Source: Psychrobacter sp. P11F6
GTDB taxonomy: Bacteria; Pseudomonadota; Gammaproteobacteria; Pseudomonadales; Moraxellaceae
NCBI RefSeq assembly: GCF_001435295.1
Contig: NZ_CM003594.1
Location: forward strand, 1,116,001 to 1,180,000
Direction: 5' to 3'
Length of the DNA stretch: 64,000 bases
How positions within the stretch are numbered: the stretch's first letter is position 1; each line of letters begins with the position of its first letter. The notes below the pieces were generated by a model. That model made no database searches and was not told the DNA's origin. It was given only the letters and a program-made list of their open reading frames with translations. The translations under genes were made by a program, and so were the position numbers. Below, one piece after another: positions 1 to 64,000 of the stretch.

Positions 1-466
1 TGGTATCAGAGCCGCCGCGCCCTAATGTGGTCGCGTTGCCTTCGTCATCAATACCTTGAAAGCCTGCGACGATAACGACATTGCCTGCATCGAGTTGCTC
101 ACGGATATTTTTGTCATCGATGCTTTCGATACGGGCTTTATTGTGGGCATTGTCCGTTTTAATCGCTACTTGACGACCAGTAAATGAGCGAGCGCCTACA
201 CCAAGCTCTTTAATCGCCATAGCAAGCAATGAAATCGATACTTGCTCGCCCGTTGAGACCATTTGGTCGTATTCACGGGGATCAGGCTGAGTGCTAATTT
301 GGCGTGCTAGATCAATCAAACGGTTGGTTTCGCCGCTCATAGCAGAGACGACAACAACTATTTGATGACCGTTGTCATGCCAGCGTTTGACTCGTTTGGC
401 GACGTTTTTGATGCGGTCGATACTGCCCATCGAGGTGCCGCCGTATTTCTGTACTATTAACGCCAT
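1..466 (-). CDS. lysC: Aspartokinase, N-terminal part (cut by window edge)
   Basis: Aspartate kinase phosphorylates L-aspartate in the first step of lysine, threonine and methionine synthesis. The minus strand reads from an ATG at 466-464 and stays open to base 1, giving about 155 residues. The start [15 protein letters not shown] contains the KYGGTS nucleotide-binding motif, followed by [10 protein letters not shown] and [10 protein letters not shown], all diagnostic of the amino-acid kinase fold of this family. The allosteric ACT domains would lie beyond the window. It follows alaS in the same direction across a 325-bp gap that holds a long palindrome, so it probably has its own promoter. 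Identification is secure; whether it is a lysine-sensitive LysC isoform cannot be judged from this fragment. Confidence 0.95.
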
Positions 467-791
467 AAAAATCTACCTATTATTCATTAATGGCCTTTTA
501 TTATCATCAATGAGAGCCAATATGCGGATGTGACGCTCAATCAATGCTTGTATAGATAAAGCCGTATTATAAGAATTGCGCCCATGCTTTTCGTTTATGT
601 ATTCAGTAGTGCTGACTAGGTAATGCACGCACGATGCATATAAACGTTGACCTTTATATCATATCTACGTCACAACGTTAAGTGCCCGTAGCGCTTAGAT
701 ACATGGCGATTGGTTATAACCGTTATAACCAATCGCGTATCTTATGCGTAGTAGACCAGAGTGATGCGCTGTATTCATGTCTTTTTCAGGA
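467..791. other. Intergenic region between alaS and lysC
   Basis: I see no credible gene in these 325 bases. A short minus-strand open frame (695-937) mostly overlaps the alaS end and has no family signature. The only striking structure is the palindrome at 706-736. The lysC promoter is expected at the low-coordinate end, but I could not pick an unambiguous -10/-35 pair. Confidence 0.6.
706..736. repeat. 31-bp near-perfect palindrome downstream of alaS
   Basis: The left arm GCGATTGGTTATAAC and right arm GTTATAACCAATCGC are exact reverse complements around one central base. The inner GTTATAAC is itself palindromic, so the site contains two copies of that octamer. It lies 55 bp past the alaS stop on the minus strand. 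There is no T-run after it on that strand, so it is not a classic intrinsic terminator; it could be a transcript-stabilising hairpin or a protein-binding site. Confidence 0.7.
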
Positions 792-3464
792 CTAGCTAAG
801 CTGAGTTTCAATCCAAGCAGGTAGGGCATTGATAACCGCGGTACTGTTGGCAGACTTTGGCGCGCCGCCTTGTGCGTAATCTGGCTTACCACCCCCTTTA
901 CCGCCCAGCTCACCTGCCAAATGACGAATGATATCACCAGCTTTTACTTTCGCAGTCACAGACTTTGCCACGCTTGCGGCTAGGGCTAACTGTTCGTCTT
1001 TATCACCAATCAATACAATCACGCTATCAGGGAGTTTAGATTTAATATCGTCCATCAGGGTACGGATAGATTTGCCGTCGATACCGCTTAAGGTACTGAT
1101 AAGCACGGGCGTGCCTGCGATGGTCTGTACTTCATCGAGTAAATTGGCTGCTTGGGCGCTGGCGATTTTTTGCTCTAAACGCTCTAGTTGTTTCTCAAGT
1201 TCGCGCTGCTTATCCGCCATGGTACGCACGCGCTGTGCCACTTCAGGACGTTTTACTTTTAGCTGACTGGCAAGCTCGCTCAGCTGCTGCTCACTTTGCT
1301 GAATGTTTTTAATTGCATTCATGCCAGTGACAGCTTCAATACGGCGGATGCCAGCAGCAATACCTGATTCGCTGGTGATTTTTAACACACCAATATCACC
1401 AGTACGTTTAACGTGCAAACCACCGCACAACTCAATAGAGAAGGGCTTGCGCTGACCATCGATGATAATGTCAGTGCCCATGGTTAAGACGCGAACGTCA
1501 CTGCCATATTTTTCGCCAAACAATGCCATCGCACCTTGTTTCATCGCTTCGTCGATAGACATATTCTCGATGCGAGCAGGGGTGTTGGCTTGAATTTGCT
1601 CATTGACTAAGCGTTCGATACGCGTAATTTCAGCAGTGCTGACAGGCTTGTCATAGGAGAAATCAAAACGTAATACTTCGCTTGATACTAGCGAGCCTTT
1701 TTGCGTGACCGCGTCGCCCAATACTTCTCTTAATGCCGCATGCAATAGATGCGTGGCAGAGTGGTTTTTGGCACTGGCTGCGCGAATACTCGACAAGACT
1801 TGCGCATCAGCGGTCTGTTTGGTATTAATGTCACCCATGGTCACGACACCATAATGGATGATGGCTTGACCAGATTTTTTGGTGTCTTGCACTTCAAAAA
1901 CGCCAGTTGCAGTGCGGATTTCGCCAAGCTCACCAACTTGACCACCACCTTCAGCATAAAACGGTGTACGGTCAAGTACCACGACGCCTTCCATACCTTC
2001 GTTTAAGCTATCGGCTGGACTGCCATCTTGATACAGCGCATCAATCGTGACGCCTTCTTCTGCAAGCTGCTCATAACCAATAAAGGTCGTTGGGTTTTCT
2101 ACTTGAATGACACTGCTATAATCAACGTCAAATTTGCCAGCATCACGAGCACGCTCACGTTGCGCTTGCATATGCTCATCAAATTCAGCTTCATCAATCA
2201 CAATACCGCGCTCACGAGTGATATCCGCAGTCAAATCGACCGGGAAACCATAAGTATCGTACAGTTTAAATGCGGCTTCCCCAGATAACGTGTCGCCATC
2301 TTTTAGACCTTCCAGCTCGCTGGCAAGTAGACGTAAGCCTTGTGCCAAAGTTTTGGCAAACTGTGCTTCTTCCTTTTGAATGGCATTTTCAATGACGCTT
2401 TGCTTATCTTTTAGCTCAGGATACGCCGTACCCATTTCAGCAACCAAAGGCGCGACCATTTTATAGAAAAACTCACTGTCAGCACCAAGTTTATTGCCAT
2501 GACGTACCGCACGACGAATGATACGGCGCAGTACGTAACCACGACCTTCGTTGCTTGGAGTAACGCCATCAGCAATCAAAAATGAAACGGCGCGAATATG
2601 GTCAGCGATGACTTTTAATGACGATTGTTGCTGGTTTTCAATCTCTAAAATCTTAGCCGCCGCATCCATCAAGTGTACAAACAAATCTATCTCGTAGTTG
2701 CCATGGACGCCTTGCATGATGGCGCTGATACGCTCAAGTCCCATGCCAGTATCTACGCTTGGCGCTGGTAGCGGTAGCATAGTGCCATCTTTTTGACGAT
2801 TAAACTGCATAAAGACGCAGTTCCAAATCTCGATATAACGGTCGCCATCTTCTTCAGGTGTGCCCGGTAGACCGCCTTCGATATCGGCACCATGGTCATA
2901 AAAGACTTCGGTACAAGGGCCGCAAGGGCCGGTGTCACCCATCGTCCAAAAGTTGTCTGAGGCGTAAGGTGCGCCTTTATTATCGCCAATACGGATAATG
3001 CGCTCGCTTGGGATGCCGATGTCTTTATGCCAAATATCAAAGGCTTCGTCGTCAGTCTCATAAATGGTCACATACAAGCGGTTTTTATCGATTGCTAGCC
3101 ATTCATCTGAGGTCAAAAATTCCCAAATATAGCCAATACCGGCTTGCTTAAAATAATCGCCAAAAGAGAAATTACCGAGCATTTCAAAAAACGTATGATG
3201 GCGCGCCGTATAACCGACATTATCCAAATCATTATGCTTGCCGCCAGCACGTACGCACTTTTGCGACGTCACCGCACGGGTATAATCACGTGGCTCCATA
3301 CCCAAAAACGTTTCTTTAAATTGATTCATACCGGCATTGGTAAATAGCAATGTCGGGTCATTGTGTGGAATCAAACTCGATGAGGCGACGGGGGTGTGCT
3401 GCTTGCTTATGAAAAAATCGATAAAAGCTTGACGAATATCGGCTGAGCGAAATGGCTGGCTCAC
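792..3464 (-). CDS. alaS: Alanyl-tRNA synthetase
   Basis: Charges tRNA-Ala in the cytoplasm. The 890-residue product is close to the usual bacterial length of about 875. The class II catalytic core is at the N-terminus ([14 protein letters not shown], then [14 protein letters not shown] and [18 protein letters not shown]). The editing domain is shown by [16 protein letters not shown] (zinc-binding HxxxH) and CGGLH (CxxxH), so mischarged Ser/Gly-tRNA should be hydrolysed. The C-terminal domain ends in the glycine-rich [14 protein letters not shown]. The ATG at 3464 is the natural start because the conserved N-terminus begins there. It is upstream of lysC in the same orientation, and nothing looks damaged. 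Confidence 0.98.
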
Positions 3465-3626
3465 AGCGGCTCCTTACTGGCGAATAGAATTGAGTAAAAT
3501 AATTTTGCAAACGATTTTAGCACAAACGCCCAAGCTCTTGGTACAAGAGTTACAACGGCTAGGTTATTCTGCGCCTGTAGATGCTCAATGGATTTGTAGC
3601 GCATCAAAGCCAGTTGGTCAAAAAAG

Positions 3627-5438
3627 CTAATTGGTCAAAATCGCCGCATCAGTCTCGTCCAGTTTATCTTGTATCAATGGATTGGATTCAATGACTTGTA
3701 CTGGCAAGTAGCGTAGCTGTAGCTTAATAGGGAGATACTCAGGAAAATTCTCTGCCATATCCTGAGTAATGACGGTTTCAATTTGCCGTACATCGTATGA
3801 GGTAGGCGTCGTCTCTCCGCGAATGACCGCACGTACGACTTTATTGTCTTCTGAGGTATCAAATTGCGTATTGGTCAGCACGTTGCCTTTATCGATAAAG
3901 TAGCTATTGATGGCTTCTTTGACGCTACTCTCAAAAACCTGCTGCTTGGCGTTGGTCTGTAGGTTGATGGTCAAATACGTCCCTAAACCACCTAACAATA
4001 ATAACGTCACCGCATTACGGCGTAAAAAGGTCAAATAGGTGCTGGATTTATAATCGTCATCGACCAAACGGCGAAAGCCTAATAACCAAAGTACTAAAGC
4101 ATTGGTAAACTGGATAGCAATAATATTGGTTAGCGCCAGTAGCAGTGCCCCAAGTCCAAGCTGCGTCTCGCCATTGGCAAATAATATCCCACTCGCGGCA
4201 AGAGGTGGCACCAATGCAGTGGCTACCGCCACGCCTACCACTGCCACTGATAGGTGCGGTGAAACCATCGCGTAAGCGCCAGCAGTACCACCCGCTAGAG
4301 CAATCATTAAATCCATCGAGGTTGGCTGAGTGCGCGATAATATCTCTGCGGTCAGTGGCTGATCTTTGTGTAACCAGCCGACGATAAAACCAACCAATAC
4401 CACCAATGATACGCCGACGATAACCGTAATCAGTGATTTACGTAGTAATGGCATACGATGATCAATAATCGCTAACGCTATGCCAGTAATGGGACCTAAC
4501 ATCATGGCAACCAACATGGCGCCAATGACGACGGCAGCTGAATTGGTCACTAACCCATAACTGGCGATGATGGCAGAAAGTATATTCATAATGAAATACA
4601 TTTTGCTAGGCAGAGCGTTGGCCTCGATTCTGACCCGTACTTCTGGATAGTCTACCTTTTGATTGCTAAATTGCTCGGCAACAAATTGCTTATAAGACTC
4701 GAGCTTGGCTTCTTTTTTTTCTTTAATCTCGTCTTCTAGCTCTTCCTGATTATCGACTTTATCTTTTACAGTATTTTTTACGATAGTGTCATTATTTTTC
4801 GGTGTGTTTGGCTGTTTATCAATTGAGGACGGTTTTGTGTTGTCACTATTTGCTTTGCTTTCTTGCTGAGGGTTATCAGAGATAGGATAAGTGCCCTGTG
4901 CATCAGCTGGGGCAATACCCTCTGCCTCTACCGTTACCTCAGCGTCAGCATCTTTTTGAGACGTTTGCTCGTAAGCGTTATCTTCTTTTGCTTGAGCATG
5001 TTCTGCTGATGCATTTTCTAGATTTTGATGATTGGGCGCTGTTGTCAATCTCAACGATTCATTGAATAGTGGTGTCTCAAGCCCAGTGATTTCACGTTTA
5101 GTTATTTCAGACTCATTGTTGGGCTTGGCGGTTTCTAACGTTGCCACTACCTCGTCAGCACCAATGGACTTTATCGCTATCGTTGTTTCAGGAGGCTGCG
5201 CACAAGCCATATCCTCGCCACAGTCATTGTCATCACGAATCTCTGAGCTTTTTGAAGACTCAGTATGTTCGACAGTGCTATCTAGTACAGAGCTATCATC
5301 TGCGTCAGTTAGCGCCGCTTTTTTGTCTAGATAATTGGCCGTGCTTGAAGCATCTTTTATAACTGAAGAATCATTAGAGAGTTTGTTTTCAGATGAGGTC
5401 ATGGCAGATGGCTTTCTTAAAAAGTAAAAGAAAGACAT
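3627..5438 (-). CDS. DUF389 (TIGR00341-type) membrane protein with long disordered N-terminus
   Basis: A 603-residue predicted inner-membrane protein of unknown function. The C-terminal half matches the DUF389 type, with hydrophobic helices including NSAAVVIGAMLVAMMLGPIT, GLGALLLALTNIIAIQ and LLLLGGLGTYLTI. The first 240 or so residues are unusual: rich in Asp, Glu, Ser, Thr and Lys without membrane segments, ending in a charged helix (EELEDEIKEKKEAKLESY) just before the membrane domain. The start is uncertain. The ATG at 5438 has no clear ribosome site, and a second in-frame ATG at 5402 (MTSSENK) follows an AAGAAAG stretch. It is convergent with nothing and transcribed towards alaS. No substrate or partner can be assigned. 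Confidence 0.8.
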   Translation of the reverse strand: MSFFYFLRKPSAMTSSENKLSNDSSVIKDASSTANYLDKKAALTDADDSSVLDSTVEHTESSKSSEIRDDNDCGEDMACAQPPETTIAIKSIGADEVVATLETAKPNNESEITKREITGLETPLFNESLRLTTAPNHQNLENASAEHAQAKEDNAYEQTSQKDADAEVTVEAEGIAPADAQGTYPISDNPQQESKANSDNTKPSSIDKQPNTPKNNDTIVKNTVKDKVDNQEELEDEIKEKKEAKLESYKQFVAEQFSNQKVDYPEVRVRIEANALPSKMYFIMNILSAIIASYGLVTNSAAVVIGAMLVAMMLGPITGIALAIIDHRMPLLRKSLITVIVGVSLVVLVGFIVGWLHKDQPLTAEILSRTQPTSMDLMIALAGGTAGAYAMVSPHLSVAVVGVAVATALVPPLAASGILFANGETQLGLGALLLALTNIIAIQFTNALVLWLLGFRRLVDDDYKSSTYLTFLRRNAVTLLLLGGLGTYLTINLQTNAKQQVFESSVKEAINSYFIDKGNVLTNTQFDTSEDNKVVRAVIRGETTPTSYDVRQIETVITQDMAENFPEYLPIKLQLRYLPVQVIESNPLIQDKLDETDAAILTN

Positions 5439-5692
5439 TATTGTAATGATAAAACGAGGACAACGTATGGGTTTTTTACGACTAAATAGAGCGCATTGTC
5501 ATTAAATAGTAATACTTAAAATAGTAAAATTATGCATCATTAACTAATAACAATAAAAACCTTAACTCTAACAGGGTTTTTATGCTTAGTCACCTACTAT
5601 AGCTGGCTTGCAGGTTTATAGGAAATACTTACTTTCTTTGTGGGTTTAGTGTATAAAGGTACTATATCCACAATAAAAATGAGGAATAAGTT

Positions 5693-5905
5693 ATGAACTG
5701 GCCATTATTCTCTGTTATCTATTCAATCGCAGCAACCGTTACCATTGGCGTTTTTATGATTGGCGCTTTAGTCACAGGTTTTAATGAAATACCTCATATC
5801 CAAATAGCAGTAGCATTAGGCATTTTGGTGTCTATCCCTGCAGGCATGTTTTTTACCAAAAAAGTTGGTAGCATTACTGGTAATGAAGAAGGCTATAAAG
5901 CATAA
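5693..5905 (+). CDS. Small two-helix membrane protein
   Basis: A 70-residue protein with two hydrophobic helices (roughly residues 5-28 and 37-55) separated by a short loop containing GFNEIPHI, followed by a charged tail. A GAGGAA ribosome site lies 9 bases before the ATG, and a strong hairpin terminator follows the stop, so this looks like a real monocistronic gene. I do not recognise a functional family. Confidence 0.75.
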   Translation: MNWPLFSVIYSIAATVTIGVFMIGALVTGFNEIPHIQIAVALGILVSIPAGMFFTKKVGSITGNEEGYKA

Positions 5906-5953
5906 AAGTGAATAATATGGTCAATTTAAATGAATAAGTCCGATTATCAGCCA

Positions 5954-5988
5954 TAAAAAAAGACCTTGATAGTAAGGTCTTTTTTTTA
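5954..5988. terminator. Bidirectional intrinsic terminator
   Basis: The sequence AAAAAAAGACCTT, a six-base loop, then AAGGTCTTTTTTTT forms a stem with an A-run on one side and a T-run on the other. It therefore works for the + gene ending at 5905 and the - gene ending at 6022, which converge on it. Confidence 0.9.
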
Positions 5989-6021
5989 TTCATCGTTTAT
6001 GACTTATTAGTTAAGCCAAAT

Positions 6022-7386
6022 TTACTTAAGTTCAACGGTCGCGCCATTTTCGATATTGGCATAAACCTCTAACACATCCCAGTTGGTCAAACGCACACAA
6101 CCTGCAGAGGCTTGGCGACTGATGCCTTCAGGCTTTGGTGAACCATGAATACCATATGAAGGTTTAGACAAGCCCATCCATACGACGCCAACAGGGCTAT
6201 TTGGTCCTGGTGGTAGCATATGTATTTGTTTGTCTGCGCCTTTACCAACGGTTGCTTTGTACCAAGGCATTTTCACCTTGTTAATAATTTTAAATGAACC
6301 TTGTGGCGATGGTGTGGCATCGCTACCGATTGTCGTTGGGTAAGTAGCCACCAGCTTATCGCCGTTATAAGCATATAATGTCTTATCGGCTTTATTGGCA
6401 ACCACACGGTTAATGCGCTGCTTAAGTGGTGCACGGGTATTTAAAACAGTGATGGTTTCGCCCGCTTTATACTGCTTATTTTTATTCAGCTTATCTAAAT
6501 AACGCACATCCATATGGAAGCGCTCACCAAACATCTCTTTAATGTCTTGATAGTATAAGCCTTTCATTTTTGACTTGGCTTCTGAACCTGCAGGTGTGCT
6601 GGCAAAGTTGGTCTTAATATCATCTTCAGTGATGGTGTAGGTCACGAGCACAGGTTTGTTGGCAGGGATATTTTTATTTAACGCATCCCACGTTTTTTGA
6701 TCCATTTTACCTGTGGCTGGTAGACCTTTCATGGTTTGGAAGTTGATGAGGGCTTTTTTACTGTTCATGCCCCAGCCGCCATCGATGGCGCCAGGAGAAG
6801 CATGGTTCCAATCAAGCAGTGCCTGCATTTTGATCGTCATTGCCGAGTTAACTTTCATATTCGGTGTCCATGTGGCACCGTTTACCTGTTTGGCGTAATT
6901 CGACAAATTCAGCGTAGTATGTTTTTTACCATTAACATCTTCGATGCTTTTGATAGAAGTATCTGCTGGGCTAGCATCAGATATGGCTGCGGTAGGGGCC
7001 GCGACGGCTTGACCTTCACTAATATCGTCAGTGCTATCAGACTGCACATCTTTACGAGCCAGCTCTTCTACCGTCATATTATCAGCACTGACTGCTTGTT
7101 GCGCTGTCTCTACATCGACTTCCTGCTTTTCGTCAATCAGCTGAGTCATACGGTCAGGCGTATTAGGCTTTAAAGCAGGCGTGGCCACGACAGGAGCACG
7201 ACCATCGATTGAGCTACTGCGATTCTCTTGTACATCAAGGCTAACTTTTTTGGCAATGCTAGGCATTGAGTCAGCGGTTCGTACTGGCAAGGTGCGCGTA
7301 TTATCAGCAGGTGCGGCAACGGCGCTGACACTGGCAGTAACGATAGCAATTGATATAGCGGTAATAAGAGGCTTCATTTTCATCAT
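6022..7386 (-). CDS. Periplasmic L,D-transpeptidase (YkuD) with peptidoglycan-binding domain
   Basis: Predicted to crosslink peptidoglycan stems or attach proteins to peptidoglycan in the periplasm. From the start chosen here (MMKMKPLITAIS, 7386) the first residues form a signal peptide ending in SAVAA. A variable linker (about residues 30-170) is followed by a PG_binding_1 domain (MKVNSAMTIKMQALLDWN to MDQKTWDALNK), a LysM-like YKAGETITVLN stretch and a YkuD domain with the catalytic signature IHGSPKPEG...SAGCVRLTN, where Cys is the nucleophile. The open frame extends upstream to an ATG at 7461, but that would put 25 polar residues ahead of the signal peptide, so the internal start is preferred although its ribosome site is weak. 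It shares a terminator with the small gene at 5693. Confidence 0.92.
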   Translation of the reverse strand: MMKMKPLITAISIAIVTASVSAVAAPADNTRTLPVRTADSMPSIAKKVSLDVQENRSSSIDGRAPVVATPALKPNTPDRMTQLIDEKQEVDVETAQQAVSADNMTVEELARKDVQSDSTDDISEGQAVAAPTAAISDASPADTSIKSIEDVNGKKHTTLNLSNYAKQVNGATWTPNMKVNSAMTIKMQALLDWNHASPGAIDGGWGMNSKKALINFQTMKGLPATGKMDQKTWDALNKNIPANKPVLVTYTITEDDIKTNFASTPAGSEAKSKMKGLYYQDIKEMFGERFHMDVRYLDKLNKNKQYKAGETITVLNTRAPLKQRINRVVANKADKTLYAYNGDKLVATYPTTIGSDATPSPQGSFKIINKVKMPWYKATVGKGADKQIHMLPPGPNSPVGVVWMGLSKPSYGIHGSPKPEGISRQASAGCVRLTNWDVLEVYANIENGATVELK

Positions 7387-7751
7387 ATTGGGATACTTAT
7401 GGTTATAACTAATGGGGCTATTATGCGCATAATTTGAATGCTTCGCAAACTTTTGACACATCTTTTTTCATTAAAGTCTTGCCAAACGTCAACCGTTGAC
7501 GTATTCACTACAGTTGGGCAATAACTGAGCGAGGGTATGCATAAGATGATGCGCTATTCTTACTTACAATCCTCATTATTCACATTGTTTTTAGAGCCAT
7601 TTTTATGAATATAAAACTGCAAAAATTGGCGCAACTTAGCGTTTATGTCTATAATGGTGAATAAATTTTTATTTAATAGATCGGCTTTTAATAAAAGGCG
7701 TTTTAACCCATCCGCATGTAGTCAGTGAACATGTAATCAGCAAGGTGCGAT

Positions 7752-8918
7752 ATGTCAGAAGACCAAACAATGAGCGCAGAAGAGTTTCAAAATCAATACT
7801 TCAATGACGATGGTCTAGAGAGTGAAATGGTGTTTGATTTAGAGAGTGGGATTCTGGGTGAAGACGATCAATTTGCCAATTTGCCTGCAGAATTAGAAGA
7901 GGCCCGCGAGCAATTGGTCAGTATTCGTGATTTTATTCGCTTTTCGGTCACCCAGCTTCGTAATTATGATGTGGTCGTTGCACAAGGCACCACCGATGAG
8001 TTTGCTGAAGCATCCGCCATTGTTTTGCATTCTCTGGCTTTAGACTGGTCAGCCAATGAGCAGATTCTTGATTGTCGCTTGACCACCTCAGAGAAGGAGT
8101 TGGTACTGAGTTTGTTAGAAGAGCGTATCGCTGAGCGTAAACCATTAAGCTATTTGATTAATTTATCATACTTCTGTGATTTGCCTTTTTATGTCGATGA
8201 GCGTGTACTAATTCCAAGATCGCCTATCGCAGAATTGATTCGTCAGCAGTTCCATCCATATTTTGATGTCAATGAGCTTGCCAAACCACTTGTTAAGAGC
8301 GTCAACGAGCAGGCTGCTGCATTTTATGATCACGGTTTAGAGGTCAAGCAGCTGTCACAGCCTGAGCGTATTTTAGACTTATGCACTGGTTCTGGTTGTA
8401 TTGCTATTGCGCTTGCGACGCGTTTTGTTGATGCGCTGGTTGATGCTGTTGATATCGATAAAAGTGCGCTTGAAGTAGCCATGGTAAACGTCGATCATCA
8501 TGATCTTGGGCATCAGGTTAATGTGATTGAGTCCGATTTGTTTGCTAAGATTCCTGCTGAACACCAGTATGAGCTGATCGTCACCAATCCGCCGTATGTT
8601 GATGCGGCTATTATGGCAGAGCTGCCACCTGAATTTTTATATGAGCCAGAGCATGCGCTAGCTGCGGGTCAAGATGGGCTGGATTTGGTGCATCGTATTT
8701 TGTTTGAAGCGCCAGATTATCTAAGTCCAGAAGGCTTGTTAGTTTGTGAAGTAGGTGATAGTGAGTGGGCATTAAAGCAAGCCTATCCTGAAATCCAGTT
8801 TGATTGGTTGAAATTTGCTCACGGTGGTCACGGTGTCTTTGCGATTACCTATGATGAGCTCATGGCGCATCGTGAGCTGTTTGCTGCTTATGTACAACTG
8901 TTAGATAGCATTCAATAG
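7752..8918 (+). CDS. prmB: Ribosomal protein uL3 glutamine N5-methyltransferase
   Basis: Methylates a glutamine in ribosomal protein L3 using S-adenosylmethionine. The SAM-binding motif LDLCTGSGCIAIALA and the glutamine-binding NPPYVD motif are both present. The region TIRDFIRF-like (VSIRDFIRFSVTQLRNYDV) and the downstream aroC favour PrmB over its paralogue PrmC. The product has 388 residues, longer than the roughly 310 of E. coli PrmB; the excess is an acidic N-terminal extension of about 55 residues. An AAGGTG site precedes the ATG. The gene ends 88 bp before aroC, and the two are probably co-transcribed. Confidence 0.93.
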   Translation: MSEDQTMSAEEFQNQYFNDDGLESEMVFDLESGILGEDDQFANLPAELEEAREQLVSIRDFIRFSVTQLRNYDVVVAQGTTDEFAEASAIVLHSLALDWSANEQILDCRLTTSEKELVLSLLEERIAERKPLSYLINLSYFCDLPFYVDERVLIPRSPIAELIRQQFHPYFDVNELAKPLVKSVNEQAAAFYDHGLEVKQLSQPERILDLCTGSGCIAIALATRFVDALVDAVDIDKSALEVAMVNVDHHDLGHQVNVIESDLFAKIPAEHQYELIVTNPPYVDAAIMAELPPEFLYEPEHALAAGQDGLDLVHRILFEAPDYLSPEGLLVCEVGDSEWALKQAYPEIQFDWLKFAHGGHGVFAITYDELMAHRELFAAYVQLLDSIQ

Positions 8919-9006
8919 AGCTATCGAGTACTAGAACTGTTGAGTAATAAAACCATCGAGATTTACGCGATACTCAAAAATTGACTTCATTTATTTAAGG
9001 ATAAAT

Positions 9007-10110
9007 ATGGCAGGCAATAGCATTGGACAGGTTTTTACAGTCACCACGTGCGGCGAGTCGCATGGTCCAGGTCTTATGGCAATCGTCGATGGCGTGCCAC
9101 CGGGTTTAGCCTTATCCGCAGATGATTTACAAATCGATTTAGATCGCCGCAAACCGGGCACGTCTAAATACTCTACCCAGCGCCGCGAGTCCGATGAAGT
9201 TGAGATTATCTCTGGTGTGTTTGAGGGTAAGACGACTGGTACGTCTATTGGCCTGCTGATTCGTAATACCAATCAAAAATCCAAAGACTATGGCGAGATT
9301 AAAGACACGTTTCGCCCCGGTCATGCCGACTATACCTATAGCATGAAATATGGCTTTCGTGATTATCGTGGTGGTGGGCGCTCCTCAGCGCGCGAGACGG
9401 CGATGCGCGTGGCGGCAGGTGCTATCGCTAAGAAATATCTACAAGAACGCTTAGGTGTGCAAGTCCGTGGTCACGTCACCCAAATTGGTAATGAGTACAG
9501 TAATGTCCTAGACTCAAGCCAAATTAATTGGGACTTTGTGAATAGCAATCCGTTTTTTTGCGCTGATGCCGATGCTGTCAGTCGTTTTGAGACCTTGATA
9601 GACAGTTTGCGCCGTGAAGGCACTAGCTGCGGGGCACGCCTAGAGATTATCGCTAGCGGTGTGCCAGTCGGACTTGGCGAGCCAGTATTTGATCGTTTGG
9701 ATGCGGATATTGCCCATGCGATGATGAGCATCAATGCTGTTAAAGGCGTTGAGGTCGGCGATGGCATGGCAGTGGCAGGACAGTTCGGTCATAGCTCTCG
9801 TGATGAGCTGACGCCAGACGGTTTCACTGCCAATCATGCTGGTGGTATTTTGGGCGGCATCTCGTCAGGGCAAGACATCCGTGTCAGTATTGCGCTTAAG
9901 CCAACCTCTAGCATTACCACGGCAGGCAAGAGTATCAATACTCAAGGCGAATCGGTTGATATGCTGACCAAAGGTCGTCATGACCCTTGCGTTGGCGTAC
10001 GTGCCACACCTATCGCAGAAGCCATGCTGGCTATCGTTTTGCTCGATCACTATTTGCGCCATCGCGGTCAAAATGCGGATATGAAGCCGCCAGTAGCATC
10101 TATTACTTAG
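9007..10110 (+). CDS. aroC: Chorismate synthase
   Basis: Converts EPSP to chorismate, the last step of the shikimate pathway, using reduced FMN. The 367-residue length is typical. Family signatures include GESHGPG near the N-terminus, [32 protein letters not shown], and [23 protein letters not shown] gives a good ribosome site before the ATG. It follows prmB, as in many gammaproteobacteria, and ends in a strong terminator. Confidence 0.98.
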
Positions 10111-10130
10111 ATTGTTTACCGTAAAATTAT

Positions 10131-10189
10131 AAACCCTCTATCATTTCTAACTAGCGTTTCTAACTAGACATGATAGAGGGTTTTTTTTG
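10131..10189 (+). terminator. Intrinsic terminator after aroC
   Basis: AACCCTCTATCAT pairs with ATGATAGAGGGTT across a loop that holds a near-repeat TTTCTAACTAG, followed by eight T residues. The stem starts about 20 bp after the aroC stop. Confidence 0.92.
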
Positions 10190-10262
10190 ACTGATTTTTT
10201 ATAAATAATTAACAAGCCAGCAATTCAGTTAATAAGATTTAATCATTAAATTGAATGAATTT

Positions 10263-10463
10263 TTAAGCCGCTACTTGATAGTGGTCAATAGCCACACATT
10301 GCTGGTGGCGAAATACCAATAGCAGTTGTTGACTGGGAATGGCTAACCAATGCCCAAAAGCGATACTATCAATCCCTTCACCTGACAGCGCTTGTAGGCA
10401 AAAATGGCGACTACCGCCTAAACAGTTTTTTATAATTTGGTTTTGTTCAATAGCGTCTTTCAT
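10263..10463 (-). CDS. Small hypothetical protein
   Basis: A 66-residue product with two cysteines and no signal peptide or membrane helix. I do not recognise it. Support for it being real is an AAGGAT ribosome site 8 bases before the ATG, its isolation between the aroC terminator and the sensor kinase gene, and the absence of any competing frame. Confidence 0.5.
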   Translation of the reverse strand: MKDAIEQNQIIKNCLGGSRHFCLQALSGEGIDSIAFGHWLAIPSQQLLLVFRHQQCVAIDHYQVAA

Positions 10464-10579
10464 GGCCTGTCTATCCTTAATAGGGGTTACGAATTTGAAT
10501 AACGCTATCGTAAAATAAGCAGATAGAAAACCTGTGTAGGAATGATGGAAAATTCATGAACTGGCATAGATGTTTATTT

Positions 10580-12397
10580 TTAAGCCAATGGTAGGGTTAA
10601 GCTAACCATGACACCAGAACGCTGATTCTTATCAGTACCAATTTTATCGTTATCATCATGGACGTTATTAATAGTTACCTGACCGCCATGATGCTCAATA
10701 ACTTGCTTCACAAGAGTTAAACCAAGGCCAGTGCCTTTTTTTAAGGTATTACTTGTGACATTGGGCTGCTGTGCTTGTTTGATTTCTAACTTGGAAGATT
10801 TATCTGGTGCATGCTCTGAGGTTTTTTCAGCCGCTTGGCTCTGATGCGATAAGCTAAAATAACGGTCAAACGCTTTATCAACGGCATACTCAGGGAGCAA
10901 TTTACCATTATTAAAGATATCAATAGTCACAGTTTGCGCTGAACCATGTTGCGCGATGTTGTGCAGATAAATAACGACTGTGCTATCGGCAAAATGAATG
11001 GCATTGTCCAATACATTTTGCAGCACTTGTACCAACCAAAACTGATCAGCGAAAACGCTAGTATTTGCCAAGGCATCTGGCGATAAAGTCGCTGTTTCAG
11101 TCACCCGTTTATTATTAAGATAGATGTCGATAGGCGCTAGGTGCTGCTGTTGCAATTTAGCGCTATTGTCTTTTGCAAGGGTTTGCAACAACGGTAGTAG
11201 AGGGGTCAGCTGGCGATTCAGCTTAAAGCTCGGTTGCTCAACCTTAGCAAGTAATAGCAGCCGATCAATCAATTGTTGCATTTTGATGCTTTGTTCACCA
11301 ATGGACTGGATGAGCATCTGTTGATCTTCTTTATCGAGCCCGTCGTCTTCTAGCAACTCACTACTGGCACGAATGGCGGTTAACGGACTTTTGAGCTCAT
11401 GGGTCAGGGTATGAACATAGTCGGTGACATAGGCGCGATTTTCCAATCGATGTTTCATAGACTCAATGGTATCTGTTAGGCTATTAAGTTCATGACCTAA
11501 GTAAAAATAGGGTTTTTTGGTGTCTTCTGCCAGTGCACTGGTATATTGGGTCACAAGGCTGATACTTTGCTTGAGCCACCATGCGACCAGTCCTGCTAAT
11601 ATAAGGGCAGCAATACTCATGAGCAGTGCTGTGATAAGCATGCGATTGCGCGTATCGTCCAAATAAGGCAACACGCTAGCGACAGGTTTGCCAACGCTGA
11701 TGATACCAATCAAGTTGCCAGTTTCATCCTTTATCGGCTGTGCCACATACATCACCGTACCATCTCGCTGATTATGATCTAGCGTTGTACTTCTCGCGCC
11801 ATACTGACCATTTAACGTTAGATAGACATCATTCCAGCGGCTGTAATCTTGTCCTTCATCATTGTCAGGTTCGGGTAGTGAGTCGTATATGACAACGCCT
11901 TTATCATCGGTGACATATATCCGAAAGCTGCTAGGGCTTTTATTTTTATATTCTGGATCTGTTGTTTTACTTATCGTGGGCGCACTGATAAATGCCGCAT
12001 CGAGTTTAGTTTGGTACTCTTCATCGTATAATTGTCCTGAAGATAACGGCATCTGCAAACTTGCTGCCAGCAATTTGCTGGTATCTAACAACGTATCTTC
12101 GATGACTTGCTGCGCCGTCGGTTTGACATAACCAAACAGCTGAGTAAATGCGACCACACCGCAGATAATCAGCACTAACGCCAACGCGAGCCAAATCCTA
12201 AAAAATATACTTAAATTCAGCAGTCGTTTTGGTTTAGTCGTTTGCTGCGCGGTGCCGATAGGATGAAGTTTTGCATACCAATTGCTTTGGCTGGCATGCG
12301 CGCTGTTATCAGCCTTATTAATATGAGTATTAGGATGGCTGTTAGCACTATCGTTGGTTTTATGATTCATATTTTTAGGTGTATTATTTGACGTCAT
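10580..12397 (-). CDS. creC: Sensor histidine kinase, CreC-like
   Basis: Inner-membrane sensor of a two-component system. A polar N-terminal stretch of about 60 residues is followed by a first membrane helix (IFFRIWLALALVLIICGVVAF), a periplasmic sensor region, a second helix (LLMSIAALILAGLVAWWL), then the kinase. The H-box is THELKSPLTAIRASSELL with the phospho-accepting His, the N-box is NVLDNAIHFA and the G-box is GTGLGLTLVKQVIEHHGG. The ATP-binding domain carries an unusual insert of about 40 polar residues between the F- and G-box regions. It begins 42 bp after the regulator gene. The CreC name rests on architecture and partner type; creD is not adjacent. Confidence 0.85.
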   Translation of the reverse strand: MTSNNTPKNMNHKTNDSANSHPNTHINKADNSAHASQSNWYAKLHPIGTAQQTTKPKRLLNLSIFFRIWLALALVLIICGVVAFTQLFGYVKPTAQQVIEDTLLDTSKLLAASLQMPLSSGQLYDEEYQTKLDAAFISAPTISKTTDPEYKNKSPSSFRIYVTDDKGVVIYDSLPEPDNDEGQDYSRWNDVYLTLNGQYGARSTTLDHNQRDGTVMYVAQPIKDETGNLIGIISVGKPVASVLPYLDDTRNRMLITALLMSIAALILAGLVAWWLKQSISLVTQYTSALAEDTKKPYFYLGHELNSLTDTIESMKHRLENRAYVTDYVHTLTHELKSPLTAIRASSELLEDDGLDKEDQQMLIQSIGEQSIKMQQLIDRLLLLAKVEQPSFKLNRQLTPLLPLLQTLAKDNSAKLQQQHLAPIDIYLNNKRVTETATLSPDALANTSVFADQFWLVQVLQNVLDNAIHFADSTVVIYLHNIAQHGSAQTVTIDIFNNGKLLPEYAVDKAFDRYFSLSHQSQAAEKTSEHAPDKSSKLEIKQAQQPNVTSNTLKKGTGLGLTLVKQVIEHHGGQVTINNVHDDNDKIGTDKNQRSGVMVSLTLPLA

Positions 12398-12439
12398 AGA
12401 ATATCGGTTTTAATCAAAATATGGCTATAGGCAGTGCAG

Positions 12440-13234
12440 CTATGCTGGACACAAGGCGTAGCCCAAGCCGCGATGCGTATGGATAACATAGATGCTGGCA
12501 TCGACAGTCGCCAGCTGCTTACGAATGGACTTGATATGACTGTCTATGGTTCTCGCTAAGCGATGATCGGGATAGTCGCTCACAGCGCCGAGCAGTTGCT
12601 CACGACTAAAGACTTGATTGGGCGCTTTTAACAAGGTCAATAAGATTTTGCGTTCGGTGTTACTTAGCTCAAGCTTCTGCTCTTGCCACATTAACGAATA
12701 ATTAAGCGGTTGGTAGTGCCAGATGCCAGACTGACATTCAAAGATTAACGCCTGCCCCGACATAGTATTCAAAGAGGCAGGGTTGACTGTATCGCTGGCT
12801 TCTGTTGTATGGGAGGTGGAGGACTGAGACAATAATTGCTCACGTCGCCAAATGGCTTTTAGACGGGCAACCAACTCGCGCGGGCTAAAGGGCTTGGCAC
12901 AATAGTCATCGCCGCCCATTTCTAAACCCAAAATACGATCGACCTCATCGCTACGCGCCGTCAAGAAGATGATAGGAGTGTCTTTTAAGCCGTTAATATC
13001 AGGGGTGTGGCGTATCTGTTGACAGAGACTGAGACCATCGCCATCTGGCAACCCAACATCTAAAATAATCGCCGATAGATTTTGCGCTTCAGCGCTTTTA
13101 TGTAAATTGCGCAGAAAAGGCAACACGTTACTGGCGTTATCAAGCCAAGTGATTTGCCAGCCTTCACGCTTGCAAGTGACTTTCAGTGACATCGCGATAG
13201 CAGGATCGTCTTCTACCAGTAAAATATGGGTCAT
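12440..13234 (-). CDS. creB: Two-component response regulator, CreB/OmpR type
   Basis: DNA-binding partner of the adjacent kinase. The N-terminal receiver domain begins ILLVEDDPAIAMS, carries the phosphorylation site in AIILDVGLPDGDG, and has the conserved Thr and Lys in IFLTARS and CAKPFSPREL. A linker rich in Ser and Thr leads to a winged-helix OmpR-type output domain (LELSNTERKILLTLLKAP to THRGLGYALCPA). The length of 264 residues exceeds the usual 230 because of that linker. It is the first gene of a two-gene operon with the kinase. Confidence 0.88.
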   Translation of the reverse strand: MTHILLVEDDPAIAMSLKVTCKREGWQITWLDNASNVLPFLRNLHKSAEAQNLSAIILDVGLPDGDGLSLCQQIRHTPDINGLKDTPIIFLTARSDEVDRILGLEMGGDDYCAKPFSPRELVARLKAIWRREQLLSQSSTSHTTEASDTVNPASLNTMSGQALIFECQSGIWHYQPLNYSLMWQEQKLELSNTERKILLTLLKAPNQVFSREQLLGAVSDYPDHRLARTIDSHIKSIRKQLATVDASIYVIHTHRGLGYALCPA

Positions 13235-13597
13235 AAGCTCTATATCGCTATATAAAGAAAAACTATTTAAGATGAAGGGGTTATTAATATCTAATGAGAT
13301 ACGAACATTGAAAAATGAGTGTAGGGCATCATACAGTAGTAGCTAGAGTGTTATCTAGGTTGATAAATTTATCGTAGCACAAAAGTCGCACTCGCTTTTG
13401 CTATCAGGCCTTAAAAGATGTGAAAAGTTGATGGAAATTAGCATTATTAGCGAAGACTTTTTTGACTAGCGGTTTTGATGAAAGGCTGTAAAATAATCAG
13501 TATTATTATAAAAAATATTGAAATATAGTGCGAATATCAGTTTTACTAAAAATAAGTTTGATGTACCTACCATTTTTATTTAAAGGAATTTAAAAAT
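13235..13597. other. Divergent promoter region between creB and the esterase gene
   Basis: These 363 AT-rich bases should hold the promoters for the leftward creBC pair and the rightward esterase gene. I see no RNA gene, repeat or credible ORF. The short plus-strand frame at 13107-13346 mostly overlaps creB and is not supported. Confidence 0.6.
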
Positions 13598-14269
13598 ATG
13601 AGTGACTATTTAGATGCGGTCATCGTTGAGCATAATCCCACGCAAAAAAAGATAGATAGAGCTGTTATTTGGCTGCATGGTTTGGGCGCGAGTGGTCATG
13701 ATTTTGAGCCAGTGGTACCACAGCTCGGTTTAGCGGATGATATGGCAGTGCGTTTTGTTTTCCCTCATGCACCAAAGCGCCCAGTGACGGTGAATGGTGG
13801 TATGGTAATGCCAGCATGGTACGACATCTTAGAGATGAGCCTAGAGCGTAAAGTCGATGTCTCTCAGATTGAAGAGTCTGCGCAGCAAATCCGTGATTTG
13901 ATCAGCCGTGAGATAGAGCGTGGTGTTAAGCCTGAACACATTGTAATCGCAGGATTTTCGCAAGGTGGGGCAGTGGCATATCATGTGGCACTTGGCTACC
14001 CGCAGCGTTTAGCTGGCTTGATGACACTCTCTACTTATCTAGCGACTAATGATAATATTAGCTATAGCGCTGCTAATAAAGATATGCCAATATTGATTGA
14101 GCATGGTACGCATGATCCAGTTGTTCCTGTAATTTTGGGCGAGCAGGCGCAGCAGTTATTATCTGCTAAAGGCTATAATGTTGCTTATCATACTTATCCG
14201 ATGGCACATCAAGTTTGCATGCCGCAGATTCAAAATATCGGTAAATGGCTCAATAAAGTCCTGGCTTAG
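13598..14269 (+). CDS. Carboxylesterase / phospholipase-carboxylesterase family hydrolase
   Basis: A 223-residue alpha/beta hydrolase of the carboxylesterase/phospholipase family, probably cytoplasmic since no signal peptide is visible. The oxyanion-hole segment is WLHGLGASGHDFEP. The nucleophile elbow is GFSQGG, the catalytic acid is in EHGTHDPVVP, and the catalytic His is in YPMAHQVC. AAAGGAATTT provides the ribosome site. The natural substrate is unknown; relatives hydrolyse short-chain esters. Confidence 0.92.
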   Translation: MSDYLDAVIVEHNPTQKKIDRAVIWLHGLGASGHDFEPVVPQLGLADDMAVRFVFPHAPKRPVTVNGGMVMPAWYDILEMSLERKVDVSQIEESAQQIRDLISREIERGVKPEHIVIAGFSQGGAVAYHVALGYPQRLAGLMTLSTYLATNDNISYSAANKDMPILIEHGTHDPVVPVILGEQAQQLLSAKGYNVAYHTYPMAHQVCMPQIQNIGKWLNKVLA

Positions 14270-14311
14270 AGAGTTCAGCTGTAACGTAATGTAATATAGA
14301 TATTATATAGG

Positions 14312-14341
14312 TTGAAAGTCGACGTATAAATCCTATATAAT
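14312..14341 (+). promoter_or_regulatory. Promoter of ssrA
   Basis: TTGAAA at 14312-14317 and a perfect TATAAT at 14336-14341 are separated by 18 bases. The mature tmRNA starts 14 bases further on, consistent with a short leader removed by RNase P. Confidence 0.8.
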
Positions 14342-14354
14342 ATATGACCTTATT

Positions 14355-14713
14355 GGGGATGTTCTGGCTTCGACGCTGGTAATGAAACTCAATGATGCAT
14401 GTCGAGAGTATATGTCCTCTCGTTAATCAAACATATATTGTTATAGTCGCAAACGACGAAAATTACGCTCTAGCAGCTTAAACCCTGTTTACTTAGTTGC
14501 TGATCACCTACAGTTGGTCAACTAAGTTGAAGCGTCCGCATGTAGGCTCGCCACAAGTGATTGTCTCAATTGCTTGGGTTCAAAAGTAGAGAATCGTCCA
14601 ATCCATCCTGACTGTCGGATCGGTGCGGATTAAAACTAAAGACAGAAACTAAACATGTAGATTCATGAGCGTAATGCTGGCGGACGCGGGTTCAACTCCC
14701 GCCATCTCCACCA
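14355..14713 (+). ncRNA. ssrA: Transfer-messenger RNA (tmRNA)
   Basis: Rescues stalled ribosomes by adding a degradation tag. The 5' end GGGGATGTTCTGGCTTCGAC and the 3' end GGGTTCAACTCCCGCCATCT followed by CCACCA form the tRNA-Ala-like acceptor and T-arm. The tag reading frame at 14449-14481 encodes ANDENYALAA and stops with TAA, a typical gammaproteobacterial tag. Total length is 359 bases. The last bases are used as the attachment site of the island that follows, and the gene is kept intact by the island's left end. Confidence 0.98.
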
Positions 14714-14715
14714 AA
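14699..14715 (+). other. Attachment site attL (17-bp direct repeat, copy 1)
   Basis: CCGCCATCTCCACCAAA overlaps the 3' end of ssrA and is repeated exactly at 37044-37060. An integrase gene starts 162 bp further on in the same direction. This is the standard arrangement for integration at the 3' end of a tmRNA gene. Confidence 0.92.
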
Positions 14716-14721
14716 CAACGA

Positions 14722-14762
14722 TAAAGGGCTGACCGTCATAGACTGTCAGCCCTTTATTTTGG
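14722..14762 (+). terminator. tmRNA terminator supplied by the island
   Basis: AAAGGGCTGAC pairs with GTCAGCCCTTT and is followed by ATTTT. Because it lies inside the attachment repeats, it belongs to the island. The terminator beyond attR (37064-37100) is presumably the original one. Confidence 0.8.
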
Positions 14763-14814
14763 GTGTTTTTCAGGTATTAAGTTCTATCCTGTCCTATGGT
14801 GTTCCATATAGAAT

Positions 14815-14863
14815 GTTGGTATTATTGTTGGTATTGAGCAGTACTAACATGGATAATACCAAC
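14815..14863. repeat. Probable integrase arm-type sites, left end
   Basis: GTTGGTAT occurs at 14815 and again at 14827 (12-bp period), and the 11-mer GTTGGTATTAT recurs inverted at 14853-14863, directly before the integrase ribosome site. The same 12-bp-spaced pair is found at the right end (36963-36982). The position inside both ends and next to int suggests binding sites for the integrase or its directionality factor. Confidence 0.65.
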
Positions 14864-14876
14864 AAAGGATAGACCC

Positions 14877-16118
14877 GTGCCCCTAACCCATACCGCTATC
14901 AATAAGCTACAGCCCAGTAGTATTTCCATTGATACTAAGCGACCTGACAAACACAGTGATGGTAACGGGCTGCAATTATGGGTTCGTTATACAGGTGTTA
15001 AGTCATGGATCAGTGCTTACCGCTGGCAAGGTAAACAGCAAACTCTCACTATTGGTACCTATCCAGTAATGAGCCTTCAAAATTCACGCCAGCGCAATAT
15101 TGAGATTAAACGTTTAATAGCTGATGGTGTGAATCCGAAAGACCACAAAAAAGATCAGCGAGCCAGCCAAGACGGTAAAAAGATATTTGATACAGTCGCA
15201 CAAGATTGGTATGCCGAACGTAAAACCTACCTAGCAGAAAGTACCTTCTCCCGTAATTACTCCGCATACATGCGTGACATTAAGCCTTCTATCGGCCAAA
15301 AGAATATAGATGACATAACCGCACCTGATGTCTTAGCTATTGGTAAGGCAGTAGAGGCACGTGGCGCTGGCGAAATGGCGAAGCGTACTATTAGGGAGGT
15401 GGGTCAAATATTCAAACACGCTATACGTAACGGACTTGCAATTCATAATCCCGCTACCGACCTTGCAGAAGCTATCAAACCTCGTAAAACTGTGCACCAC
15501 AGCCGTGTAACCTCTCAACAGCTACCTAAGCTACTTCAGGACATTAACGCCTATGAGGGTGATTTACTGGTCAAGTTGGGCTTATGGTTTATGTGCTATA
15601 CGTTTGTACGTACCAGTGAGCTCCGCTTTATGGAGTGGTCAGAGATTGACTATAAACACGGTCTATGGCGAATAGCTGCTGAGAAGATGAAAGCTAATCG
15701 TTTGCATATTGTGCCATTGGCGCCACAAGCAATGGTTATATTGGAACAGATCAAAGAGTTAGGATTTTCGAATCAATACGTTTTCTTTAATACCTCAACA
15801 CGTAAGCCTTACAGTCAAAATGCGTTCATTACTGCCTTATGGAGAATGGGCTATAAAGGCCGCATGACTGGCCATGGCTTCCGTGGTCTTGCTAGCACTA
15901 CATTGCATGAAAAAGAATTTATGCACGAAGCGATAGAGCTGCAACTGGCACACGATAGAGAAAACAAAATCAGTGCAGCCTATAACGGAGCGCAACACCT
16001 ACCATACAGAATTGACATGATGCACCAATGGGCAAACTTCATTGATGATGCTTATGCTGGCAAGTTAGATAACGTCATTCATGCCAGCTTCAAACAACAA
16101 ACACAAAAGCATGGTTAA
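14877..16118 (+). CDS. int: P4-type tyrosine integrase
   Basis: Site-specific recombinase expected to insert and excise the island at ssrA. The 413-residue protein has the DUF4102-like N-terminal domain (PLTHTAINKLQPSSISIDTK), a central SAM-like DNA-binding domain, and a C-terminal catalytic domain. Catalytic residues are visible: Arg245 (FVRTSEL), His333 and Arg336 (GHGFRGLAST) and the nucleophile Tyr369 (SAAYNGAQHLPYR). Translation starts at GTG 14877, preceded by AAAGGAT; no ATG gives the conserved N-terminus. An inverted arm-type repeat abuts the ribosome site, suggesting self-repression. It looks intact. Confidence 0.95.
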   Translation: MPLTHTAINKLQPSSISIDTKRPDKHSDGNGLQLWVRYTGVKSWISAYRWQGKQQTLTIGTYPVMSLQNSRQRNIEIKRLIADGVNPKDHKKDQRASQDGKKIFDTVAQDWYAERKTYLAESTFSRNYSAYMRDIKPSIGQKNIDDITAPDVLAIGKAVEARGAGEMAKRTIREVGQIFKHAIRNGLAIHNPATDLAEAIKPRKTVHHSRVTSQQLPKLLQDINAYEGDLLVKLGLWFMCYTFVRTSELRFMEWSEIDYKHGLWRIAAEKMKANRLHIVPLAPQAMVILEQIKELGFSNQYVFFNTSTRKPYSQNAFITALWRMGYKGRMTGHGFRGLASTTLHEKEFMHEAIELQLAHDRENKISAAYNGAQHLPYRIDMMHQWANFIDDAYAGKLDNVIHASFKQQTQKHG

Positions 16119-16171
16119 CATCATGCTTTAACCGCTTTGCAAGGCTAGGGGTTGCTCCCGAAAGACAGATA

Positions 16172-16232
16172 TTCACACCCTTAAACTGTCACTGCCTTGC
16201 TCCTATTTAGATTGAGGGTGTAAGGGTGTGAA
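16172..16232 (+). promoter_or_regulatory. Inverted repeat covering a ribosome binding site
   Basis: TTCACACCCTTA (16172-16183) is the exact reverse complement of TAAGGGTGTGAA (16221-16232), which contains the AAGGGTG ribosome site and ends directly before the ATG at 16233. In RNA the two arms can pair across a 37-base loop and hide the ribosome site. As DNA they could also be an operator. Confidence 0.6.
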
Positions 16233-17645
16233 ATGAGTATTTTAGCTAAAAAGCTTGAAGAGGAAATCAAGCAAAAAAAGGCGGGGTTCTTATTAGTTTC
16301 GGAAACGTTAGAGCTTATATCAAAGGCGACTGATAGCCCGATAGATGATGTTAAGAAATATTTATTATCCAATAATATAGATATAGAAACTCCAGTGTAT
16401 CACTACCAAGGTGGTAGAAGTTTTGAAGTATTAGAGACTAGTCGTCCTGATGGCTATTTTACTGGCACACGTAAAGCACTGAAAGAGCCGCTTGAAGGCA
16501 ATGAGTATTTCCTTGTTGATGACTTAAAAAAGTTTAAGCTTTTATCAGAATACGATGTTTTTGCTTATGAACGTGGATATTATTATATTGCAAAAAAATC
16601 TGTTGGCCGTTTCAAAGCTGGTGAGAAAGTCATCGGTTTAACTGAAGAACGTGCTGAATTTTTACTAAGTAAAGGCGCTATCGAAAAGCTTTACATTAAA
16701 GATATTGAGGCAAAACAGTCAAGACAAGTTCAAGAGCTAACTAAACAAGTGGATTGTCTTCAAAAGCAGCTAAAAGTCGAAAGAGAAATAAAAACTGAAA
16801 AACCATTAATAGAGTTAGGACAGTATCAAAAACTGCTAATTAAGTACCAATTATTTACAGCTCATCAAATAGCCTGTTTGCTTGCTGACTATAGTCCAGT
16901 AGGTGAAGACTATAATAATCATGATTACAAGCTTTATAAAGAAATAACAGATACTGCGATAGACGCTCGTTCGTTAACGATTTTCAATGATAAAGGTCAA
17001 ATTTCATCTGAGCAGGTTAAAGTATGGCTGGCACGTCTTGATTTTATTTATGAAGGCTTTAATGATGATGTGTTTGAATGTCTTAATAACGAGGGCGACT
17101 CACTAAAAAGAAGTAGTGATGAACTCGTTCGACCTGTCGCTTTTAACTCTGATAAATGTAATAAAAAAGATGAAGAGATTAATCAGCTTGCAAAAGACTA
17201 TAAAGATCTGAGATTAAAGTATGAAAAGCTTAAAGCGCAGAATGAGGAGATTGTAGCAGAATTAACGCAAGTTAAACCATTGACGCGCTCTATCAAAGTT
17301 GTTAACGATAATAACCAATTAGAAGGAAGCGTTCAAAAAAATTATCTAGTGACTATAGGTTTATTGCTTGAGTTGCTAACTACGTCAAATACAGATGACT
17401 TCAAGTATGGAGTTGGAGTGGAGCTCAAAAAATCTTTATTTTCGAGTCAGAATAAAATTATTGAGAGTATTGAGGCATACTCGATATATGGGCAAAAAAG
17501 AACAAAGCTTGCAGAACGTTTCGCAGAAGCTAATGAAGAGCTAGCAAGATGTATCAACGATTTAGATATAGAGCTGCAAAAAGAACTACAAGAATGTTTT
17601 GACTCTGCAAATGAAGCTCTATCTGAAGCGAAAAAGAAGAAATAG
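16233..17645 (+). CDS. Hypothetical coiled-coil protein of the island
   Basis: A 470-residue soluble protein that I do not recognise. The N-terminal part (about residues 1-50) resembles a small helical DNA- or protein-binding unit. It is followed by a mixed region with two YFLVDDLKKF and FKAGEKVIGLTEERAEFLL segments, then a coiled coil (about 155-190) and another around residues 310-345 (INQLAKDYKDLRLKYEKLKA), and a helical C-terminus ending in a Lys run. No signal peptide or membrane helix is visible. The AAGGGTG ribosome site lies inside an inverted repeat. It sits between the integrase and the broken tape-measure gene, so it is island cargo or a phage-derived gene. Confidence 0.75.
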   Translation: MSILAKKLEEEIKQKKAGFLLVSETLELISKATDSPIDDVKKYLLSNNIDIETPVYHYQGGRSFEVLETSRPDGYFTGTRKALKEPLEGNEYFLVDDLKKFKLLSEYDVFAYERGYYYIAKKSVGRFKAGEKVIGLTEERAEFLLSKGAIEKLYIKDIEAKQSRQVQELTKQVDCLQKQLKVEREIKTEKPLIELGQYQKLLIKYQLFTAHQIACLLADYSPVGEDYNNHDYKLYKEITDTAIDARSLTIFNDKGQISSEQVKVWLARLDFIYEGFNDDVFECLNNEGDSLKRSSDELVRPVAFNSDKCNKKDEEINQLAKDYKDLRLKYEKLKAQNEEIVAELTQVKPLTRSIKVVNDNNQLEGSVQKNYLVTIGLLLELLTTSNTDDFKYGVGVELKKSLFSSQNKIIESIEAYSIYGQKRTKLAERFAEANEELARCINDLDIELQKELQECFDSANEALSEAKKKK

Positions 17646-17656
17646 TCAGTCTCTAA

Positions 17657-17793
17657 AAAACCATACCAAACCAAAACTGGCGTACCAACTGACATGCCAA
17701 TCCATGCCAGCTGGGATGCTGGCGACCATTCCAATAGCTAAGCTGATAATCCTACACACTGCCAGTTAATGGCAGATATGAGGAGCTATCAGT
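17657..17793 (+). repeat. Diverged copy 1 of a hairpin-bearing leader element
   Basis: The bases between the coiled-coil gene and the tape-measure remnant resemble those before the first AlpA-like gene (19954-20092). Both have an AAAAAAC-TATACCAAA-like start, a long inverted repeat ending in GGGATGCTGG, then TAGCTAAG, a NNCCARTTAAYGGCA segment and a ribosome site before ATG. In this copy the inverted-repeat arms are imperfect. Confidence 0.65.
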
Positions 17794-19883
17794 ATGGCAG
17801 GAGATCTAGATTTTAGCGTACAGCTACGATTATTGAATGAGAATTTTAATGCAGGCGTGAACCAGGCGCGTGATCGATTTAGTCAGTTTACGCAGGCTGT
17901 AGAACGCAATTTGGCGCAACTGACAACCGACACGGACCGCGCGCAAGGTTTATTAACTGGTCTTGGCAACGTGAGTGCAGACAGACTCACAAGTGAGATA
18001 AAAACAGCGGCAGACCAATTAAGACAGATGGGTGCTGGCGCGAACCTTACCCGTGAACAAATTGATACTGCTATTCAAAGCGCAGCAAAGCATGTCGCAC
18101 ATCTTGAAACCAATCTACAAGAAACACGTCTTGAAGCCACACGCCTAGCTCAGACAGGCGCAAGCCTAAGAGACTTGGAAACAGCGGCACAGAGTGTTAA
18201 CCGCTTAGAAGCTGAGCTTAACCAAGCGCGATCAGCTAGTACACCGCTATCCAATGAGTTAGCAGGTGCGATGAATCGTGCCAGCACCAGTGCAGATAAT
18301 GCACGTAACGCGCTATATCGAATGGCAAACATCCGAGTACCTGAAACTATACATGGTGAGATTGAGCAAATCAACCGCACACTGGTCAACTTTCAGCAGA
18401 ACAGCGTAAGCCAGCAGCAGAGATTGAAAGGGTTACACGAGCAGCTGAGGAGCAAATCAGACGATTTGAGCGTGAGCTCTATGGTGTTGATGACACAATA
18501 AGACGGACAGACACAAGTGCAAACAACTTTAGCAGCAACGTTGGTAAGCTTAGAGCTGCTAAGGGGGATTGGCAGGACTACCGGCTGCTGCTGGTATCGG
18601 TGCCGCTGAAATCATCGAGATGTCAGATGCTTTTGTCACATTGGAAGCAAAGGTAAAACTTGCTACAGGTGAAGGGGTTGCTTTTGTCACAGGCTTTCAA
18701 GGTGTAACTGATATTGCAAAGGAAATCTTTACTAGTATTGAAAACACAGGGGAGCTCTTTTCACGTATCACCCAAGCATCTGAGTCACTGGGCTTGGCAC
18801 AAAGCGAGATACTATCGGTCACTAAGACCTTCAACGAGGCAATCAAGTTATCAGGTGGTAGTGCTGCCAGTGCTGATGCTGCAATCATTCAGCTTGTGCA
18901 GGGCTTACAATCAGGCGTAGTGCGTGGTGAAGAATTCAACTCAATCATGGAGCAAGCGCCGCGATTAGCTACAGCAATGGCTGACGGTCTAGGCGTGACC
19001 AAAGGCGAACTGCGAGCAATGGCGGCATACGTGGTTTATCAATCGCAGCTGATAGTGTTTTTGGCACAATCAGCTGCATTATTGGTAGCGTGTTGGTTGG
19101 TATCGCTAAGCTCAACGGTGAAACCTCGACAATGGGTGAAGCATTAATTACTAAGCAAGAAGAGCTGTATGCACGCTCAGAACAAAAAATGATGGAGTTT
19201 CAATTTAAATCTGGTGCTGCATGGGTTGAGATGAATAAAACAGAACAAAATAGACTTGATGAAACAGTGGTCGCGGTCGTTAAGAACTATGATGAAATGG
19301 TTGCTAAAGGTAGCTATGCCGCTGAAGTAATGGAAGAGCAATATATTAAAATGGTGACAAAACGCTTAGAAACTTGCGGATTTATGGCACTGAGGACACA
19401 CCAAGTTAAGGTAACCAGTTTGGCAGTAAGACAGCCGCTGAGAACTTCCTAAAGTCAGCAGGTTCGACCGCTGAGCAAGCAATGGAAGAAGCTCGAAAGT
19501 TGTACAACAAGCAAGGCATTAGTAATGGCGCTTTGAATTTCGGTGAGCTACAAGGCTATACAGATGGACAGCCTTTAACCACTTCTGATTTATCAAACTT
19601 TAAAAGCGCATCGGTTTATATGTCAGAAATTGCCGAGAACATCCGTTACAGCCAAACTAATAGCGGTTTGAGCAAGATATCTGATAGTGCGCTGCAAGCA
19701 GTCAGCAGCTTGAATAACAAAAACTACGATACCGCCGCCAGTGTTGTACCTAAAAATAATATTGACGTTAACTTCAAGCTCGGTAGCGCGACAGCGACGA
19801 TGAGTATGCAAGAGGTTCAAGAGTCGTCACTCCTGGCGCTCTTACAGCAACTACAAGAAAGCAAAGCAATCGCAGGTTACTAG
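17794..19883 (+). pseudogene. Phage tail tape-measure protein, broken
   Basis: Remnant of a tail-length protein. Pieces in different frames read as one protein: 17794-18400 (frame 1, Gln/Ala-rich helical start), about 18400-18555 (frame 3, AEIERVTRAAEEQIRRFERE), 18569-19050 (frame 2, with the tape-measure domain motif SGVVRGEEFNSIMEQAPRLA), 19090-19380 (frame 1) and 19482-19883 (frame 0, C-terminal). At least four frameshifts separate them. The hydrophobic middle is short, so internal deletion is likely as well. No other structural gene (capsid, portal, tail sheath) is found nearby, so this is a relic of a prophage rather than a working tail module. Confidence 0.85.
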
Positions 19884-19919
19884 CTACTCATTTGAGTGCT
19901 AGCATAAGAGATGATAGAG

Positions 19920-19947
19920 AGGTGAGCTTAATTGCTCACCTTTTTTA
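19920..19947 (+). terminator. Intrinsic terminator after the tape-measure remnant
   Basis: GGTGAGC, a six-base loop, GCTCACC and six T residues. It separates the remnant from the AlpA-like operon. Confidence 0.9.
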
Positions 19948-19953
19948 TTGTCA

Positions 19954-20092
19954 AAAAACTATACCAAAATAAAACCAGCATCCCAACTGGTATGCGAGTT
20001 CATACCAGTTGGGATGCTGGAAAACCTTCCGGTAGCTAAGATTGATAACACTTAATAACGCCAATTAACGGCATCAAACAGGAGTTATCAAA
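19954..20092 (+). repeat. Hairpin-bearing leader element, copy 2, before the alpA-like gene
   Basis: Contains a perfect inverted repeat with 20-bp arms at 19975-19994 and 20001-20020 (CCAGCATCCCAACTGGTATG and its complement) around a six-base loop. It has no T-run, so it is unlikely to be a simple terminator. Together with copy 1 (17657-17793) it may be an operator or a structured leader that controls the gene downstream. Confidence 0.7.
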
Positions 20093-20323
20093 ATGCTGAA
20101 TATATCGAACAATCCTCAAAACCCATTGCAATTACACCCACAAGGACAGACGCGAATTAAGACAGCGGCATCTTTAGTAGGTGTCCATCATCAGACACTC
20201 CGCCGATGGTGGAAGGCTGAAAAGTTCCCAAGACCGATTGAAATCAACGGAATTTTATTATTTAGAAATGCTGACTTATTAGCGTGGATTGAACGCCAAC
20301 ACTCAGCTAGCAAGGGAGTTTAG
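20093..20323 (+). CDS. AlpA-like regulator / excisionase
   Basis: A 76-residue helix-turn-helix protein. The MerR-like DNA-binding segment is IKTAASLVGVHHQTLRRWWK, and the C-terminal strand LLFRNADLLAWIERQ is typical of AlpA-type phage regulators, which in P4-like elements activate excision. CAGGAG precedes the ATG. It starts an apparent operon running to the helicase gene. Confidence 0.85.
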   Translation: MLNISNNPQNPLQLHPQGQTRIKTAASLVGVHHQTLRRWWKAEKFPRPIEINGILLFRNADLLAWIERQHSASKGV

Positions 20324-20325
20324 TC

Positions 20326-20610
20326 ATGACTACTACAGACATGTTAGTTATTTCTTTTACTGCTAATAACAATGCCAGCGCAAAACTAGAGGCGCAGGAA
20401 AACCATGTTAAGCACTTACCACCACAAGGTATGAGCCGCGCAAGCCAGCTTCTACCATTTGTCCCTTTTAGTAAAACCACCTTGTTTGAATGGTCAAAAG
20501 ATGGACGTTTCCCAGCATCAGTGAAGCTGTCTCCTACAATGACTGCGTGGCGTAATAGTGATGTTATCGCATGGCTTGAAGGCCAATCATCAGACGCAAA
20601 AGGGGCATAA
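20326..20610 (+). CDS. Second AlpA-like regulator
   Basis: A 94-residue protein with the same fold as its neighbour: RASQLLPFVPFSKTTLFEWS for the helix-turn-helix and AWRNSDVIAWLEGQ at the end. An extra N-terminal stretch of about 35 residues is present. It starts two bases after the upstream stop, with GGGAG inside the previous gene, so the pair is coupled. Two tandem AlpA proteins suggest opposing or hetero-dimeric control of excision and gene expression. Confidence 0.8.
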   Translation: MTTTDMLVISFTANNNASAKLEAQENHVKHLPPQGMSRASQLLPFVPFSKTTLFEWSKDGRFPASVKLSPTMTAWRNSDVIAWLEGQSSDAKGA

Positions 20611-20612
20611 CA

Positions 20613-21404
20613 ATGACTAATCCACGGCAAACAGTAACAGCAACACAGACAGACACGATCAGATCTCACTTAATGACTGGAGCAACCATATCAACGTGGG
20701 AGGCTTACGAGCGTTACCAAATCACATGCCTGGCCCAGCGCGTACATGAGTTAAGACGATCAGGGCTTGATATCAAAAGTAAGATTATGGTTAAGAATGG
20801 TAAGCGATTCAGCCTCTATTGGATTGAAAACAAAGAGCGTGCCAGGTACGTGAGCACTCAGGTTGATACGCCTACCAATGTTCATAGAACGGGCGACGAT
20901 GTTACTCATAAAGATGATGGCATTCTTGCCAGCATAAACGAAGTGACGAAGGAGCACCGTGTCAACCACGCTGCTTTGGCTGCTGTTAATGCTGACGATG
21001 GCGTATGGTTACCACACGATTATATCGACAATCTCTTAAGAGCCCTCACCACGAATGCTAAGGCTATTAACCTATTGGCGCAGCTTGCCGACATAGAAGG
21101 TACCGCAGAAGCCGATCAGATTGACGACTATTCGATGGAAGTGTCAGATATTGCTATGAGCGTTAAGCTGGCAACCACCAATGTCAAACCACACCCCGAT
21201 AGAGCGGATATTAGCGGTACATGGCTTGCTCATGACTACATTAAGCAAATAAAGCAATCTATTGATAGTAATGCTAACGGTTTGGGCACGATGGCTATAT
21301 TAGCGCGTCTTACCGATGCTGGCATGAATGAGGGTGTCCGTGAAGCATCAACGCGACTGGCTGACATAAGCGCAAGTATAGGGGAGTTAATCATTAATGA
21401 CTAA
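20613..21404 (+). CDS. HTH protein with winged-helix N-terminus
   Basis: A 263-residue protein. Residues 10-75 (HLMTGATISTWEAYERYQIT then RVHELRRSGLDIKSK) look like the HTH_39-type domain found in phage and island proteins that sense or bind DNA. The rest contains two similar helical segments (WLPHDYIDNLLRALTTNAKAI and WLAHDYIKQIKQSIDSNANG), an internal duplication. Start codon is two bases after the previous stop. Function unknown; probably a regulator of the satellite module. Confidence 0.65.
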   Translation: MTNPRQTVTATQTDTIRSHLMTGATISTWEAYERYQITCLAQRVHELRRSGLDIKSKIMVKNGKRFSLYWIENKERARYVSTQVDTPTNVHRTGDDVTHKDDGILASINEVTKEHRVNHAALAAVNADDGVWLPHDYIDNLLRALTTNAKAINLLAQLADIEGTAEADQIDDYSMEVSDIAMSVKLATTNVKPHPDRADISGTWLAHDYIKQIKQSIDSNANGLGTMAILARLTDAGMNEGVREASTRLADISASIGELIIND

Positions 21405-22056
21405 TTACATCAAAATTGATATAAAACCTAACCACAGCTCAAATTATAGCTATAAACACTCAAATTTGAGTATTAATGGTATGAATTTGAGTTTTATGAA
21501 TAGTATTTCGATCACAATTGACCGGATTATAAGTTTTGCTATGGCATGCGCAAATCCGAAGTTTTTATTTTCTGATGTAACACCGGATATTACCCGTTTT
21601 TTGACTAATTGCTCGAAAGTAATTGCACCGTTTTCGGCAATGATCGCATTTGCTTGTCATAAATTAAATACCAATGGTTTTGGTATTAACTGCCTTACAA
21701 CAAATTATAAAAAGCGTTGTCATGGAGTACTCTCAAAAAACGTTAGTGGACAAGCCAGCCGTTATTTATTGGCTTTTTTTGTGCCTGATAATAGCCCAGC
21801 CTCTCAAGCTGTCACTATACGATCAAGCACCATCCTAAGAGCGCACTTAAGCGACTCAAGGGAGTACTCCCTCATATCTAAGGTGAACACTTCACCGACC
21901 GACTATGACGGGTTGACGCTGCAAAATAAAATAGTCTTCGGAAGAATATGCGGGGCGGTTTCTAACAAGACCGAGAGTAAGACCTGTCACCCTATACCTT
22001 TACTGTATAGCATGATATTAACTCAAAACTTGTTAGGAGCTATCCATCATGGGTAA
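21397..22056 (+). CDS. Doubtful ORF in an ash/Icd-like regulatory region
   Basis: An open frame of 219 codons overlaps the previous gene by 8 bases and the next by 8. It runs through a hairpin plus T-run (21752-21780), has atypical composition and carries the segment SQAVTIRSSTILRAHLSDSRE, which recalls the poorly understood ash/Icd-like reading frames of P4- and P1-type elements. Those frames lie over regulatory RNA. I suspect the region works mainly as RNA and the protein may not be made in full. Confidence 0.3.
   Translation: MTNYIKIDIKPNHSSNYSYKHSNLSINGMNLSFMNSISITIDRIISFAMACANPKFLFSDVTPDITRFLTNCSKVIAPFSAMIAFACHKLNTNGFGINCLTTNYKKRCHGVLSKNVSGQASRYLLAFFVPDNSPASQAVTIRSSTILRAHLSDSREYSLISKVNTSPTDYDGLTLQNKIVFGRICGAVSNKTESKTCHPIPLLYSMILTQNLLGAIHHG
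21752..21781 (+). terminator. Terminator-like hairpin inside the ash-like region
   Basis: AAGCCA, a 12-base loop, TGGCTT and a T-run. If active it would end transcripts from the alpA-like operon or define the 3' end of a small RNA. Confidence 0.55.
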
Positions 22057-22660
22057 TTCAATTCGCACGACCTCAAATACCCAAACCACTACCAACAGCA
22101 CACCAGCCACATTCAAGGCAGGTGATAGCGTTCTATGCCCGTCATTAAGCAATAGCCCTTTCTTGCTAACAAATGATCCGTATGGTAAACGTAATAAGTT
22201 GACGCTAGAATTTGAAGGTAGTTATTTCTACTATGATGGTAACGGTTACTTTGTTAGAGCCAGTGACCGCGAAACAGGCGATTTTCAGCCAAGCCTATAC
22301 CACAACACACCCGCTAATCAGCAAGCAATAAACACCTTGTATGGTGGTTCTCTCAGTGCCCAAATCAAACAACGCACAGTAATAGACATAACCGAAGCAG
22401 ATGATGACGAAGTTGTTGTTATGTCAGCCTTTGATTTGTCAGATATCGCTTGTGACATTGAAGGTACAGCTATTGTCATAAGTGACATTGGCAAGCTATT
22501 AGCACTCATTCACTATGAAAAAATAGAAGCTGACACCGCTATATCGATGGCACGCTTAACGCATGATGCTACTGTGACGTGGTTCGAACTATTAAACAAC
22601 CAGTTAGGTTCAATCAAAGAAACCCTAGCAACGACTCGTTACGGCAAGGAGGGTAAATAA
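22049..22660 (+). CDS. Hypothetical island protein
   Basis: A 203-residue protein of unknown function with a TTAGGAGCT ribosome site 9 bases before the ATG. The N-terminal half is Thr- and Asn-rich, then a compact domain (SVLCPSLSNSPFLLTNDPYG), and the C-terminal helical segment (DLSDIACDIEGTAIVISDIG) resembles the DIEGTA helices of the HTH protein at 20613, suggesting a shared module. The stop overlaps the next start (TAATG). Confidence 0.65.
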   Translation: MGNSIRTTSNTQTTTNSTPATFKAGDSVLCPSLSNSPFLLTNDPYGKRNKLTLEFEGSYFYYDGNGYFVRASDRETGDFQPSLYHNTPANQQAINTLYGGSLSAQIKQRTVIDITEADDDEVVVMSAFDLSDIACDIEGTAIVISDIGKLLALIHYEKIEADTAISMARLTHDATVTWFELLNNQLGSIKETLATTRYGKEGK

Positions 22661-22806
22661 TGAAAACCTACCCACCAAAGCAAAGCCGTAAGCACGCTAA
22701 GCGCAAGAACCACTACCAAAAGTATCACTCTGCGCGCCAACCTTCCAGTCAATGCCGCAAGAAAATAAGCAAGCATGGAGGGAGTCATGACTACCACACC
22801 TCGTAA
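22660..22806 (+). CDS. Very small basic protein
   Basis: A 48-residue product (MKTYPPKQSRKHAKRKNHYQ and onward), rich in Lys, Arg and His. The GGAGG ribosome site sits inside the preceding gene and the ATG overlaps its TAA, so translation is coupled. It overlaps the next gene by 20 bases in another frame. Its charge suggests nucleic acid binding; no family is recognised. Confidence 0.55.
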   Translation: MKTYPPKQSRKHAKRKNHYQKYHSARQPSSQCRKKISKHGGSHDYHTS

Positions 22807-23038
22807 AACGAACAGCCACAAAAAAGCCCGAGCGATTCGCTCAGGCTTCTTGGAACTGATAAATACTTTCGTGCTAACTCCACGGCAAAGACTAGCAGCC
22901 AAGCTGACATCATTCAGATCAGTGGTTAAACGTCACGAAAATGATAATAGCATAACTGTCTGCGAGATTGCACCCGTTCAAGCTGATAAATCTACGTCAA
23001 TATGGTTTTTGACGACCAGCCAATCAGGGGGTATGTGA
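22787..23038 (+). CDS. Small hypothetical protein of the replication operon
   Basis: An 83-residue basic protein starting MTTTPRKTNSHKKARAIRSG. The ATG at 22787 is chosen over one 12 bases earlier because GGAGGG sits at the proper distance in front of it. The stop TGA overlaps the next ATG (TGATG), so it is coupled to the DUF1376 gene. Function unknown. Confidence 0.55.
   Translation: MTTTPRKTNSHKKARAIRSGFLELINTFVLTPRQRLAAKLTSFRSVVKRHENDNSITVCEIAPVQADKSTSIWFLTTSQSGGM
22820..22848 (-). terminator. Minus-strand terminator inside a plus-strand operon
   Basis: AGCCTGAGCG, a short loop, CGCTCGGGCT and a T-run are seen when the minus strand is read. No minus-strand gene is annotated to its right for several kilobases, so it would end an antisense transcript, or it is a passenger hairpin. 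Confidence 0.5.
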
Positions 23039-23967
23039 TGCACTACTATCCACACCATATAGCGGATTTTAATAATGCTACGCGGCATTTGGGGCGTCTT
23101 GAGCGTTCTGTCTATCGTGATTGCATTGAAATGTACTACGACAATGAGTGTCCTTTAGATGGAACGGACTTGGAACGTCTCCAGAGACGCTTACTTTGTC
23201 ACAGTGACGCAGAGAAGACCGCTCTTGATTTTGTCCTCAATGAATTTTTTGAAGAAGAAGGCGGTATTTACATGAATGGCCGCTGTGATAGAGAGATAGT
23301 CGGTTATAAAGCTAGAGATAAAGAAGCAGCTAAGAAGCAGGATGCCGCCAATGAACGTAAGCGGCGATATAGAGATGATAGGCGCGATATGTTTGCTAGG
23401 CTACGTACTGTAGGCGTTGTACCTGATTTTAATATAAAGATGGATGATTTGCGCGCCCTTTATTCTGAACATTGTCAGGTAGGTAAAGGCTTCCAAAAAG
23501 GTGACGCACATGGAACGTCTCGGGAACGTCTCGCGGACGCAAGTGGCACGACTAAAATAGAACCAATAACCAAGAACCAAGAACCAGTAACTAATACTAA
23601 TGGCGATAGTGAGAAATCCCTGAACATTCCTTTTGATTTTTTCTGGAAGACCTATGCCAAGTCAGTAGCTAAGGATAAATGCGAAGTTAAGTGGGAGTCT
23701 CTTAGTGACAAGATACGTGAACAGATCATGCAGCACTTGCCAGCGTATGTTGCTTCAACACCAACTAAGAAGTTTCGCAAAGACCCTTATACCTATCTGA
23801 ACCAAAAAGGCTGGCTAGACGACATCATTGTTGACGAATCAAGCAGCAATCAGCAGTCAAAGCCGTCTTACAGCAGTATGGATGTAAATACCAAGTATGA
23901 AAATCCAGACTACGACCCTTTGGATGGGCTATCTAGCAGAACAGGAGCGCCTAATGAAAATTATTAA
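23038..23967 (+). CDS. DUF1376 domain protein, phage replication type
   Basis: A 309-residue protein. The N-terminal 90 residues match the DUF1376 pattern (MHYYPHHIADFNNATRHLGR, then YRDCIEMYYDNECPL) found in phage replication-initiation proteins. A basic coiled segment follows, and the C-terminus includes FDFFWKTYAKSVAKDKCEVK, typical of primosomal or replication-associated proteins. AGGGGG precedes the ATG at 23038; an upstream in-frame ATG at 23002 is less likely. It overlaps the DnaC-like gene by 14 bases. Confidence 0.8.
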   Translation: MHYYPHHIADFNNATRHLGRLERSVYRDCIEMYYDNECPLDGTDLERLQRRLLCHSDAEKTALDFVLNEFFEEEGGIYMNGRCDREIVGYKARDKEAAKKQDAANERKRRYRDDRRDMFARLRTVGVVPDFNIKMDDLRALYSEHCQVGKGFQKGDAHGTSRERLADASGTTKIEPITKNQEPVTNTNGDSEKSLNIPFDFFWKTYAKSVAKDKCEVKWESLSDKIREQIMQHLPAYVASTPTKKFRKDPYTYLNQKGWLDDIIVDESSSNQQSKPSYSSMDVNTKYENPDYDPLDGLSSRTGAPNENY

Positions 23968-24802
23968 AGAGTTATCGCGGATTGAGTTAGGGGCTACGGT
24001 GATGCGTGAGGTATTGGCTGAGTGCGACATACACGGTCAGACAGCTCATAGAGAAATAGCAGGCAAGGTTAATTGCTGCCATTGTAACGAAGAGAAGCGC
24101 GTACGTGACAACGAAGAGCGCCTTAAAACAGACCGCAGTATCATGAGAGCGTTAATGATAGTTAAAATGAAAAACAAGGGCGTGAGCGCGAATATGGGAC
24201 GGTTTAGCGAATGGCGGTATGACTCACTAAAAGGTGATGACCAGCGCGCTAAGATTACCCAGCTGCAGCAATATAGTAAGGCTATCGACGGTCACTCGCG
24301 CAACATCGTTATTTTGGGGCCTACTGGGACAGGCAAGACGATGTTGGCCAATGCAATAGCGGTCAATCATTACTTGGTCAAAGAGCAGGCGCTAGCGAGC
24401 GAGTTTAAGAGCTATAACCAACAAGATTTTTATGATCACACTTGTGAATTGATAACGTCTTTTGATATTGGCGCACAGGCAAGAGGTCATTGGGGTAATT
24501 ACCAGGTGAGTGAATATGATTACCTTCAGGAGCTTGCGGCAAACGAGTTGCTGATTATTGATGACTTGGGAGCGGGCGACGGTCACGAAAAAGACCGCGC
24601 GCGCATTGCCCAGATAATCGCCTTACGTTACAACCGAGCGCCGACAGTCATAACCACCAATATGGACATTAAGGGCCTACGTGAGTTCTTAGGCGATAGA
24701 GCATGGGACCGATTACAGCAAAACCTATTGGTGATGCATTGCGATTGGGGTAGCTATAGAACTCAAACGTCAGACATTCAGATTGCAGGAGCCGCCCGAT
24801 GA
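23954..24802 (+). CDS. DnaC-like helicase loader ATPase
   Basis: A 282-residue AAA+ ATPase expected to load the replicative helicase at the element's origin. Walker A is GPTGTGKTMLANAIAV and Walker B is LLIIDDLG. A Cys-containing segment near residue 40 (NCCHCNEEKR) may bind metal, as in some DnaC/DnaI proteins. The start at 23954 follows GGAGCGCCTA; the frame extends 19 codons upstream into the previous gene. It overlaps the helicase gene by 4 bases (ATGA). Confidence 0.88.
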   Translation: MKIIKELSRIELGATVMREVLAECDIHGQTAHREIAGKVNCCHCNEEKRVRDNEERLKTDRSIMRALMIVKMKNKGVSANMGRFSEWRYDSLKGDDQRAKITQLQQYSKAIDGHSRNIVILGPTGTGKTMLANAIAVNHYLVKEQALASEFKSYNQQDFYDHTCELITSFDIGAQARGHWGNYQVSEYDYLQELAANELLIIDDLGAGDGHEKDRARIAQIIALRYNRAPTVITTNMDIKGLREFLGDRAWDRLQQNLLVMHCDWGSYRTQTSDIQIAGAAR

Positions 24803-26166
24803 TTAATGATCAAAAGAGATTTATCCAAGTTGAGCAGTGTGTACTTAATCAGCTGCTTGGCAAGGAGGGTGCGTTTGATAAAGTCAGCGACGTTGTTATT
24901 GCTCAGGACTTTGAAGCTGCAAGGCATCAGGTTATCTATCAAGCAATCAGTGATTTGGCAATGAACAGCAAGCCTTATGACGAGGTTATGGTAGCGGATC
25001 TTCTCGAAGAGCGTAACCAGCTCAATGAAGAATGTTGCCCAGCCGGTTACTTTGCTCAAATGAGCTTAGTACCAAGTATTACGTCCAATAGCTTACGCAG
25101 TCATGCCCAGCTAGTAAAAAGCCGTTCAATTCGTCGTCAGTCTATTGCTCAAATGATGTATGGCATACAGAAGCTTGAAGAAGGTGACAATCAGACCATT
25201 GAGGTTAACAACGAGGTTATGAGGGCCATTGCCAACCTTGAAGTGGGTGACACTGACAACAGTTGTTCTCGAGTAGGTGATTTGATGGACGGAATGATTG
25301 AACGTATCGCGGCTGCTAGAGATGGTGTTAACAACTTCATCTCTACCGGCTTCCCAGAGCTTGATAACTTGATGATGATTGATGCTGGAAACTTGGTCGT
25401 GGTCGCTGCTCGTCCGTCAATGGGTAAGACTGCCTTAGTCATGAATTGGCTTGCACATATCGCCAATTACCGAGAAGGTGAAGCGGTATTCTTTAGCGTA
25501 GAGATGCCACAAGAGCAGGTCATGGACAGGCTAGCAAGCGCCGAGGCTAAGGTTGAGCTTACCTCTATCAGAAAAGGTCAGCTAAGTGAGGATGAGTGGG
25601 CGCGGATGCATCGCTTTGTCTCAGATCAAAAGAGCATGCCTTTAATCATCGTGGATGAAAAGGATATCAGCATTGCGAAGATACGCACTCACTTGAACTG
25701 CATCAAGCGTGAGGCTAGCGGTAAGCTATCTGCGATTGGTATTGATTACCTGCAGATAATGGGCGGGCTTGATGGACAGTACAAGATTGATAATATCGGC
25801 AAGGTCACTCGCACGCTAAAAGCATTGGGGCATGAGTTTGGCTGCCCAGTGTTCTTGCTGTCTCAGTTGAGCCGTGATGTTGAGAAGCGCCCAAATAAGC
25901 GCCCGATCATGTCTGATCTACGCGATTCAGGCACTATTGAGCAAGACGCTGACCTTATCACTTTCATTTACCGTAATGACTACTACGAGCAGAAAGAGAA
26001 GGGCGGTAGCGCCAAGCTCGATGGTTCGGCAGAGATCATCTTGGCCAAGAGTAGAAACGGACCAACTGGAACCGTAAGGCTGGGCTTTGAGGGGCAATAT
26101 GCACGCTTTGCCAATTACATACCAATGATGAATGACTTGGACGATGTGCCGGACTACGGGGGTTGA
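24799..26166 (+). CDS. DnaB-like replicative helicase
   Basis: A 455-residue hexameric helicase. The N-terminal DnaB domain is residues 1-105, and the RecA-like domain has Walker A at ARPSMGKTALVMNW, then FFSVEMPQEQVMDRL, IGIDYLQIM (Walker B) and LLSQLSRDVEKRPNKRPIMSDLRDSG, all conserved DnaB motifs. It is coupled to the loader gene. A self-encoded helicase plus loader means the island can probably replicate autonomously after excision. Confidence 0.93.
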   Translation: MINDQKRFIQVEQCVLNQLLGKEGAFDKVSDVVIAQDFEAARHQVIYQAISDLAMNSKPYDEVMVADLLEERNQLNEECCPAGYFAQMSLVPSITSNSLRSHAQLVKSRSIRRQSIAQMMYGIQKLEEGDNQTIEVNNEVMRAIANLEVGDTDNSCSRVGDLMDGMIERIAAARDGVNNFISTGFPELDNLMMIDAGNLVVVAARPSMGKTALVMNWLAHIANYREGEAVFFSVEMPQEQVMDRLASAEAKVELTSIRKGQLSEDEWARMHRFVSDQKSMPLIIVDEKDISIAKIRTHLNCIKREASGKLSAIGIDYLQIMGGLDGQYKIDNIGKVTRTLKALGHEFGCPVFLLSQLSRDVEKRPNKRPIMSDLRDSGTIEQDADLITFIYRNDYYEQKEKGGSAKLDGSAEIILAKSRNGPTGTVRLGFEGQYARFANYIPMMNDLDDVPDYGG

Positions 26167-26170
26167 TAGT

Positions 26171-26350
26171 ATGAGTATTATCAAATTTGAGAAAAAAGAA
26201 TACGAAGTTATTACCTCGTGCGAGCACAACATCATAAGTATCGATAGGTCTAACAGGTCAATAACCTGTAGAGATTGCAAAGAGGTACTAGACCCTTTTA
26301 GTACAATTATGGAGGTCGCCGTCATTGGCTTAACTGTCCGTCATGTTTAA
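26171..26350 (+). CDS. Small zinc-finger-like protein
   Basis: A 59-residue product starting MSIIKFEKKEYEVITSCEHN, with CxxH and CRDC motifs that could bind one zinc ion. It starts five bases after the helicase stop. The C-terminus (VAVIGLTVRHV) is hydrophobic and looks like a frame-shifted end, since the sequence that follows is degenerate; it may be truncated. Confidence 0.45.
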   Translation: MSIIKFEKKEYEVITSCEHNIISIDRSNRSITCRDCKEVLDPFSTIMEVAVIGLTVRHV

Positions 26351-26587
26351 AAGGAATGCACCGAACCACGTACGATAAGATAATTTGCGAATATATGAAC
26401 TTGATGGAAAGATTATTAGGAGCAGAACGTAAAATTCTTAACATCCAATCTTGCTCGCATTTCAAATGACAGCAAGCTACCTGTTATCAACTGTTGAGAC
26501 CCACACCGAAATTGAGTATAGAAAAGTATAGCAGTGAGTTAAAAATTATGCAGGATTTAGGTTCACTTAGAGATACGAAGAGGCATT

Positions 26588-26983
26588 ACGGCAGCGCTGA
26601 ACACTAAGGTTAAAGCCTATATCGTCAGAGGGCTTGCCACCTATATGACCCCTTCCGAGGTAGTGTATACCGTCAAGCAAGAATTTGACGGGCTTATTGC
26701 TACTAGGTAACAAGTTGCAAAGTATAATCCTGAGAAAGCGTCCGGAGTTAGTTTATCTGATAAGTGGCAAGTGTTATTCGTACAGCACCGCAAAAACTTC
26801 AATGATGAAATCAGCTCTATACCAATAGCCAATAAGGCTTACAGGTTAAAGATGCGTGATGAAATGGTGCTAGAGGCTTTGGAGTCTAAAAACATGCCAT
26901 TGGTAGCAAAAATATTAGAACAGGCAGCCAAGGGAGTAGGTGAGGCATTCACCAACAAGCATAAGGTTAACCATGCTTTATAG
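26588..26983 (+). pseudogene. DUF2280 phage protein, inactivated
   Basis: Reading frame 2 gives AALNTKVKAYIVRGLATYMT, then an in-frame TAA at 26708-26710, then VAKYNPEKASGVSLSDKWQV and SSIPIANKAYRLKMRDEMVL, ending EAFTNKHKV. This is the pattern of DUF2280 phage proteins, often found near the terminase. The codon where the family starts is ACG (26588) rather than ATG, so it has both a lost start and a nonsense mutation. Confidence 0.75.
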
Positions 26984-27903
26984 GGTATCGTAAATCCAAC
27001 GAGACCTAGACCAACAGTATCACCCGACATTGCTAGGGCTATTAGCAAATCTTAGTCCTGGTACTTGTCACTCCCCAAGTTTCGGGAATGGCTCTTGCTT
27101 GGATTTCAAGTCTGATCAAGATGCAATTACTTGCCAGCAGGCGCAACCTGATGCTATTGGCTGCAATCCATCCACAACTGGATGCAAAGTATGAAGTAAT
27201 GGCACTGCCTAAAGTTGGGTAGTCAAATCATAGGGTGTGAAGAAGGTAATCCTCTATCAGCAACTACAAGTTTTTTACTAGTGGCCTAATGCTCACCGGG
27301 TTTACGACTTAATGACAAATACCCAAGGCTCTAGGTCGTTGGGAAGTATTGGCGGCACAGTCCACCTTTCATCACCGTACCCATCAGCGTTTTAAACGCG
27401 CATAGCGTTCATCGTCATGATGAGTGGTCTTAGACTTCCTCAGATTGAGAATATCGAGATCTACTAAAGTGTGCTCAAAATTGAGCAGTGTTGGCGAGCA
27501 AGAAGCGCGTTCAAGTGGAGGTATTTAGGTCGGCATTGCTATGATCTATGCGAGACAGACGCAGCGCATAACTTCGAGTAATGTACCTATTCACTCTCAA
27601 ATTTTAATAAGGATCTAAATTTGTCATCGACATCACTCACCGCTGCATCAGGTAGATTTGTTCCCTTCTGATCATATTAGGACCTGAAAAATTTTAATAG
27701 CCTACTAACCGGTTTCTGATATAAGTAATGACCTAAAGCTGAAACATCCAACATTACTACATACTTTGAGTTTCATAAAGCATGAGGTTTCATAAGGAAA
27801 AAAAGTTATTAATGCTTGGTGGTAAAATTTAACTATTATTTTATTGTAAAATTTACCACTATGACCTAAAATGTCGTTATTGTTGAGATATAGGTGGTAA
27901 ATT
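26984..27903. other. Degenerate 0.9-kb stretch with no intact gene
   Basis: All six frames are broken frequently. In phages, DUF2280 is commonly followed by the large terminase gene, but I could not recognise terminase motifs here. The last 90 bases hold TGGTAAA repeats and the promoter region of the AAA+ gene. Confidence 0.6.
27819..27903 (+). promoter_or_regulatory. Three GGTGGTAAA-type repeats before the AAA+ gene
   Basis: GGTGGTAAAATTT at about 27819, its inverted form AAATTTACCAC at about 27849, and GGTGGTAAATT at about 27893 next to the start codon. The repeated core TGGTAAA in both orientations around the expected promoter looks like an operator set. The encoded ATPase has a C-terminal helix-turn-helix that might bind it. 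Confidence 0.55.
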
Positions 27904-28992
27904 ATGAATGATTATGATGGATTTTTGACTTTGGCTGAGTTGGTTTTGGTAGGTGATAGTGACAATGCTTCTAAATTCGCCCGACAAAATCTATTGAAAA
28001 TTGCTAAGCATCATCCAGATTTGAATGATAAGATTTTAAATATAATTAAAAAAAATAGAGGGGTGGGTGTAACGAAAAGTCTTAGGTTTTCTAAAAAACC
28101 TCTACCAGTAGATCAAGACAGCAGGCTTGAATTAATAAAAACATCCGTTACTTCTCAAGTATTTCCAGAAACTAAGTGGCCTGATGAAGTACAGAAGACT
28201 CTTGACGAAGTAATTGAAGAGCGAAAGTTCGAAGAAAAGCTAGTTCTAGCTGGTCTAGATCCCATAACGTCATTATTATTCGTAGGAGCGCCGGGGGTTG
28301 GGAAAACATTGGCAGCTGCTTGGCTAGCACTAATGCTGAATAAACCCTTTTACGTACTTGATTTGTCAGCAGTGATGAGTAGTTATCTGGGTAGAACAGG
28401 TAATAATATTAGAACAGTACTGGATTTTGCTAAGTCTCAGTCTGCTGTACTTCTATTAGATGAATTTGATGCAATCGCAAAACGACGTGATGATAATAGT
28501 GAGATAGGTGAATTAAAAAGACTAGTGACTGTATTATTACAAGAAATTGAAAACTGGCCTAATGATGGCTTATTAATTGCTGCTACTAATCATGAGGAGC
28601 TTTTAGATCCAGCAGTATGGCGTAGATTCAATAAGACTGTAGTTTTTCCAAATCCCAGTTATGATGATATTTATAAATTTTTAAAGTTTAATTTAAGTAA
28701 GTACATTGATGATAAATCGATTATTCCTATTTTGAGTATTTTGTTTGTTGGCGAGACTTACGCTAATATTGATAAAAAGATAAAGTTTTTCAGAAAAAAT
28801 TCTGTATTATCAGATACTCCGTTGGATTTGTTACTTCATAAATATATAGAAGAAGTAGATAAGAGTATAGACAAAACTAATAAGGAGAAAATGAAGCATT
28901 TAGCCATCGACTTGCTAAAAGAAAATATTAGTCAAAGACAAGTAAGTAAGATTACGGGAATTAGCAGGCCCACGCTAAGTAAAATGCTTTAA
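27904..28992 (+). CDS. AAA+ ATPase, IetA-like, with C-terminal HTH
   Basis: A 362-residue AAA+ ATPase. Walker A is GAPGVGKT (about residues 128-135), Walker B LLLDEFDA (183-190), and downstream LLIAATNHEELLDPAVWRRF gives sensor 1 and the arginine finger. The last 28 residues, NISQRQVSKITGISRPTLSK, look like a resolvase-type helix-turn-helix. It is followed 141 bp later by a subtilisin-like protease gene; this ATPase/protease pair resembles IetAS, known first from plasmid stability work and later as an anti-phage system. AT-rich composition differs from the replication genes upstream. The pairing supports the call; the mechanism is inferred. Confidence 0.8.
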   Translation: MNDYDGFLTLAELVLVGDSDNASKFARQNLLKIAKHHPDLNDKILNIIKKNRGVGVTKSLRFSKKPLPVDQDSRLELIKTSVTSQVFPETKWPDEVQKTLDEVIEERKFEEKLVLAGLDPITSLLFVGAPGVGKTLAAAWLALMLNKPFYVLDLSAVMSSYLGRTGNNIRTVLDFAKSQSAVLLLDEFDAIAKRRDDNSEIGELKRLVTVLLQEIENWPNDGLLIAATNHEELLDPAVWRRFNKTVVFPNPSYDDIYKFLKFNLSKYIDDKSIIPILSILFVGETYANIDKKIKFFRKNSVLSDTPLDLLLHKYIEEVDKSIDKTNKEKMKHLAIDLLKENISQRQVSKITGISRPTLSKML

Positions 28993-29133
28993 GAACTTAC
29001 AGTCTGCAGCTAATCAACATTAAAGGTTTGCATTAATTTTAACGGATTTTTTTAGAATAGTTGTCAAATATATGAGCTAGGTAAAATTTAGATAATAGTT
29101 AAATACTAATAAGAAATTAAAGGATGATTAATC

Positions 29134-31374
29134 ATGGCTAGAGATAGTAACTTTTTAATTGGAAGTGGAGAGAAATTAATCTCTCAAGCAGTTATTAAAA
29201 GTGGTGGTGGACCTAAAAATCGCCCTTACAGCTTTCAAGAAGCTAAAGAAAGAATTTTTGGTCAGTTAGAGAGAGTTATTAATAATATAGCTGAACTTCC
29301 AGAGATAGCCAAGCCCAATGATGAAGCTATTATTTCTGTGACTTTACATCCAAGATATGTATCGAAAAGTGATCATCCTCAAAATTTCTTTGAAGCTCAA
29401 AATCTCATAGCAGTTGGAAGTAAGCCCAAGCACGTTAAACCTGATAATTGGGGTACTAAAAAAGTACCTGATGATGAGTCTTTGACAGATATATATTATA
29501 TAAAATCATCAATTTTTAATCTCGAAAACTTCTTAAATAATATTGGTGATTTAACTGAAAATGAGTTAAATAAGACGATTTGTTATTTTGAGCAACTAGA
29601 TATAGACTCTAGTACAGAGAAGTTTCAAGGTGATATTACTGATTATGAAGATGAAGAAAATATCTTAATAGAATGTGTTCTCCATAATGGCGCATCAGAA
29701 ATTGTATTGGCCGGATTTTTTAATTACTTAGCAACTCTAGACGATAGTATTAAATATAATTTTGGTAAGGCTCGATCCGTTGGTCAGTTAGGCTTTGTAC
29801 CAATAATTACCGATGCAAAAAATCTAGATAGCATTGGTAAGTTTAGTTTTCTAAGAGCGTTTAGAAAAATGCCTGATTTAAGACCCTTTCGTCCTTCATT
29901 AACGAGAGATATGAACGATTGTATATATGAACTACCTACCAGTGTACTATTTGATAATATTAGAGCCGTAGTGTTTGATGGTGGGTTACCAGACAGTTTT
30001 GATTTGCCTGACTATATTAATTATGAAGAAATGGATGGGATTGGACAACCTACCGATGATTTTCTTCAGCATGGTTTAGCTGTTACAAGTGCTTATTTAT
30101 TTGGTCACATAAACAGCTCAGATAGTCTAAGCCCGATTTCAAATGTAACTCATGTCCGTGTTCTTGGAGAAAAACATCTTAATCCTGTCACTATGGATGA
30201 TATTAACCTATACGATGTAGTTGATAATATTGTTGACTACATGGAAAGAGAACAACCTGATTTAGTAAATATTAGCTTAGGTCCGAATTGTTCCGTGGAT
30301 GATAATGAAGTTACTTACTGGACTGCAAAACTCGACGGATATGTTGCTGAAAACGATGTGTTAATAACAGTTGCAGCTGGTAATAATGGTGACTGTTCTA
30401 GTCTTGGTAGTTTAAATAGAATTCAAATTCCATCAGATGGTGTAAATATATTAAGTGTTGGAGCTGCAAACTCATCAAATGGTGTCTGGGAAAGAGCTTC
30501 CTATAGCGCTATGGGTCCAGGTAGAAATCCTGGAGTAATTAAGCCTGATATTATTGCCTTTGGTGGAAGTAACCAAGAGTTTTTTAAAGTTCTTGATCTC
30601 TATAATGGTAACCTAGTCCTTAATAAACAACAGGGGACGAGTTTTGCTGCACCTCTAGTAATGAGACATGCTGCATTTATTAAAGGAAATTTTGGTACTA
30701 ATGTATCAAATATGGCATTAAAAGCAATATTAATACATCAGTCGGAGATGAATAGCTTTACTCATCAAGAAGTGGGCTGGGGCAAATGTCATGATGATAT
30801 TAATTATGCTGTTACATGTAACGATGATGAAGTAACAGTTATTTATCAAGATGTTTTGGCGGTTGGTTCCTTTACAAGACTGCCGTTGCCTATTAAAGAC
30901 ATTAAACTCCAGGGTAGAGTTTCTATAAAGAGCACGATCGTATCTAAAACTGATGTTGATCCTGAGTATGCGGCTGCTTATACTAAGAAAGGTTTTGAAG
31001 CTGTGTTTAGACCCCATGATGATAGTTTCAGCGAAGAAAATAGTGAACATCCCAAAGCGAAGTCTTTTTTCCCTAATGACAAGGCGTCTCGCACTAGTGA
31101 ACATACAATGAAGTCTCAAGGTGCTAAATGGGAATGTGTTAGAAAAGCGGAAGTGAGATTCATGGCTACGTCACTATCTAATCCAGTATTTGACTTAACT
31201 AGTCACCACAGAGATAAAGGTCAAGATGAAAGTGATAAACAGCCGATAGAGTTCGTTTGTGTAATAACTATCAAGTGTGAAAGTGTGAGCGATTTATACA
31301 ACGAAGTAGTGAGAAACTACCGAGGTATTTTAAATCCATTAACACCTCAGCAAACTATTCAAATTAGTATCTAA
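29134..31374 (+). CDS. Subtilisin-like serine protease, IetS-like
   Basis: A 746-residue S8-family peptidase without a signal peptide, so it acts in the cytoplasm. The catalytic triad is visible: Asp282 (AVVFDGGLPDS), His313 (QHGLAVTSAYLFG) and Ser503 (QQGTSFAAPLV), with the oxyanion Asn417 (VAAGNNGDC). The N-terminal 270 residues and the C-terminal 200 are family-specific domains, probably for partner binding or target recognition. An AAGGATG site precedes the ATG. It pairs with the AAA+ gene. All catalytic residues are present, so the protease should be active. Confidence 0.87.
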   Translation: MARDSNFLIGSGEKLISQAVIKSGGGPKNRPYSFQEAKERIFGQLERVINNIAELPEIAKPNDEAIISVTLHPRYVSKSDHPQNFFEAQNLIAVGSKPKHVKPDNWGTKKVPDDESLTDIYYIKSSIFNLENFLNNIGDLTENELNKTICYFEQLDIDSSTEKFQGDITDYEDEENILIECVLHNGASEIVLAGFFNYLATLDDSIKYNFGKARSVGQLGFVPIITDAKNLDSIGKFSFLRAFRKMPDLRPFRPSLTRDMNDCIYELPTSVLFDNIRAVVFDGGLPDSFDLPDYINYEEMDGIGQPTDDFLQHGLAVTSAYLFGHINSSDSLSPISNVTHVRVLGEKHLNPVTMDDINLYDVVDNIVDYMEREQPDLVNISLGPNCSVDDNEVTYWTAKLDGYVAENDVLITVAAGNNGDCSSLGSLNRIQIPSDGVNILSVGAANSSNGVWERASYSAMGPGRNPGVIKPDIIAFGGSNQEFFKVLDLYNGNLVLNKQQGTSFAAPLVMRHAAFIKGNFGTNVSNMALKAILIHQSEMNSFTHQEVGWGKCHDDINYAVTCNDDEVTVIYQDVLAVGSFTRLPLPIKDIKLQGRVSIKSTIVSKTDVDPEYAAAYTKKGFEAVFRPHDDSFSEENSEHPKAKSFFPNDKASRTSEHTMKSQGAKWECVRKAEVRFMATSLSNPVFDLTSHHRDKGQDESDKQPIEFVCVITIKCESVSDLYNEVVRNYRGILNPLTPQQTIQISI

Positions 31375-31514
31375 TGACTTTACCTACCATTGTCGCTAAC
31401 GTGACAGCACGATTAGAAGATGCCTCCAAACCCTGGAAGTATCTTTTAATAGCGATCTTCTCACTACCGGCTGGAGTAGTTCTCTGTCGTGGGAATAATT
31501 GTATGGAGCAGTAA
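31374..31514 (+). CDS. Tiny membrane-protein ORF overlapping the protease stop
   Basis: A 46-codon frame whose ATG overlaps the protease stop (TAATG). The product has one hydrophobic helix (YLLIAIFSLPAGVVLC) and two Cys near the end. GC content is higher than in the protease gene, so it may be the tail of an older phage gene at the cargo junction instead of a third member of the system. No good ribosome site of its own is visible. Confidence 0.35.
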   Translation: MTLPTIVANVTARLEDASKPWKYLLIAIFSLPAGVVLCRGNNCMEQ

Positions 31515-31856
31515 ATTATTATACTGCCAAAAGCTGAATAGAGATAACGGCCGTTAGAGTTGGAGCTGTAAAACTTATGGTAGATGATAGGAGTTAGATT
31601 TCAAACGCGATTTTTCCTCTATTTGGTGGGGCTAGCAAGGTGATATCATTGTTCATTTTTGAATAGTGGAAAGGATTCGATATGATATCGAACGGTATTC
31701 TTACTAGCAAACTAATTGATCAATGAAAATCTGCCCTATAGCGAGTATATAGTCTTAATATAATTTTTTATAAACATAAGTTAGATATTTGTTGCTGAAA
31801 ATAATACTCAGTGATATATTTTGAATTTATGTCATCTAATTATTGAGGCGGTTGCG
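31515..31856. other. Non-coding stretch with an operator-like palindrome
   Basis: These 342 bases have no credible gene. TTCGATAT-G-ATATCGAA at 31676-31692 is a perfect 8-bp inverted repeat around one base, 165 bp before the secreted-peptide gene, and may bind a regulator. Confidence 0.5.
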
Positions 31857-32033
31857 ATGAAAGTTTGGTCAGCGTTTGTAGTATCTATGCTTATGATGGC
31901 ACCAGTCGTACAAGCGAATGCTCAGAACTCTCCTTGTTCTAAAAGCATGGGCGGTGTTTCGCATTGTCAAAATGGTAAGTTTGTTTGTAATAATGGTAAG
32001 ATCAGTCAATCTAAGAAAGTTTGTACCAGCTAG
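31857..32033 (+). CDS. YdcA-like small secreted four-cysteine protein
   Basis: A 58-residue precursor. MKVWSAFVVSMLMMAPVVQA is a signal peptide, leaving a mature peptide of about 35 residues with four Cys and the pattern CSKSMGGVSHC then FVCNNGKISQSKKVC. This matches the small periplasmic YdcA-type proteins of enterobacteria, whose function is unknown. Cysteine spacing suggests two disulfides. GAGGCGG precedes the ATG, and an upstream in-frame ATG at 31821 would spoil the signal peptide. Confidence 0.75.
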   Translation: MKVWSAFVVSMLMMAPVVQANAQNSPCSKSMGGVSHCQNGKFVCNNGKISQSKKVCTS

Positions 32034-32042
32034 CGTTTAGTC

Positions 32043-32096
32043 AGCCTTATCAGTAAAAAACCCACTGCATCAGTGGGTTTTTTACTGATAAGGCTT
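32043..32096. terminator. Long hairpin terminator
   Basis: A perfect 25-bp stem (AGCCTTATCAGTAAAAAACC and on) includes an internal AAAAAACCCACTG/CAGTGGGTTTTTT core. It can terminate from both sides, serving the + peptide gene and the - gene ending at 32108. Confidence 0.9.
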
Positions 32097-32107
32097 TATA
32101 TTGAAAA

Positions 32108-32482
32108 TCAGTAATTATTTTCGTCAGCAAAATCATCGAAATCATCATCTCTTAAGTCTGCACCTAAGACTTGTAGGTTGCTCTCAATAATCCTAAAAGG
32201 ACCTTCTGGATTGGGGCCTTCAACCCATTCTACTGTGCCATGTCTATCAAGTCCTACTTCTAAAAATATTTTACCTTCTTCATTTGTAAATGGATGATAT
32301 ATGAATCCGATATACATTTGTATAAACAAGTCATCGCTACGCTTTCCTGATTCTTCTAATGAGAAATCTTGTGCTGAAAACACATCTCTAAGATCAGAAA
32401 CATCATAATCTGAACCAAAATCGTTTTTATCACTATCATTTTTGTACCATTCGTAAATTACTTCACCTGTTATACTCGCCAT
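32108..32482 (-). CDS. Acidic hypothetical protein
   Basis: A 124-residue soluble acidic protein ending in DLRDDDFDDFADENNY. CGGAGCG provides a ribosome site and the gene ends in a shared terminator, supporting expression. I do not recognise the family. Small acidic proteins next to defence genes are sometimes inhibitors or immunity factors, but nothing here proves it. Confidence 0.6.
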   Translation of the reverse strand: MASITGEVIYEWYKNDSDKNDFGSDYDVSDLRDVFSAQDFSLEESGKRSDDLFIQMYIGFIYHPFTNEEGKIFLEVGLDRHGTVEWVEGPNPEGPFRIIESNLQVLGADLRDDDFDDFADENNY

Positions 32483-32657
32483 TTTATTCGCTCCGTAGAA
32501 AAGAAAAACTAATATTATCCCAAAATCAATTAAAGATAGTACCTGCCTAATTTACAACGAAGTGTAATATTAAGCTATTTTTAATTTTTCGTGTTCAATA
32601 CTATCGAAGTGAGACGAGGTTATAAGTAATTCGTTACCAATTCTCTTTTTTACAGCA

Positions 32658-32843
32658 CTATAGTTGATATAAAATTCTAGTATCTGAGATATTGTCGCAG
32701 GCGAGAGACCAGAATAAAAAATTTCTGGCCAATTTTTCATCATCGTAGCGTAATGTCTCATAAGCCCATTTGACGAGCTCATGCCCACGCTTACCGCTTG
32801 CTTCCAATGTCTTAATATCGATATTAGTTTCAATCGTTGCCAT
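32658..32843 (-). CDS. Small hypothetical protein, possibly frameshifted
   Basis: A 61-residue frame (MATIETNIDIKTLEASGKRG...) with GGTGG before the ATG. A second frame on the same strand (32570-32833) stays open further and could be the real C-terminus (YINYSAVKKRIGNELLITSS), in which case a frameshift near 32665 has truncated the gene. Function unknown. Confidence 0.4.
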   Translation of the reverse strand: MATIETNIDIKTLEASGKRGHELVKWAYETLRYDDEKLARNFLFWSLACDNISDTRILYQL

Positions 32844-32940
32844 ACGTTACCACCTTATGACCAGCCTTAATCGTGTTGGCTAATATATAGAGAGTCAATA
32901 TGATATCGATACTAATCACGATTATAAATAATGATTTGCC

Positions 32941-32971
32941 AAAAAAACCCGCACAATGGCGGGTTTTTTGG
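32941..32971. terminator. Bidirectional terminator hairpin
   Basis: AAAAAAACCCGC, a short loop, GCGGGTTTTTT. It insulates the repeat array and the TPR/HEPN pair from the genes to its left. Confidence 0.85.
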
Positions 32972-33090
32972 TTCAATGCATTAGGTTATATAAAGTTATT
33001 GATATATATTTTTTGAAAAATACAGGGTTGACATATACAAAAATAAATGCTGTATAAATTGAACAAATGACCCCACAATGGTATCATCTA

Positions 33091-33250
33091 TTTGTGATAG
33101 CTTGTGATAGCTTGTGATAGCTTGTGATAGCTTGTGATAGCTTGTGATAGCTTGTGATAGCTTGTGATAGCTTGTGATAGCTTGTGATAGCTTGTGATAG
33201 CTTGTGATAGCTTGTGATAGCTTGTGATAGCTTGTGATAGCTTGTGGATG
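33091..33250. repeat. Tandem array of a 10-bp unit (CTTGTGATAG)
   Basis: Fourteen exact copies of CTTGTGATAG run from 33101 to 33240, preceded by one copy with a T in the first position (33091) and followed by a partial CTTGTGGATG. The array is flanked by CACAATGG (about 33073) and CCATTGTG (about 33252), an inverted pair. A 10-bp period matches one DNA turn. It ends about 95 bp before the TPR-like gene. There are no spacers, so it is not CRISPR. Confidence 0.95.
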
Positions 33251-33344
33251 CGCCATTGTGTGCCTATACAGAGTACGTGTCCTGTGGGACATTTTTTGCA
33301 TCTGAAATATCTGCAAAGAAATACAGATGAAATGAAGGTGAATT

Positions 33345-34205
33345 ATGACAATACGTCCAAAAAACTCTAAACAAGAAATTTTGAGTAATGTTCTTAGTGA
33401 TATTATAGATGAGTTTTTCTCTCAACAGAGAGGTATAGTGATACCTGCCACTAATATAATTCTTAAAGATTATTTAAAGAAGGCAGATGAAAATAAAGAA
33501 GGTGGGCCCTCTATATATTATCTTATTCAAGCATTGGCAGAAATGGCTAAAGGCAATATCCAAGCTGCTGAAAAATTTTGCAGTAATGCCACAAGACTTG
33601 ACCCTAATCACCCTACAATTATGTCGAATTATGCTACGATCTTATACCTTTTAGGGCGTCATGAAGAAGTGAAAAAAATAGTTAAAAAGTTGTTTGACGA
33701 GAAAAATGTTTCTCCTAAAAGAGATAGTGCAGTGAGTACAAACCTGATGCACAGCTCGCTAGTTACTTTAGATACTAGTTACTATGAGTCATCGAACGCA
33801 ATTAGTACTATCAATGGTTGGAATGATGTTGTGGATTATATTAAGAGAATCAAAAACGACCTTCATGAAGTTGATATTTCTTCCAACGAACACACTGAAT
33901 TCATGGAGCAACTAGAGCTTTTTCTGTTTGTTAAAACTCGTCAGATGGCAGCCTATAGATTAAGTATCGAAAATGGTTTAGACAGGTATTTAAAGATTGA
34001 GGTGTTTCTAGACATCAACGCAGACGAAGCTTCTTACCTAAATTCAGAATTCACCACTCATTTTGTGGATTACGTTTTTGATAAAGATCGTCATGACCTG
34101 CTAGGTAAGTTTGTGGTTTTTTTCAAACAGAATGAAAGCCGTCATGATGGCACTGAAAACTCAGATGCTTTATATTTAGGTATGAATGAAGAGTTGGTGG
34201 CTTAG
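33345..34205 (+). CDS. TPR-like helical protein, partner of HEPN-like gene
   Basis: A 286-residue soluble protein. Residues 60-115 contain two TPR-like helix pairs (YYLIQALAEMAKGNIQAAEK then MSNYATILYLLGRHEEVKK). The rest is mixed; a C-terminal segment has alternating charged and hydrophobic residues (RYLKIEVFLDINADEASYL). GAAGGTG precedes the ATG. Its stop is immediately followed by the ATG of the HEPN-like gene, so the two form an operon. I know no named system with this exact pair, and a role as the regulator or neutraliser of the HEPN-like partner is inference. Confidence 0.7.
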   Translation: MTIRPKNSKQEILSNVLSDIIDEFFSQQRGIVIPATNIILKDYLKKADENKEGGPSIYYLIQALAEMAKGNIQAAEKFCSNATRLDPNHPTIMSNYATILYLLGRHEEVKKIVKKLFDEKNVSPKRDSAVSTNLMHSSLVTLDTSYYESSNAISTINGWNDVVDYIKRIKNDLHEVDISSNEHTEFMEQLELFLFVKTRQMAAYRLSIENGLDRYLKIEVFLDINADEASYLNSEFTTHFVDYVFDKDRHDLLGKFVVFFKQNESRHDGTENSDALYLGMNEELVA

Positions 34206-34718
34206 ATGGCGGTAACGATTGAGGATTTATATAAGCAAAAGTTAAAAGTTGATGAGATGAGTTATGAGTGTGCAGAAGCTCATAAGCGATTAAAGATTAT
34301 TCGTGGTTATTACGCTACTTTTTTATACGCTAGCTCCTTATTTGATAATCCTCATTCAAACGGACATATGTTGGATAAACATGATTATCCGCCTAATCCA
34401 ACTGAAAGAACCTCTAAGTATGGTTCTCATCAGAAAATACACATGAGCTTGCAGCGCTCAAGAATTAGAGTTTTATCCGATCTGGGTATAGATCTACAAA
34501 AGTATCATGATATTAGAAAAAAGGCAGAATACGATATAGGCTTGGACATTACAGTTGAAGAAATAGATTTCGCTGAGTCTTCTTTCAAACAGCTCAAAGA
34601 GTATATTGATTTTTACATTAAAAATGGCGATCATCACTTCACTAAGTCAAAAAAGGTCATTAACGCCACAGTAGGCCGTAATGGTGTCAAAACTAGTGGT
34701 CTGAAAATATTGAAATAA
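34206..34718 (+). CDS. HEPN-like domain protein
   Basis: A 170-residue protein. The helix AHKRLKIIRGYYATFLYASS resembles the YYAxF helix of HEPN proteins, and IRKKAEYDIG followed by VEEIDFAESSFKQLKEYI resembles their RxxAxYD motif and last helix. HEPN proteins include toxin ribonucleases in abortive infection and toxin-antitoxin modules, usually with a nucleotidyltransferase partner; here the partner is the TPR-like gene. It starts directly at the upstream stop (TAGATG), and a terminator follows. The canonical RxxxxH ribonuclease motif is not obvious, so activity is open. Confidence 0.55.
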   Translation: MAVTIEDLYKQKLKVDEMSYECAEAHKRLKIIRGYYATFLYASSLFDNPHSNGHMLDKHDYPPNPTERTSKYGSHQKIHMSLQRSRIRVLSDLGIDLQKYHDIRKKAEYDIGLDITVEEIDFAESSFKQLKEYIDFYIKNGDHHFTKSKKVINATVGRNGVKTSGLKILK

Positions 34719-34742
34719 AAAATAGTTTTGTCGAGCAAAGCA

Positions 34743-34784
34743 AAAAGGCATTCGCGATTTATTCATGTAATGCCTTTTTTATTG
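34743..34784 (+). terminator. Terminator after the HEPN-like gene
   Basis: AAAAAGGCATT and AATGCCTTTTTT pair across a 16-base loop. It ends the two-gene unit about 25 bp after the stop codon. Confidence 0.85.
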
Positions 34785-34809
34785 TCATCAATTCTGCTTA
34801 CTAAAAATT

Positions 34810-35184
34810 CTAAACTTCTTCATACCTCTCATCACATACCTTCAGTCTAATCCCTATAACATCACTCAAGTCAGCACCTTTCTTAATACTGTAAGGCACG
34901 TTCGGGGTCATACCATCTTTCTTCAGAGCCATTTGAGCCGCCTTGTTCAGCGGCGTACCAATAGAGGAGTCTTCAATATGACCTACAGGTTCAAAATATA
35001 CTTCAATACCAAAATCTGGATAATAAACGCAGGATATCTCACCTGATGTCGTAAATGGGTAGGGTGTATCATGCACTGGAACATCACCAGAAACAAATTT
35101 ATTACTATCGTCTTGAGTAGGAGAGCATGCAATTGAAGGTAAGACGGCTATATTGATCAACCACCTGGGCATATCGATTCGCAT
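34810..35184 (-). CDS. Putative lipoprotein
   Basis: A 124-residue protein. The N-terminus (MRIDMPRWLINIAVLPSIAC) looks like a lipoprotein signal with Cys20, and two other Cys follow. A start at MPRW (35172) is also possible. No family is recognised. It begins inside the broken excalibur-domain gene upstream, in another frame, so it may be a recent arrangement. Confidence 0.45.
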   Translation of the reverse strand: MRIDMPRWLINIAVLPSIACSPTQDDSNKFVSGDVPVHDTPYPFTTSGEISCVYYPDFGIEVYFEPVGHIEDSSIGTPLNKAAQMALKKDGMTPNVPYSIKKGADLSDVIGIRLKVCDERYEEV

Positions 35185-35330
35185 GGGACACCATCCTTGT
35201 CTCTATCTAATCGAGTATTGCCTCACTTTAATGCCTGCTTAGCTTGCTCACAATTAGCCATCTGGCCACAAGTACTAGGTAAGCCTTTGCACTGAGCGCC
35301 ACCATTCACACGCACAAGAAAAAAACTGTT
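35157..35330 (-). pseudogene. Excalibur calcium-binding domain remnant
   Basis: Read on the minus strand, the frame gives GGAQCKGLPSTCGQMANCEQ, AKQALK, a TGA stop (35223-35225), then GNTRLDRDKDGVPCESICPG. This is the excalibur pattern (C...CxxM..C.EA...L..CG...LDRDxDGxPCE), and the stop replaces the expected Cys before GN, a single-base change. No start or upstream domain is present, so it is a fragment. Confidence 0.75.
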
Positions 35331-35531
35331 TCAAATAGAAGTTAAAGCAGGTTAAAGGTGGGATTTTGATATTATTGGAGAGTAATTTGAATAACTTTTA
35401 ATTCAAAAACCTTGAAAAATATAATTTTTTAAACTTCTTGAGTGTTACCATTAACTTACAGAATTGTAAGTACTAATATAAAGTATTTACGTTTTTTATG
35501 TCTAATGATAGATGCTTTTGGAGAAGTTTAT

Positions 35532-36128
35532 ATGAGTTTTTTTAGTAAATCCCTATTTATCAAATTGGTAGCAAGTTTAATAATCCTATCAACTACATCT
35601 TATGCAGCTCAAGCTAACCCTATTTTGCAAGAAAAGAAAGAAGTCTTAAAGCAGGCAAGTAATTTTGCTCAAGCAGTAGCTTGCTATACTACTTTTACAG
35701 GTGATGCACAGACTACTATTGAGGATGTCTATTTAGTTGAAAGCAGTGACGGTTATGCTGAATATTTTGTTTTCTGGTCTGGGGATTGGTCATGTTGGGG
35801 TGGTGCTTCAACATATCGTTCATATTTGACTTCTTTTTCAAAACTTGCCGACAACAGACCTTTTATAGTTGATAAACAAGATATATTAGCTGATATTAAC
35901 GCTGATGGCTATTTAATAAATGATAGATTTATTAAAGATGTTAAGTACGAAAAAGGTAAGTTTTTTATTACTGGATCTGACTTTAGCAATATAGAAAGCG
36001 ATTTTGAAGGTAATAACCTCCCTATAAATCGTTATCAATATACTTTAGCTAAGGTTGATAGCAATGATGAAACGAAATGGGCGCTGTTAGACAAGAAGTT
36101 TATAGGTAAAAATAAACGCGATAACTAG
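35532..36128 (+). CDS. Exported hypothetical protein, C-terminus defined by a MITE
   Basis: A 198-residue protein with a signal peptide (MSFFSKSLFIKLVASLIILS, cleavage near AAQA). The mature part is acidic with Cys and Trp-rich segments (FVFWSGDWSCWGG). GGAGAAG precedes the ATG at 35532; an upstream in-frame ATG (35442) is unlikely because it would bury the signal peptide. The stop codon TAG (36126-36128) lies inside the left terminal repeat of the MITE-like element, so the native C-terminus may have been lost. Function unknown. Confidence 0.6.
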   Translation: MSFFSKSLFIKLVASLIILSTTSYAAQANPILQEKKEVLKQASNFAQAVACYTTFTGDAQTTIEDVYLVESSDGYAEYFVFWSGDWSCWGGASTYRSYLTSFSKLADNRPFIVDKQDILADINADGYLINDRFIKDVKYEKGKFFITGSDFSNIESDFEGNNLPINRYQYTLAKVDSNDETKWALLDKKFIGKNKRDN

Positions 36129-36394
36129 GGCGTGTTGAACATTCAAATGTGGTGCTGGCAGTGACTATTTTTTAGACAATATGCAGTGAAATTTTTGAGG
36201 CCTAGTTATTCTAGGTGAAACAATTTCGCCATATATTGGCAAAAAATAGTCCTGCCCTAAAAGGCTGATGCTAAAATCACCCCAAACGTTGTTGCAAGCC
36301 TAGCTAAGGTCTCGACATTATCGTCGGTTTGCGCCTAGTTTGGTACAATTTTAGCAATCAGCAGCCCTAATATTTGAATGTTCAACACGCCCTA
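36126..36394. mobile_element. 269-bp MITE-like element with 23-bp perfect inverted ends
   Basis: TAGGGCGTGTTGAACATTCA at the left end (repeat 36126-36148) is matched exactly, inverted, at 36372-36394. The element has no coding capacity. Inside, a second imperfect inverted pair (GACTATTTTTTAGACAATAT and ATATTGGCAAAAAATAGTC) is visible. The flanking TA on each side could be a target duplication or part of the ends. It looks like a non-autonomous insertion-sequence derivative. Confidence 0.88.
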
Positions 36395-36524
36395 ATGATA
36401 ATGTGTTAAAAATCTAATTTTGATAATTACAAAATAAAATATAGTTGAAAAATAAAATTTTCCTAATGATTTAGACAACTTATATAGTGATCGTGTTTGA
36501 ACTAACTTTAAGGTAGTAAATATC

Positions 36525-36824
36525 ATGAGATTATTAAACCAATTATCTACATTCCTATCAGGCATTATGGTTTTAACAGTTTGTTCCTTGGGAATAGCAA
36601 ATGCCAATAACGAATATGCCTTAGCTGAAGCCAAACAACCTAGTTCAGATGCATATGAATATGCACGCGCAGCTAGGGCAGAAGCAGAAGCAGCTAGGGC
36701 ACAGTCCAATGCAGCAGCAGTAGCAGCTTGGGGAGAAAGAGACGTAGCTATGGAGGAAGCAGAAGCAGCTATGGAGGCAGCAGCAGTAGCAGCTTGGGCA
36801 GAAAGAGATGTAGCTATGGAGTAA
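36525..36824 (+). CDS. Exported Ala/Glu-rich repeat protein with premature stop
   Basis: A 99-residue precursor: signal peptide (MRLLNQLSTFLSGIMVLTVC, cleavage near ANA) and a mature helical region of Ala, Glu and Arg. A 22-residue unit AAAVAAWxERDVAMEEAEAA is present twice. In the second copy GAA is replaced by TAA (36822-36824); reading on gives AEAKNNLKLRE and a stop at 36858-36860. So the gene ends at a nonsense mutation, or the repeat has slipped. AAGGT precedes the ATG. Function unknown; it may form a coiled coil in the envelope. Confidence 0.6.
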   Translation: MRLLNQLSTFLSGIMVLTVCSLGIANANNEYALAEAKQPSSDAYEYARAARAEAEAARAQSNAAAVAAWGERDVAMEEAEAAMEAAAVAAWAERDVAME

Positions 36825-36962
36825 GCAGAAGCAAAAAATAATCTTAAACTGAGAGAATAGCTATTAAGCACACATTTTTAAATAATAAGTAGGGCAAATA
36901 ATTACAAAATAACCTTTAGTTGATAAGGTGTGTACTGAATAACAGAAAAATAAAAAACGGTT

Positions 36963-36982
36963 GTTGGTATTATGGTTGGTAT
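36963..36982. repeat. Probable integrase arm-type sites, right end
   Basis: GTTGGTATTAT followed by GGTTGGTAT: two GTTGGTAT cores 12 bp apart, as at 14815-14835. They lie 62 bp inside attR. Confidence 0.65.
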
Positions 36983-37043
36983 CGCCTGTTTTTAAATTAT
37001 TAATATTGTTTATTATCAAAAACTTGAGTTTATAGTTTAGTTT

Positions 37044-37060
37044 CCGCCATCTCCACCAAA
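37044..37060 (+). other. Attachment site attR (17-bp direct repeat, copy 2)
   Basis: CCGCCATCTCCACCAAA is identical to 14699-14715 at the ssrA end. The preceding bases differ from ssrA, so identity stops exactly at the repeat and this is not a second tmRNA gene. It marks the right boundary of the island. Confidence 0.92.
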
Positions 37061-37063
37061 TAT

Positions 37064-37100
37064 TAAAAATCCGATCACTTAATGTGGTCGGATTTTTTTT
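37064..37100. terminator. Terminator next to attR, probably the original ssrA terminator
   Basis: AAAAATCCGATCAC, a short loop, GTGGTCGGATTTTTTTT. It lies four bases after the attachment repeat, the distance expected for the native tmRNA terminator before the island inserted. It can also serve the minus-strand gene ending at 37136. Confidence 0.8.
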
Positions 37101-37135
37101 GGTTTAATTTTAAATGTAGATAGTTGAAATAAAAG

Positions 37136-38059
37136 TTAAAAGGGACAATCAACTGATTCTTCATTAGCAAAAAAAGTTATTTCGTAATTATAAGTATTAT
37201 TGACGCAAATCTGTGCATCATTAACAGCATCAAATTGCTCGGCTGTTAAAGTGATAGCCATTGTAAAATCGATCACTTGCTGTGGCGATCTCAAATCTTT
37301 AGTTAAGTCATTAGCAGTAAAATGAATCTTAGCGATGTGGTTCTCAATTTTCACTGTAAAATTTTCATTGCCGAAATTACTAGACTCAAACCCTAGTTTT
37401 TTCTCTTCTGGTGTTAAACCGTTCAAGTATTCTTGAATAGTGTTCTTTAGTGGTGAATCTTTATCTACATGTCGAATAACATAGACATAGTCATCTATAT
37501 TTGGGTTTATAAAGTATACTTTTACCGCTAGCTTATCTTTGACTGGTTTCTTATTTATTTTATTGAGATAGTTTTTATAACTTTCGGTATACGCTTCCTT
37601 ATTAGGGGTTTCAGGTGGATTAATAAAAGCTGATTCATTTTCAACTTTTTCTTGGTCTACAAAGGGAAATGGAAAGTATTGATCACATTCTTTTTGGTAG
37701 CACCCAAAACTGTATTTGGAGCCATCGCTACATTCAGCATGACCATAAGCTCCAGCATTTAAAGTAATATTACAAACATTGTTATCTACTTCAATATCAT
37801 CAAATTCCATTTCGCATGTTGTAATAGAATTCATAACATAAATGTTCCGCTGCGACTCTTTCTTGACTAATGACATCAGATGTTTAAAATCATCTATAGA
37901 CAACGACCATGAAATACCTTCTTTAGGTACGTCGTTCTTAACTGTAGTGTCTGCGTCGACGCATAAATTTTGATAAACCTCTGCTTCCTCTTGGCAGGCA
38001 GATAGACACGAAGTGATTAATAATATACCTACAGTCTTATAAATATTCTTTAATAGCAT
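37136..38059 (-). CDS. Lipoprotein with GerMN-like domain, candidate immunity protein
   Basis: A 307-residue protein from the start at 38059. The signal MLLKNIYKTVGILLITSCLS ends in the lipobox LSAC. The C-terminal part (AVKVYFINPNIDDYVYVIRH to VIDFTMAITLTAEQF) has the layout of a GerMN-type domain. Several Cys are in the middle region. GGGAG precedes this ATG inside the amidase gene, and the two overlap by 23 bases, so they are translated together. As a periplasm-facing lipoprotein coupled to a cell-wall amidase it is the natural candidate to protect the producer; this is inference from position. Confidence 0.65.
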   Translation of the reverse strand: MLLKNIYKTVGILLITSCLSACQEEAEVYQNLCVDADTTVKNDVPKEGISWSLSIDDFKHLMSLVKKESQRNIYVMNSITTCEMEFDDIEVDNNVCNITLNAGAYGHAECSDGSKYSFGCYQKECDQYFPFPFVDQEKVENESAFINPPETPNKEAYTESYKNYLNKINKKPVKDKLAVKVYFINPNIDDYVYVIRHVDKDSPLKNTIQEYLNGLTPEEKKLGFESSNFGNENFTVKIENHIAKIHFTANDLTKDLRSPQQVIDFTMAITLTAEQFDAVNDAQICVNNTYNYEITFFANEESVDCPF

Positions 38060-38549
38060 TGTATACTGTACTCCCTTCACCTTCGGTTTTAGCTGCGACA
38101 TCTTCATGTACTGCTATATCAGATTGAGTCAATCCATAATGAATAAGTAGGTACTTGGTAAGGCAAGCAACGCCTTGAGTTTGTTTTACAGTAAGCTTTT
38201 GCCAACTATGCACATTATTACCATTTGCAGGTCCAACTGTTGGTTTTCCATTCTTATCAAGGGGCATACCTACAACTTCAATTCCTACTGAATAGGAGTT
38301 TGCATTACCAGCGTGTATAGTAAGTTTATTCAAGTTTGCTGTTTGGTAAATTTTACCATCCTTGTCTACAACAAAGTGTGTACCATATGGTTTTGACCCT
38401 CTATTAAAAGAATTAAATGTTGATTGAGCAGAACTATTGACGGTTCGATGCAAAATTATTTTTTTAATTTTTTGAGTGTAATTCATTCTTTCAAGCTTAG
38501 GAGTATGATGTTTTATTATACGAGAATGACTTAGAAAACCAGCTTGCAT
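38037..38549 (-). CDS. N-acetylmuramoyl-L-alanine amidase, candidate T6SS effector
   Basis: A 170-residue Amidase_2-type enzyme that would cut between muramic acid and the peptide stem. Motifs: KIIILHRT-type zinc His (IKKIILHRTVNSS), YGTHFVVDKDGKIYQ, IHAGNANSYSVGIEV and the later zinc ligand region IAVHEDVAAKTEGEG. No signal peptide, as expected for a T6SS cargo. The same frame continues upstream of this ATG with Cys-rich protein-like sequence to about 38763, interrupted by one TAA at 38709-38711, so the native protein may have been longer. The true start could also be at MNYTQKI (38486). Confidence 0.7.
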   Translation of the reverse strand: MQAGFLSHSRIIKHHTPKLERMNYTQKIKKIILHRTVNSSAQSTFNSFNRGSKPYGTHFVVDKDGKIYQTANLNKLTIHAGNANSYSVGIEVVGMPLDKNGKPTVGPANGNNVHSWQKLTVKQTQGVACLTKYLLIHYGLTQSDIAVHEDVAAKTEGEGSTVYNAIKEYL

Positions 38550-38757
38550 TGGTAGTTTTTCTGTTTTATTGCAAAAACAACCTGATATGTTTGAAGGGCA
38601 GTCACTACTATTTGAAACTAGTTTTTCAACAATATTAAATTTTTCGCAAGCTCCAAATGATCTATACTTTTCGCCATCTATTATATAGTGTTCAACTGAT
38701 TGTGCAATTTATTCTATACTGACAAATGCTTCGCCACCTATTGAGCACACTACATTT

Positions 38758-39741
38758 TTAGTTAAAATCTAATTCAAAAGGATCATTGTTACGTTTGGTA
38801 TCTCGAATTTCTATATAACGTGACTGACATTGTTGAATATTAATTTCTGTATCTTTAATTTTATCTCTTAAGATAGGTAGAGATTGAACAAGTTTCTTTT
38901 GAATGATTTTTAAGTTTGGAAGGTTGTTTTCTTTAAGGTAAGGTATAAAATCCTGATCGTAATATTTTAACCAAGCACAGGCTTCAGTTACATTAAAATC
39001 ATAAGGGTCATAAGCCAAAATTTGGAGGTAGAAACTCACTAGATTACCATTAGCTAAATTGTTACTAGGAATACTATTCATAAACTGGTTGTCCCATGAG
39101 AACAAATACATGAGTAGATATTCTTTGACTCTATTTAATTCTTGCTTATCTACATCTTGCATGAGCCTATAAGATAAAATGTTGTAATCATCATATTCAT
39201 CTCCACGTCTATAGTCAGAAAAAAACTTTTCAATTAAGGTGTGTTTTATAGAGTTGGCGTTATATTTTAAGGCAATCTCTAAACAATTATCTTTAATAGC
39301 TAAAATATCTTTTTTATTTATTTTCATGGTATTTTTGATAAAATCATTATCAAATTGATAGCTCCAAGTATAAACGTCCGCACAAGCGTAAGGATGATCA
39401 ATTTTCGCTAATTCAAATATTTTTTGATAACCTTGCGTTTCGACATCAAGGTTATCAACATGCCACAATTGATATGTTGCCCATGCGTACTGAGCATTTA
39501 TCTCCTTTGGGTCTTTAGCATATTTGTGCAGTAGTTCCATTCTTTCTTCGTCATAAATCCTAAGATTTAGGTCACTAGCTCGTAAATTCATTGCTTCATT
39601 AAAACTTAAGCGTCGATCAGTTGGTAACTTAATTTCTTGATCATAAGAGCTATTCATTTTTGTCCCTTGATTAGTTGCTGTAGAAGACTCGCATGAGGAT
39701 AAAAAAAGTACAGCTGTTAATGGAATTAGTAATTTTTTCAT
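38758..39741 (-). CDS. Lipoprotein, candidate immunity protein for the VgrG-linked toxin
   Basis: A 327-residue lipoprotein: MKKLLIPLTAVLFLSSC has a good lipobox with Cys17. The mature part is mostly helical with acidic and aromatic residues and Cys spaced along it, and I recognise no family. It starts 11 bases after the end of the VgrG-toxin fusion in the same direction, with AGGAC as ribosome site. Position and secretion signal suggest immunity against that toxin in the periplasm. Coding is intact. Confidence 0.6.
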   Translation of the reverse strand: MKKLLIPLTAVLFLSSCESSTATNQGTKMNSSYDQEIKLPTDRRLSFNEAMNLRASDLNLRIYDEERMELLHKYAKDPKEINAQYAWATYQLWHVDNLDVETQGYQKIFELAKIDHPYACADVYTWSYQFDNDFIKNTMKINKKDILAIKDNCLEIALKYNANSIKHTLIEKFFSDYRRGDEYDDYNILSYRLMQDVDKQELNRVKEYLLMYLFSWDNQFMNSIPSNNLANGNLVSFYLQILAYDPYDFNVTEACAWLKYYDQDFIPYLKENNLPNLKIIQKKLVQSLPILRDKIKDTEINIQQCQSRYIEIRDTKRNNDPFELDFN

Positions 39742-39752
39742 TAGTATAAGTC

Positions 39753-42026
39753 CTACCTGCTACTACGTACTGTTGTAGCGCTATTAAAGATTCTGAAATG
39801 ACCCATCAGCTTTTTTTCTGGTAGGGTTTTCATACCTGTGTCAGGATGTATCCATCTAGCATAAGAGCTCACACTTGGGTCAGCTGAGCTATACCAAGTT
39901 AAAGATGTTGGTGCATATACTGTACCTATATTTGGATGTGCAGCAATATACTCACCAAGAGTTTTAGTCAAACCATTTCCAACGTTACAAGATAAAAGAA
40001 CTAAAGTCTGACTATCTGTATATCCATTTAAACTAATAAACTCATAGAATTTATTTATGGCATCACGTTTTTGAGACTCAGTTTTTCCACTTATAGTCAC
40101 GTACTGATTCTTTGATTTTGTTATGTTTAAAGCTCTTTGAACTGGGTCTAGATCTCTTGTGTTCACCCATAAAATACTGCGGTTGCTACCATGAGCGTAA
40201 ACATAATAATATGAATGAGGTAAGTAGCGATCTCCTTCTAATATATCAATAGTCTTGTGAAAGTTAGTTTCATTACCTGCAAAACCATCGAAAGATTTAT
40301 AAAACATATTATCGCTAGTTCCTGCCTTTAATTTAAGTAATTTATTAAAACTAACTAATTTAGCCCCATTTGGTACAATAGGAACTGAATCTAAATTATA
40401 ACCTCCACTTATTCTCCTATTATAATCAGCTTTAAACGTTGAGTTTTTTGCTTTTAGGTTCTTAAGGATAGTTTCTAAAGAGTTTAAATCTTTGGCTGTT
40501 AAAATATTTTTCTCTGGACTAGGCGCCGCTGTAGCTATAATATTTGGTAAGTTACCACCTATATCTTGAGTATAAGTCCGACTTAACTCAGGCAGTATTT
40601 CAAGTAATATATTTGGATGATGTTCTTCTACCTTACCTGAATTATCTGATTTGCCCAGAGTGATATGCCCATTATGTGGATTAATCATTCGGTAACGTCT
40701 GTTTTTCAAAACACGTTCAGTCGCACTATCTATTAAATAGTAACTCATTGAAGTATCAGAACTTAAAAAATCTAAGACTTTAACGGTAACCCTGCCACCC
40801 GCAACCAAACCCTTCTTCACCGCCTTCACGGTAATCGTTCCCGGACACACCAGCTTAATCCCGCTATCATCAATCGTAATCGACGCACCTGCTGACGTTT
40901 GCAGCTTGATCCGCTTAGGACTCGACACATTTACCTGTCCTGACTCACTACCAATCGTCATACCTTGCTGAGAGTGCAATTGCAACTCACCGCCCTGTGC
41001 CTGTATTGCCAGTGGCTCTCTATTGGCACTGATATGCAGTCCTGACAGATCGGCTTGACCACCAATCCCAGAGAGCGAGTCAATCGTATTTGCCGTCAGC
41101 GTATAATTGCCCGCCACCACATCCGACTGGGTAGCACCTGATTGCCTGACTATTGTTTTCGCCGTCCATAGCGTATTGCTGGCTGCCGCTAAGATACTGT
41201 CTTTGCTGACTAACATGACATCGGCTGCGCCAAGTACTTCCGTATTTAATGTCGCATCGATGATTTGTGCACTGGTCTTAAAGGCTTCTATCGTTTGGTT
41301 GGCATCGCTAAGTGCTGCCGTGGATTGCAAGTGTGCCTGCTTTGCCTCCTTGAAGGTCTCGCTCAGCTCAGCGCCTAACTTAAGCTGCTGCTGTCCTGCA
41401 TCATTGACCCACGCCGACTCATGCTCGGTTTGCGTGTGTCTGATATCAAAGGTAGAGAGTAGCACCCCCGTATCACCAGTGATCTGTAGCCCATGATCGG
41501 TGGCGACATTGATGCCTTGACCACTATCATTTGATTGATGATTGCTAAAGCGATGGCGTAACGTGCCCAATGCGACGATATGCTCATCAGGGGCAAAGGT
41601 GGCGCTAGAAGTGATGGTTGGTGTCTCAGCATTGGCACGTGCCCCAGTATTCACTGACCACTGCAGTCCTATCTGGTTCGGCGTATCATCAAAGCTCATG
41701 GTTACTTCAGACTCAGAAGTCAGCCCATATTGAGCAATACCTGATATCCAGCCGCTGTGTCCATCATCTTCATTAATTTGCGAATGACCCAAACCACCAC
41801 CATGCCATCTAGGAGAAGATCCGCCTTGCAAGTTATGTCGATTAGATAAGCCTGCATCACGAGTGGTGATGTCTTTGTCATCGACATCGCCCATACCGAT
41901 ACCGTCATAAAGCAATCTGCTAATCACAGGACTGTCGATATCGCCATACCAATGGTTAAGCAGCACCGACTGTCCCAGCCTTAGCGCAAACTGCCAACCA
42001 TGAGTGCTACCCGATGACAGCTGCAA
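39753..42026 (-). CDS. VgrG C-terminal half fused to a cysteine-peptidase-like toxin domain
   Basis: A 757-residue product that lacks the VgrG N-terminal (gp27-like) region. Residues 1-395 correspond to the gp5-like and DUF2345 needle part of the VgrG at 45150. After the shared KLVCPGTI segment a transthyretin-like stretch (VLKNRRYRMINPHNGHITLG) leads to a unique C-terminal domain. This carries YYVYAHGSN and LVLLSCNVGNG with VYAPTSLTWYSS, the His and Cys motifs of clan-CD-like toxin peptidases found in polymorphic toxins. The ATG is internal to a conserved VgrG stretch, so this may be an orphan toxin cassette rather than a working spike. Confidence 0.7.
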   Translation of the reverse strand: MQLSSGSTHGWQFALRLGQSVLLNHWYGDIDSPVISRLLYDGIGMGDVDDKDITTRDAGLSNRHNLQGGSSPRWHGGGLGHSQINEDDGHSGWISGIAQYGLTSESEVTMSFDDTPNQIGLQWSVNTGARANAETPTITSSATFAPDEHIVALGTLRHRFSNHQSNDSGQGINVATDHGLQITGDTGVLLSTFDIRHTQTEHESAWVNDAGQQQLKLGAELSETFKEAKQAHLQSTAALSDANQTIEAFKTSAQIIDATLNTEVLGAADVMLVSKDSILAAASNTLWTAKTIVRQSGATQSDVVAGNYTLTANTIDSLSGIGGQADLSGLHISANREPLAIQAQGGELQLHSQQGMTIGSESGQVNVSSPKRIKLQTSAGASITIDDSGIKLVCPGTITVKAVKKGLVAGGRVTVKVLDFLSSDTSMSYYLIDSATERVLKNRRYRMINPHNGHITLGKSDNSGKVEEHHPNILLEILPELSRTYTQDIGGNLPNIIATAAPSPEKNILTAKDLNSLETILKNLKAKNSTFKADYNRRISGGYNLDSVPIVPNGAKLVSFNKLLKLKAGTSDNMFYKSFDGFAGNETNFHKTIDILEGDRYLPHSYYYVYAHGSNRSILWVNTRDLDPVQRALNITKSKNQYVTISGKTESQKRDAINKFYEFISLNGYTDSQTLVLLSCNVGNGLTKTLGEYIAAHPNIGTVYAPTSLTWYSSADPSVSSYARWIHPDTGMKTLPEKKLMGHFRIFNSATTVRSSR

Positions 42027-42284
42027 TGAGCGCAGGGGCGGGGTGGTGCCATCATCATGAGGGCTGATACCTGAGTAGACGGGGGTGGTGATGGTTTGTT
42101 GTAGATTGTCAGTGCTGACACTGGAGTCATAGCTGGACGAGGCTGATAAACTGGTGTCACCAGTACGTGCTTGGGTGAGACCCGTGTAAGTGCTACTGGC
42201 AAAGGATAAAGAACTGGGATAAGGGCAATAAGGAATAGCAGCGTCAAGTAACGTCGCTGATACCCAAACCCCAGTATTGCGCCA

Positions 42285-42367
42285 TCAAAATGATGGTAAC
42301 TGACGCTTCGTATCAGGCAAATACGGTAGCTAGCAGTGCGATCAGTGGAAAATATGGTCAAGTTCAT
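42285..42367 (-). pseudogene. VgrG N-terminal fragment joined out of frame to the second copy
   Basis: From ATG 42367 the frame reads MNLTIFSTDRTASYRICLIR and SVSYHHFDGAI, matching LTTFSADRTASCRTGLIRGI of the full VgrG. At about 42285 the sequence jumps to the region encoding VSATLLDAAIPYCPYP, in a different frame. About 0.9 kb of the N-terminal domain is therefore deleted. Confidence 0.75.
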
Positions 42368-42398
42368 TGTTGCGATATAATATTTTTAGCTTAAACAA

Positions 42399-43787
42399 TT
42401 AGTTTATATTCACAAAAGCAGGATCACTTAAATTTTTTATTTTAGGGGCAGTGATAAATTGTGGATAACCAGTTTTGGCGACATACTGCCCTTGTGTAGG
42501 ATCTATTGGTGTACGTGAGAACTGATACGCACCTTCAATCGATATTTCCTGATTACCTTTTTGTAAATAAGCGCTTTCTAACACTAAATCTTTATCAAAA
42601 TCTAGCTTGAGCGTTGCAAAATCATTTGCATTAGCAGGTTGCTCGTTAGTAGCGAGCGAACGCTTAGGATACAGACTATCAAAATATTTGAAAAAATAGT
42701 TTAAATTTGGATCTTGATAGTAAGGTCTATAGGAGGCTTTGCCAATACCTTGAGCTGCCCACTGTGGTCTAGGAAATAGATGTACTTCAACTTCGATGCG
42801 CTCACCAGTGCCTTTATTGTCTACCCAAGTTATAATCTTAGTTGGTACTGCTTTGAGCGCTTTACTATATTTATCAAATTGGTCATCCAGTACCGCAAAC
42901 CTTTCGGTGTTGGCAAATTCAGCGTAGTACTCCCCGTTCCACTCTTGTCCATCAATGGTTATAGACAGATTCCAAGGATACTTGGTCTGCATCTGCTTGT
43001 ACCACTCTGATGAGATCGTCCATTCCCCTGATTGCCATTGCTCATAACCTTTTGGGCTTTTATTCTTGAAAGCAGCAAGGTTATCATTTTTGCTAATGTC
43101 TTTATTTTTTAGGTAGTATTCGTAATCGATAAGAAGGTAGTCGTCACCGCTAGATATCTTCTCGCCTTCAATGGTTGCTGAGTCAGGCTCGATAGGCGTG
43201 GCTTGAAATGAGGTAATTTCTTTACGGCCAGACCAACCAGTGACAAAAACAATTACCCAGCCCTTGGGAGCAAATCCAAGTTCTATGGCATAATAGTTTT
43301 TATCAGCACTATCAGATCCTGGATTACTGTCGATCTGCTTTCTATTGGTGCTAGTCATCAGTGCATATATTTTAGCAGTGGGTAGCAGGTGCTCACCTTG
43401 ATAATATTGGTTGGCTACCTTATCCAAGTAGGTAACTTGTACCTTATCTGGCAATGGCTGCTCGAACTCATTGCCCCCTAGCGGTGCGCTGCCATAGCCC
43501 CAAAAATCCCCACTACCGTGTAGTGAGCGTAACCAAGTGCCGTCAGCTAGATAAAAGCTGGTACTATAACTGCGTATTTTATCTGACTTCTGCAAACTCA
43601 CGCTATTGGTAAGATTGTCTTGTTTGTATAGGGTATAGTCTGCTTCTGAGACATGAGCCCCCCATTCGACCACTCTATCGTCTCTCATTTGTTTTTCCTT
43701 GTATAGCCACACAAATGCCAGTGATGACAGCACAAAGATAGCGATCGTTATAAGCTTTATCGTTGTAGACCATTTGGATGACATCAT
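42399..43787 (-). CDS. DUF2931-like protein, candidate immunity to the lipase
   Basis: A 462-residue protein with an N-terminal membrane helix (IKLITIAIFVLSSLAFVWLY) that anchors it in the inner membrane facing the periplasm. The segment from LPDKVQVTYLDKVANQYYQG to ELGFAPKGWVIVFVTGWSGR and EITSFQATP fits the DUF2931 pattern often found beside T6SS lipase effectors. It follows the DUF2235 gene by 37 bases. Protection against the lipase is inference from position and family habit. Confidence 0.7.
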   Translation of the reverse strand: MMSSKWSTTIKLITIAIFVLSSLAFVWLYKEKQMRDDRVVEWGAHVSEADYTLYKQDNLTNSVSLQKSDKIRSYSTSFYLADGTWLRSLHGSGDFWGYGSAPLGGNEFEQPLPDKVQVTYLDKVANQYYQGEHLLPTAKIYALMTSTNRKQIDSNPGSDSADKNYYAIELGFAPKGWVIVFVTGWSGRKEITSFQATPIEPDSATIEGEKISSGDDYLLIDYEYYLKNKDISKNDNLAAFKNKSPKGYEQWQSGEWTISSEWYKQMQTKYPWNLSITIDGQEWNGEYYAEFANTERFAVLDDQFDKYSKALKAVPTKIITWVDNKGTGERIEVEVHLFPRPQWAAQGIGKASYRPYYQDPNLNYFFKYFDSLYPKRSLATNEQPANANDFATLKLDFDKDLVLESAYLQKGNQEISIEGAYQFSRTPIDPTQGQYVAKTGYPQFITAPKIKNLSDPAFVNIN

Positions 43788-43824
43788 TGTTTGAACTCAA
43801 TTGTTAATTTGATAGATACTGGTA

Positions 43825-45150
43825 TCAACCATTTATCGTTTTTCTAAAAGGTACGCCTTCACCATTTTTTAAGCGTCTTAGACCAAAACCTAAATCAGCT
43901 GTTGCGGAGCCTTTAACGTATTTTGCTGACCAGTGTATATAGCTGTTTCTAAATCCCTTAGTTGTCTTACCCTCGACTAGACTTAGATTTAGACGGCCTC
44001 CCCATTTAACACCTTTTATTACTTTATCTGGCAATTTACCCATCGATTGCCTAATACCGGGTCTCAAACTACTATAATAAGTGATTAATTCTGGCATAAA
44101 GCTCATACTGCCATAGGTTGCTGCCATGCGAGCTGTCATGTTTAAAGATACTTTATGTATGTCGTAATAAACGGCATTGGTACGCTCGGCTTTATAATAA
44201 TTACTCCCAATAGTTCGCTTGATCAGTTTTATTTGATCGGCTTTATAAAACTCTTTAGTTATTAGCCAAGTTTTTAGAGTCTCATCTCCTTCTTCAATAT
44301 CATATTTTTTACCTTTAGTACTATCAGGGTAGGCACCACCAACATCGGCATGTGCCCCATTCATTATTACTTCGTAGCCAAAGCCACCATTAATCGCCGA
44401 TCTAATATTGGTGACTGAAAAGTTCTCGCGATACTCGTCGGCAGCTATAATATGAAAGACTTTAGTGATTTTTTTATCATTGGCATCCAAATTTCGAAAG
44501 TCTAACTTCAGCTCTGATACATCATTATCAAAATTATGGTTAACAGCCTGTCCGACAGGTATTAATCCGCTTATTAAGCCAGATCGTAAACTGACATATT
44601 GATAGGACGAAACGGTGTCAAACAAACCGACAAATTTAAAGCGAATTTGGCTTGCTGATAAGTTCCACTTTTTGAAAAGCTTAGGGTTTGATTTGGCTAA
44701 ATGAATAAAGTGACGAGCGGTTGCAGCTCCACGGCTAAAGCCAAAAACATTGATATAGAGTATAGTGGGTTTTCTTCCTACCTTTCCTTCTATTTTACCA
44801 AATGCTTCTTTAGCACGTTCAACTACACCCGTATCACCATCACCAAAAGCAAAACCTAACAGTTCATCATCTTCATCACCTTGAACAGTACCAATTCCTT
44901 CCATATAGATCCAAAATTGAGAGCCGTTTTTACTTCTGTTTAAAAATAAATGAGTCACATTAGAGTAAGCATTGGAATAGCTGGTCTCGTCCTCGTTATG
45001 CTCTTTTTTCTGTTTTGCAGAAAAACCTTTATAGGTATCGGTGTTATATAAATTATTTTTAGTCCCATCAAAGAATAAATTCACTGTCTTACCATCTTGT
45101 ACTACTGGTACAAAGGATCCTTTTCTTTTATTGCTTTTAGCGCTCGTCAT
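43825..45150 (-). CDS. T6SS phospholipase effector, Tle1 type (DUF2235)
   Basis: A 441-residue alpha/beta hydrolase. NLFFDGTKNN at the N-terminus, the nucleophile elbow FGFSRGAATARHF (GxSxG), KFVGLFDTVSS with the acidic residue, and the His in NGAHADVGGAY are the usual DUF2235/Tle1 signatures. Tle1 proteins degrade phospholipids of target-cell membranes. There is no signal peptide. The start touches the VgrG stop (ATGA-type overlap at 45150), so it is loaded on that VgrG, probably through its C-terminal transthyretin-like tail. Confidence 0.85.
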   Translation of the reverse strand: MTSAKSNKRKGSFVPVVQDGKTVNLFFDGTKNNLYNTDTYKGFSAKQKKEHNEDETSYSNAYSNVTHLFLNRSKNGSQFWIYMEGIGTVQGDEDDELLGFAFGDGDTGVVERAKEAFGKIEGKVGRKPTILYINVFGFSRGAATARHFIHLAKSNPKLFKKWNLSASQIRFKFVGLFDTVSSYQYVSLRSGLISGLIPVGQAVNHNFDNDVSELKLDFRNLDANDKKITKVFHIIAADEYRENFSVTNIRSAINGGFGYEVIMNGAHADVGGAYPDSTKGKKYDIEEGDETLKTWLITKEFYKADQIKLIKRTIGSNYYKAERTNAVYYDIHKVSLNMTARMAATYGSMSFMPELITYYSSLRPGIRQSMGKLPDKVIKGVKWGGRLNLSLVEGKTTKGFRNSYIHWSAKYVKGSATADLGFGLRRLKNGEGVPFRKTING

Positions 45151-48038
45151 TATTTATCCTCTTCATTAGTATCGGCGGTTAATTCAAATTCAACCGACTT
45201 ATTCCCTGTACCAATCCGTATTGTTTCACCTTTTTCATTCGTTACGCCACGATAGGTTTTACCGTCAGAGGTTTCAATTCTATAAGCGAACCCGGCGATG
45301 ATATTACCTAAAGTATCTTTAACCACATACATCTCATTATAAAGCTCTTCAGGAGGAGTGTAATGACACCATGCTCCCGCAACCATCTCTTTCTTCACCG
45401 CTTTAATCTTAATCGTCCCCGGGCACACCAGTTTAATCCCGCTATCATCAATCGTAATCGACGCACCTGCTGACGTTTGCAGCTTGATCCGCTTAGGACT
45501 CGACACATTTACCTGTCCTGACTCACTACCAATCGTCATACCTTGCTGAGAGTGCAATTGCAACTCACCGCCCTGTGCCTGTATTGCCAGTGGCTCTCTA
45601 TTGGCACTGATATGCAGTCCTGACAGATCGGCTTGACCACCAATCCCAGAGAGCGAGTCAATCGTATTTGCCGTCAGCGTATAATTGCCCGCCACCACAT
45701 CCGACTGGGTAGCACCTGATTGCCTGACTATTGTTTTCGCCGTCCATAGCGTATTGCTGGCTGCCGCTAAGATACTGTCTTTGCTGACTAACATGACATC
45801 GGCTGCGCCAAGTACTTCCGTATTTAATGTCGCATCGATGATTTGTGCACTGGTCTTAAAGGCTTCTATCGTTTGGTTGGCATCGCTAAGTGCTGCCGTG
45901 GATTGCAAGTGTGCCTGCTTTGCCTCCTTGAAGGTCTCGCTCAGCTCAGCGCCTAACTTAAGCTGCTGCTGTCCTGCATCATTGACCCACGCCGACTCAT
46001 GCTCGGTTTGCGTGTGTCTGATATCAAAGGTAGAGAGTAGCACCCCCGTATCACCAGTGATCTGTAGTCCATGATCGGTGGCGACATTGATGCCTTGACC
46101 ACTATCATTTGATTGATGATTGCTAAAGCGATGGCGTAACGTGCCCAATGCGACGATATGCTCATCAGGGGCAAAGGTGGCGCTAGAAGTGATGGTTGGT
46201 GTCTCAGCATTGGCACGTGCCCCAGTATTCACTGACCACTGCAGTCCTATCTGGTTCGGCGTATCATCAAAGCTCATGGTTACTTCAGACTCAGAAGTCA
46301 GCCCATATTGAGCAATACCTGATATCCAGCCGCTGTGTCCATCATCTTCATTAATTTGCGAATGACCCAAACCACCACCATGCCATCTAGGAGAAGATCC
46401 GCCTTGCAAATTGTGTCTATTCGATAAGCCTGCATCGCGAGTGGTGATGTCTTTGTCATCGACATCGCCCATACCGATACCGTCATAAAGCGATCTGCTA
46501 ATCACAGGACTGTCTATATCACCGTACCAATGGTTAAGCAGAACCGACTGCCCAAGCCTTGGCGCAAACTGCCAACCATGCGTGCTACCGGATGACAGTT
46601 GCAATGCGCGCAGGGGCGGGGTAGTGCCGTCATCGTGAGGACTGATACCTGACCAAACAGGCGTGGTGATGGTTTGTTGTAGATTATCAGTGCTGACACT
46701 GGAGTCATAGCTGGGGGAGGCTGATAAACCTGTGTCACCAGTACGCGCTTGGGTCAGCCCTTGATAGGTGCTGCTAACAAAAGACTGTTTGCTAGGGTAA
46801 GGGCAATAAGGAATAGCAGCGTCAAGTAACGTCGCTGATACCCAAACCCCAATATCGCGGGCGATATCAAAGCCATGATCGGGTACAGTCAGATGAATGG
46901 CGTTTGTAGTATTGTGCTGCATATAATGAGCAGTGCGCTGTAACCACTGTTTGATAAATACTTGATGATGGTATGAAACGCTATCGTTGTCAGGCTCAAT
47001 ACCGATTAAGGTAACCGCGATACAATGCGTCGATAAGCTTCCAATAGAGGGTAGGTTATTGATACTCACTGGGCTACCGACACTCACTGGGCTACCGACA
47101 CTTAGACCACGCATGGCTCCAGTCGCTTGATAGGTTTCGCGCTGACAGTGATTGGCAGATATCCATTGCTGTGCAAGATGAGCGGCGGCATCATCGCTGT
47201 GCACGCGAGACGGCGCACCAATTAATACCGTCGTGTCATCTATCGCAAGCGGCGACTCATCTACTGCTTGACCTTCATAAATCGTATCAGCCGCTAACCC
47301 ATCTGCTCGTACTATTACCCTATCACTGCCAAGTTGCTGCGACCTCATTTGTAGCGTATGGACACTATCCTGACCTGACTGTACGGAGGACTGGGCATAG
47401 CTGTAGTGAAGTAGTAATCGCTCGCCTGTGTCTAAACCATCAACCAACCACCACGTGCCAAGCTCATCAACGGAATTCCCTGATACCCATAAAGTCGATA
47501 TACCAATATCAGCGAGCAGTCCAGTAACAAATTCATAGTCACTGACATCCGACTGGGTGCGCATGGATAAAGGTGCCGATAAACGTGCGGATGATTCATC
47601 ATCTGATGACAAAAGAGACTCAGATATTTGCCAATTTAAATCGTAATCACTAAGGATGAGGGTAACAATATCGAGCGTCGATTGATTGATAAAACTGCGG
47701 GTATGTATCGACTGTGCCAACTGCCAATCGGGGCTAACAACTTCTAAAGTATAAAAGTGCATCGCGCCATCAGATTGCTGATAACGGATGCCGCGTATCA
47801 GCCCAGTACGACAGCTAGCGGTACGATCAGCGGAAAACGTGGTTAAGCATATCGGAGCATTGATTAATGATAAACAAGCGTTCGATTCGATAAAATTATA
47901 ACCAAACACTAGTATGTCAATATTGTCAGATTGATTAATGCCGCTTGCACCGCAAAACGCAACAGGGTAAAAGGTGTTTATCGTTGGATTATCAGTATGA
48001 ACGGTAATATTATGTAGACGATTGGTCTTAGAAGGCAT
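45150..48038 (-). CDS. vgrG: VgrG spike protein with C-terminal cargo-loading domain
   Basis: T6SS puncturing spike. From the start chosen (MPSKTNRLHNITVHTD, 48038) the product has about 962 residues. The gp27-like part is at the N-terminus, the gp5-like OB region holds HGWQFAPRLGQSVLLNHW, the DUF2345 helical needle extension holds TADNTIDSL-type repeats, and the last 75 residues form a transthyretin-like domain (VVKDTLGNIIAGFAYRIETS then GVTNEKGETIRIGTGN) that typically docks an effector. The frame extends upstream to 48167, but this would add a hydrophobic stretch not usual in VgrG. Neither start has a clear ribosome site. It is divergent from the T6SS operon. Confidence 0.9.
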   Translation of the reverse strand: MPSKTNRLHNITVHTDNPTINTFYPVAFCGASGINQSDNIDILVFGYNFIESNACLSLINAPICLTTFSADRTASCRTGLIRGIRYQQSDGAMHFYTLEVVSPDWQLAQSIHTRSFINQSTLDIVTLILSDYDLNWQISESLLSSDDESSARLSAPLSMRTQSDVSDYEFVTGLLADIGISTLWVSGNSVDELGTWWLVDGLDTGERLLLHYSYAQSSVQSGQDSVHTLQMRSQQLGSDRVIVRADGLAADTIYEGQAVDESPLAIDDTTVLIGAPSRVHSDDAAAHLAQQWISANHCQRETYQATGAMRGLSVGSPVSVGSPVSINNLPSIGSLSTHCIAVTLIGIEPDNDSVSYHHQVFIKQWLQRTAHYMQHNTTNAIHLTVPDHGFDIARDIGVWVSATLLDAAIPYCPYPSKQSFVSSTYQGLTQARTGDTGLSASPSYDSSVSTDNLQQTITTPVWSGISPHDDGTTPPLRALQLSSGSTHGWQFAPRLGQSVLLNHWYGDIDSPVISRSLYDGIGMGDVDDKDITTRDAGLSNRHNLQGGSSPRWHGGGLGHSQINEDDGHSGWISGIAQYGLTSESEVTMSFDDTPNQIGLQWSVNTGARANAETPTITSSATFAPDEHIVALGTLRHRFSNHQSNDSGQGINVATDHGLQITGDTGVLLSTFDIRHTQTEHESAWVNDAGQQQLKLGAELSETFKEAKQAHLQSTAALSDANQTIEAFKTSAQIIDATLNTEVLGAADVMLVSKDSILAAASNTLWTAKTIVRQSGATQSDVVAGNYTLTANTIDSLSGIGGQADLSGLHISANREPLAIQAQGGELQLHSQQGMTIGSESGQVNVSSPKRIKLQTSAGASITIDDSGIKLVCPGTIKIKAVKKEMVAGAWCHYTPPEELYNEMYVVKDTLGNIIAGFAYRIETSDGKTYRGVTNEKGETIRIGTGNKSVEFELTADTNEEDK

Positions 48039-48253
48039 AAGAAGGGTACCGTTACTGCTTATTTTATACCAAGAAAATGGCTTGAATGGGTGGCTTACTA
48101 AATTATTTATTAAGAAAAGTATAGAGTTTATTGAAATATTGTCAAGTATATGTATAATCAACCTCATTGATTTTTTATGATTAATGAACTTTAGTTATAT
48201 TTATTTCTTTTAAAAATCTATCCTTTTATATTTTTAGTGATGATACTGTTGTT

Positions 48254-48700
48254 ATGAATCCTATTTATCGTACTAAACTTGCCACCGCAGGTCTGCTATC
48301 AGTCTTACTTAGCGCGTCTTTATTGACAGCGGGTTGTGGCACCACTGCTAAAAAAAATGTACAAACCACGGTCAGCAAACCAATAGTGAAGCAGTTGAGT
48401 GAGCCTTCACTTGCCTATTTGTCAAACGGCAATCAACTTAGCAGTGAAGCGTGGATGACTATTGCCAAAAATAACTATGAAAAAAAACGCTATGCACGGG
48501 CATTGAGAGCAGCTAATGAAGCTCTAAGCGTTGATAATGAAAGACTTGATGCACGTCAGCTTGCCATGCTCTCAGCAGTTAAAGTAATGGAAAGTAATAT
48601 TGATGCTTATCACGATAATAGTTTGATGAATAGTAGTGATAAGGCAACACTGAATAAAACGCTCACCAATATCACCACTTTAGTTAACGCGTCTAATTAA
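48254..48700 (+). CDS. T6SS-associated lipoprotein
   Basis: A 148-residue lipoprotein; the signal ends in LLTAGC, lipidation at Cys28. The mature part has one TPR-like helix pair (AWMTIAKNNYEKKRYARALR then ANEALSVDNERLDARQLAML). First gene of the T6SS operon. It is shorter and different from TssJ, and its role is unknown; lipoproteins of this kind could help assemble the apparatus at the envelope. Confidence 0.7.
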   Translation: MNPIYRTKLATAGLLSVLLSASLLTAGCGTTAKKNVQTTVSKPIVKQLSEPSLAYLSNGNQLSSEAWMTIAKNNYEKKRYARALRAANEALSVDNERLDARQLAMLSAVKVMESNIDAYHDNSLMNSSDKATLNKTLTNITTLVNASN

Positions 48701-48761
48701 AATAATGTTGAGCAGGCGCATGTATTTATCTCACACCAATAATGGCGAGCACCGATTTACA

Positions 48762-49502
48762 ATGACCAGTATCAGAAGCAATATTAGAGTCAGTTTTAGG
48801 CTATCCAAAGCGTTTTTGGCAGGTCTGTTCATTATGGGTTCAGCAATGACTACCGCTCATAGTGAGCTTGTCATACAAGAGAAAGACCCCGGTTCTAGCA
48901 TCATAAATCAATTTTCGGCACTCAAAAATGCTGATGCAAAATCACCGCAACTGCATCAACTGGTCGCGGATTTGAACCAAAGAGTATCTCGTAATCCTAA
49001 TGACTCGCTAGCATGGGAGATTTTGGCGCAGATTTATTCTAACAATGGCTATCATGCTTATGCTGTTTACGCAGCCAGTGAAGCCATTGATCTGGGTCAA
49101 AGCACTGCTAAGCTAAAAAAGATACTACTCAATAGCAGCGCTATCGTCTCCCAAAGCCAACTGCAGTCAGATTATCTCACTGATGAAGTGGACGCAGCGT
49201 TTTTGAAGGAGTATCAGTACGCTTTAAGTAAAATATATGGTGATATCTATGGTTTCAATTACGACGAGTCTTTGCCGAAACCACCAGCGCCAGTCGTCAA
49301 GCCTAGAAGCGGTAGATCAGGCGCTAAATCAAAACCTCAGCCCCATGTGTCTGTAAAAAAAGCATCGAAGCCTATTAAGAAAAAACCAGCCGTAAAAAAA
49401 CCGCCACGACCACCAAAAGTTAAGCCTGTTACTAAACCTTCACCTACCAAAAAAAGTAACGCCAAATCGACTGATCCATTCAGTATATTGCGTTCAAACT
49501 AG
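48762..49502 (+). CDS. Exported TPR-like protein with Pro/Lys-rich tail, T6SS-associated
   Basis: A 246-residue protein from MTSIRSNIRVSFRLSKAFLA, which includes a signal peptide ending near TTAHS. One TPR-like region (DSLAWEILAQIYSNNGYHAY then AVYAASEAIDLGQ) is followed by a Pro/Lys-rich basic tail (PAVKKPPRPPKVKPVTK) that could bind peptidoglycan. The frame also opens at 48705 with two earlier ATGs; which start is used is uncertain. It shares the TPR/export plan of the gene before it and lies 21 bp before tssB. Confidence 0.65.
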   Translation: MTSIRSNIRVSFRLSKAFLAGLFIMGSAMTTAHSELVIQEKDPGSSIINQFSALKNADAKSPQLHQLVADLNQRVSRNPNDSLAWEILAQIYSNNGYHAYAVYAASEAIDLGQSTAKLKKILLNSSAIVSQSQLQSDYLTDEVDAAFLKEYQYALSKIYGDIYGFNYDESLPKPPAPVVKPRSGRSGAKSKPQPHVSVKKASKPIKKKPAVKKPPRPPKVKPVTKPSPTKKSNAKSTDPFSILRSN

Positions 49503-49523
49503 ACATTGCTGAGGTAACTTATT

Positions 49524-50036
49524 ATGGCAAAGCAAGACAGTGTACAAAAGAAACTCGCAAAAGTACGTGCGCCTCGGGTGCATCTGACTTATGACGTTGA
49601 AGTAGGCGATGCGATCGAAACCAAGGAAATCCCTTTTGTCGTTGGCGTTTTGGGAGAGTTTTCAGGAGATTCCACCCTTGAACAACCACGCTTTAAAGAC
49701 AAAAAGCTTGTCGAAGTAGATTTAGATACCTTTGATGAGGTGATGTCAGGTCTAGCACCGCGTGCGACCTTTCGAGTAAGCAATGACTTAAGTGATAAAG
49801 GCGGCGAATTCGCGGTTGATTTGGCATTCAATAGTATCAACGATTTTCGTCCTGAAGCGGTTGCTGATCAAATTGAGCCACTAAAGCAATTGGTACAAGC
49901 ACGAGATCGTTTGGCAGATTTACGCAATAAAATATCGGCCAACGAAAAACTTGAAGACCTATTAGATGACGTGCTTAAGAACACTGAGCAAGTCAAAAAA
50001 ATGGCGGAACAAAATCAAACCGACGGTGAGGATTAA
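49524..50036 (+). CDS. tssB: T6SS contractile sheath small subunit TssB (VipA)
   Basis: A 170-residue sheath subunit. VRAPRVHLTYDVEVGDAIET is the family start, with IPFVVGVLGEFSG following and the usual C-terminal helical region. Together with TssC it builds the sheath that fires the Hcp tube. GAGGTAAC precedes the ATG. It ends 3 bp before tssC. Confidence 0.96.
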   Translation: MAKQDSVQKKLAKVRAPRVHLTYDVEVGDAIETKEIPFVVGVLGEFSGDSTLEQPRFKDKKLVEVDLDTFDEVMSGLAPRATFRVSNDLSDKGGEFAVDLAFNSINDFRPEAVADQIEPLKQLVQARDRLADLRNKISANEKLEDLLDDVLKNTEQVKKMAEQNQTDGED

Positions 50037-50039
50037 ACG

Positions 50040-51530
50040 ATGAGTGCCCAAGCCCAGCAAAATCTAGCACCTGATGCGTTAAATAATGACAGTTACGACT
50101 TACTCGAAGAAATCGTCAATAAAAGTAACGTTGCCAAGTCTGATGACGAAAAAAATCGTGCCAAGTCGCAAATTGCAGAGCTTGCCAATGAAGTCATGCA
50201 AGGCACCGTAACGTTGTCAGATAATTTGGCCGCATCGATTGACGCGCGTATTGCCCAAATTGACGCATTGATCTCCAAGCAGCTGACTACCGTCATGCAC
50301 GCGCCCGAGTTTCAAAAGCTAGAGTCCAGCTGGCGTGGCTTGCATTATTTATGTAGCCAGACTCCGTCGGAATCCATGCTAAAGATTCGTATGATGAATA
50401 CTACGAAGCGCGAACTGACTAAAGATTTTCAATCGTCAATTGATTTTGATCAAAGCACGCTGTTTAAGAAAATATACGAAGAAGAGTTCGGTAGCTTCGG
50501 TGGTGAACCTTATGCCGCTATCGTTGGTGACTTTGAATTTACTCGCCAAAACTCAGACATGTATCTGCTTGAGCAATTGTCTCATGTTGCGGCCGCTTCT
50601 CATGCACCTTTTGTGTCGGCGGCTTCCGCTGAAATGTTTGGTCTCGACTCCTTTACCGACATTGGTCGCCCGCGAGATTTGTCAAAGATATTTGAAACCG
50701 CTGAATATATACGCTGGCGCGCGTTCAGACAGTCAGAAGATGCGCGATATGTTGCGTTAACCGTGCCTAGCTTTTTAGGTCGTCTGCCTTACGATCCTAA
50801 AGATGGCACAGTAGTCGAAGGATTTAACTTTACCGAAGAAGTCTCTGGTAATAATCATGACGATTATCTATGGGTGAACGCAGCTTATGCGTTCGCTTCA
50901 CGCTTGACGGCGGCCTTTTCTGACTATCGCTGGTGTGCTGCTATTCGCGGTGTAGAGGGTGGTGGTTTGGTTGAGGGTCTACCAGTCCATACCTTTAAGA
51001 CAGATGAAGGGGATTTGGCACTTAAGTGTCCAACTGAGATATCTATTACGGATCGACGTGAGAAAGAGCTCAGTGACTTAGGGTTTATCCCATTAGTTCA
51101 TTGCAAAAATACCAATTACGCTGCCTTTTTTGGGGCGCAGTCAGTACAAAAAGCCAAAACTTATCAAAACGATGATGCCAATGCCAATGCTGCGCTATCG
51201 ACGCAGATCCAATACATTATGGCGGTGTCACGTATTGCCCATTACCTAAAAGCAATGATGCGCGATAAGGTAGGCAGCTTCTTAGCACCTGGTAATGTTG
51301 AGTCGTTTTTAAATGACTGGATTTCTCGTTATGTCTTGCTAGATGACGGCGCCTCACAAGAAGCAAAAGCCCAGTACCCACTGCGCGAAGCTTCTGTACA
51401 AGTTGTAGAAGTGCCGGGTAAGCCTGGTGTCTACAAGTCCGTGGTCTTTTTGAGACCACACTTTCAACTTGACGAACTGTCTGTTTCTCTGCGTCTGGTC
51501 ACTCAACTGCCGCAATCTAGCAACAGCTGA
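50040..51530 (+). CDS. tssC: T6SS contractile sheath large subunit TssC (VipB)
   Basis: A 496-residue sheath subunit of normal length. Signatures include LESSWRGLHYLCSQ, YEEEFGSFGGEPYAAIVGDF, FIPLVHCKNTNYAAFFGAQS and the C-terminal FLRPHFQLDELSVSLRLV. Partner of TssB; the stop-to-start gap of 3 bases implies coupled translation. Confidence 0.98.
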   Translation: MSAQAQQNLAPDALNNDSYDLLEEIVNKSNVAKSDDEKNRAKSQIAELANEVMQGTVTLSDNLAASIDARIAQIDALISKQLTTVMHAPEFQKLESSWRGLHYLCSQTPSESMLKIRMMNTTKRELTKDFQSSIDFDQSTLFKKIYEEEFGSFGGEPYAAIVGDFEFTRQNSDMYLLEQLSHVAAASHAPFVSAASAEMFGLDSFTDIGRPRDLSKIFETAEYIRWRAFRQSEDARYVALTVPSFLGRLPYDPKDGTVVEGFNFTEEVSGNNHDDYLWVNAAYAFASRLTAAFSDYRWCAAIRGVEGGGLVEGLPVHTFKTDEGDLALKCPTEISITDRREKELSDLGFIPLVHCKNTNYAAFFGAQSVQKAKTYQNDDANANAALSTQIQYIMAVSRIAHYLKAMMRDKVGSFLAPGNVESFLNDWISRYVLLDDGASQEAKAQYPLREASVQVVEVPGKPGVYKSVVFLRPHFQLDELSVSLRLVTQLPQSSNS

Positions 51531-51581
51531 TCGTTTATTAAAACTAACGTGAAATTTAAATTTTAAAAAAAGGTATGTGAT

Positions 51582-52085
51582 ATGAAAGATATTTATATTC
51601 AGTTCCGCGGTAAATATAAAATTGATGGCGAGTCTCGTGATAGCGAGCATAAAGGTTGGCTTGAAGTAAATACTTGGGATCACTTGATCCGTCAGCCAAA
51701 ATCAGCGACAGCAAGTAGCGTTGGTGGCCATACTTCTGAGCGTTGTGAGCATGCTGACATGACGTTTATGAAAGATTTGGACTCGACCAGCCCTAAACTA
51801 TGGGAAGCGTGTTCTGCTGGCTATACTTTTGATGAGATCCAAATTGATTTTTATCGTGCTAACGGTGACAAACGCGTTAAATATCTTGAAGTAAAACTTA
51901 AGCATGCACTGATCGCAAGTGTCGAGCCAACGGTGCGTTCAGAAGGCGTGCCAATCGAAAAAGTCGGTATCAAATATGCTGCTGTTGAGTGGACTTACAC
52001 CCAGCAAGATATCGATGGTACTGCTAAAGGCGCTGTGACTAAAAAATGGTCACTAGCCAACAACACTGCTACTTATACCGCCTAA
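51582..52085 (+). CDS. hcp: T6SS tube protein Hcp (TssD)
   Basis: A 167-residue Hcp. MKDIYIQFRGKYKIDGESRD begins the family, GHTSERCEHADMTF and IQIDFYRANGD continue it, and YLEVKLKHALIASVEPTVRS is the core beta-barrel strand region. It forms hexameric rings that stack into the inner tube and is also secreted. A terminator hairpin follows directly, as often seen for the highly expressed hcp. Confidence 0.97.
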   Translation: MKDIYIQFRGKYKIDGESRDSEHKGWLEVNTWDHLIRQPKSATASSVGGHTSERCEHADMTFMKDLDSTSPKLWEACSAGYTFDEIQIDFYRANGDKRVKYLEVKLKHALIASVEPTVRSEGVPIEKVGIKYAAVEWTYTQQDIDGTAKGAVTKKWSLANNTATYTA

Positions 52086-52125
52086 TTTAGGTTGTATCAG
52101 GTGTCATCTATTGTGTCGTACCGAA

Positions 52126-52158
52126 AAAGAAAGGTTTATATCTAGGCCTTTCTTTTTT
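52126..52158 (+). terminator. Terminator hairpin between hcp and tssE
   Basis: AAAGAAAGG and CCTTTCTTT pair across a 12-base loop and are followed by a T-run. It sits within an operon of same-direction genes, so partial termination would raise Hcp output relative to the baseplate genes. Confidence 0.8.
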
Positions 52159-52173
52159 GTTTGTTAAATAGGA

Positions 52174-52677
52174 ATGATTATATCAATGAATTACGCCACT
52201 AACGCCTCTAACAAAGAAATTGGATTTCGCCCAAATTTGTTCGAGCAGTTATTTGATGATCAGCCCCGTCATTTGTCGCATGAGCTCGTGGTTCGTCGTC
52301 TTAATATCGATGAGCTAAAGTCTTCGGTCGCACGAGACCTTGAAGCTTTATTGAATACGCGCTGTGTGGTGTCTAGTAGACTGCAAAAGTATCAGCATGT
52401 GCGTTCATCGATATTGAATTTTGGCATATTAGATTTTGTGGGACTCAGCAGTGCCAATCCTACTGACTGTGATTATATCTGTCGCCAAATAGCCCAAACA
52501 GTCGAGCAACAAGATACCCGGCTAAAAAACGTTCGCGTCTCGTTAGATATTGGCGCAGTTGATGTCAATCAACTGTGTTTTTCTATTGAAGCGTTATTAA
52601 AGGTTTATCCAGCACAAGAGCTGGTCAGTTTTGATGCGTTCTTTGAGCCAAGCTCTCAGCGTTACTTAATAAAATAA
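52174..52677 (+). CDS. tssE: T6SS baseplate protein TssE (gp25-like)
   Basis: A 167-residue protein of the gp25-like family; LFEQLFDDQ, DLEALLNTR, SSILNFGILDFVGLSSAN and IRVSLD-type segments (KNVRVSLDIGAVD) are characteristic. The conserved lysozyme-like fold is structural rather than enzymatic. It starts the second half of the operon, after the hcp terminator. Confidence 0.93.
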   Translation: MIISMNYATNASNKEIGFRPNLFEQLFDDQPRHLSHELVVRRLNIDELKSSVARDLEALLNTRCVVSSRLQKYQHVRSSILNFGILDFVGLSSANPTDCDYICRQIAQTVEQQDTRLKNVRVSLDIGAVDVNQLCFSIEALLKVYPAQELVSFDAFFEPSSQRYLIK

Positions 52678-52751
52678 TCATTATCTAATTAATGAAATAA
52701 CTACTACCGCTCAATTTATACAGGTAGCAGCGATCAATATATTGAGGCGTC

Positions 52752-54575
52752 ATGGACAGTTTACTTCCTTACTTTGAGCATGAGCTTAGCCTGTTTAATA
52801 AGCAGTCAAAAGAGTTTGCCAAAAAATATCCCAAAATAGCCAATCGGTTGTTGATGGGGCGCGATACCGTCGATGATCCGCATATAGAGCGGTTGATACA
52901 GGCTTTTTCGCTGATCAGTGCACGTATCAATAAAAAATTGGACGATTCATACGCTGATTTTACTGAGTCGTTATTAGAAGTCGTTTATCCCGATTATCTC
53001 AAACCTTTTCCGTCGGTCTCTATTGCACAGTTCAATCTAGGCGTACAGGGCAATGCGATGAGCGAGGCAGTCTTAGTCCCTAAAAATAGTGCGTTCGCCA
53101 GCCAAAAAATAAACGGTACGCCTTGCCAGTTTCAGTCAACCCAAGATGTGACCTTGCTGCCGCTACAGATAGATAGCGTCGACTTTGAAACTCGTCAAGA
53201 GGTGTATGACAATCAGCATGGACTACTGAATGGCTGCATTAGTATCAAGTTTAAGGGGCTCAATTCAAGCTTTGACTATCAAGCCTTATTAAACCACTCG
53301 TTAGATTTGTATATAGACGAGGACGCCAGTCAGGGTACCAGTCTATGGGACTTGCTAGGGTGTGATGTCAAGCAAACGCATCTGCATGGTAGGCAGGTCA
53401 ATAAGATTACGGGTAGTCCGTTTGAGATTATAGGCTTCGATCCTGAGCAGCAAATTCTTCCGAGCCATCGAGTGAGTAATGCTGCCTCTGCCTTATTAAA
53501 AGAATACTTCTATTTCCCTGAAAAATTCAATTTCTTACGCCTTAATCTTGGTAAGGTTTGTCCAAATTTAAAGATCGATAGCAATGGCTTTGAGATTCGC
53601 TGTTACTTTAGATTTGATAAAAAAAATACCATCCGCCTAAAGAACTTGCAGCAGCTCAGTGCCAGCAGTATCAAGCTGTTTTGTACGCCCGTTGTCAATT
53701 TATTCAAGGCGGCTGCTAAGCCTATTCAAGTGACCCATCGTTCGATCTATTACGATTTGGTGCCTGATACTCGTGCGCTGTTTCAACATGAAATCTATGA
53801 GGTTAATAAAGTCATAGAGTCGAAGCAAAACGACAATCGTTTGATACAACGTGAATATCATCCGTTTTATGCGCTCAATCACTATGAGCAGCAAGATGAT
53901 GGTCGTTATTATCATATCAAACGTGATAAGGATATGGCTGAGTTCAAGCAGGGTTTTGAATATCAGATTATGTTTGTAGAAAAAAACCGCGAGGATTTAT
54001 CAGGCGCGGTCAGTATGAGTGCGTCTTTATTATGTACCAATAGAGATTTGCCGGCTCAAGTAGTATTCGGTCAAAGCCGTGGCGATTTGTTTAGCGAAGG
54101 GATGACTGGCTTTAGCAGCTTATCGTTGCTAAAGCAGCCGACCAGAACGGCACGCTTCGACTATACAGGTGAGGAACGTTGGCGCTTGATATCGCTGATT
54201 AGCTTAAACTTTTTATCGCTTGCCGCCCAAGATGCTGAGCTGATGAAAGAGTATTTATCGCTGTATGATATTACGCAATCTGCCTCTAACAAACTGTTGG
54301 TTGAAGGTATTGTGTCTGTCGAAACCAGTATCGAAGCTCGACGTATTCAGCGCTTGCCACAGCCTGGTTTTGTGCGCGGTACACTGATCAATATTCAAAT
54401 CAACCAAAAGAATTTTGCTGGAGTGAGTATCCGCCAGTTTGCCCATTTATTGGCGCATGTGTTTGGCTATCACGCCAGCTTAAATAGCTTTGTTGAAGTG
54501 TCCATTAGTGATGCCATTACTAAAGAGGAGATATACAGATGTCAGCCACGCAGCGGTCTCAGTCCTCTTATTTAA
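52752..54575 (+). CDS. tssF: T6SS baseplate protein TssF
   Basis: A 607-residue baseplate subunit of typical length. The start MDSLLPYFEHELSLFNKQSK, RLLMGRDTVDDPHIERLIQA and YPDYLKPFPSVSIAQF are family hallmarks. It overlaps tssG by 37 bases, which implies coupled translation. Confidence 0.96.
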   Translation: MDSLLPYFEHELSLFNKQSKEFAKKYPKIANRLLMGRDTVDDPHIERLIQAFSLISARINKKLDDSYADFTESLLEVVYPDYLKPFPSVSIAQFNLGVQGNAMSEAVLVPKNSAFASQKINGTPCQFQSTQDVTLLPLQIDSVDFETRQEVYDNQHGLLNGCISIKFKGLNSSFDYQALLNHSLDLYIDEDASQGTSLWDLLGCDVKQTHLHGRQVNKITGSPFEIIGFDPEQQILPSHRVSNAASALLKEYFYFPEKFNFLRLNLGKVCPNLKIDSNGFEIRCYFRFDKKNTIRLKNLQQLSASSIKLFCTPVVNLFKAAAKPIQVTHRSIYYDLVPDTRALFQHEIYEVNKVIESKQNDNRLIQREYHPFYALNHYEQQDDGRYYHIKRDKDMAEFKQGFEYQIMFVEKNREDLSGAVSMSASLLCTNRDLPAQVVFGQSRGDLFSEGMTGFSSLSLLKQPTRTARFDYTGEERWRLISLISLNFLSLAAQDAELMKEYLSLYDITQSASNKLLVEGIVSVETSIEARRIQRLPQPGFVRGTLINIQINQKNFAGVSIRQFAHLLAHVFGYHASLNSFVEVSISDAITKEEIYRCQPRSGLSPLI

Positions 54576-55579
54576 CGGATCTAATGGCGGCGCCGCAATC
54601 TTATGAGTTATTACAAGCACTACGTTTGGTTTGGCATGAAGTCAGTATGGGGTATGCACCTATTGAGGTACGTTACCGTGCCTCGTTGTCATTGGCCTAT
54701 CCGCAAGCTGAAATTGAGTCGATGGCGCTCATTGTTCAGGACAATATGGAAGACAGTGGCAGCTCATTAAAGGATGGTCAAGTAAAAACCAGTTCATTAA
54801 ATGCTAGGCGGATAGAGGTTTGCCCTGCAGTTATCGGATTGACTGGCCCGTTGTCAGCCTTGCCAGCGATGTATACCGACCATCTAGCCTCGCGAGTCAA
54901 TCATGCAAAAGATAAAGCGGCACCAGCATTTTTAGATTTATTTAACCATCGATTGACGGATTTGTACGTGCAAGCGAGTTGGTTTTATAACTTGCCATTA
55001 CAGTATGAGATAAATAATAAAAAAGACAACTATCTACTGAGCTTGCGGGCATTGGCGCGTCAGCCGAAGAAGCTAACCGCCATTGATAGCTTGATTGCTT
55101 ATGCTGGCATGATCGCCCCAGGACGCCTGACAGCCGATCAGTTATCACATGTACTGTCGCATTTTTTAGATAGCACCGTCAGTGTCGAGCAATTCGTACC
55201 GGAGTGGTTTGATCTACCAGCTAGTGAACAGACAGCACTTGGTGGTCAGCATGCTGCCCTTGGGTTGTCCGCATTTTGCGGTGCGCGCGTCGTACAGTTT
55301 GATAGCAAAATTAGAATTATCTTTCATCAGTTGGACGCGAAGCGTTATTTAAGACTGTTACCAGCAGGGGATATGTATCAAGTCATTATTGATTTTATCC
55401 GTAAATGGTGCGGTGTTTGCTTGGCGGTCGAGATGCAACTCGAGTTGGACAAGCAATACATCACCCCGTTGTCATTATCAGAAAGTAATTTTGGTAGTTT
55501 GGGTCAGGGTGGGTTTTTGATATCGCAGCCTGCGACGCAGCATCATGATGACACCCGCTATGCGTTGCCGATTCAGTAG
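54539..55579 (+). CDS. tssG: T6SS baseplate protein TssG
   Basis: A 346-residue subunit that joins TssF in the baseplate wedge. YELLQALRLVWHEVS is the N-terminal signature, followed by VIGLTGPLSALPAMYTDHL and FLDLFNHRLTDLYVQASWFY. The start lies inside tssF. After its stop there is a 287-bp gap before tssH. Confidence 0.95.
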   Translation: MSATQRSQSSYLTDLMAAPQSYELLQALRLVWHEVSMGYAPIEVRYRASLSLAYPQAEIESMALIVQDNMEDSGSSLKDGQVKTSSLNARRIEVCPAVIGLTGPLSALPAMYTDHLASRVNHAKDKAAPAFLDLFNHRLTDLYVQASWFYNLPLQYEINNKKDNYLLSLRALARQPKKLTAIDSLIAYAGMIAPGRLTADQLSHVLSHFLDSTVSVEQFVPEWFDLPASEQTALGGQHAALGLSAFCGARVVQFDSKIRIIFHQLDAKRYLRLLPAGDMYQVIIDFIRKWCGVCLAVEMQLELDKQYITPLSLSESNFGSLGQGGFLISQPATQHHDDTRYALPIQ

Positions 55580-55866
55580 AAAGGTATTACTAAAAAAACA
55601 CGGTTAATAGTTGTATATAAGCAGTTTTAAAGTGAATCAACTATAAATTGCTTGTTTACTAATAATGCTCAATAGCTGCTCTAATTTTGTATATCAGTTT
55701 TATATCGCCGTTTAATAAAAATAATTTTATACCATTCACAGAAATTAGAGTGGCAAGGAAAACGAGTGAAAGTACTACGCCTTGTAGGCTAAGCGAGTTT
55801 GACACAGCTAATCTTACTTTTTGGGTTTGGTATTAAGTCTAATAAGAATGCTAAAGGAAAAGATTT
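55580..55866. other. Intergenic gap between tssG and tssH
   Basis: A 287-bp AT-rich stretch with no credible gene. It includes a moderately conserved-looking block (GTGGCAAGGAAAACGAGTGA and following, about 55751-55812) that could be a dispersed repeat of this genus, and an internal promoter for tssH is possible. Confidence 0.4.
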
Positions 55867-58812
55867 ATGAGCCAGTTAAAAGCTGTAATTACCCGCTTGA
55901 GTCCGAGTTGCCGACAGTGTTTGCAGCAGGCGGCTAGGCTTTGTATCAAACATGGGCATCGTGAAGTGGACACTGTTCATCTGCTGCACGAACTGATTGC
56001 GACGCCGCACAATGATGTAGCTCAAATTTTAAAAGTAAATAAGATTAATCAGCAGTTATTACTAGCAGACATCACCGATTTGCTAAATACCTTTGGTCAG
56101 GCAACAGGCTCAACGCCAGTATTTAGTCAAGGTTTGATGGCGTTACTAGAAGATGCGTGGGAGCTAGCCAGTAGCCAATATAATCAAAGCGATGACAAAA
56201 ATAGCCCGCTAGAAATCCGCTCTGGTCATATATTGCTCGTGCTATTGGCGTATGAGCGTTATCAGTCGCTACTCAAAACTCTTCCTGAGCCACTACAGTA
56301 TATCGACCGCTTTACCCTAAAAGATGATTATGAGCGTCAATGTCTAGGTAGTACTGAGGGCAGTGGATCAAGCAGTAATAAAATTACCAATAGTAAAGGC
56401 GTCAATAAGGGTGCTGATGATGGTGCGAATAGTGCAGACAATGATACTAACAATCAAGAATCTTTAGACACTAAGAGAACTGAAGCTAAGCCAACCCCTG
56501 CGTTGAATAAATATACTTATGACTTGACTGCTAAAGCCAGTTCAGAGCAAATAGACCCTGTCATTGGCCGTGAGTTTGAAATTCATCAGTTGATCGATAT
56601 TTTGATTCGTCGCCGCCAAAATAACCCTATTTTGACGGGTGAGGCAGGGGTAGGTAAAACAGCAGTGGTAGAAGGATTGGCGCAAAAGATAGTCGCCGGT
56701 CAAGTGCCTGATCAGCTCAAAGATGTGACGATACGTAGTCTTGACATGGGCTTGCTGCAAGCAGGGGCAAGCGTCAAAGGGGAGTTTGAGAACCGTCTCA
56801 AGCAAGTCATTGAAGAAGTACAAGCCTCGCTACAGCCTATTATATTATTCATTGATGAAGCGCATACTTTGATTGGTGCTGGTGGGCAAGCGGGTCAAAA
56901 CGATGCGGCTAATTTATTGAAGCCTGCGCTGGCTCGTGGTGAGCTTAGAACCATTGCGGCGACGACGTGGTCAGAATATAAGAAATACTTCGAAAAAGAT
57001 GCAGCGTTGTCACGCCGCTTTCAAGTGGTCAAAGTCGATGAGCCTGATATCGAGACAGCAGTAGCGATGATTCGTGGGTTGAGTGCCAAGATGCAGGATC
57101 ATTTTGGCATATTAATCGATGACGATGCGCTACAAGCGGCGGTTGAGCTATCCGCACGTTATATCAGCGATAGGCAGCTGCCTGATAAAGCGGTCAGTGT
57201 ATTAGACACGGCGGCGGCACGGGTGAGCTTATCCAAGACCGCCATACCCAATCAACTTGACAGATTAAACGCCAAAGGGGTGCAGTTAGAGCAGCATATC
57301 AATAATCTCAGTCAGCAGCTCGAGCGTATCGGCGGTGTGGATGAAAAAGAAAAAGTCAGCCAAAAAATAGCCGTGCTTGATGAGCAGCGCCAAGCCAATC
57401 AGCAAAGCATTGCTGATATGACCAGTCGCTGGCATGAACAGCGTCAGCTTAACGACCAGCTTGATGCCTTAAATCAGCAGTTGAATGACAAGACAGATGG
57501 TTCTGATGCGCTTAGTGCAAAAGAGCGCTTAGACAAACAAGCTGAGTATCAAAGTATCGAGCAGTCGTTAAAAAAAATACAAGAGACGCAGCGCCTGATT
57601 CATGCGGTATTAGATCGACAAGTTATTAAGCAGATTATCTCAGATTGGACAGGGATTCCACTGACCGATATGGCCGGTAATGAAAAAGATCATATCTTGG
57701 GTTTGGCTAATACCTTGCAAGCCCGCGTCATCGGCCAAGATCATTCGGTGGCCGCTATCGTGAAGCGGATTCATACCGCAAAAGCGCGTCTAGACGATCC
57801 CAATCGCCCGCAAGGGGTATTTATGCTCGTTGGGCCAAGTGGTGTGGGTAAGACAGAAACGGCACTAGCACTATCAGAGGTGTTGTACGGTGGTGAGCGC
57901 AATCTTATTACGATTAACCTGTCAGAGTATCAAGAAGCCCATAGCGTTGCCTCGTTAAAAGGCTCGCCTCCAGGTTATGTTGGCTATGGTGAAGGTGGTG
58001 TATTAACCGAAGCGATTCGCCGTCGTCCTTATAGCGTACTCTTACTTGATGAAGTAGAAAAAGCCCATCCAGACGTATTGGATTTGTTTTATCAGGTCTT
58101 TGATAAAGGGGTGATGGAAGACAGCGAAGGGCGTTTAATTGATTTCAAAAACATGCTTATTTTATTGACCAGTAATGTTGGTTCGTCTGCGATTATGCAG
58201 GCATGTATCAATACAGATCCAGCCGTTACTGACTTTAGCCTGCCAGACAGTAATAGCCTAAAACAAGTCATTAATCTGCATTTGTATAAAGCCTTTAAGC
58301 CCGCGTTTTTGGGTCGCTTAACGGTCATTCCTTATTATCCGTTGACGGATGATGCGCTCGCAGAAATTATTCGCCTTAAGCTGGACAAAATCACAGGTCG
58401 TATTCATGACAATTATGATGTGCCTTGTGTCATTGATGATGAGGTGATTGAGCTGATTTTATCGCGTTGTCATGAGGTCGATTCTGGTGCACGTAACGCC
58501 GATGCGATTATCAGTCATACCTTGCTGCCGCAGCTGGCGGGTCAGCTACTGGCTCATGATGACAGTCAAAGTGTGTTAAAGAAAATTACCGTATTCGTCG
58601 ATGCGGACGATAATTTTGCTTATCGTCTGGATACTGATGCTGTTGTGGCGCTCAATCAAATGGCACAACACAGCGAAGATGAAACTGAATATCAAGTTGA
58701 GGATCAAGTTAAGGAACCACCAAGCAAACCCCTTTCAGCTAAAAAGCCGACAGTGAAAAAAGTCGCCAGCAAAAAACCTACTAAAAAGGCTATTAAAGAG
58801 GAGTCATTATAA
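55867..58812 (+). CDS. tssH: T6SS sheath-recycling ATPase TssH (ClpV)
   Basis: A 981-residue Clp/Hsp100 ATPase that disassembles the contracted sheath. The N-domain lies in residues 1-160; the first AAA+ has [18 protein letters not shown], the coiled middle domain is about 460-580, the second AAA+ has [20 protein letters not shown]. It is longer than most ClpV proteins because of a Ser/Asn/Asp-rich linker (about 170-215) and a Lys/Pro-rich tail ([20 protein letters not shown]). AAAGGAAAAG precedes the ATG. It shares its last base with the tssA start (TAATG). Confidence 0.96.
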
Positions 58813-59960
58813 TGAGTAACGATAACTCTTTAGTAAATAATATTGACACCCTTATTGCGCCGATTGAAGGCAGTCGTCATGGGGTCGGTGAAGACTTAAT
58901 ATTCGATCCACGTATTGATGCCATCGTTGCTGCTCGTCAAGAAGATGACCCATTACTGGCACAAGGCAATTGGGTCACTGAACTAAAAGTGGCTGACTGG
59001 GATTTTGTCAAAAACCAATGTGCCGATTTGCTCAGCCATACTAGTAAAGATATGAAGCTGGCACTTTGGTATGTCGATGCGTTGAGTCACACCGACCATT
59101 TAGCAGGTATTAGTCAGGGGTTAAGTCTGCTACAGACACTCAATGACGAGTATTGGCTCACTATGTATCCGCCGCTAGATGGTGAAGAAGACAGTATGGA
59201 CATCAGAGCAGGGCTGTTGTCATGGTTCGTCAAAGCGCTATCCGATGATATTAAGCAGCTATCACTTTCTGATACAAAGACAGAAAAATATAACTACAAT
59301 TACTATCTAACCGCGCGTGATCATGATAAGCAGCGTCAGCAAAATCCCGATAGCGAAACGTCCAATCAATTAACGCTAAGTGACTATAACCACGCCATCA
59401 AGACCAGTAGTGAGACTTGGCAACAATCACTGATGAGTAATCTTAAAAAAGTTACTGAGCAGTGGCAGGCCCTGACTGATCAGTTAAATGATTTGATGGG
59501 CATGGATGCGCCAGTCTTCGCACCAGTCACGGATTTATTGGTTGCCCTGACCCAACATTTGCGACCGTTGATACCAGAATATTCTGATACTAGTAGTGTT
59601 TCTGCTCAAGAAAGCGTAGCAGATACTATGGACAGTATTGGTGAAAGTGCAATGTCTGATAGTAGTGGACAAGCTGCTAGCACAAAAAATATTAGCTCAA
59701 CCAGTTTTAATCCTAGTAACCGCGATCATCAAAGCAATCGTCAGCAAGCGCTTAAACTATTAGGTCAAATTCAAGATTATTTTTCGACCAATGAGCCGCA
59801 CAGCCCGGTGACGTTTTTACTCGGTCGGGCGATTGATTGGGCGGATATGCCGCTCGACCAATGGCTCACTCATATCATCAAAAACGAAGATCAGTTAGCG
59901 ATACTCTCTGACATGATTGGAATCAAACCCAAACGTGATTCATCTGACGATGGCTATTAA
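58812..59960 (+). CDS. tssA: T6SS cap/assembly protein TssA
   Basis: A 382-residue protein with the ImpA_N domain at the start (IDTLIAPIEGSRHGVGEDLI, then FVKNQCADLLSHTSKDMKLA and YVDALSHTDHLAGISQGLSL). A Ser-rich linker around residues 255-310 leads to a helical C-terminal domain (HQSNRQQALKLLGQIQDYFS, FLLGRAIDWADMPLDQWL). TssA organises tube and sheath polymerisation. Translation is coupled to tssH. Confidence 0.93.
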   Translation: MSNDNSLVNNIDTLIAPIEGSRHGVGEDLIFDPRIDAIVAARQEDDPLLAQGNWVTELKVADWDFVKNQCADLLSHTSKDMKLALWYVDALSHTDHLAGISQGLSLLQTLNDEYWLTMYPPLDGEEDSMDIRAGLLSWFVKALSDDIKQLSLSDTKTEKYNYNYYLTARDHDKQRQQNPDSETSNQLTLSDYNHAIKTSSETWQQSLMSNLKKVTEQWQALTDQLNDLMGMDAPVFAPVTDLLVALTQHLRPLIPEYSDTSSVSAQESVADTMDSIGESAMSDSSGQAASTKNISSTSFNPSNRDHQSNRQQALKLLGQIQDYFSTNEPHSPVTFLLGRAIDWADMPLDQWLTHIIKNEDQLAILSDMIGIKPKRDSSDDGY

Positions 59961-60066
59961 TTGAATCAACGACAAATGAATACTTGGTTAACGGGCAATC
60001 TGCACGCAATTTGTAATTTTGCAATATTAAATTTTCCACCTTTGGACTGATAGAGAAGGGCTTGTC

Positions 60067-62778
60067 ATGATATGGACTCAAACAAAGCGGCATGTGCAAC
60101 TGAGTAGTGCCCATCCTGATATTGCCACCAGTCTCATTCAACAGGCTGACTTGGTTGAGAGCTTACTCGGGATGCCATTGCCCGACAGCGTTTGGAGTAA
60201 GCCCGCTCTTATGCCAACGCCTGACGCTTATCCAAGCCCGTATCATCACGACCAACGAGCGCAGTCTTATCAAGAGCGCCAACTAGCCCTCTATTGTGGC
60301 TATCGTATTAGCATTACTCTACTGCATCCACGAGCAGGACTGGATATAAAGCAATGGCTAGGGCAAAGTCTCTCGATACATTGGCATACGGGCGACAAGC
60401 TACTGCCAAGCCAAACCCGTCACGGTATCATCACCGAAGCCGTTGCTCTCGGTAGTAACAGTGGCATGGCCGCCTATCGCATTATCTGCGAACCTGCTTT
60501 GAGTCAGTTACGCCTAAACAGCCATAACCGCCGTCATCATCATCTCAGTCTCAGTGAGCTAATTACCCAAATCATCAGCCCGTACGATATGAACGTGGAG
60601 ATTGACGAGCGTCTTAGTGATGACAGCAACTATCATATACAGCATAGCGTCCAATACAACCAAACCGATCTGGCTTATCTAACCCAATACCTTGCTCTCT
60701 ATGGCATCACAGGCTATTACCGTCATGACATCGACAAGCACACTCTAGTCTTACTACCTAGTGATGGAGAAGAATTGCGTCCTGATGTCAGTGATATTCA
60801 AAGCATCCTCAGTCAAAACCCTGCCAACCTTGCTGATAGACAAGACCGCATTACTGCCATTCGTCCGCGTATTGCTCAGCATACTCAGCAAAGCGATCTA
60901 CATCGTTATGACAGTCGCTTGATGAGTACCTATACCGGCAGTAGCAGTAGCGAGCAACCGATCGACTCATCAAACAGCACGCATCAGCGCTTTTTACACA
61001 GTCATAGCCGTTTTGATGATGACAGTCTCGATAAGCTTGCTACTCGCTACCAGCAAAACGCACAGCAGCGTGCCAATCTAGGCAGCCTCACTGGTAACAT
61101 CCGTCATCTGAGTTTGCCAAGTAGCCACTATATCGATGGCAACCCTTATTTGACCGATCCGATCAGTCTGGTGTCTCTTCATCAGCATATTAATAATCAT
61201 ATTCCTACGGATTGGTTGGGGGCAGCACCCTTTGATCCCATTACCTTACAGTCCAATACCAACCATAATAATGATGACGACAATGACGACAACGTCCATC
61301 ATATCAATGCCTGCTACCTGCCATTTCCGCACCATCACCATATTCCCTATGGGGAACAGCTGGACAAACTTGGACAACCGCATCCGAGTCTCACAGGTCT
61401 GATGAGTGCCAGTATTATTGATACCGATAGTAGCGCCATCACTCATGATCGTAATCATCGTGCCCATATAAGATATCACTGGCAAAGCGAAGGTGACGAC
61501 AGCGCGCACTGGATACCCATTGCTAGTCACCTCGTCGCTGACCACATGGGACAAACCCATCCTTTGCGTCATGGACAACATGTCCTTATCGACTTCATCG
61601 GTGGTGACATCACTCATCCCATCATCAACGGTAGCACCCATAACGGCCAAGGTAATTCTGACGCTCAGCATAATAGCATCGTCAGTGACTCAGGTAACCT
61701 TGACGCCACCAGTCCCGCTTGGTTTATTAATCAAAGCCATGCTCATCCTATAGATGGCATTAAGACTCAAAGTATCGATAGCAGCCGAACAGGCGAGGCG
61801 ACCAAAGACAGCTTTATTAACGGCTACAACCAGCTCATGTTTGACGCTCATCCTGACAGTCCGCAGATTAACGTCTATAGCAGCAGCTTCCAGTCTAGCC
61901 TGACCTTCGGTCATCTGTATCAGCATAGCGACCACACTCGTGGGCAAGCACGTGGGCAAGGCATCAGCATAGAAACCCAAGCTGCCGCTAATGTGCAAGG
62001 TAGTATGGGTATTCATATCAGTAGCCAAGCATCAGACCCCTTATCAAAATCTCATATGAGTCATGACAGTCATAGTAAGCTACAAACCGCTGACCAGCAC
62101 CAGCAAGCTTACGCCCAGCTTGCCGAGACTCATCAGCCAGTGGGACTAGAGGGCAGTAGCAATAATAAGAGTAACAGTAAAGAAGACAACCAAACCCCGT
62201 TTGGTCAATTTAGTAAAGACACTAACGATAGTACGCTTAGCGAGTCAGGGCAATGGCAACAAGCCAATATGCTGATCGACTCTCAGCGTCATCTCGCACT
62301 ATTAAGCGGACAGCATACTCAGCATACTAGTACCCAAAGCACGCATAGCCACGCCACAGACAACACCCATCATCACAGTCAAACCCAGATGAATCAGCTG
62401 GTGGCAGGGGATATACATTACTACTCAAACAAAGCCCAGACCCATACCGCCGCTCATGGTGATGTCACCATACAAGCCCATCAAGAGCAAATGCGACTCG
62501 ATAGTGAGCAAGTACTGCGGATCCATAGTCGAGACAGTATTGAGATTATCGCGCCGGATACGCTAACGCTGAAAGCCGCAGGCAGTGGCATTGAAATATC
62601 AGGTGGCAATGTGACATTTATTACGCCAAGTCAAGTAGGCTATAAGGCGAGTAAGGTGGATTGGGGTAGTGGGGGTGGGGAGGCTAAAAACTTAGTGATG
62701 AGGCAGATGCAGTTTGAGGCTTGTGAGAAGTTAGCAGATCAAGCTGAGGGTAATCATGCCGCTACTACTGATTTATAG
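60067..62778 (+). CDS. vgrG: VgrG spike protein, operon copy
   Basis: A 903-residue VgrG encoded inside the T6SS operon. The gp27-like part contains YCGYRISITLLHPRAGLDIK, the gp5-like part has SHLVADHMGQTHPLRHGQHV and VLIDFIGGDITHPIINGSTH, and the C-terminus has the beta-needle QVLRIHSRDSIEIIAPDTLT. A His/Asp/Asn-rich insertion (about residues 395-430) and many His residues throughout are unusual. It lacks the transthyretin-like tail of the other VgrG, fitting loading by the DUF4123 adaptor that follows. AGAAGGGC precedes the ATG. Confidence 0.93.
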   Translation: MIWTQTKRHVQLSSAHPDIATSLIQQADLVESLLGMPLPDSVWSKPALMPTPDAYPSPYHHDQRAQSYQERQLALYCGYRISITLLHPRAGLDIKQWLGQSLSIHWHTGDKLLPSQTRHGIITEAVALGSNSGMAAYRIICEPALSQLRLNSHNRRHHHLSLSELITQIISPYDMNVEIDERLSDDSNYHIQHSVQYNQTDLAYLTQYLALYGITGYYRHDIDKHTLVLLPSDGEELRPDVSDIQSILSQNPANLADRQDRITAIRPRIAQHTQQSDLHRYDSRLMSTYTGSSSSEQPIDSSNSTHQRFLHSHSRFDDDSLDKLATRYQQNAQQRANLGSLTGNIRHLSLPSSHYIDGNPYLTDPISLVSLHQHINNHIPTDWLGAAPFDPITLQSNTNHNNDDDNDDNVHHINACYLPFPHHHHIPYGEQLDKLGQPHPSLTGLMSASIIDTDSSAITHDRNHRAHIRYHWQSEGDDSAHWIPIASHLVADHMGQTHPLRHGQHVLIDFIGGDITHPIINGSTHNGQGNSDAQHNSIVSDSGNLDATSPAWFINQSHAHPIDGIKTQSIDSSRTGEATKDSFINGYNQLMFDAHPDSPQINVYSSSFQSSLTFGHLYQHSDHTRGQARGQGISIETQAAANVQGSMGIHISSQASDPLSKSHMSHDSHSKLQTADQHQQAYAQLAETHQPVGLEGSSNNKSNSKEDNQTPFGQFSKDTNDSTLSESGQWQQANMLIDSQRHLALLSGQHTQHTSTQSTHSHATDNTHHHSQTQMNQLVAGDIHYYSNKAQTHTAAHGDVTIQAHQEQMRLDSEQVLRIHSRDSIEIIAPDTLTLKAAGSGIEISGGNVTFITPSQVGYKASKVDWGSGGGEAKNLVMRQMQFEACEKLADQAEGNHAATTDL

Positions 62779-62833
62779 GTAAAGATATCTTTTACTTAAA
62801 CTTTATATACAAATATAAAAGTATGACAGTCTC

Positions 62834-63754
62834 ATGATGAACCAAATAGAGAAACCACTGAGCGTAAGCTTACAGACTCAAAGCCTCGATTTTCGAGCAC
62901 TTAGTACCTTTGATGTCATGATTGTTCATCATAGCCAGACAGAGCTGATCGGCGAGATTAATTCTGCTTTCCCCGACGCTATATATTCATTACAACAAGA
63001 ATTGCTTAGCTATCATATGATCGATAGTCCAGTCATGGTCACGCTAAGCCCAGACATCAGTAATATCCTAGAGGTGCATTTGCAGCAGTGTGAGCTGTTA
63101 TCTCGTCATCACGGCATACTTACATTACTGGATTATACTGCCCCTAATATAAGGGCATACAAAACAAGAGTCAGTGCAAAAGAATATCTACCAGATGATC
63201 CTGAATGGCAGCAGCCAATAGTTAATGCAACTGGTGTAGAAGCCTCCAAACCAGATGTTAAGCAAATCGCTCGTTTACTAGAGTTGAACCAAATCATCCA
63301 GAAAGGCAGTCAAAAAAAGCATTTTCGCTACTTAGATGCGCAAGTGCTGATTCACCTGTTACCGTTACAACAGCATTATTATATCGCCAATCGCTATGGC
63401 TATCCCAAGCGTCTGTGGTTGGCATTAGGTAGTGACTGGTACAGTGTAGATAATATTCATCATTACATCGCTGACTCTAAAAGTTATATCCAATATCAGT
63501 CAAGCTACTGTCCAATCACTCAAAACCAGCTAGATGCTATTAGTCTGCTCAATCGCTTCTTTGCTAAAGAAGTGATTGATGGTAACGATTTAATATTAAA
63601 TCACTATGAGACATTACTGAGTTGGTTGGATAAAGCAAATACTCAACTAACCACTGCCACGCACCTGACCAATCCGGTTGACCGTATGACGATGATAAAC
63701 AGGTGGCTGTATGAGTGCTATGAACAATCTGGTTTAGTAGAAATAGATAATTAA
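62834..63754 (+). CDS. DUF4123 effector adaptor/chaperone
   Basis: A 306-residue protein. The N-terminal half has the usual DUF4123 layout (HGILTLLDYT region, VSAKEYLPDD, and RYLDAQVLIHLLPLQQHYY with the conserved FR-YD type segment). Such proteins (Tap/Tec) carry a particular effector to the VgrG tip. It sits between vgrG and the effector start, the standard order for this module. The ATG at 62834 follows GTCTC and lacks a strong ribosome site. Confidence 0.85.
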   Translation: MMNQIEKPLSVSLQTQSLDFRALSTFDVMIVHHSQTELIGEINSAFPDAIYSLQQELLSYHMIDSPVMVTLSPDISNILEVHLQQCELLSRHHGILTLLDYTAPNIRAYKTRVSAKEYLPDDPEWQQPIVNATGVEASKPDVKQIARLLELNQIIQKGSQKKHFRYLDAQVLIHLLPLQQHYYIANRYGYPKRLWLALGSDWYSVDNIHHYIADSKSYIQYQSSYCPITQNQLDAISLLNRFFAKEVIDGNDLILNHYETLLSWLDKANTQLTTATHLTNPVDRMTMINRWLYECYEQSGLVEIDN

Positions 63755-63772
63755 AAAACAAGGAATAAAGTC

Positions 63773-64000
63773 ATGGCAGATAGTAGTAGGTGCGATCAGT
63801 GTTTGACGGAAGGCATTACTTTATTACCTGTGCGTAGAGGACTTGCTAGTATAGATGATAGTAATATTAGCGTATATAGCAGGTTACTTCGCGAAGGTTA
63901 TATTTATATAATTGATAATAATAATAACTGGTATGGGTATGTCGTCACTCAAAATCGTTATTTGAAGCAAATCAATGTAAATAACGCCAAAAAGATACCT
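63773..64000 (+). CDS. VasX-like T6SS effector, N-terminal fragment (cut by window edge)
   Basis: The frame from ATG 63773 is open to the window end (76 codons). MADSSRCDQCLTEGITLLPV, followed by RLLREGYIYIID and WYGYVVTQNRYLKQI, matches the N-terminal region of VasX-type membrane-toxin effectors (C-x2-C, LPVR, LREGYxY, YxVT). An AAGGAATAA ribosome site precedes it. The toxin part and its immunity gene lie beyond base 64000. Confidence 0.8.
   Translation, partial: MADSSRCDQCLTEGITLLPVRRGLASIDDSNISVYSRLLREGYIYIIDNNNNWYGYVVTQNRYLKQINVNNAKKIP

Follow-up and report, generated by a model that had tools for sequence, protein, structure and literature searches.

The window considered here is a stretch of 64,000 nucleotides from Psychrobacter sp. 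P11F6, and on its forward strand two open reading frames of 286 and 170 amino acids adjoin stop to start, gene A (33345-34205) coming before gene B (34206-34718). Judged from its sequence, this locus is a mobile two-gene module in which gene A is directly followed by the HEPN gene B. Behind gene B, an inverted repeat consisting of AAAAAGGCATT (34742-34752) and AATGCCTTTTT (34769-34779) with a T run can be read by eye as a candidate operon terminator (34742-34780, forward strand), which is missing from the list of the consensus scan because its loop is longer than the scan allows. The original prediction had named both the stop-to-start junction and the terminator, and both are present; its starting position, 33091, marks the repeat array described below and not a gene.

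The module lies within a region (14.7-37.06 kb) that is, from its sequence features, an integrated element and a decayed prophage at ssrA, because a tyrosine integrase gene (14877-16118, forward strand; Phage_integrase PF00589, E 4e-18) follows the tmRNA gene ssrA (14355-14713) and the end of ssrA is exactly repeated. The putative left attachment repeat (14699-14715), comprising the last bases of ssrA, has an identical 17-bp copy at 37044-37060, the putative right attachment repeat. The remnant also holds DnaB-like and IstB/DnaC-like genes as well as the defence genes IetA (27904-28992) and IetS (29134-31374) on the forward strand (PADLOC, E 1.8e-81 and 5.2e-48), a pair made up of an AAA ATPase and a subtilase. 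By eye, tape-measure-like and small-terminase-like genes within 14699-37060 appear fragmented. The surroundings had been called a defence-rich island, which fits the adjacent IetAS pair (27904-31374), but the stretch as a whole is better described as a decayed prophage with defence cargo.

The product of gene A matches the Pfam family TPR_19 (E 3.7e-6) above the cut-off of that family, in agreement with the TPR likeness originally proposed for the first gene. Its predicted structure (pLDDT 87.0) is helical up to residue 198 and continues with strands at 203-210 and 214-222, a helix at 226-246, and a strand at 256-262, so that the model combines TPR-type helices with a C-terminal alpha/beta domain. 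A fold search with the whole protein matched ordinary generic TPR proteins, along with two phage proteins whose matches span most of the gene A product. The order and pairing of the two genes lead us to infer an antitoxin or sensor role for gene A, and it could be a sensor or activator rather than an antitoxin.

For gene B, the fold search and structure model gave the four-helix HEPN fold, as had been suspected from its sequence, while the protein alone has no Pfam match. The canonical Rx4-6H RNase motif is not found in gene B, which has R104x4Y109 in its place, lacking the histidine. A motif arginine is nevertheless combined with a conserved histidine between helix 2 and helix 3, as in HEPN proteins of the AF0298/AbiV type: both H75 and R104 are invariant in all 23 family members, and H75 opens the element after the insert (predicted helix 74-83). 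The candidate motif residues are E24x3R28, H75, and R104x4Y109. None of the 23 members matches the LA2681 or AbiU2 HEPN families in Pfam at E ≤ 1, a comparison that is informative only if the Pfam copy includes those models. The protein would be an RNase toxin that works without metal, like HEPN proteins of the AF0298/AbiV type.

Upstream of gene A, all on the forward strand, lie a promoter element P1 (-35 TTGACA, 33028-33033), a candidate promoter P2 (33059-33087) composed of TTGAAC (33059-33064), a 17-nt spacer, and TATCAT (33082-33087), a tandem array (33092-33246), and a stem-loop, GTGTCCTGTGGGACAT, with a T tract (33277-33297) that is a candidate intrinsic terminator. The array consists of 15.5 exact copies of the 10-bp unit TTGTGATAGC (TRF, 100% match) and starts 4 nt past the -10 hexamer; a dimer pattern gave 13 exact in-register matches, equivalent to 14 consecutive CTTGTGATAG units, which is the number of repeats first reported. 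Allowing up to two mismatches, this dimer pattern was found nowhere else in the 3.5-Mb genome of the strain. The promoter and the stem-loop had not been noticed previously, and since they flank the array, the array looks like part of a putative transcribed leader. Scored at this single locus, P2 is not significant (10 found versus 9.9 expected). The repeats had also been described as framed by CACAATGG and CCATTGTG, and both elements are indeed present (33074-33081 and 33253-33260); this frame is not conserved in relatives, however, and we regard it as probable chance, because CACAATGG sits inside the spacer of the promoter, and even locus L017, which has the identical unit, does not keep the frame.

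Other roles for the array were tried and rejected. Long stems are predicted for the leader of this locus and for those of other loci with arrays, as tends to be the case for any perfect tandem array, and a conserved array hairpin was discarded since 8-copy arrays of the four units found in the family were not clearly more stable than those of permuted units (fractions of permutations at least as stable as the real unit, 0.748, 0.499, 0.435, and 0.096). Coding on the forward strand is interrupted by stops in every frame in three of the four units, GTCGGACAAT being open, and a minus-strand open reading frame over the array (32996-33316) was dropped because the units are not conserved. At the gathering score, the only Rfam match in the window is the tmRNA, and a lax threshold added just a chance snoRNA.

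Across several genera, the module is carried by temperate phages, by plasmids, and on chromosomes, and the partner gene A stands beside the HEPN gene in all 31 assembled loci. In searches with the window's own proteins, tblastn of A and B found no relative in the phage collection, and gene B found none in the plasmid collection nor, alone, in the viral contigs; profiles and distant members found relatives in collections where the window's own proteins did not. A profile built from the 13 partners of the Psychrobacter-like protein branch alone brought just 9 of 18 distant partners to E 1e-3, which we count against the reading preferred below. With a broader profile, matches were obtained in 10 of 369 class genomes and 24 of 398 phylum genomes, the genome of P11F6 being counted in each. 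The wider sample drawn from these two sets comprises 26 loci, leaving aside the window's own locus (L085), L095 of genome G038, and 8 of the 28 phylum-set places, which have no locus; the HEPN frame is readable in 25 of the 26. Among these 25 HEPN relatives, 15 are accompanied by a partner that matches at E ≤ 1e-3, and the 10 without a match at E 1e-3 likewise count against the preferred reading. When the C-terminal domain of gene A is used by itself, a single one of the 15 partners matches (E ≤ 1e-3), so generic TPR likeness may account for some of the partner matches.

Two of the 10 unmatched relatives have a neighbor that we take, by motif, to be a nucleotidyltransferase-like gene, and three have short genes of 98-119 aa. 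In its sequence relationships, then, the HEPN family is one that shades into other pairings, the TPR-type pairing being the commonest in the wider sample. A repeated co-occurrence of the two genes, for which a neighborhood survey had been suggested at the outset, is thus found in 31 of 31 assembled loci and 15 of 25 wider-sample loci, and an adjacent conserved partner gene is what type II toxin-antitoxin (TA) systems have as well. The short genes stand in place of the TPR gene (L088, 1179-1538; L091, 1200-1496; L092, 1133-1489). The L088 gene is similar to the C-terminal domain of A (HMMER, E 7.3e-4), the sole such match among the short partners, and hhalign gave no support for their being the bare C-terminal domain, so we do not claim this identity; the C-terminal domain may be the core partner. 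One genome that already has a TPR-HEPN pair carries a second, more divergent one (L084, G005:C1:1186000-1193000, at 2975-4224).

Of the 13 members of the Psychrobacter-like branch, L065 begins at gene A, leaving 12 with upstream sequence, and 11 of these share the layout of promoter, leader, stem-loop, and operon, L066 having no leader. The order in the 11 loci is a TTGACA-like element, a TTGAAC-like element, about 17 nt, a TATTAT-like hexamer, the leader, the stem-loop, and a AAGGTGAATTATG-like start, with 110-257 nt between the -10 hexamer and the ATG. P2 is kept in some form across all 11, and P1 is an exact TTGACA in 8 of the 11 aligned leaders, varying in L020, L036, and L023. When an extended P1 motif was built from the loci with arrays, it found 4 of 105 genus genomes, always at the module, and missed the 4 other genus loci that belong to the branch. 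The stem could be aligned in 9 of the 11 loci (L018 and L022 carry longer hairpins by eye), and its positions pair in 97.5% of cells across 8 distinct sequences. Covariation is slight: a single pair has both of its bases altered in 3 of the 8 sequences, and 31 of 500 shuffles were as good. At least six T residues follow the stem-loop in only 5 of the 11 loci (the P11F6 locus, L017, L018, L022, and L023); because the T tracts of the others are broken, termination may be weak.

A lag-10 periodicity is significant in 6 of the 11 leaders and not in the other 5. In the six periodic loci, P11F6 among them, array and stem-loop stand ahead of the operon, with the T tract of the predicted transcript broken in 4 of the 6. 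The arrays comprise 15.5 copies in P11F6, 10.7 in L017, 3.3 in L019, 3.4 in L064, 4.2 in L021, and 5.9 in L067, and they start 4, 4, 2, 2, 2, and 2 nt, respectively, after the -10 hexamer. Four units are found in the six arrays, namely, TTGTGATAGC in P11F6 and L017, GCTGATTAAA in L019, GCTAATTAAA in L064 and L021, and GTCGGACAAT in L067. L021 and L067 have unrelated units, yet their A and B proteins are 81% and 87% identical; L064 and L021 share a unit, yet their proteins are only 26% and 48% identical. From these comparisons of units, starts, and protein identities, the position and period of the array are apparently conserved and its sequence is not. Searches for the promoter motif and for GCTRATTAAA in the 105 genus genomes and the viral contigs, for TTGTGATAGC in the strain's own genome and the viral contigs, and for GTCGGACAAT in the viral contigs gave matches at the module only. 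In one bacterial group, it seems, the predicted module transcript starts with stacked identical 10-nt repeats. In the leaders of L019 and L064, the array complement has a 7-nt match to the start codon region, the same base being changed in array and target. Pairing of the array with this region as an antisense element was rejected, the match being 4, 5, and 5 nt in P11F6, L017, and L021, with none of at least 4 nt in L067.

Eighteen loci lack this leader, counting L066 and excluding L071, a near copy of L062, with open reading frames of at least 100 aa taken as the upstream border. In 7 of the 18, 103 nt or less precede gene A, which is too little room for a leader, and a repeat RNA antitoxin like that of type III TA systems is therefore not found throughout the family. 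Inverted repeats upstream of gene A are significant (p < 0.05) in four, L060, L062, and L066 (p = 0.000 each) and L054 (p = 0.017); their sequences are unrelated, and that of L062 resembles a terminator. The other 14 have no significant inverted repeat upstream of gene A.

The original prediction knew of no described system of this composition, which does not hold in that form: although they belong to other HEPN families, operons of HEPN genes with TPR or Sel1-repeat genes were tabulated in 2013 in PMC3710099. There, LA2681 HEPN is listed as "Fused to TPR, and in operon with TPR" and AbiU2 HEPN in an operon with a Sel1-repeat protein gene, and, like the module, both place a HEPN gene and a TPR-type gene in one operon. 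In the same table, these families retain Rx4-6H, whereas gene B does not. The known HEPN family closest to gene B comprises HEPN-T AF0298 (UPF0332, PF05168, PDB 2hsb) and AbiV, for which Table 1 of PMC3710099 gives standalone genes, MNT fusions, and clustering with restriction-modification operons and, unlike the module, lists no TPR operon. HepT/MntA (HEPN/MNT, type VII) differs by its nucleotidyltransferase partner; the partner in the window is a TPR protein, as had been pointed out. In PMC12373285, AbiF of a Clostridioides difficile prophage has a SigA promoter, a noncoding RNA of about 100-130 nt, a Rho-independent terminator, and toxin expression by read-through, and the toxin, which has HEPN likeness, is neutralized by direct binding of the RNA RCd22. 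The module resembles it in prophage carriage and in its predicted promoter, short RNA, terminator, and toxin gene, but AbiF is a single Abi_2 protein with two structured motifs of 33-35 nt, while the module has two genes and unconserved 10-nt units. Type III TA systems (ToxIN, CptIN, and TenpIN) place a tandem-repeat leader and a terminator ahead of the toxin gene, as the module would with its predicted leader and candidate terminator, with repeats of 34-50 nt (PMC12373285) against 10 nt here. These sources thus already describe HEPN-TPR and HEPN-Sel1 operons as well as a HEPN-like toxin under RNA control. PMC13092281 reports four validated systems with HEPN domains and names TPR in figure legends, so that the TPR-HEPN pair may already be in print in its figures or supplements. 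A search of the open literature, covering text outside figures and supplements, found no description of an AF0298-like HEPN and TPR pair or of 10-nt leader arrays.

The toxins of type III TA systems are not known to be HEPN proteins, and RNA-targeting CRISPR systems have reportedly, in a 2025 Cell paper, been traced to RNA toxin-antitoxins. Our preferred reading, to which we give about an even chance, is a TPR antitoxin or sensor with a HEPN RNase toxin and, in one branch, an attenuated leader RNA. The gene A protein would bind and restrain B and free it on a phage-borne cue, and the module would act as a toxin-antitoxin or abortive-infection unit guarding the lysogen. A sigma-70 promoter in the Psychrobacter/Shewanella branch would drive a short leader transcript, most of which would terminate at the stem-loop before gene A, giving much leader RNA and little operon mRNA. 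The leader would often be a 10-nt tandem array, growing and shrinking, which may tune read-through or serve as an expendable RNA to which the complex binds, in both cases as a supplement to the core antitoxin. Against the preferred reading stand the missing Rx4-6H motif, the broken T tracts, the slight covariation of the stem, and L066, a branch member with no such leader. That the units turn over, that no structure is conserved, and that 7 of the 18 leaderless loci have no room for a leader all argue for partner A as the restraint shared by the family and for the leader as a layer confined to one branch, a view to which we likewise give about an even chance.

By analogy with ToxI for ToxN and RCd22 for AbiF, the repeat transcript could instead bind and neutralize the HEPN protein or the TPR-HEPN complex, the terminator keeping the antitoxin RNA in excess. 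We consider this unlikely: the predicted promoter, repeat RNA, terminator, and toxin operon are laid out alike, and the AbiF prophage system is a precedent (PMC12373285), but 5 of the 11 leaders have no significant 10-nt periodicity, the L021 and L067 proteins (81% and 87% identical) go with unrelated units, the units fold no more stably than most of their permutations, 7 leaderless loci lack room, and the window's only gathering-score Rfam match is the tmRNA. It is somewhat less improbable, if still doubtful, that the leader simply tolerates a neutral or phase-variable minisatellite, in which case the array would have no dedicated partner and its copy number would at most shift expression. 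Slippage would account for the perfect identity within arrays and for the varied units and copies (3.3 to 15.5), and the arrayless loci retain promoter and stem-loop; it would not account for apparently independent units that share a 10-nt period throughout and begin at almost the same place, nor for array searches matching the module only, within the genomes and viral contigs searched for each unit.

At the DNA level, a 10-bp period puts a site on the same face of the helix at every turn, and the array could be an operator that the A-B complex or a host protein coats to repress its own promoter. All six arrays keep this period despite differing units and abut the promoter, and 4 of the 18 leaderless loci have inverted repeats upstream of gene A, although that of L062 resembles a terminator. 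We rate this quite improbable, as the units differ while flanks and proteins stay alike, the other 14 loci have no significant inverted repeat, and the Pfam matches of the two proteins include no prominent DNA-binding domain. A long shot is an RNA-controlled HEPN system in which the 10-nt units act by length and count instead of sequence, each seating one TPR-HEPN protomer, with slippage setting the threshold for RNase release.

Most module proteins are annotated as hypothetical in the records examined, and the phage family to which the pair belongs, phrog_5176, carries no assigned function; if the preferred reading of a toxin-antitoxin or defence unit is right, the TPR protein would be a new partner type in HEPN biology. 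The arrays themselves are odd in combining a fixed 10-nt period, a free unit sequence, and a near-fixed start beside the predicted transcription start.

Some further observations concern the neighbors of the module. By eye, a broken remnant on the minus strand at about 32620-32840 resembles a small gene that precedes the module in L019 and L067. Behind the module, again by eye, a lipoprotein-like gene (34810-35184) stands on the other strand and recurs in L017, L019, L021, L065, and L067, there beside a gene for a small DRDKDGVPCE-type protein. Farther on, a VgrG-like type VI secretion gene (39753-42026; T6SS_Vgr, DUF2345) adjoins the prophage remnant.
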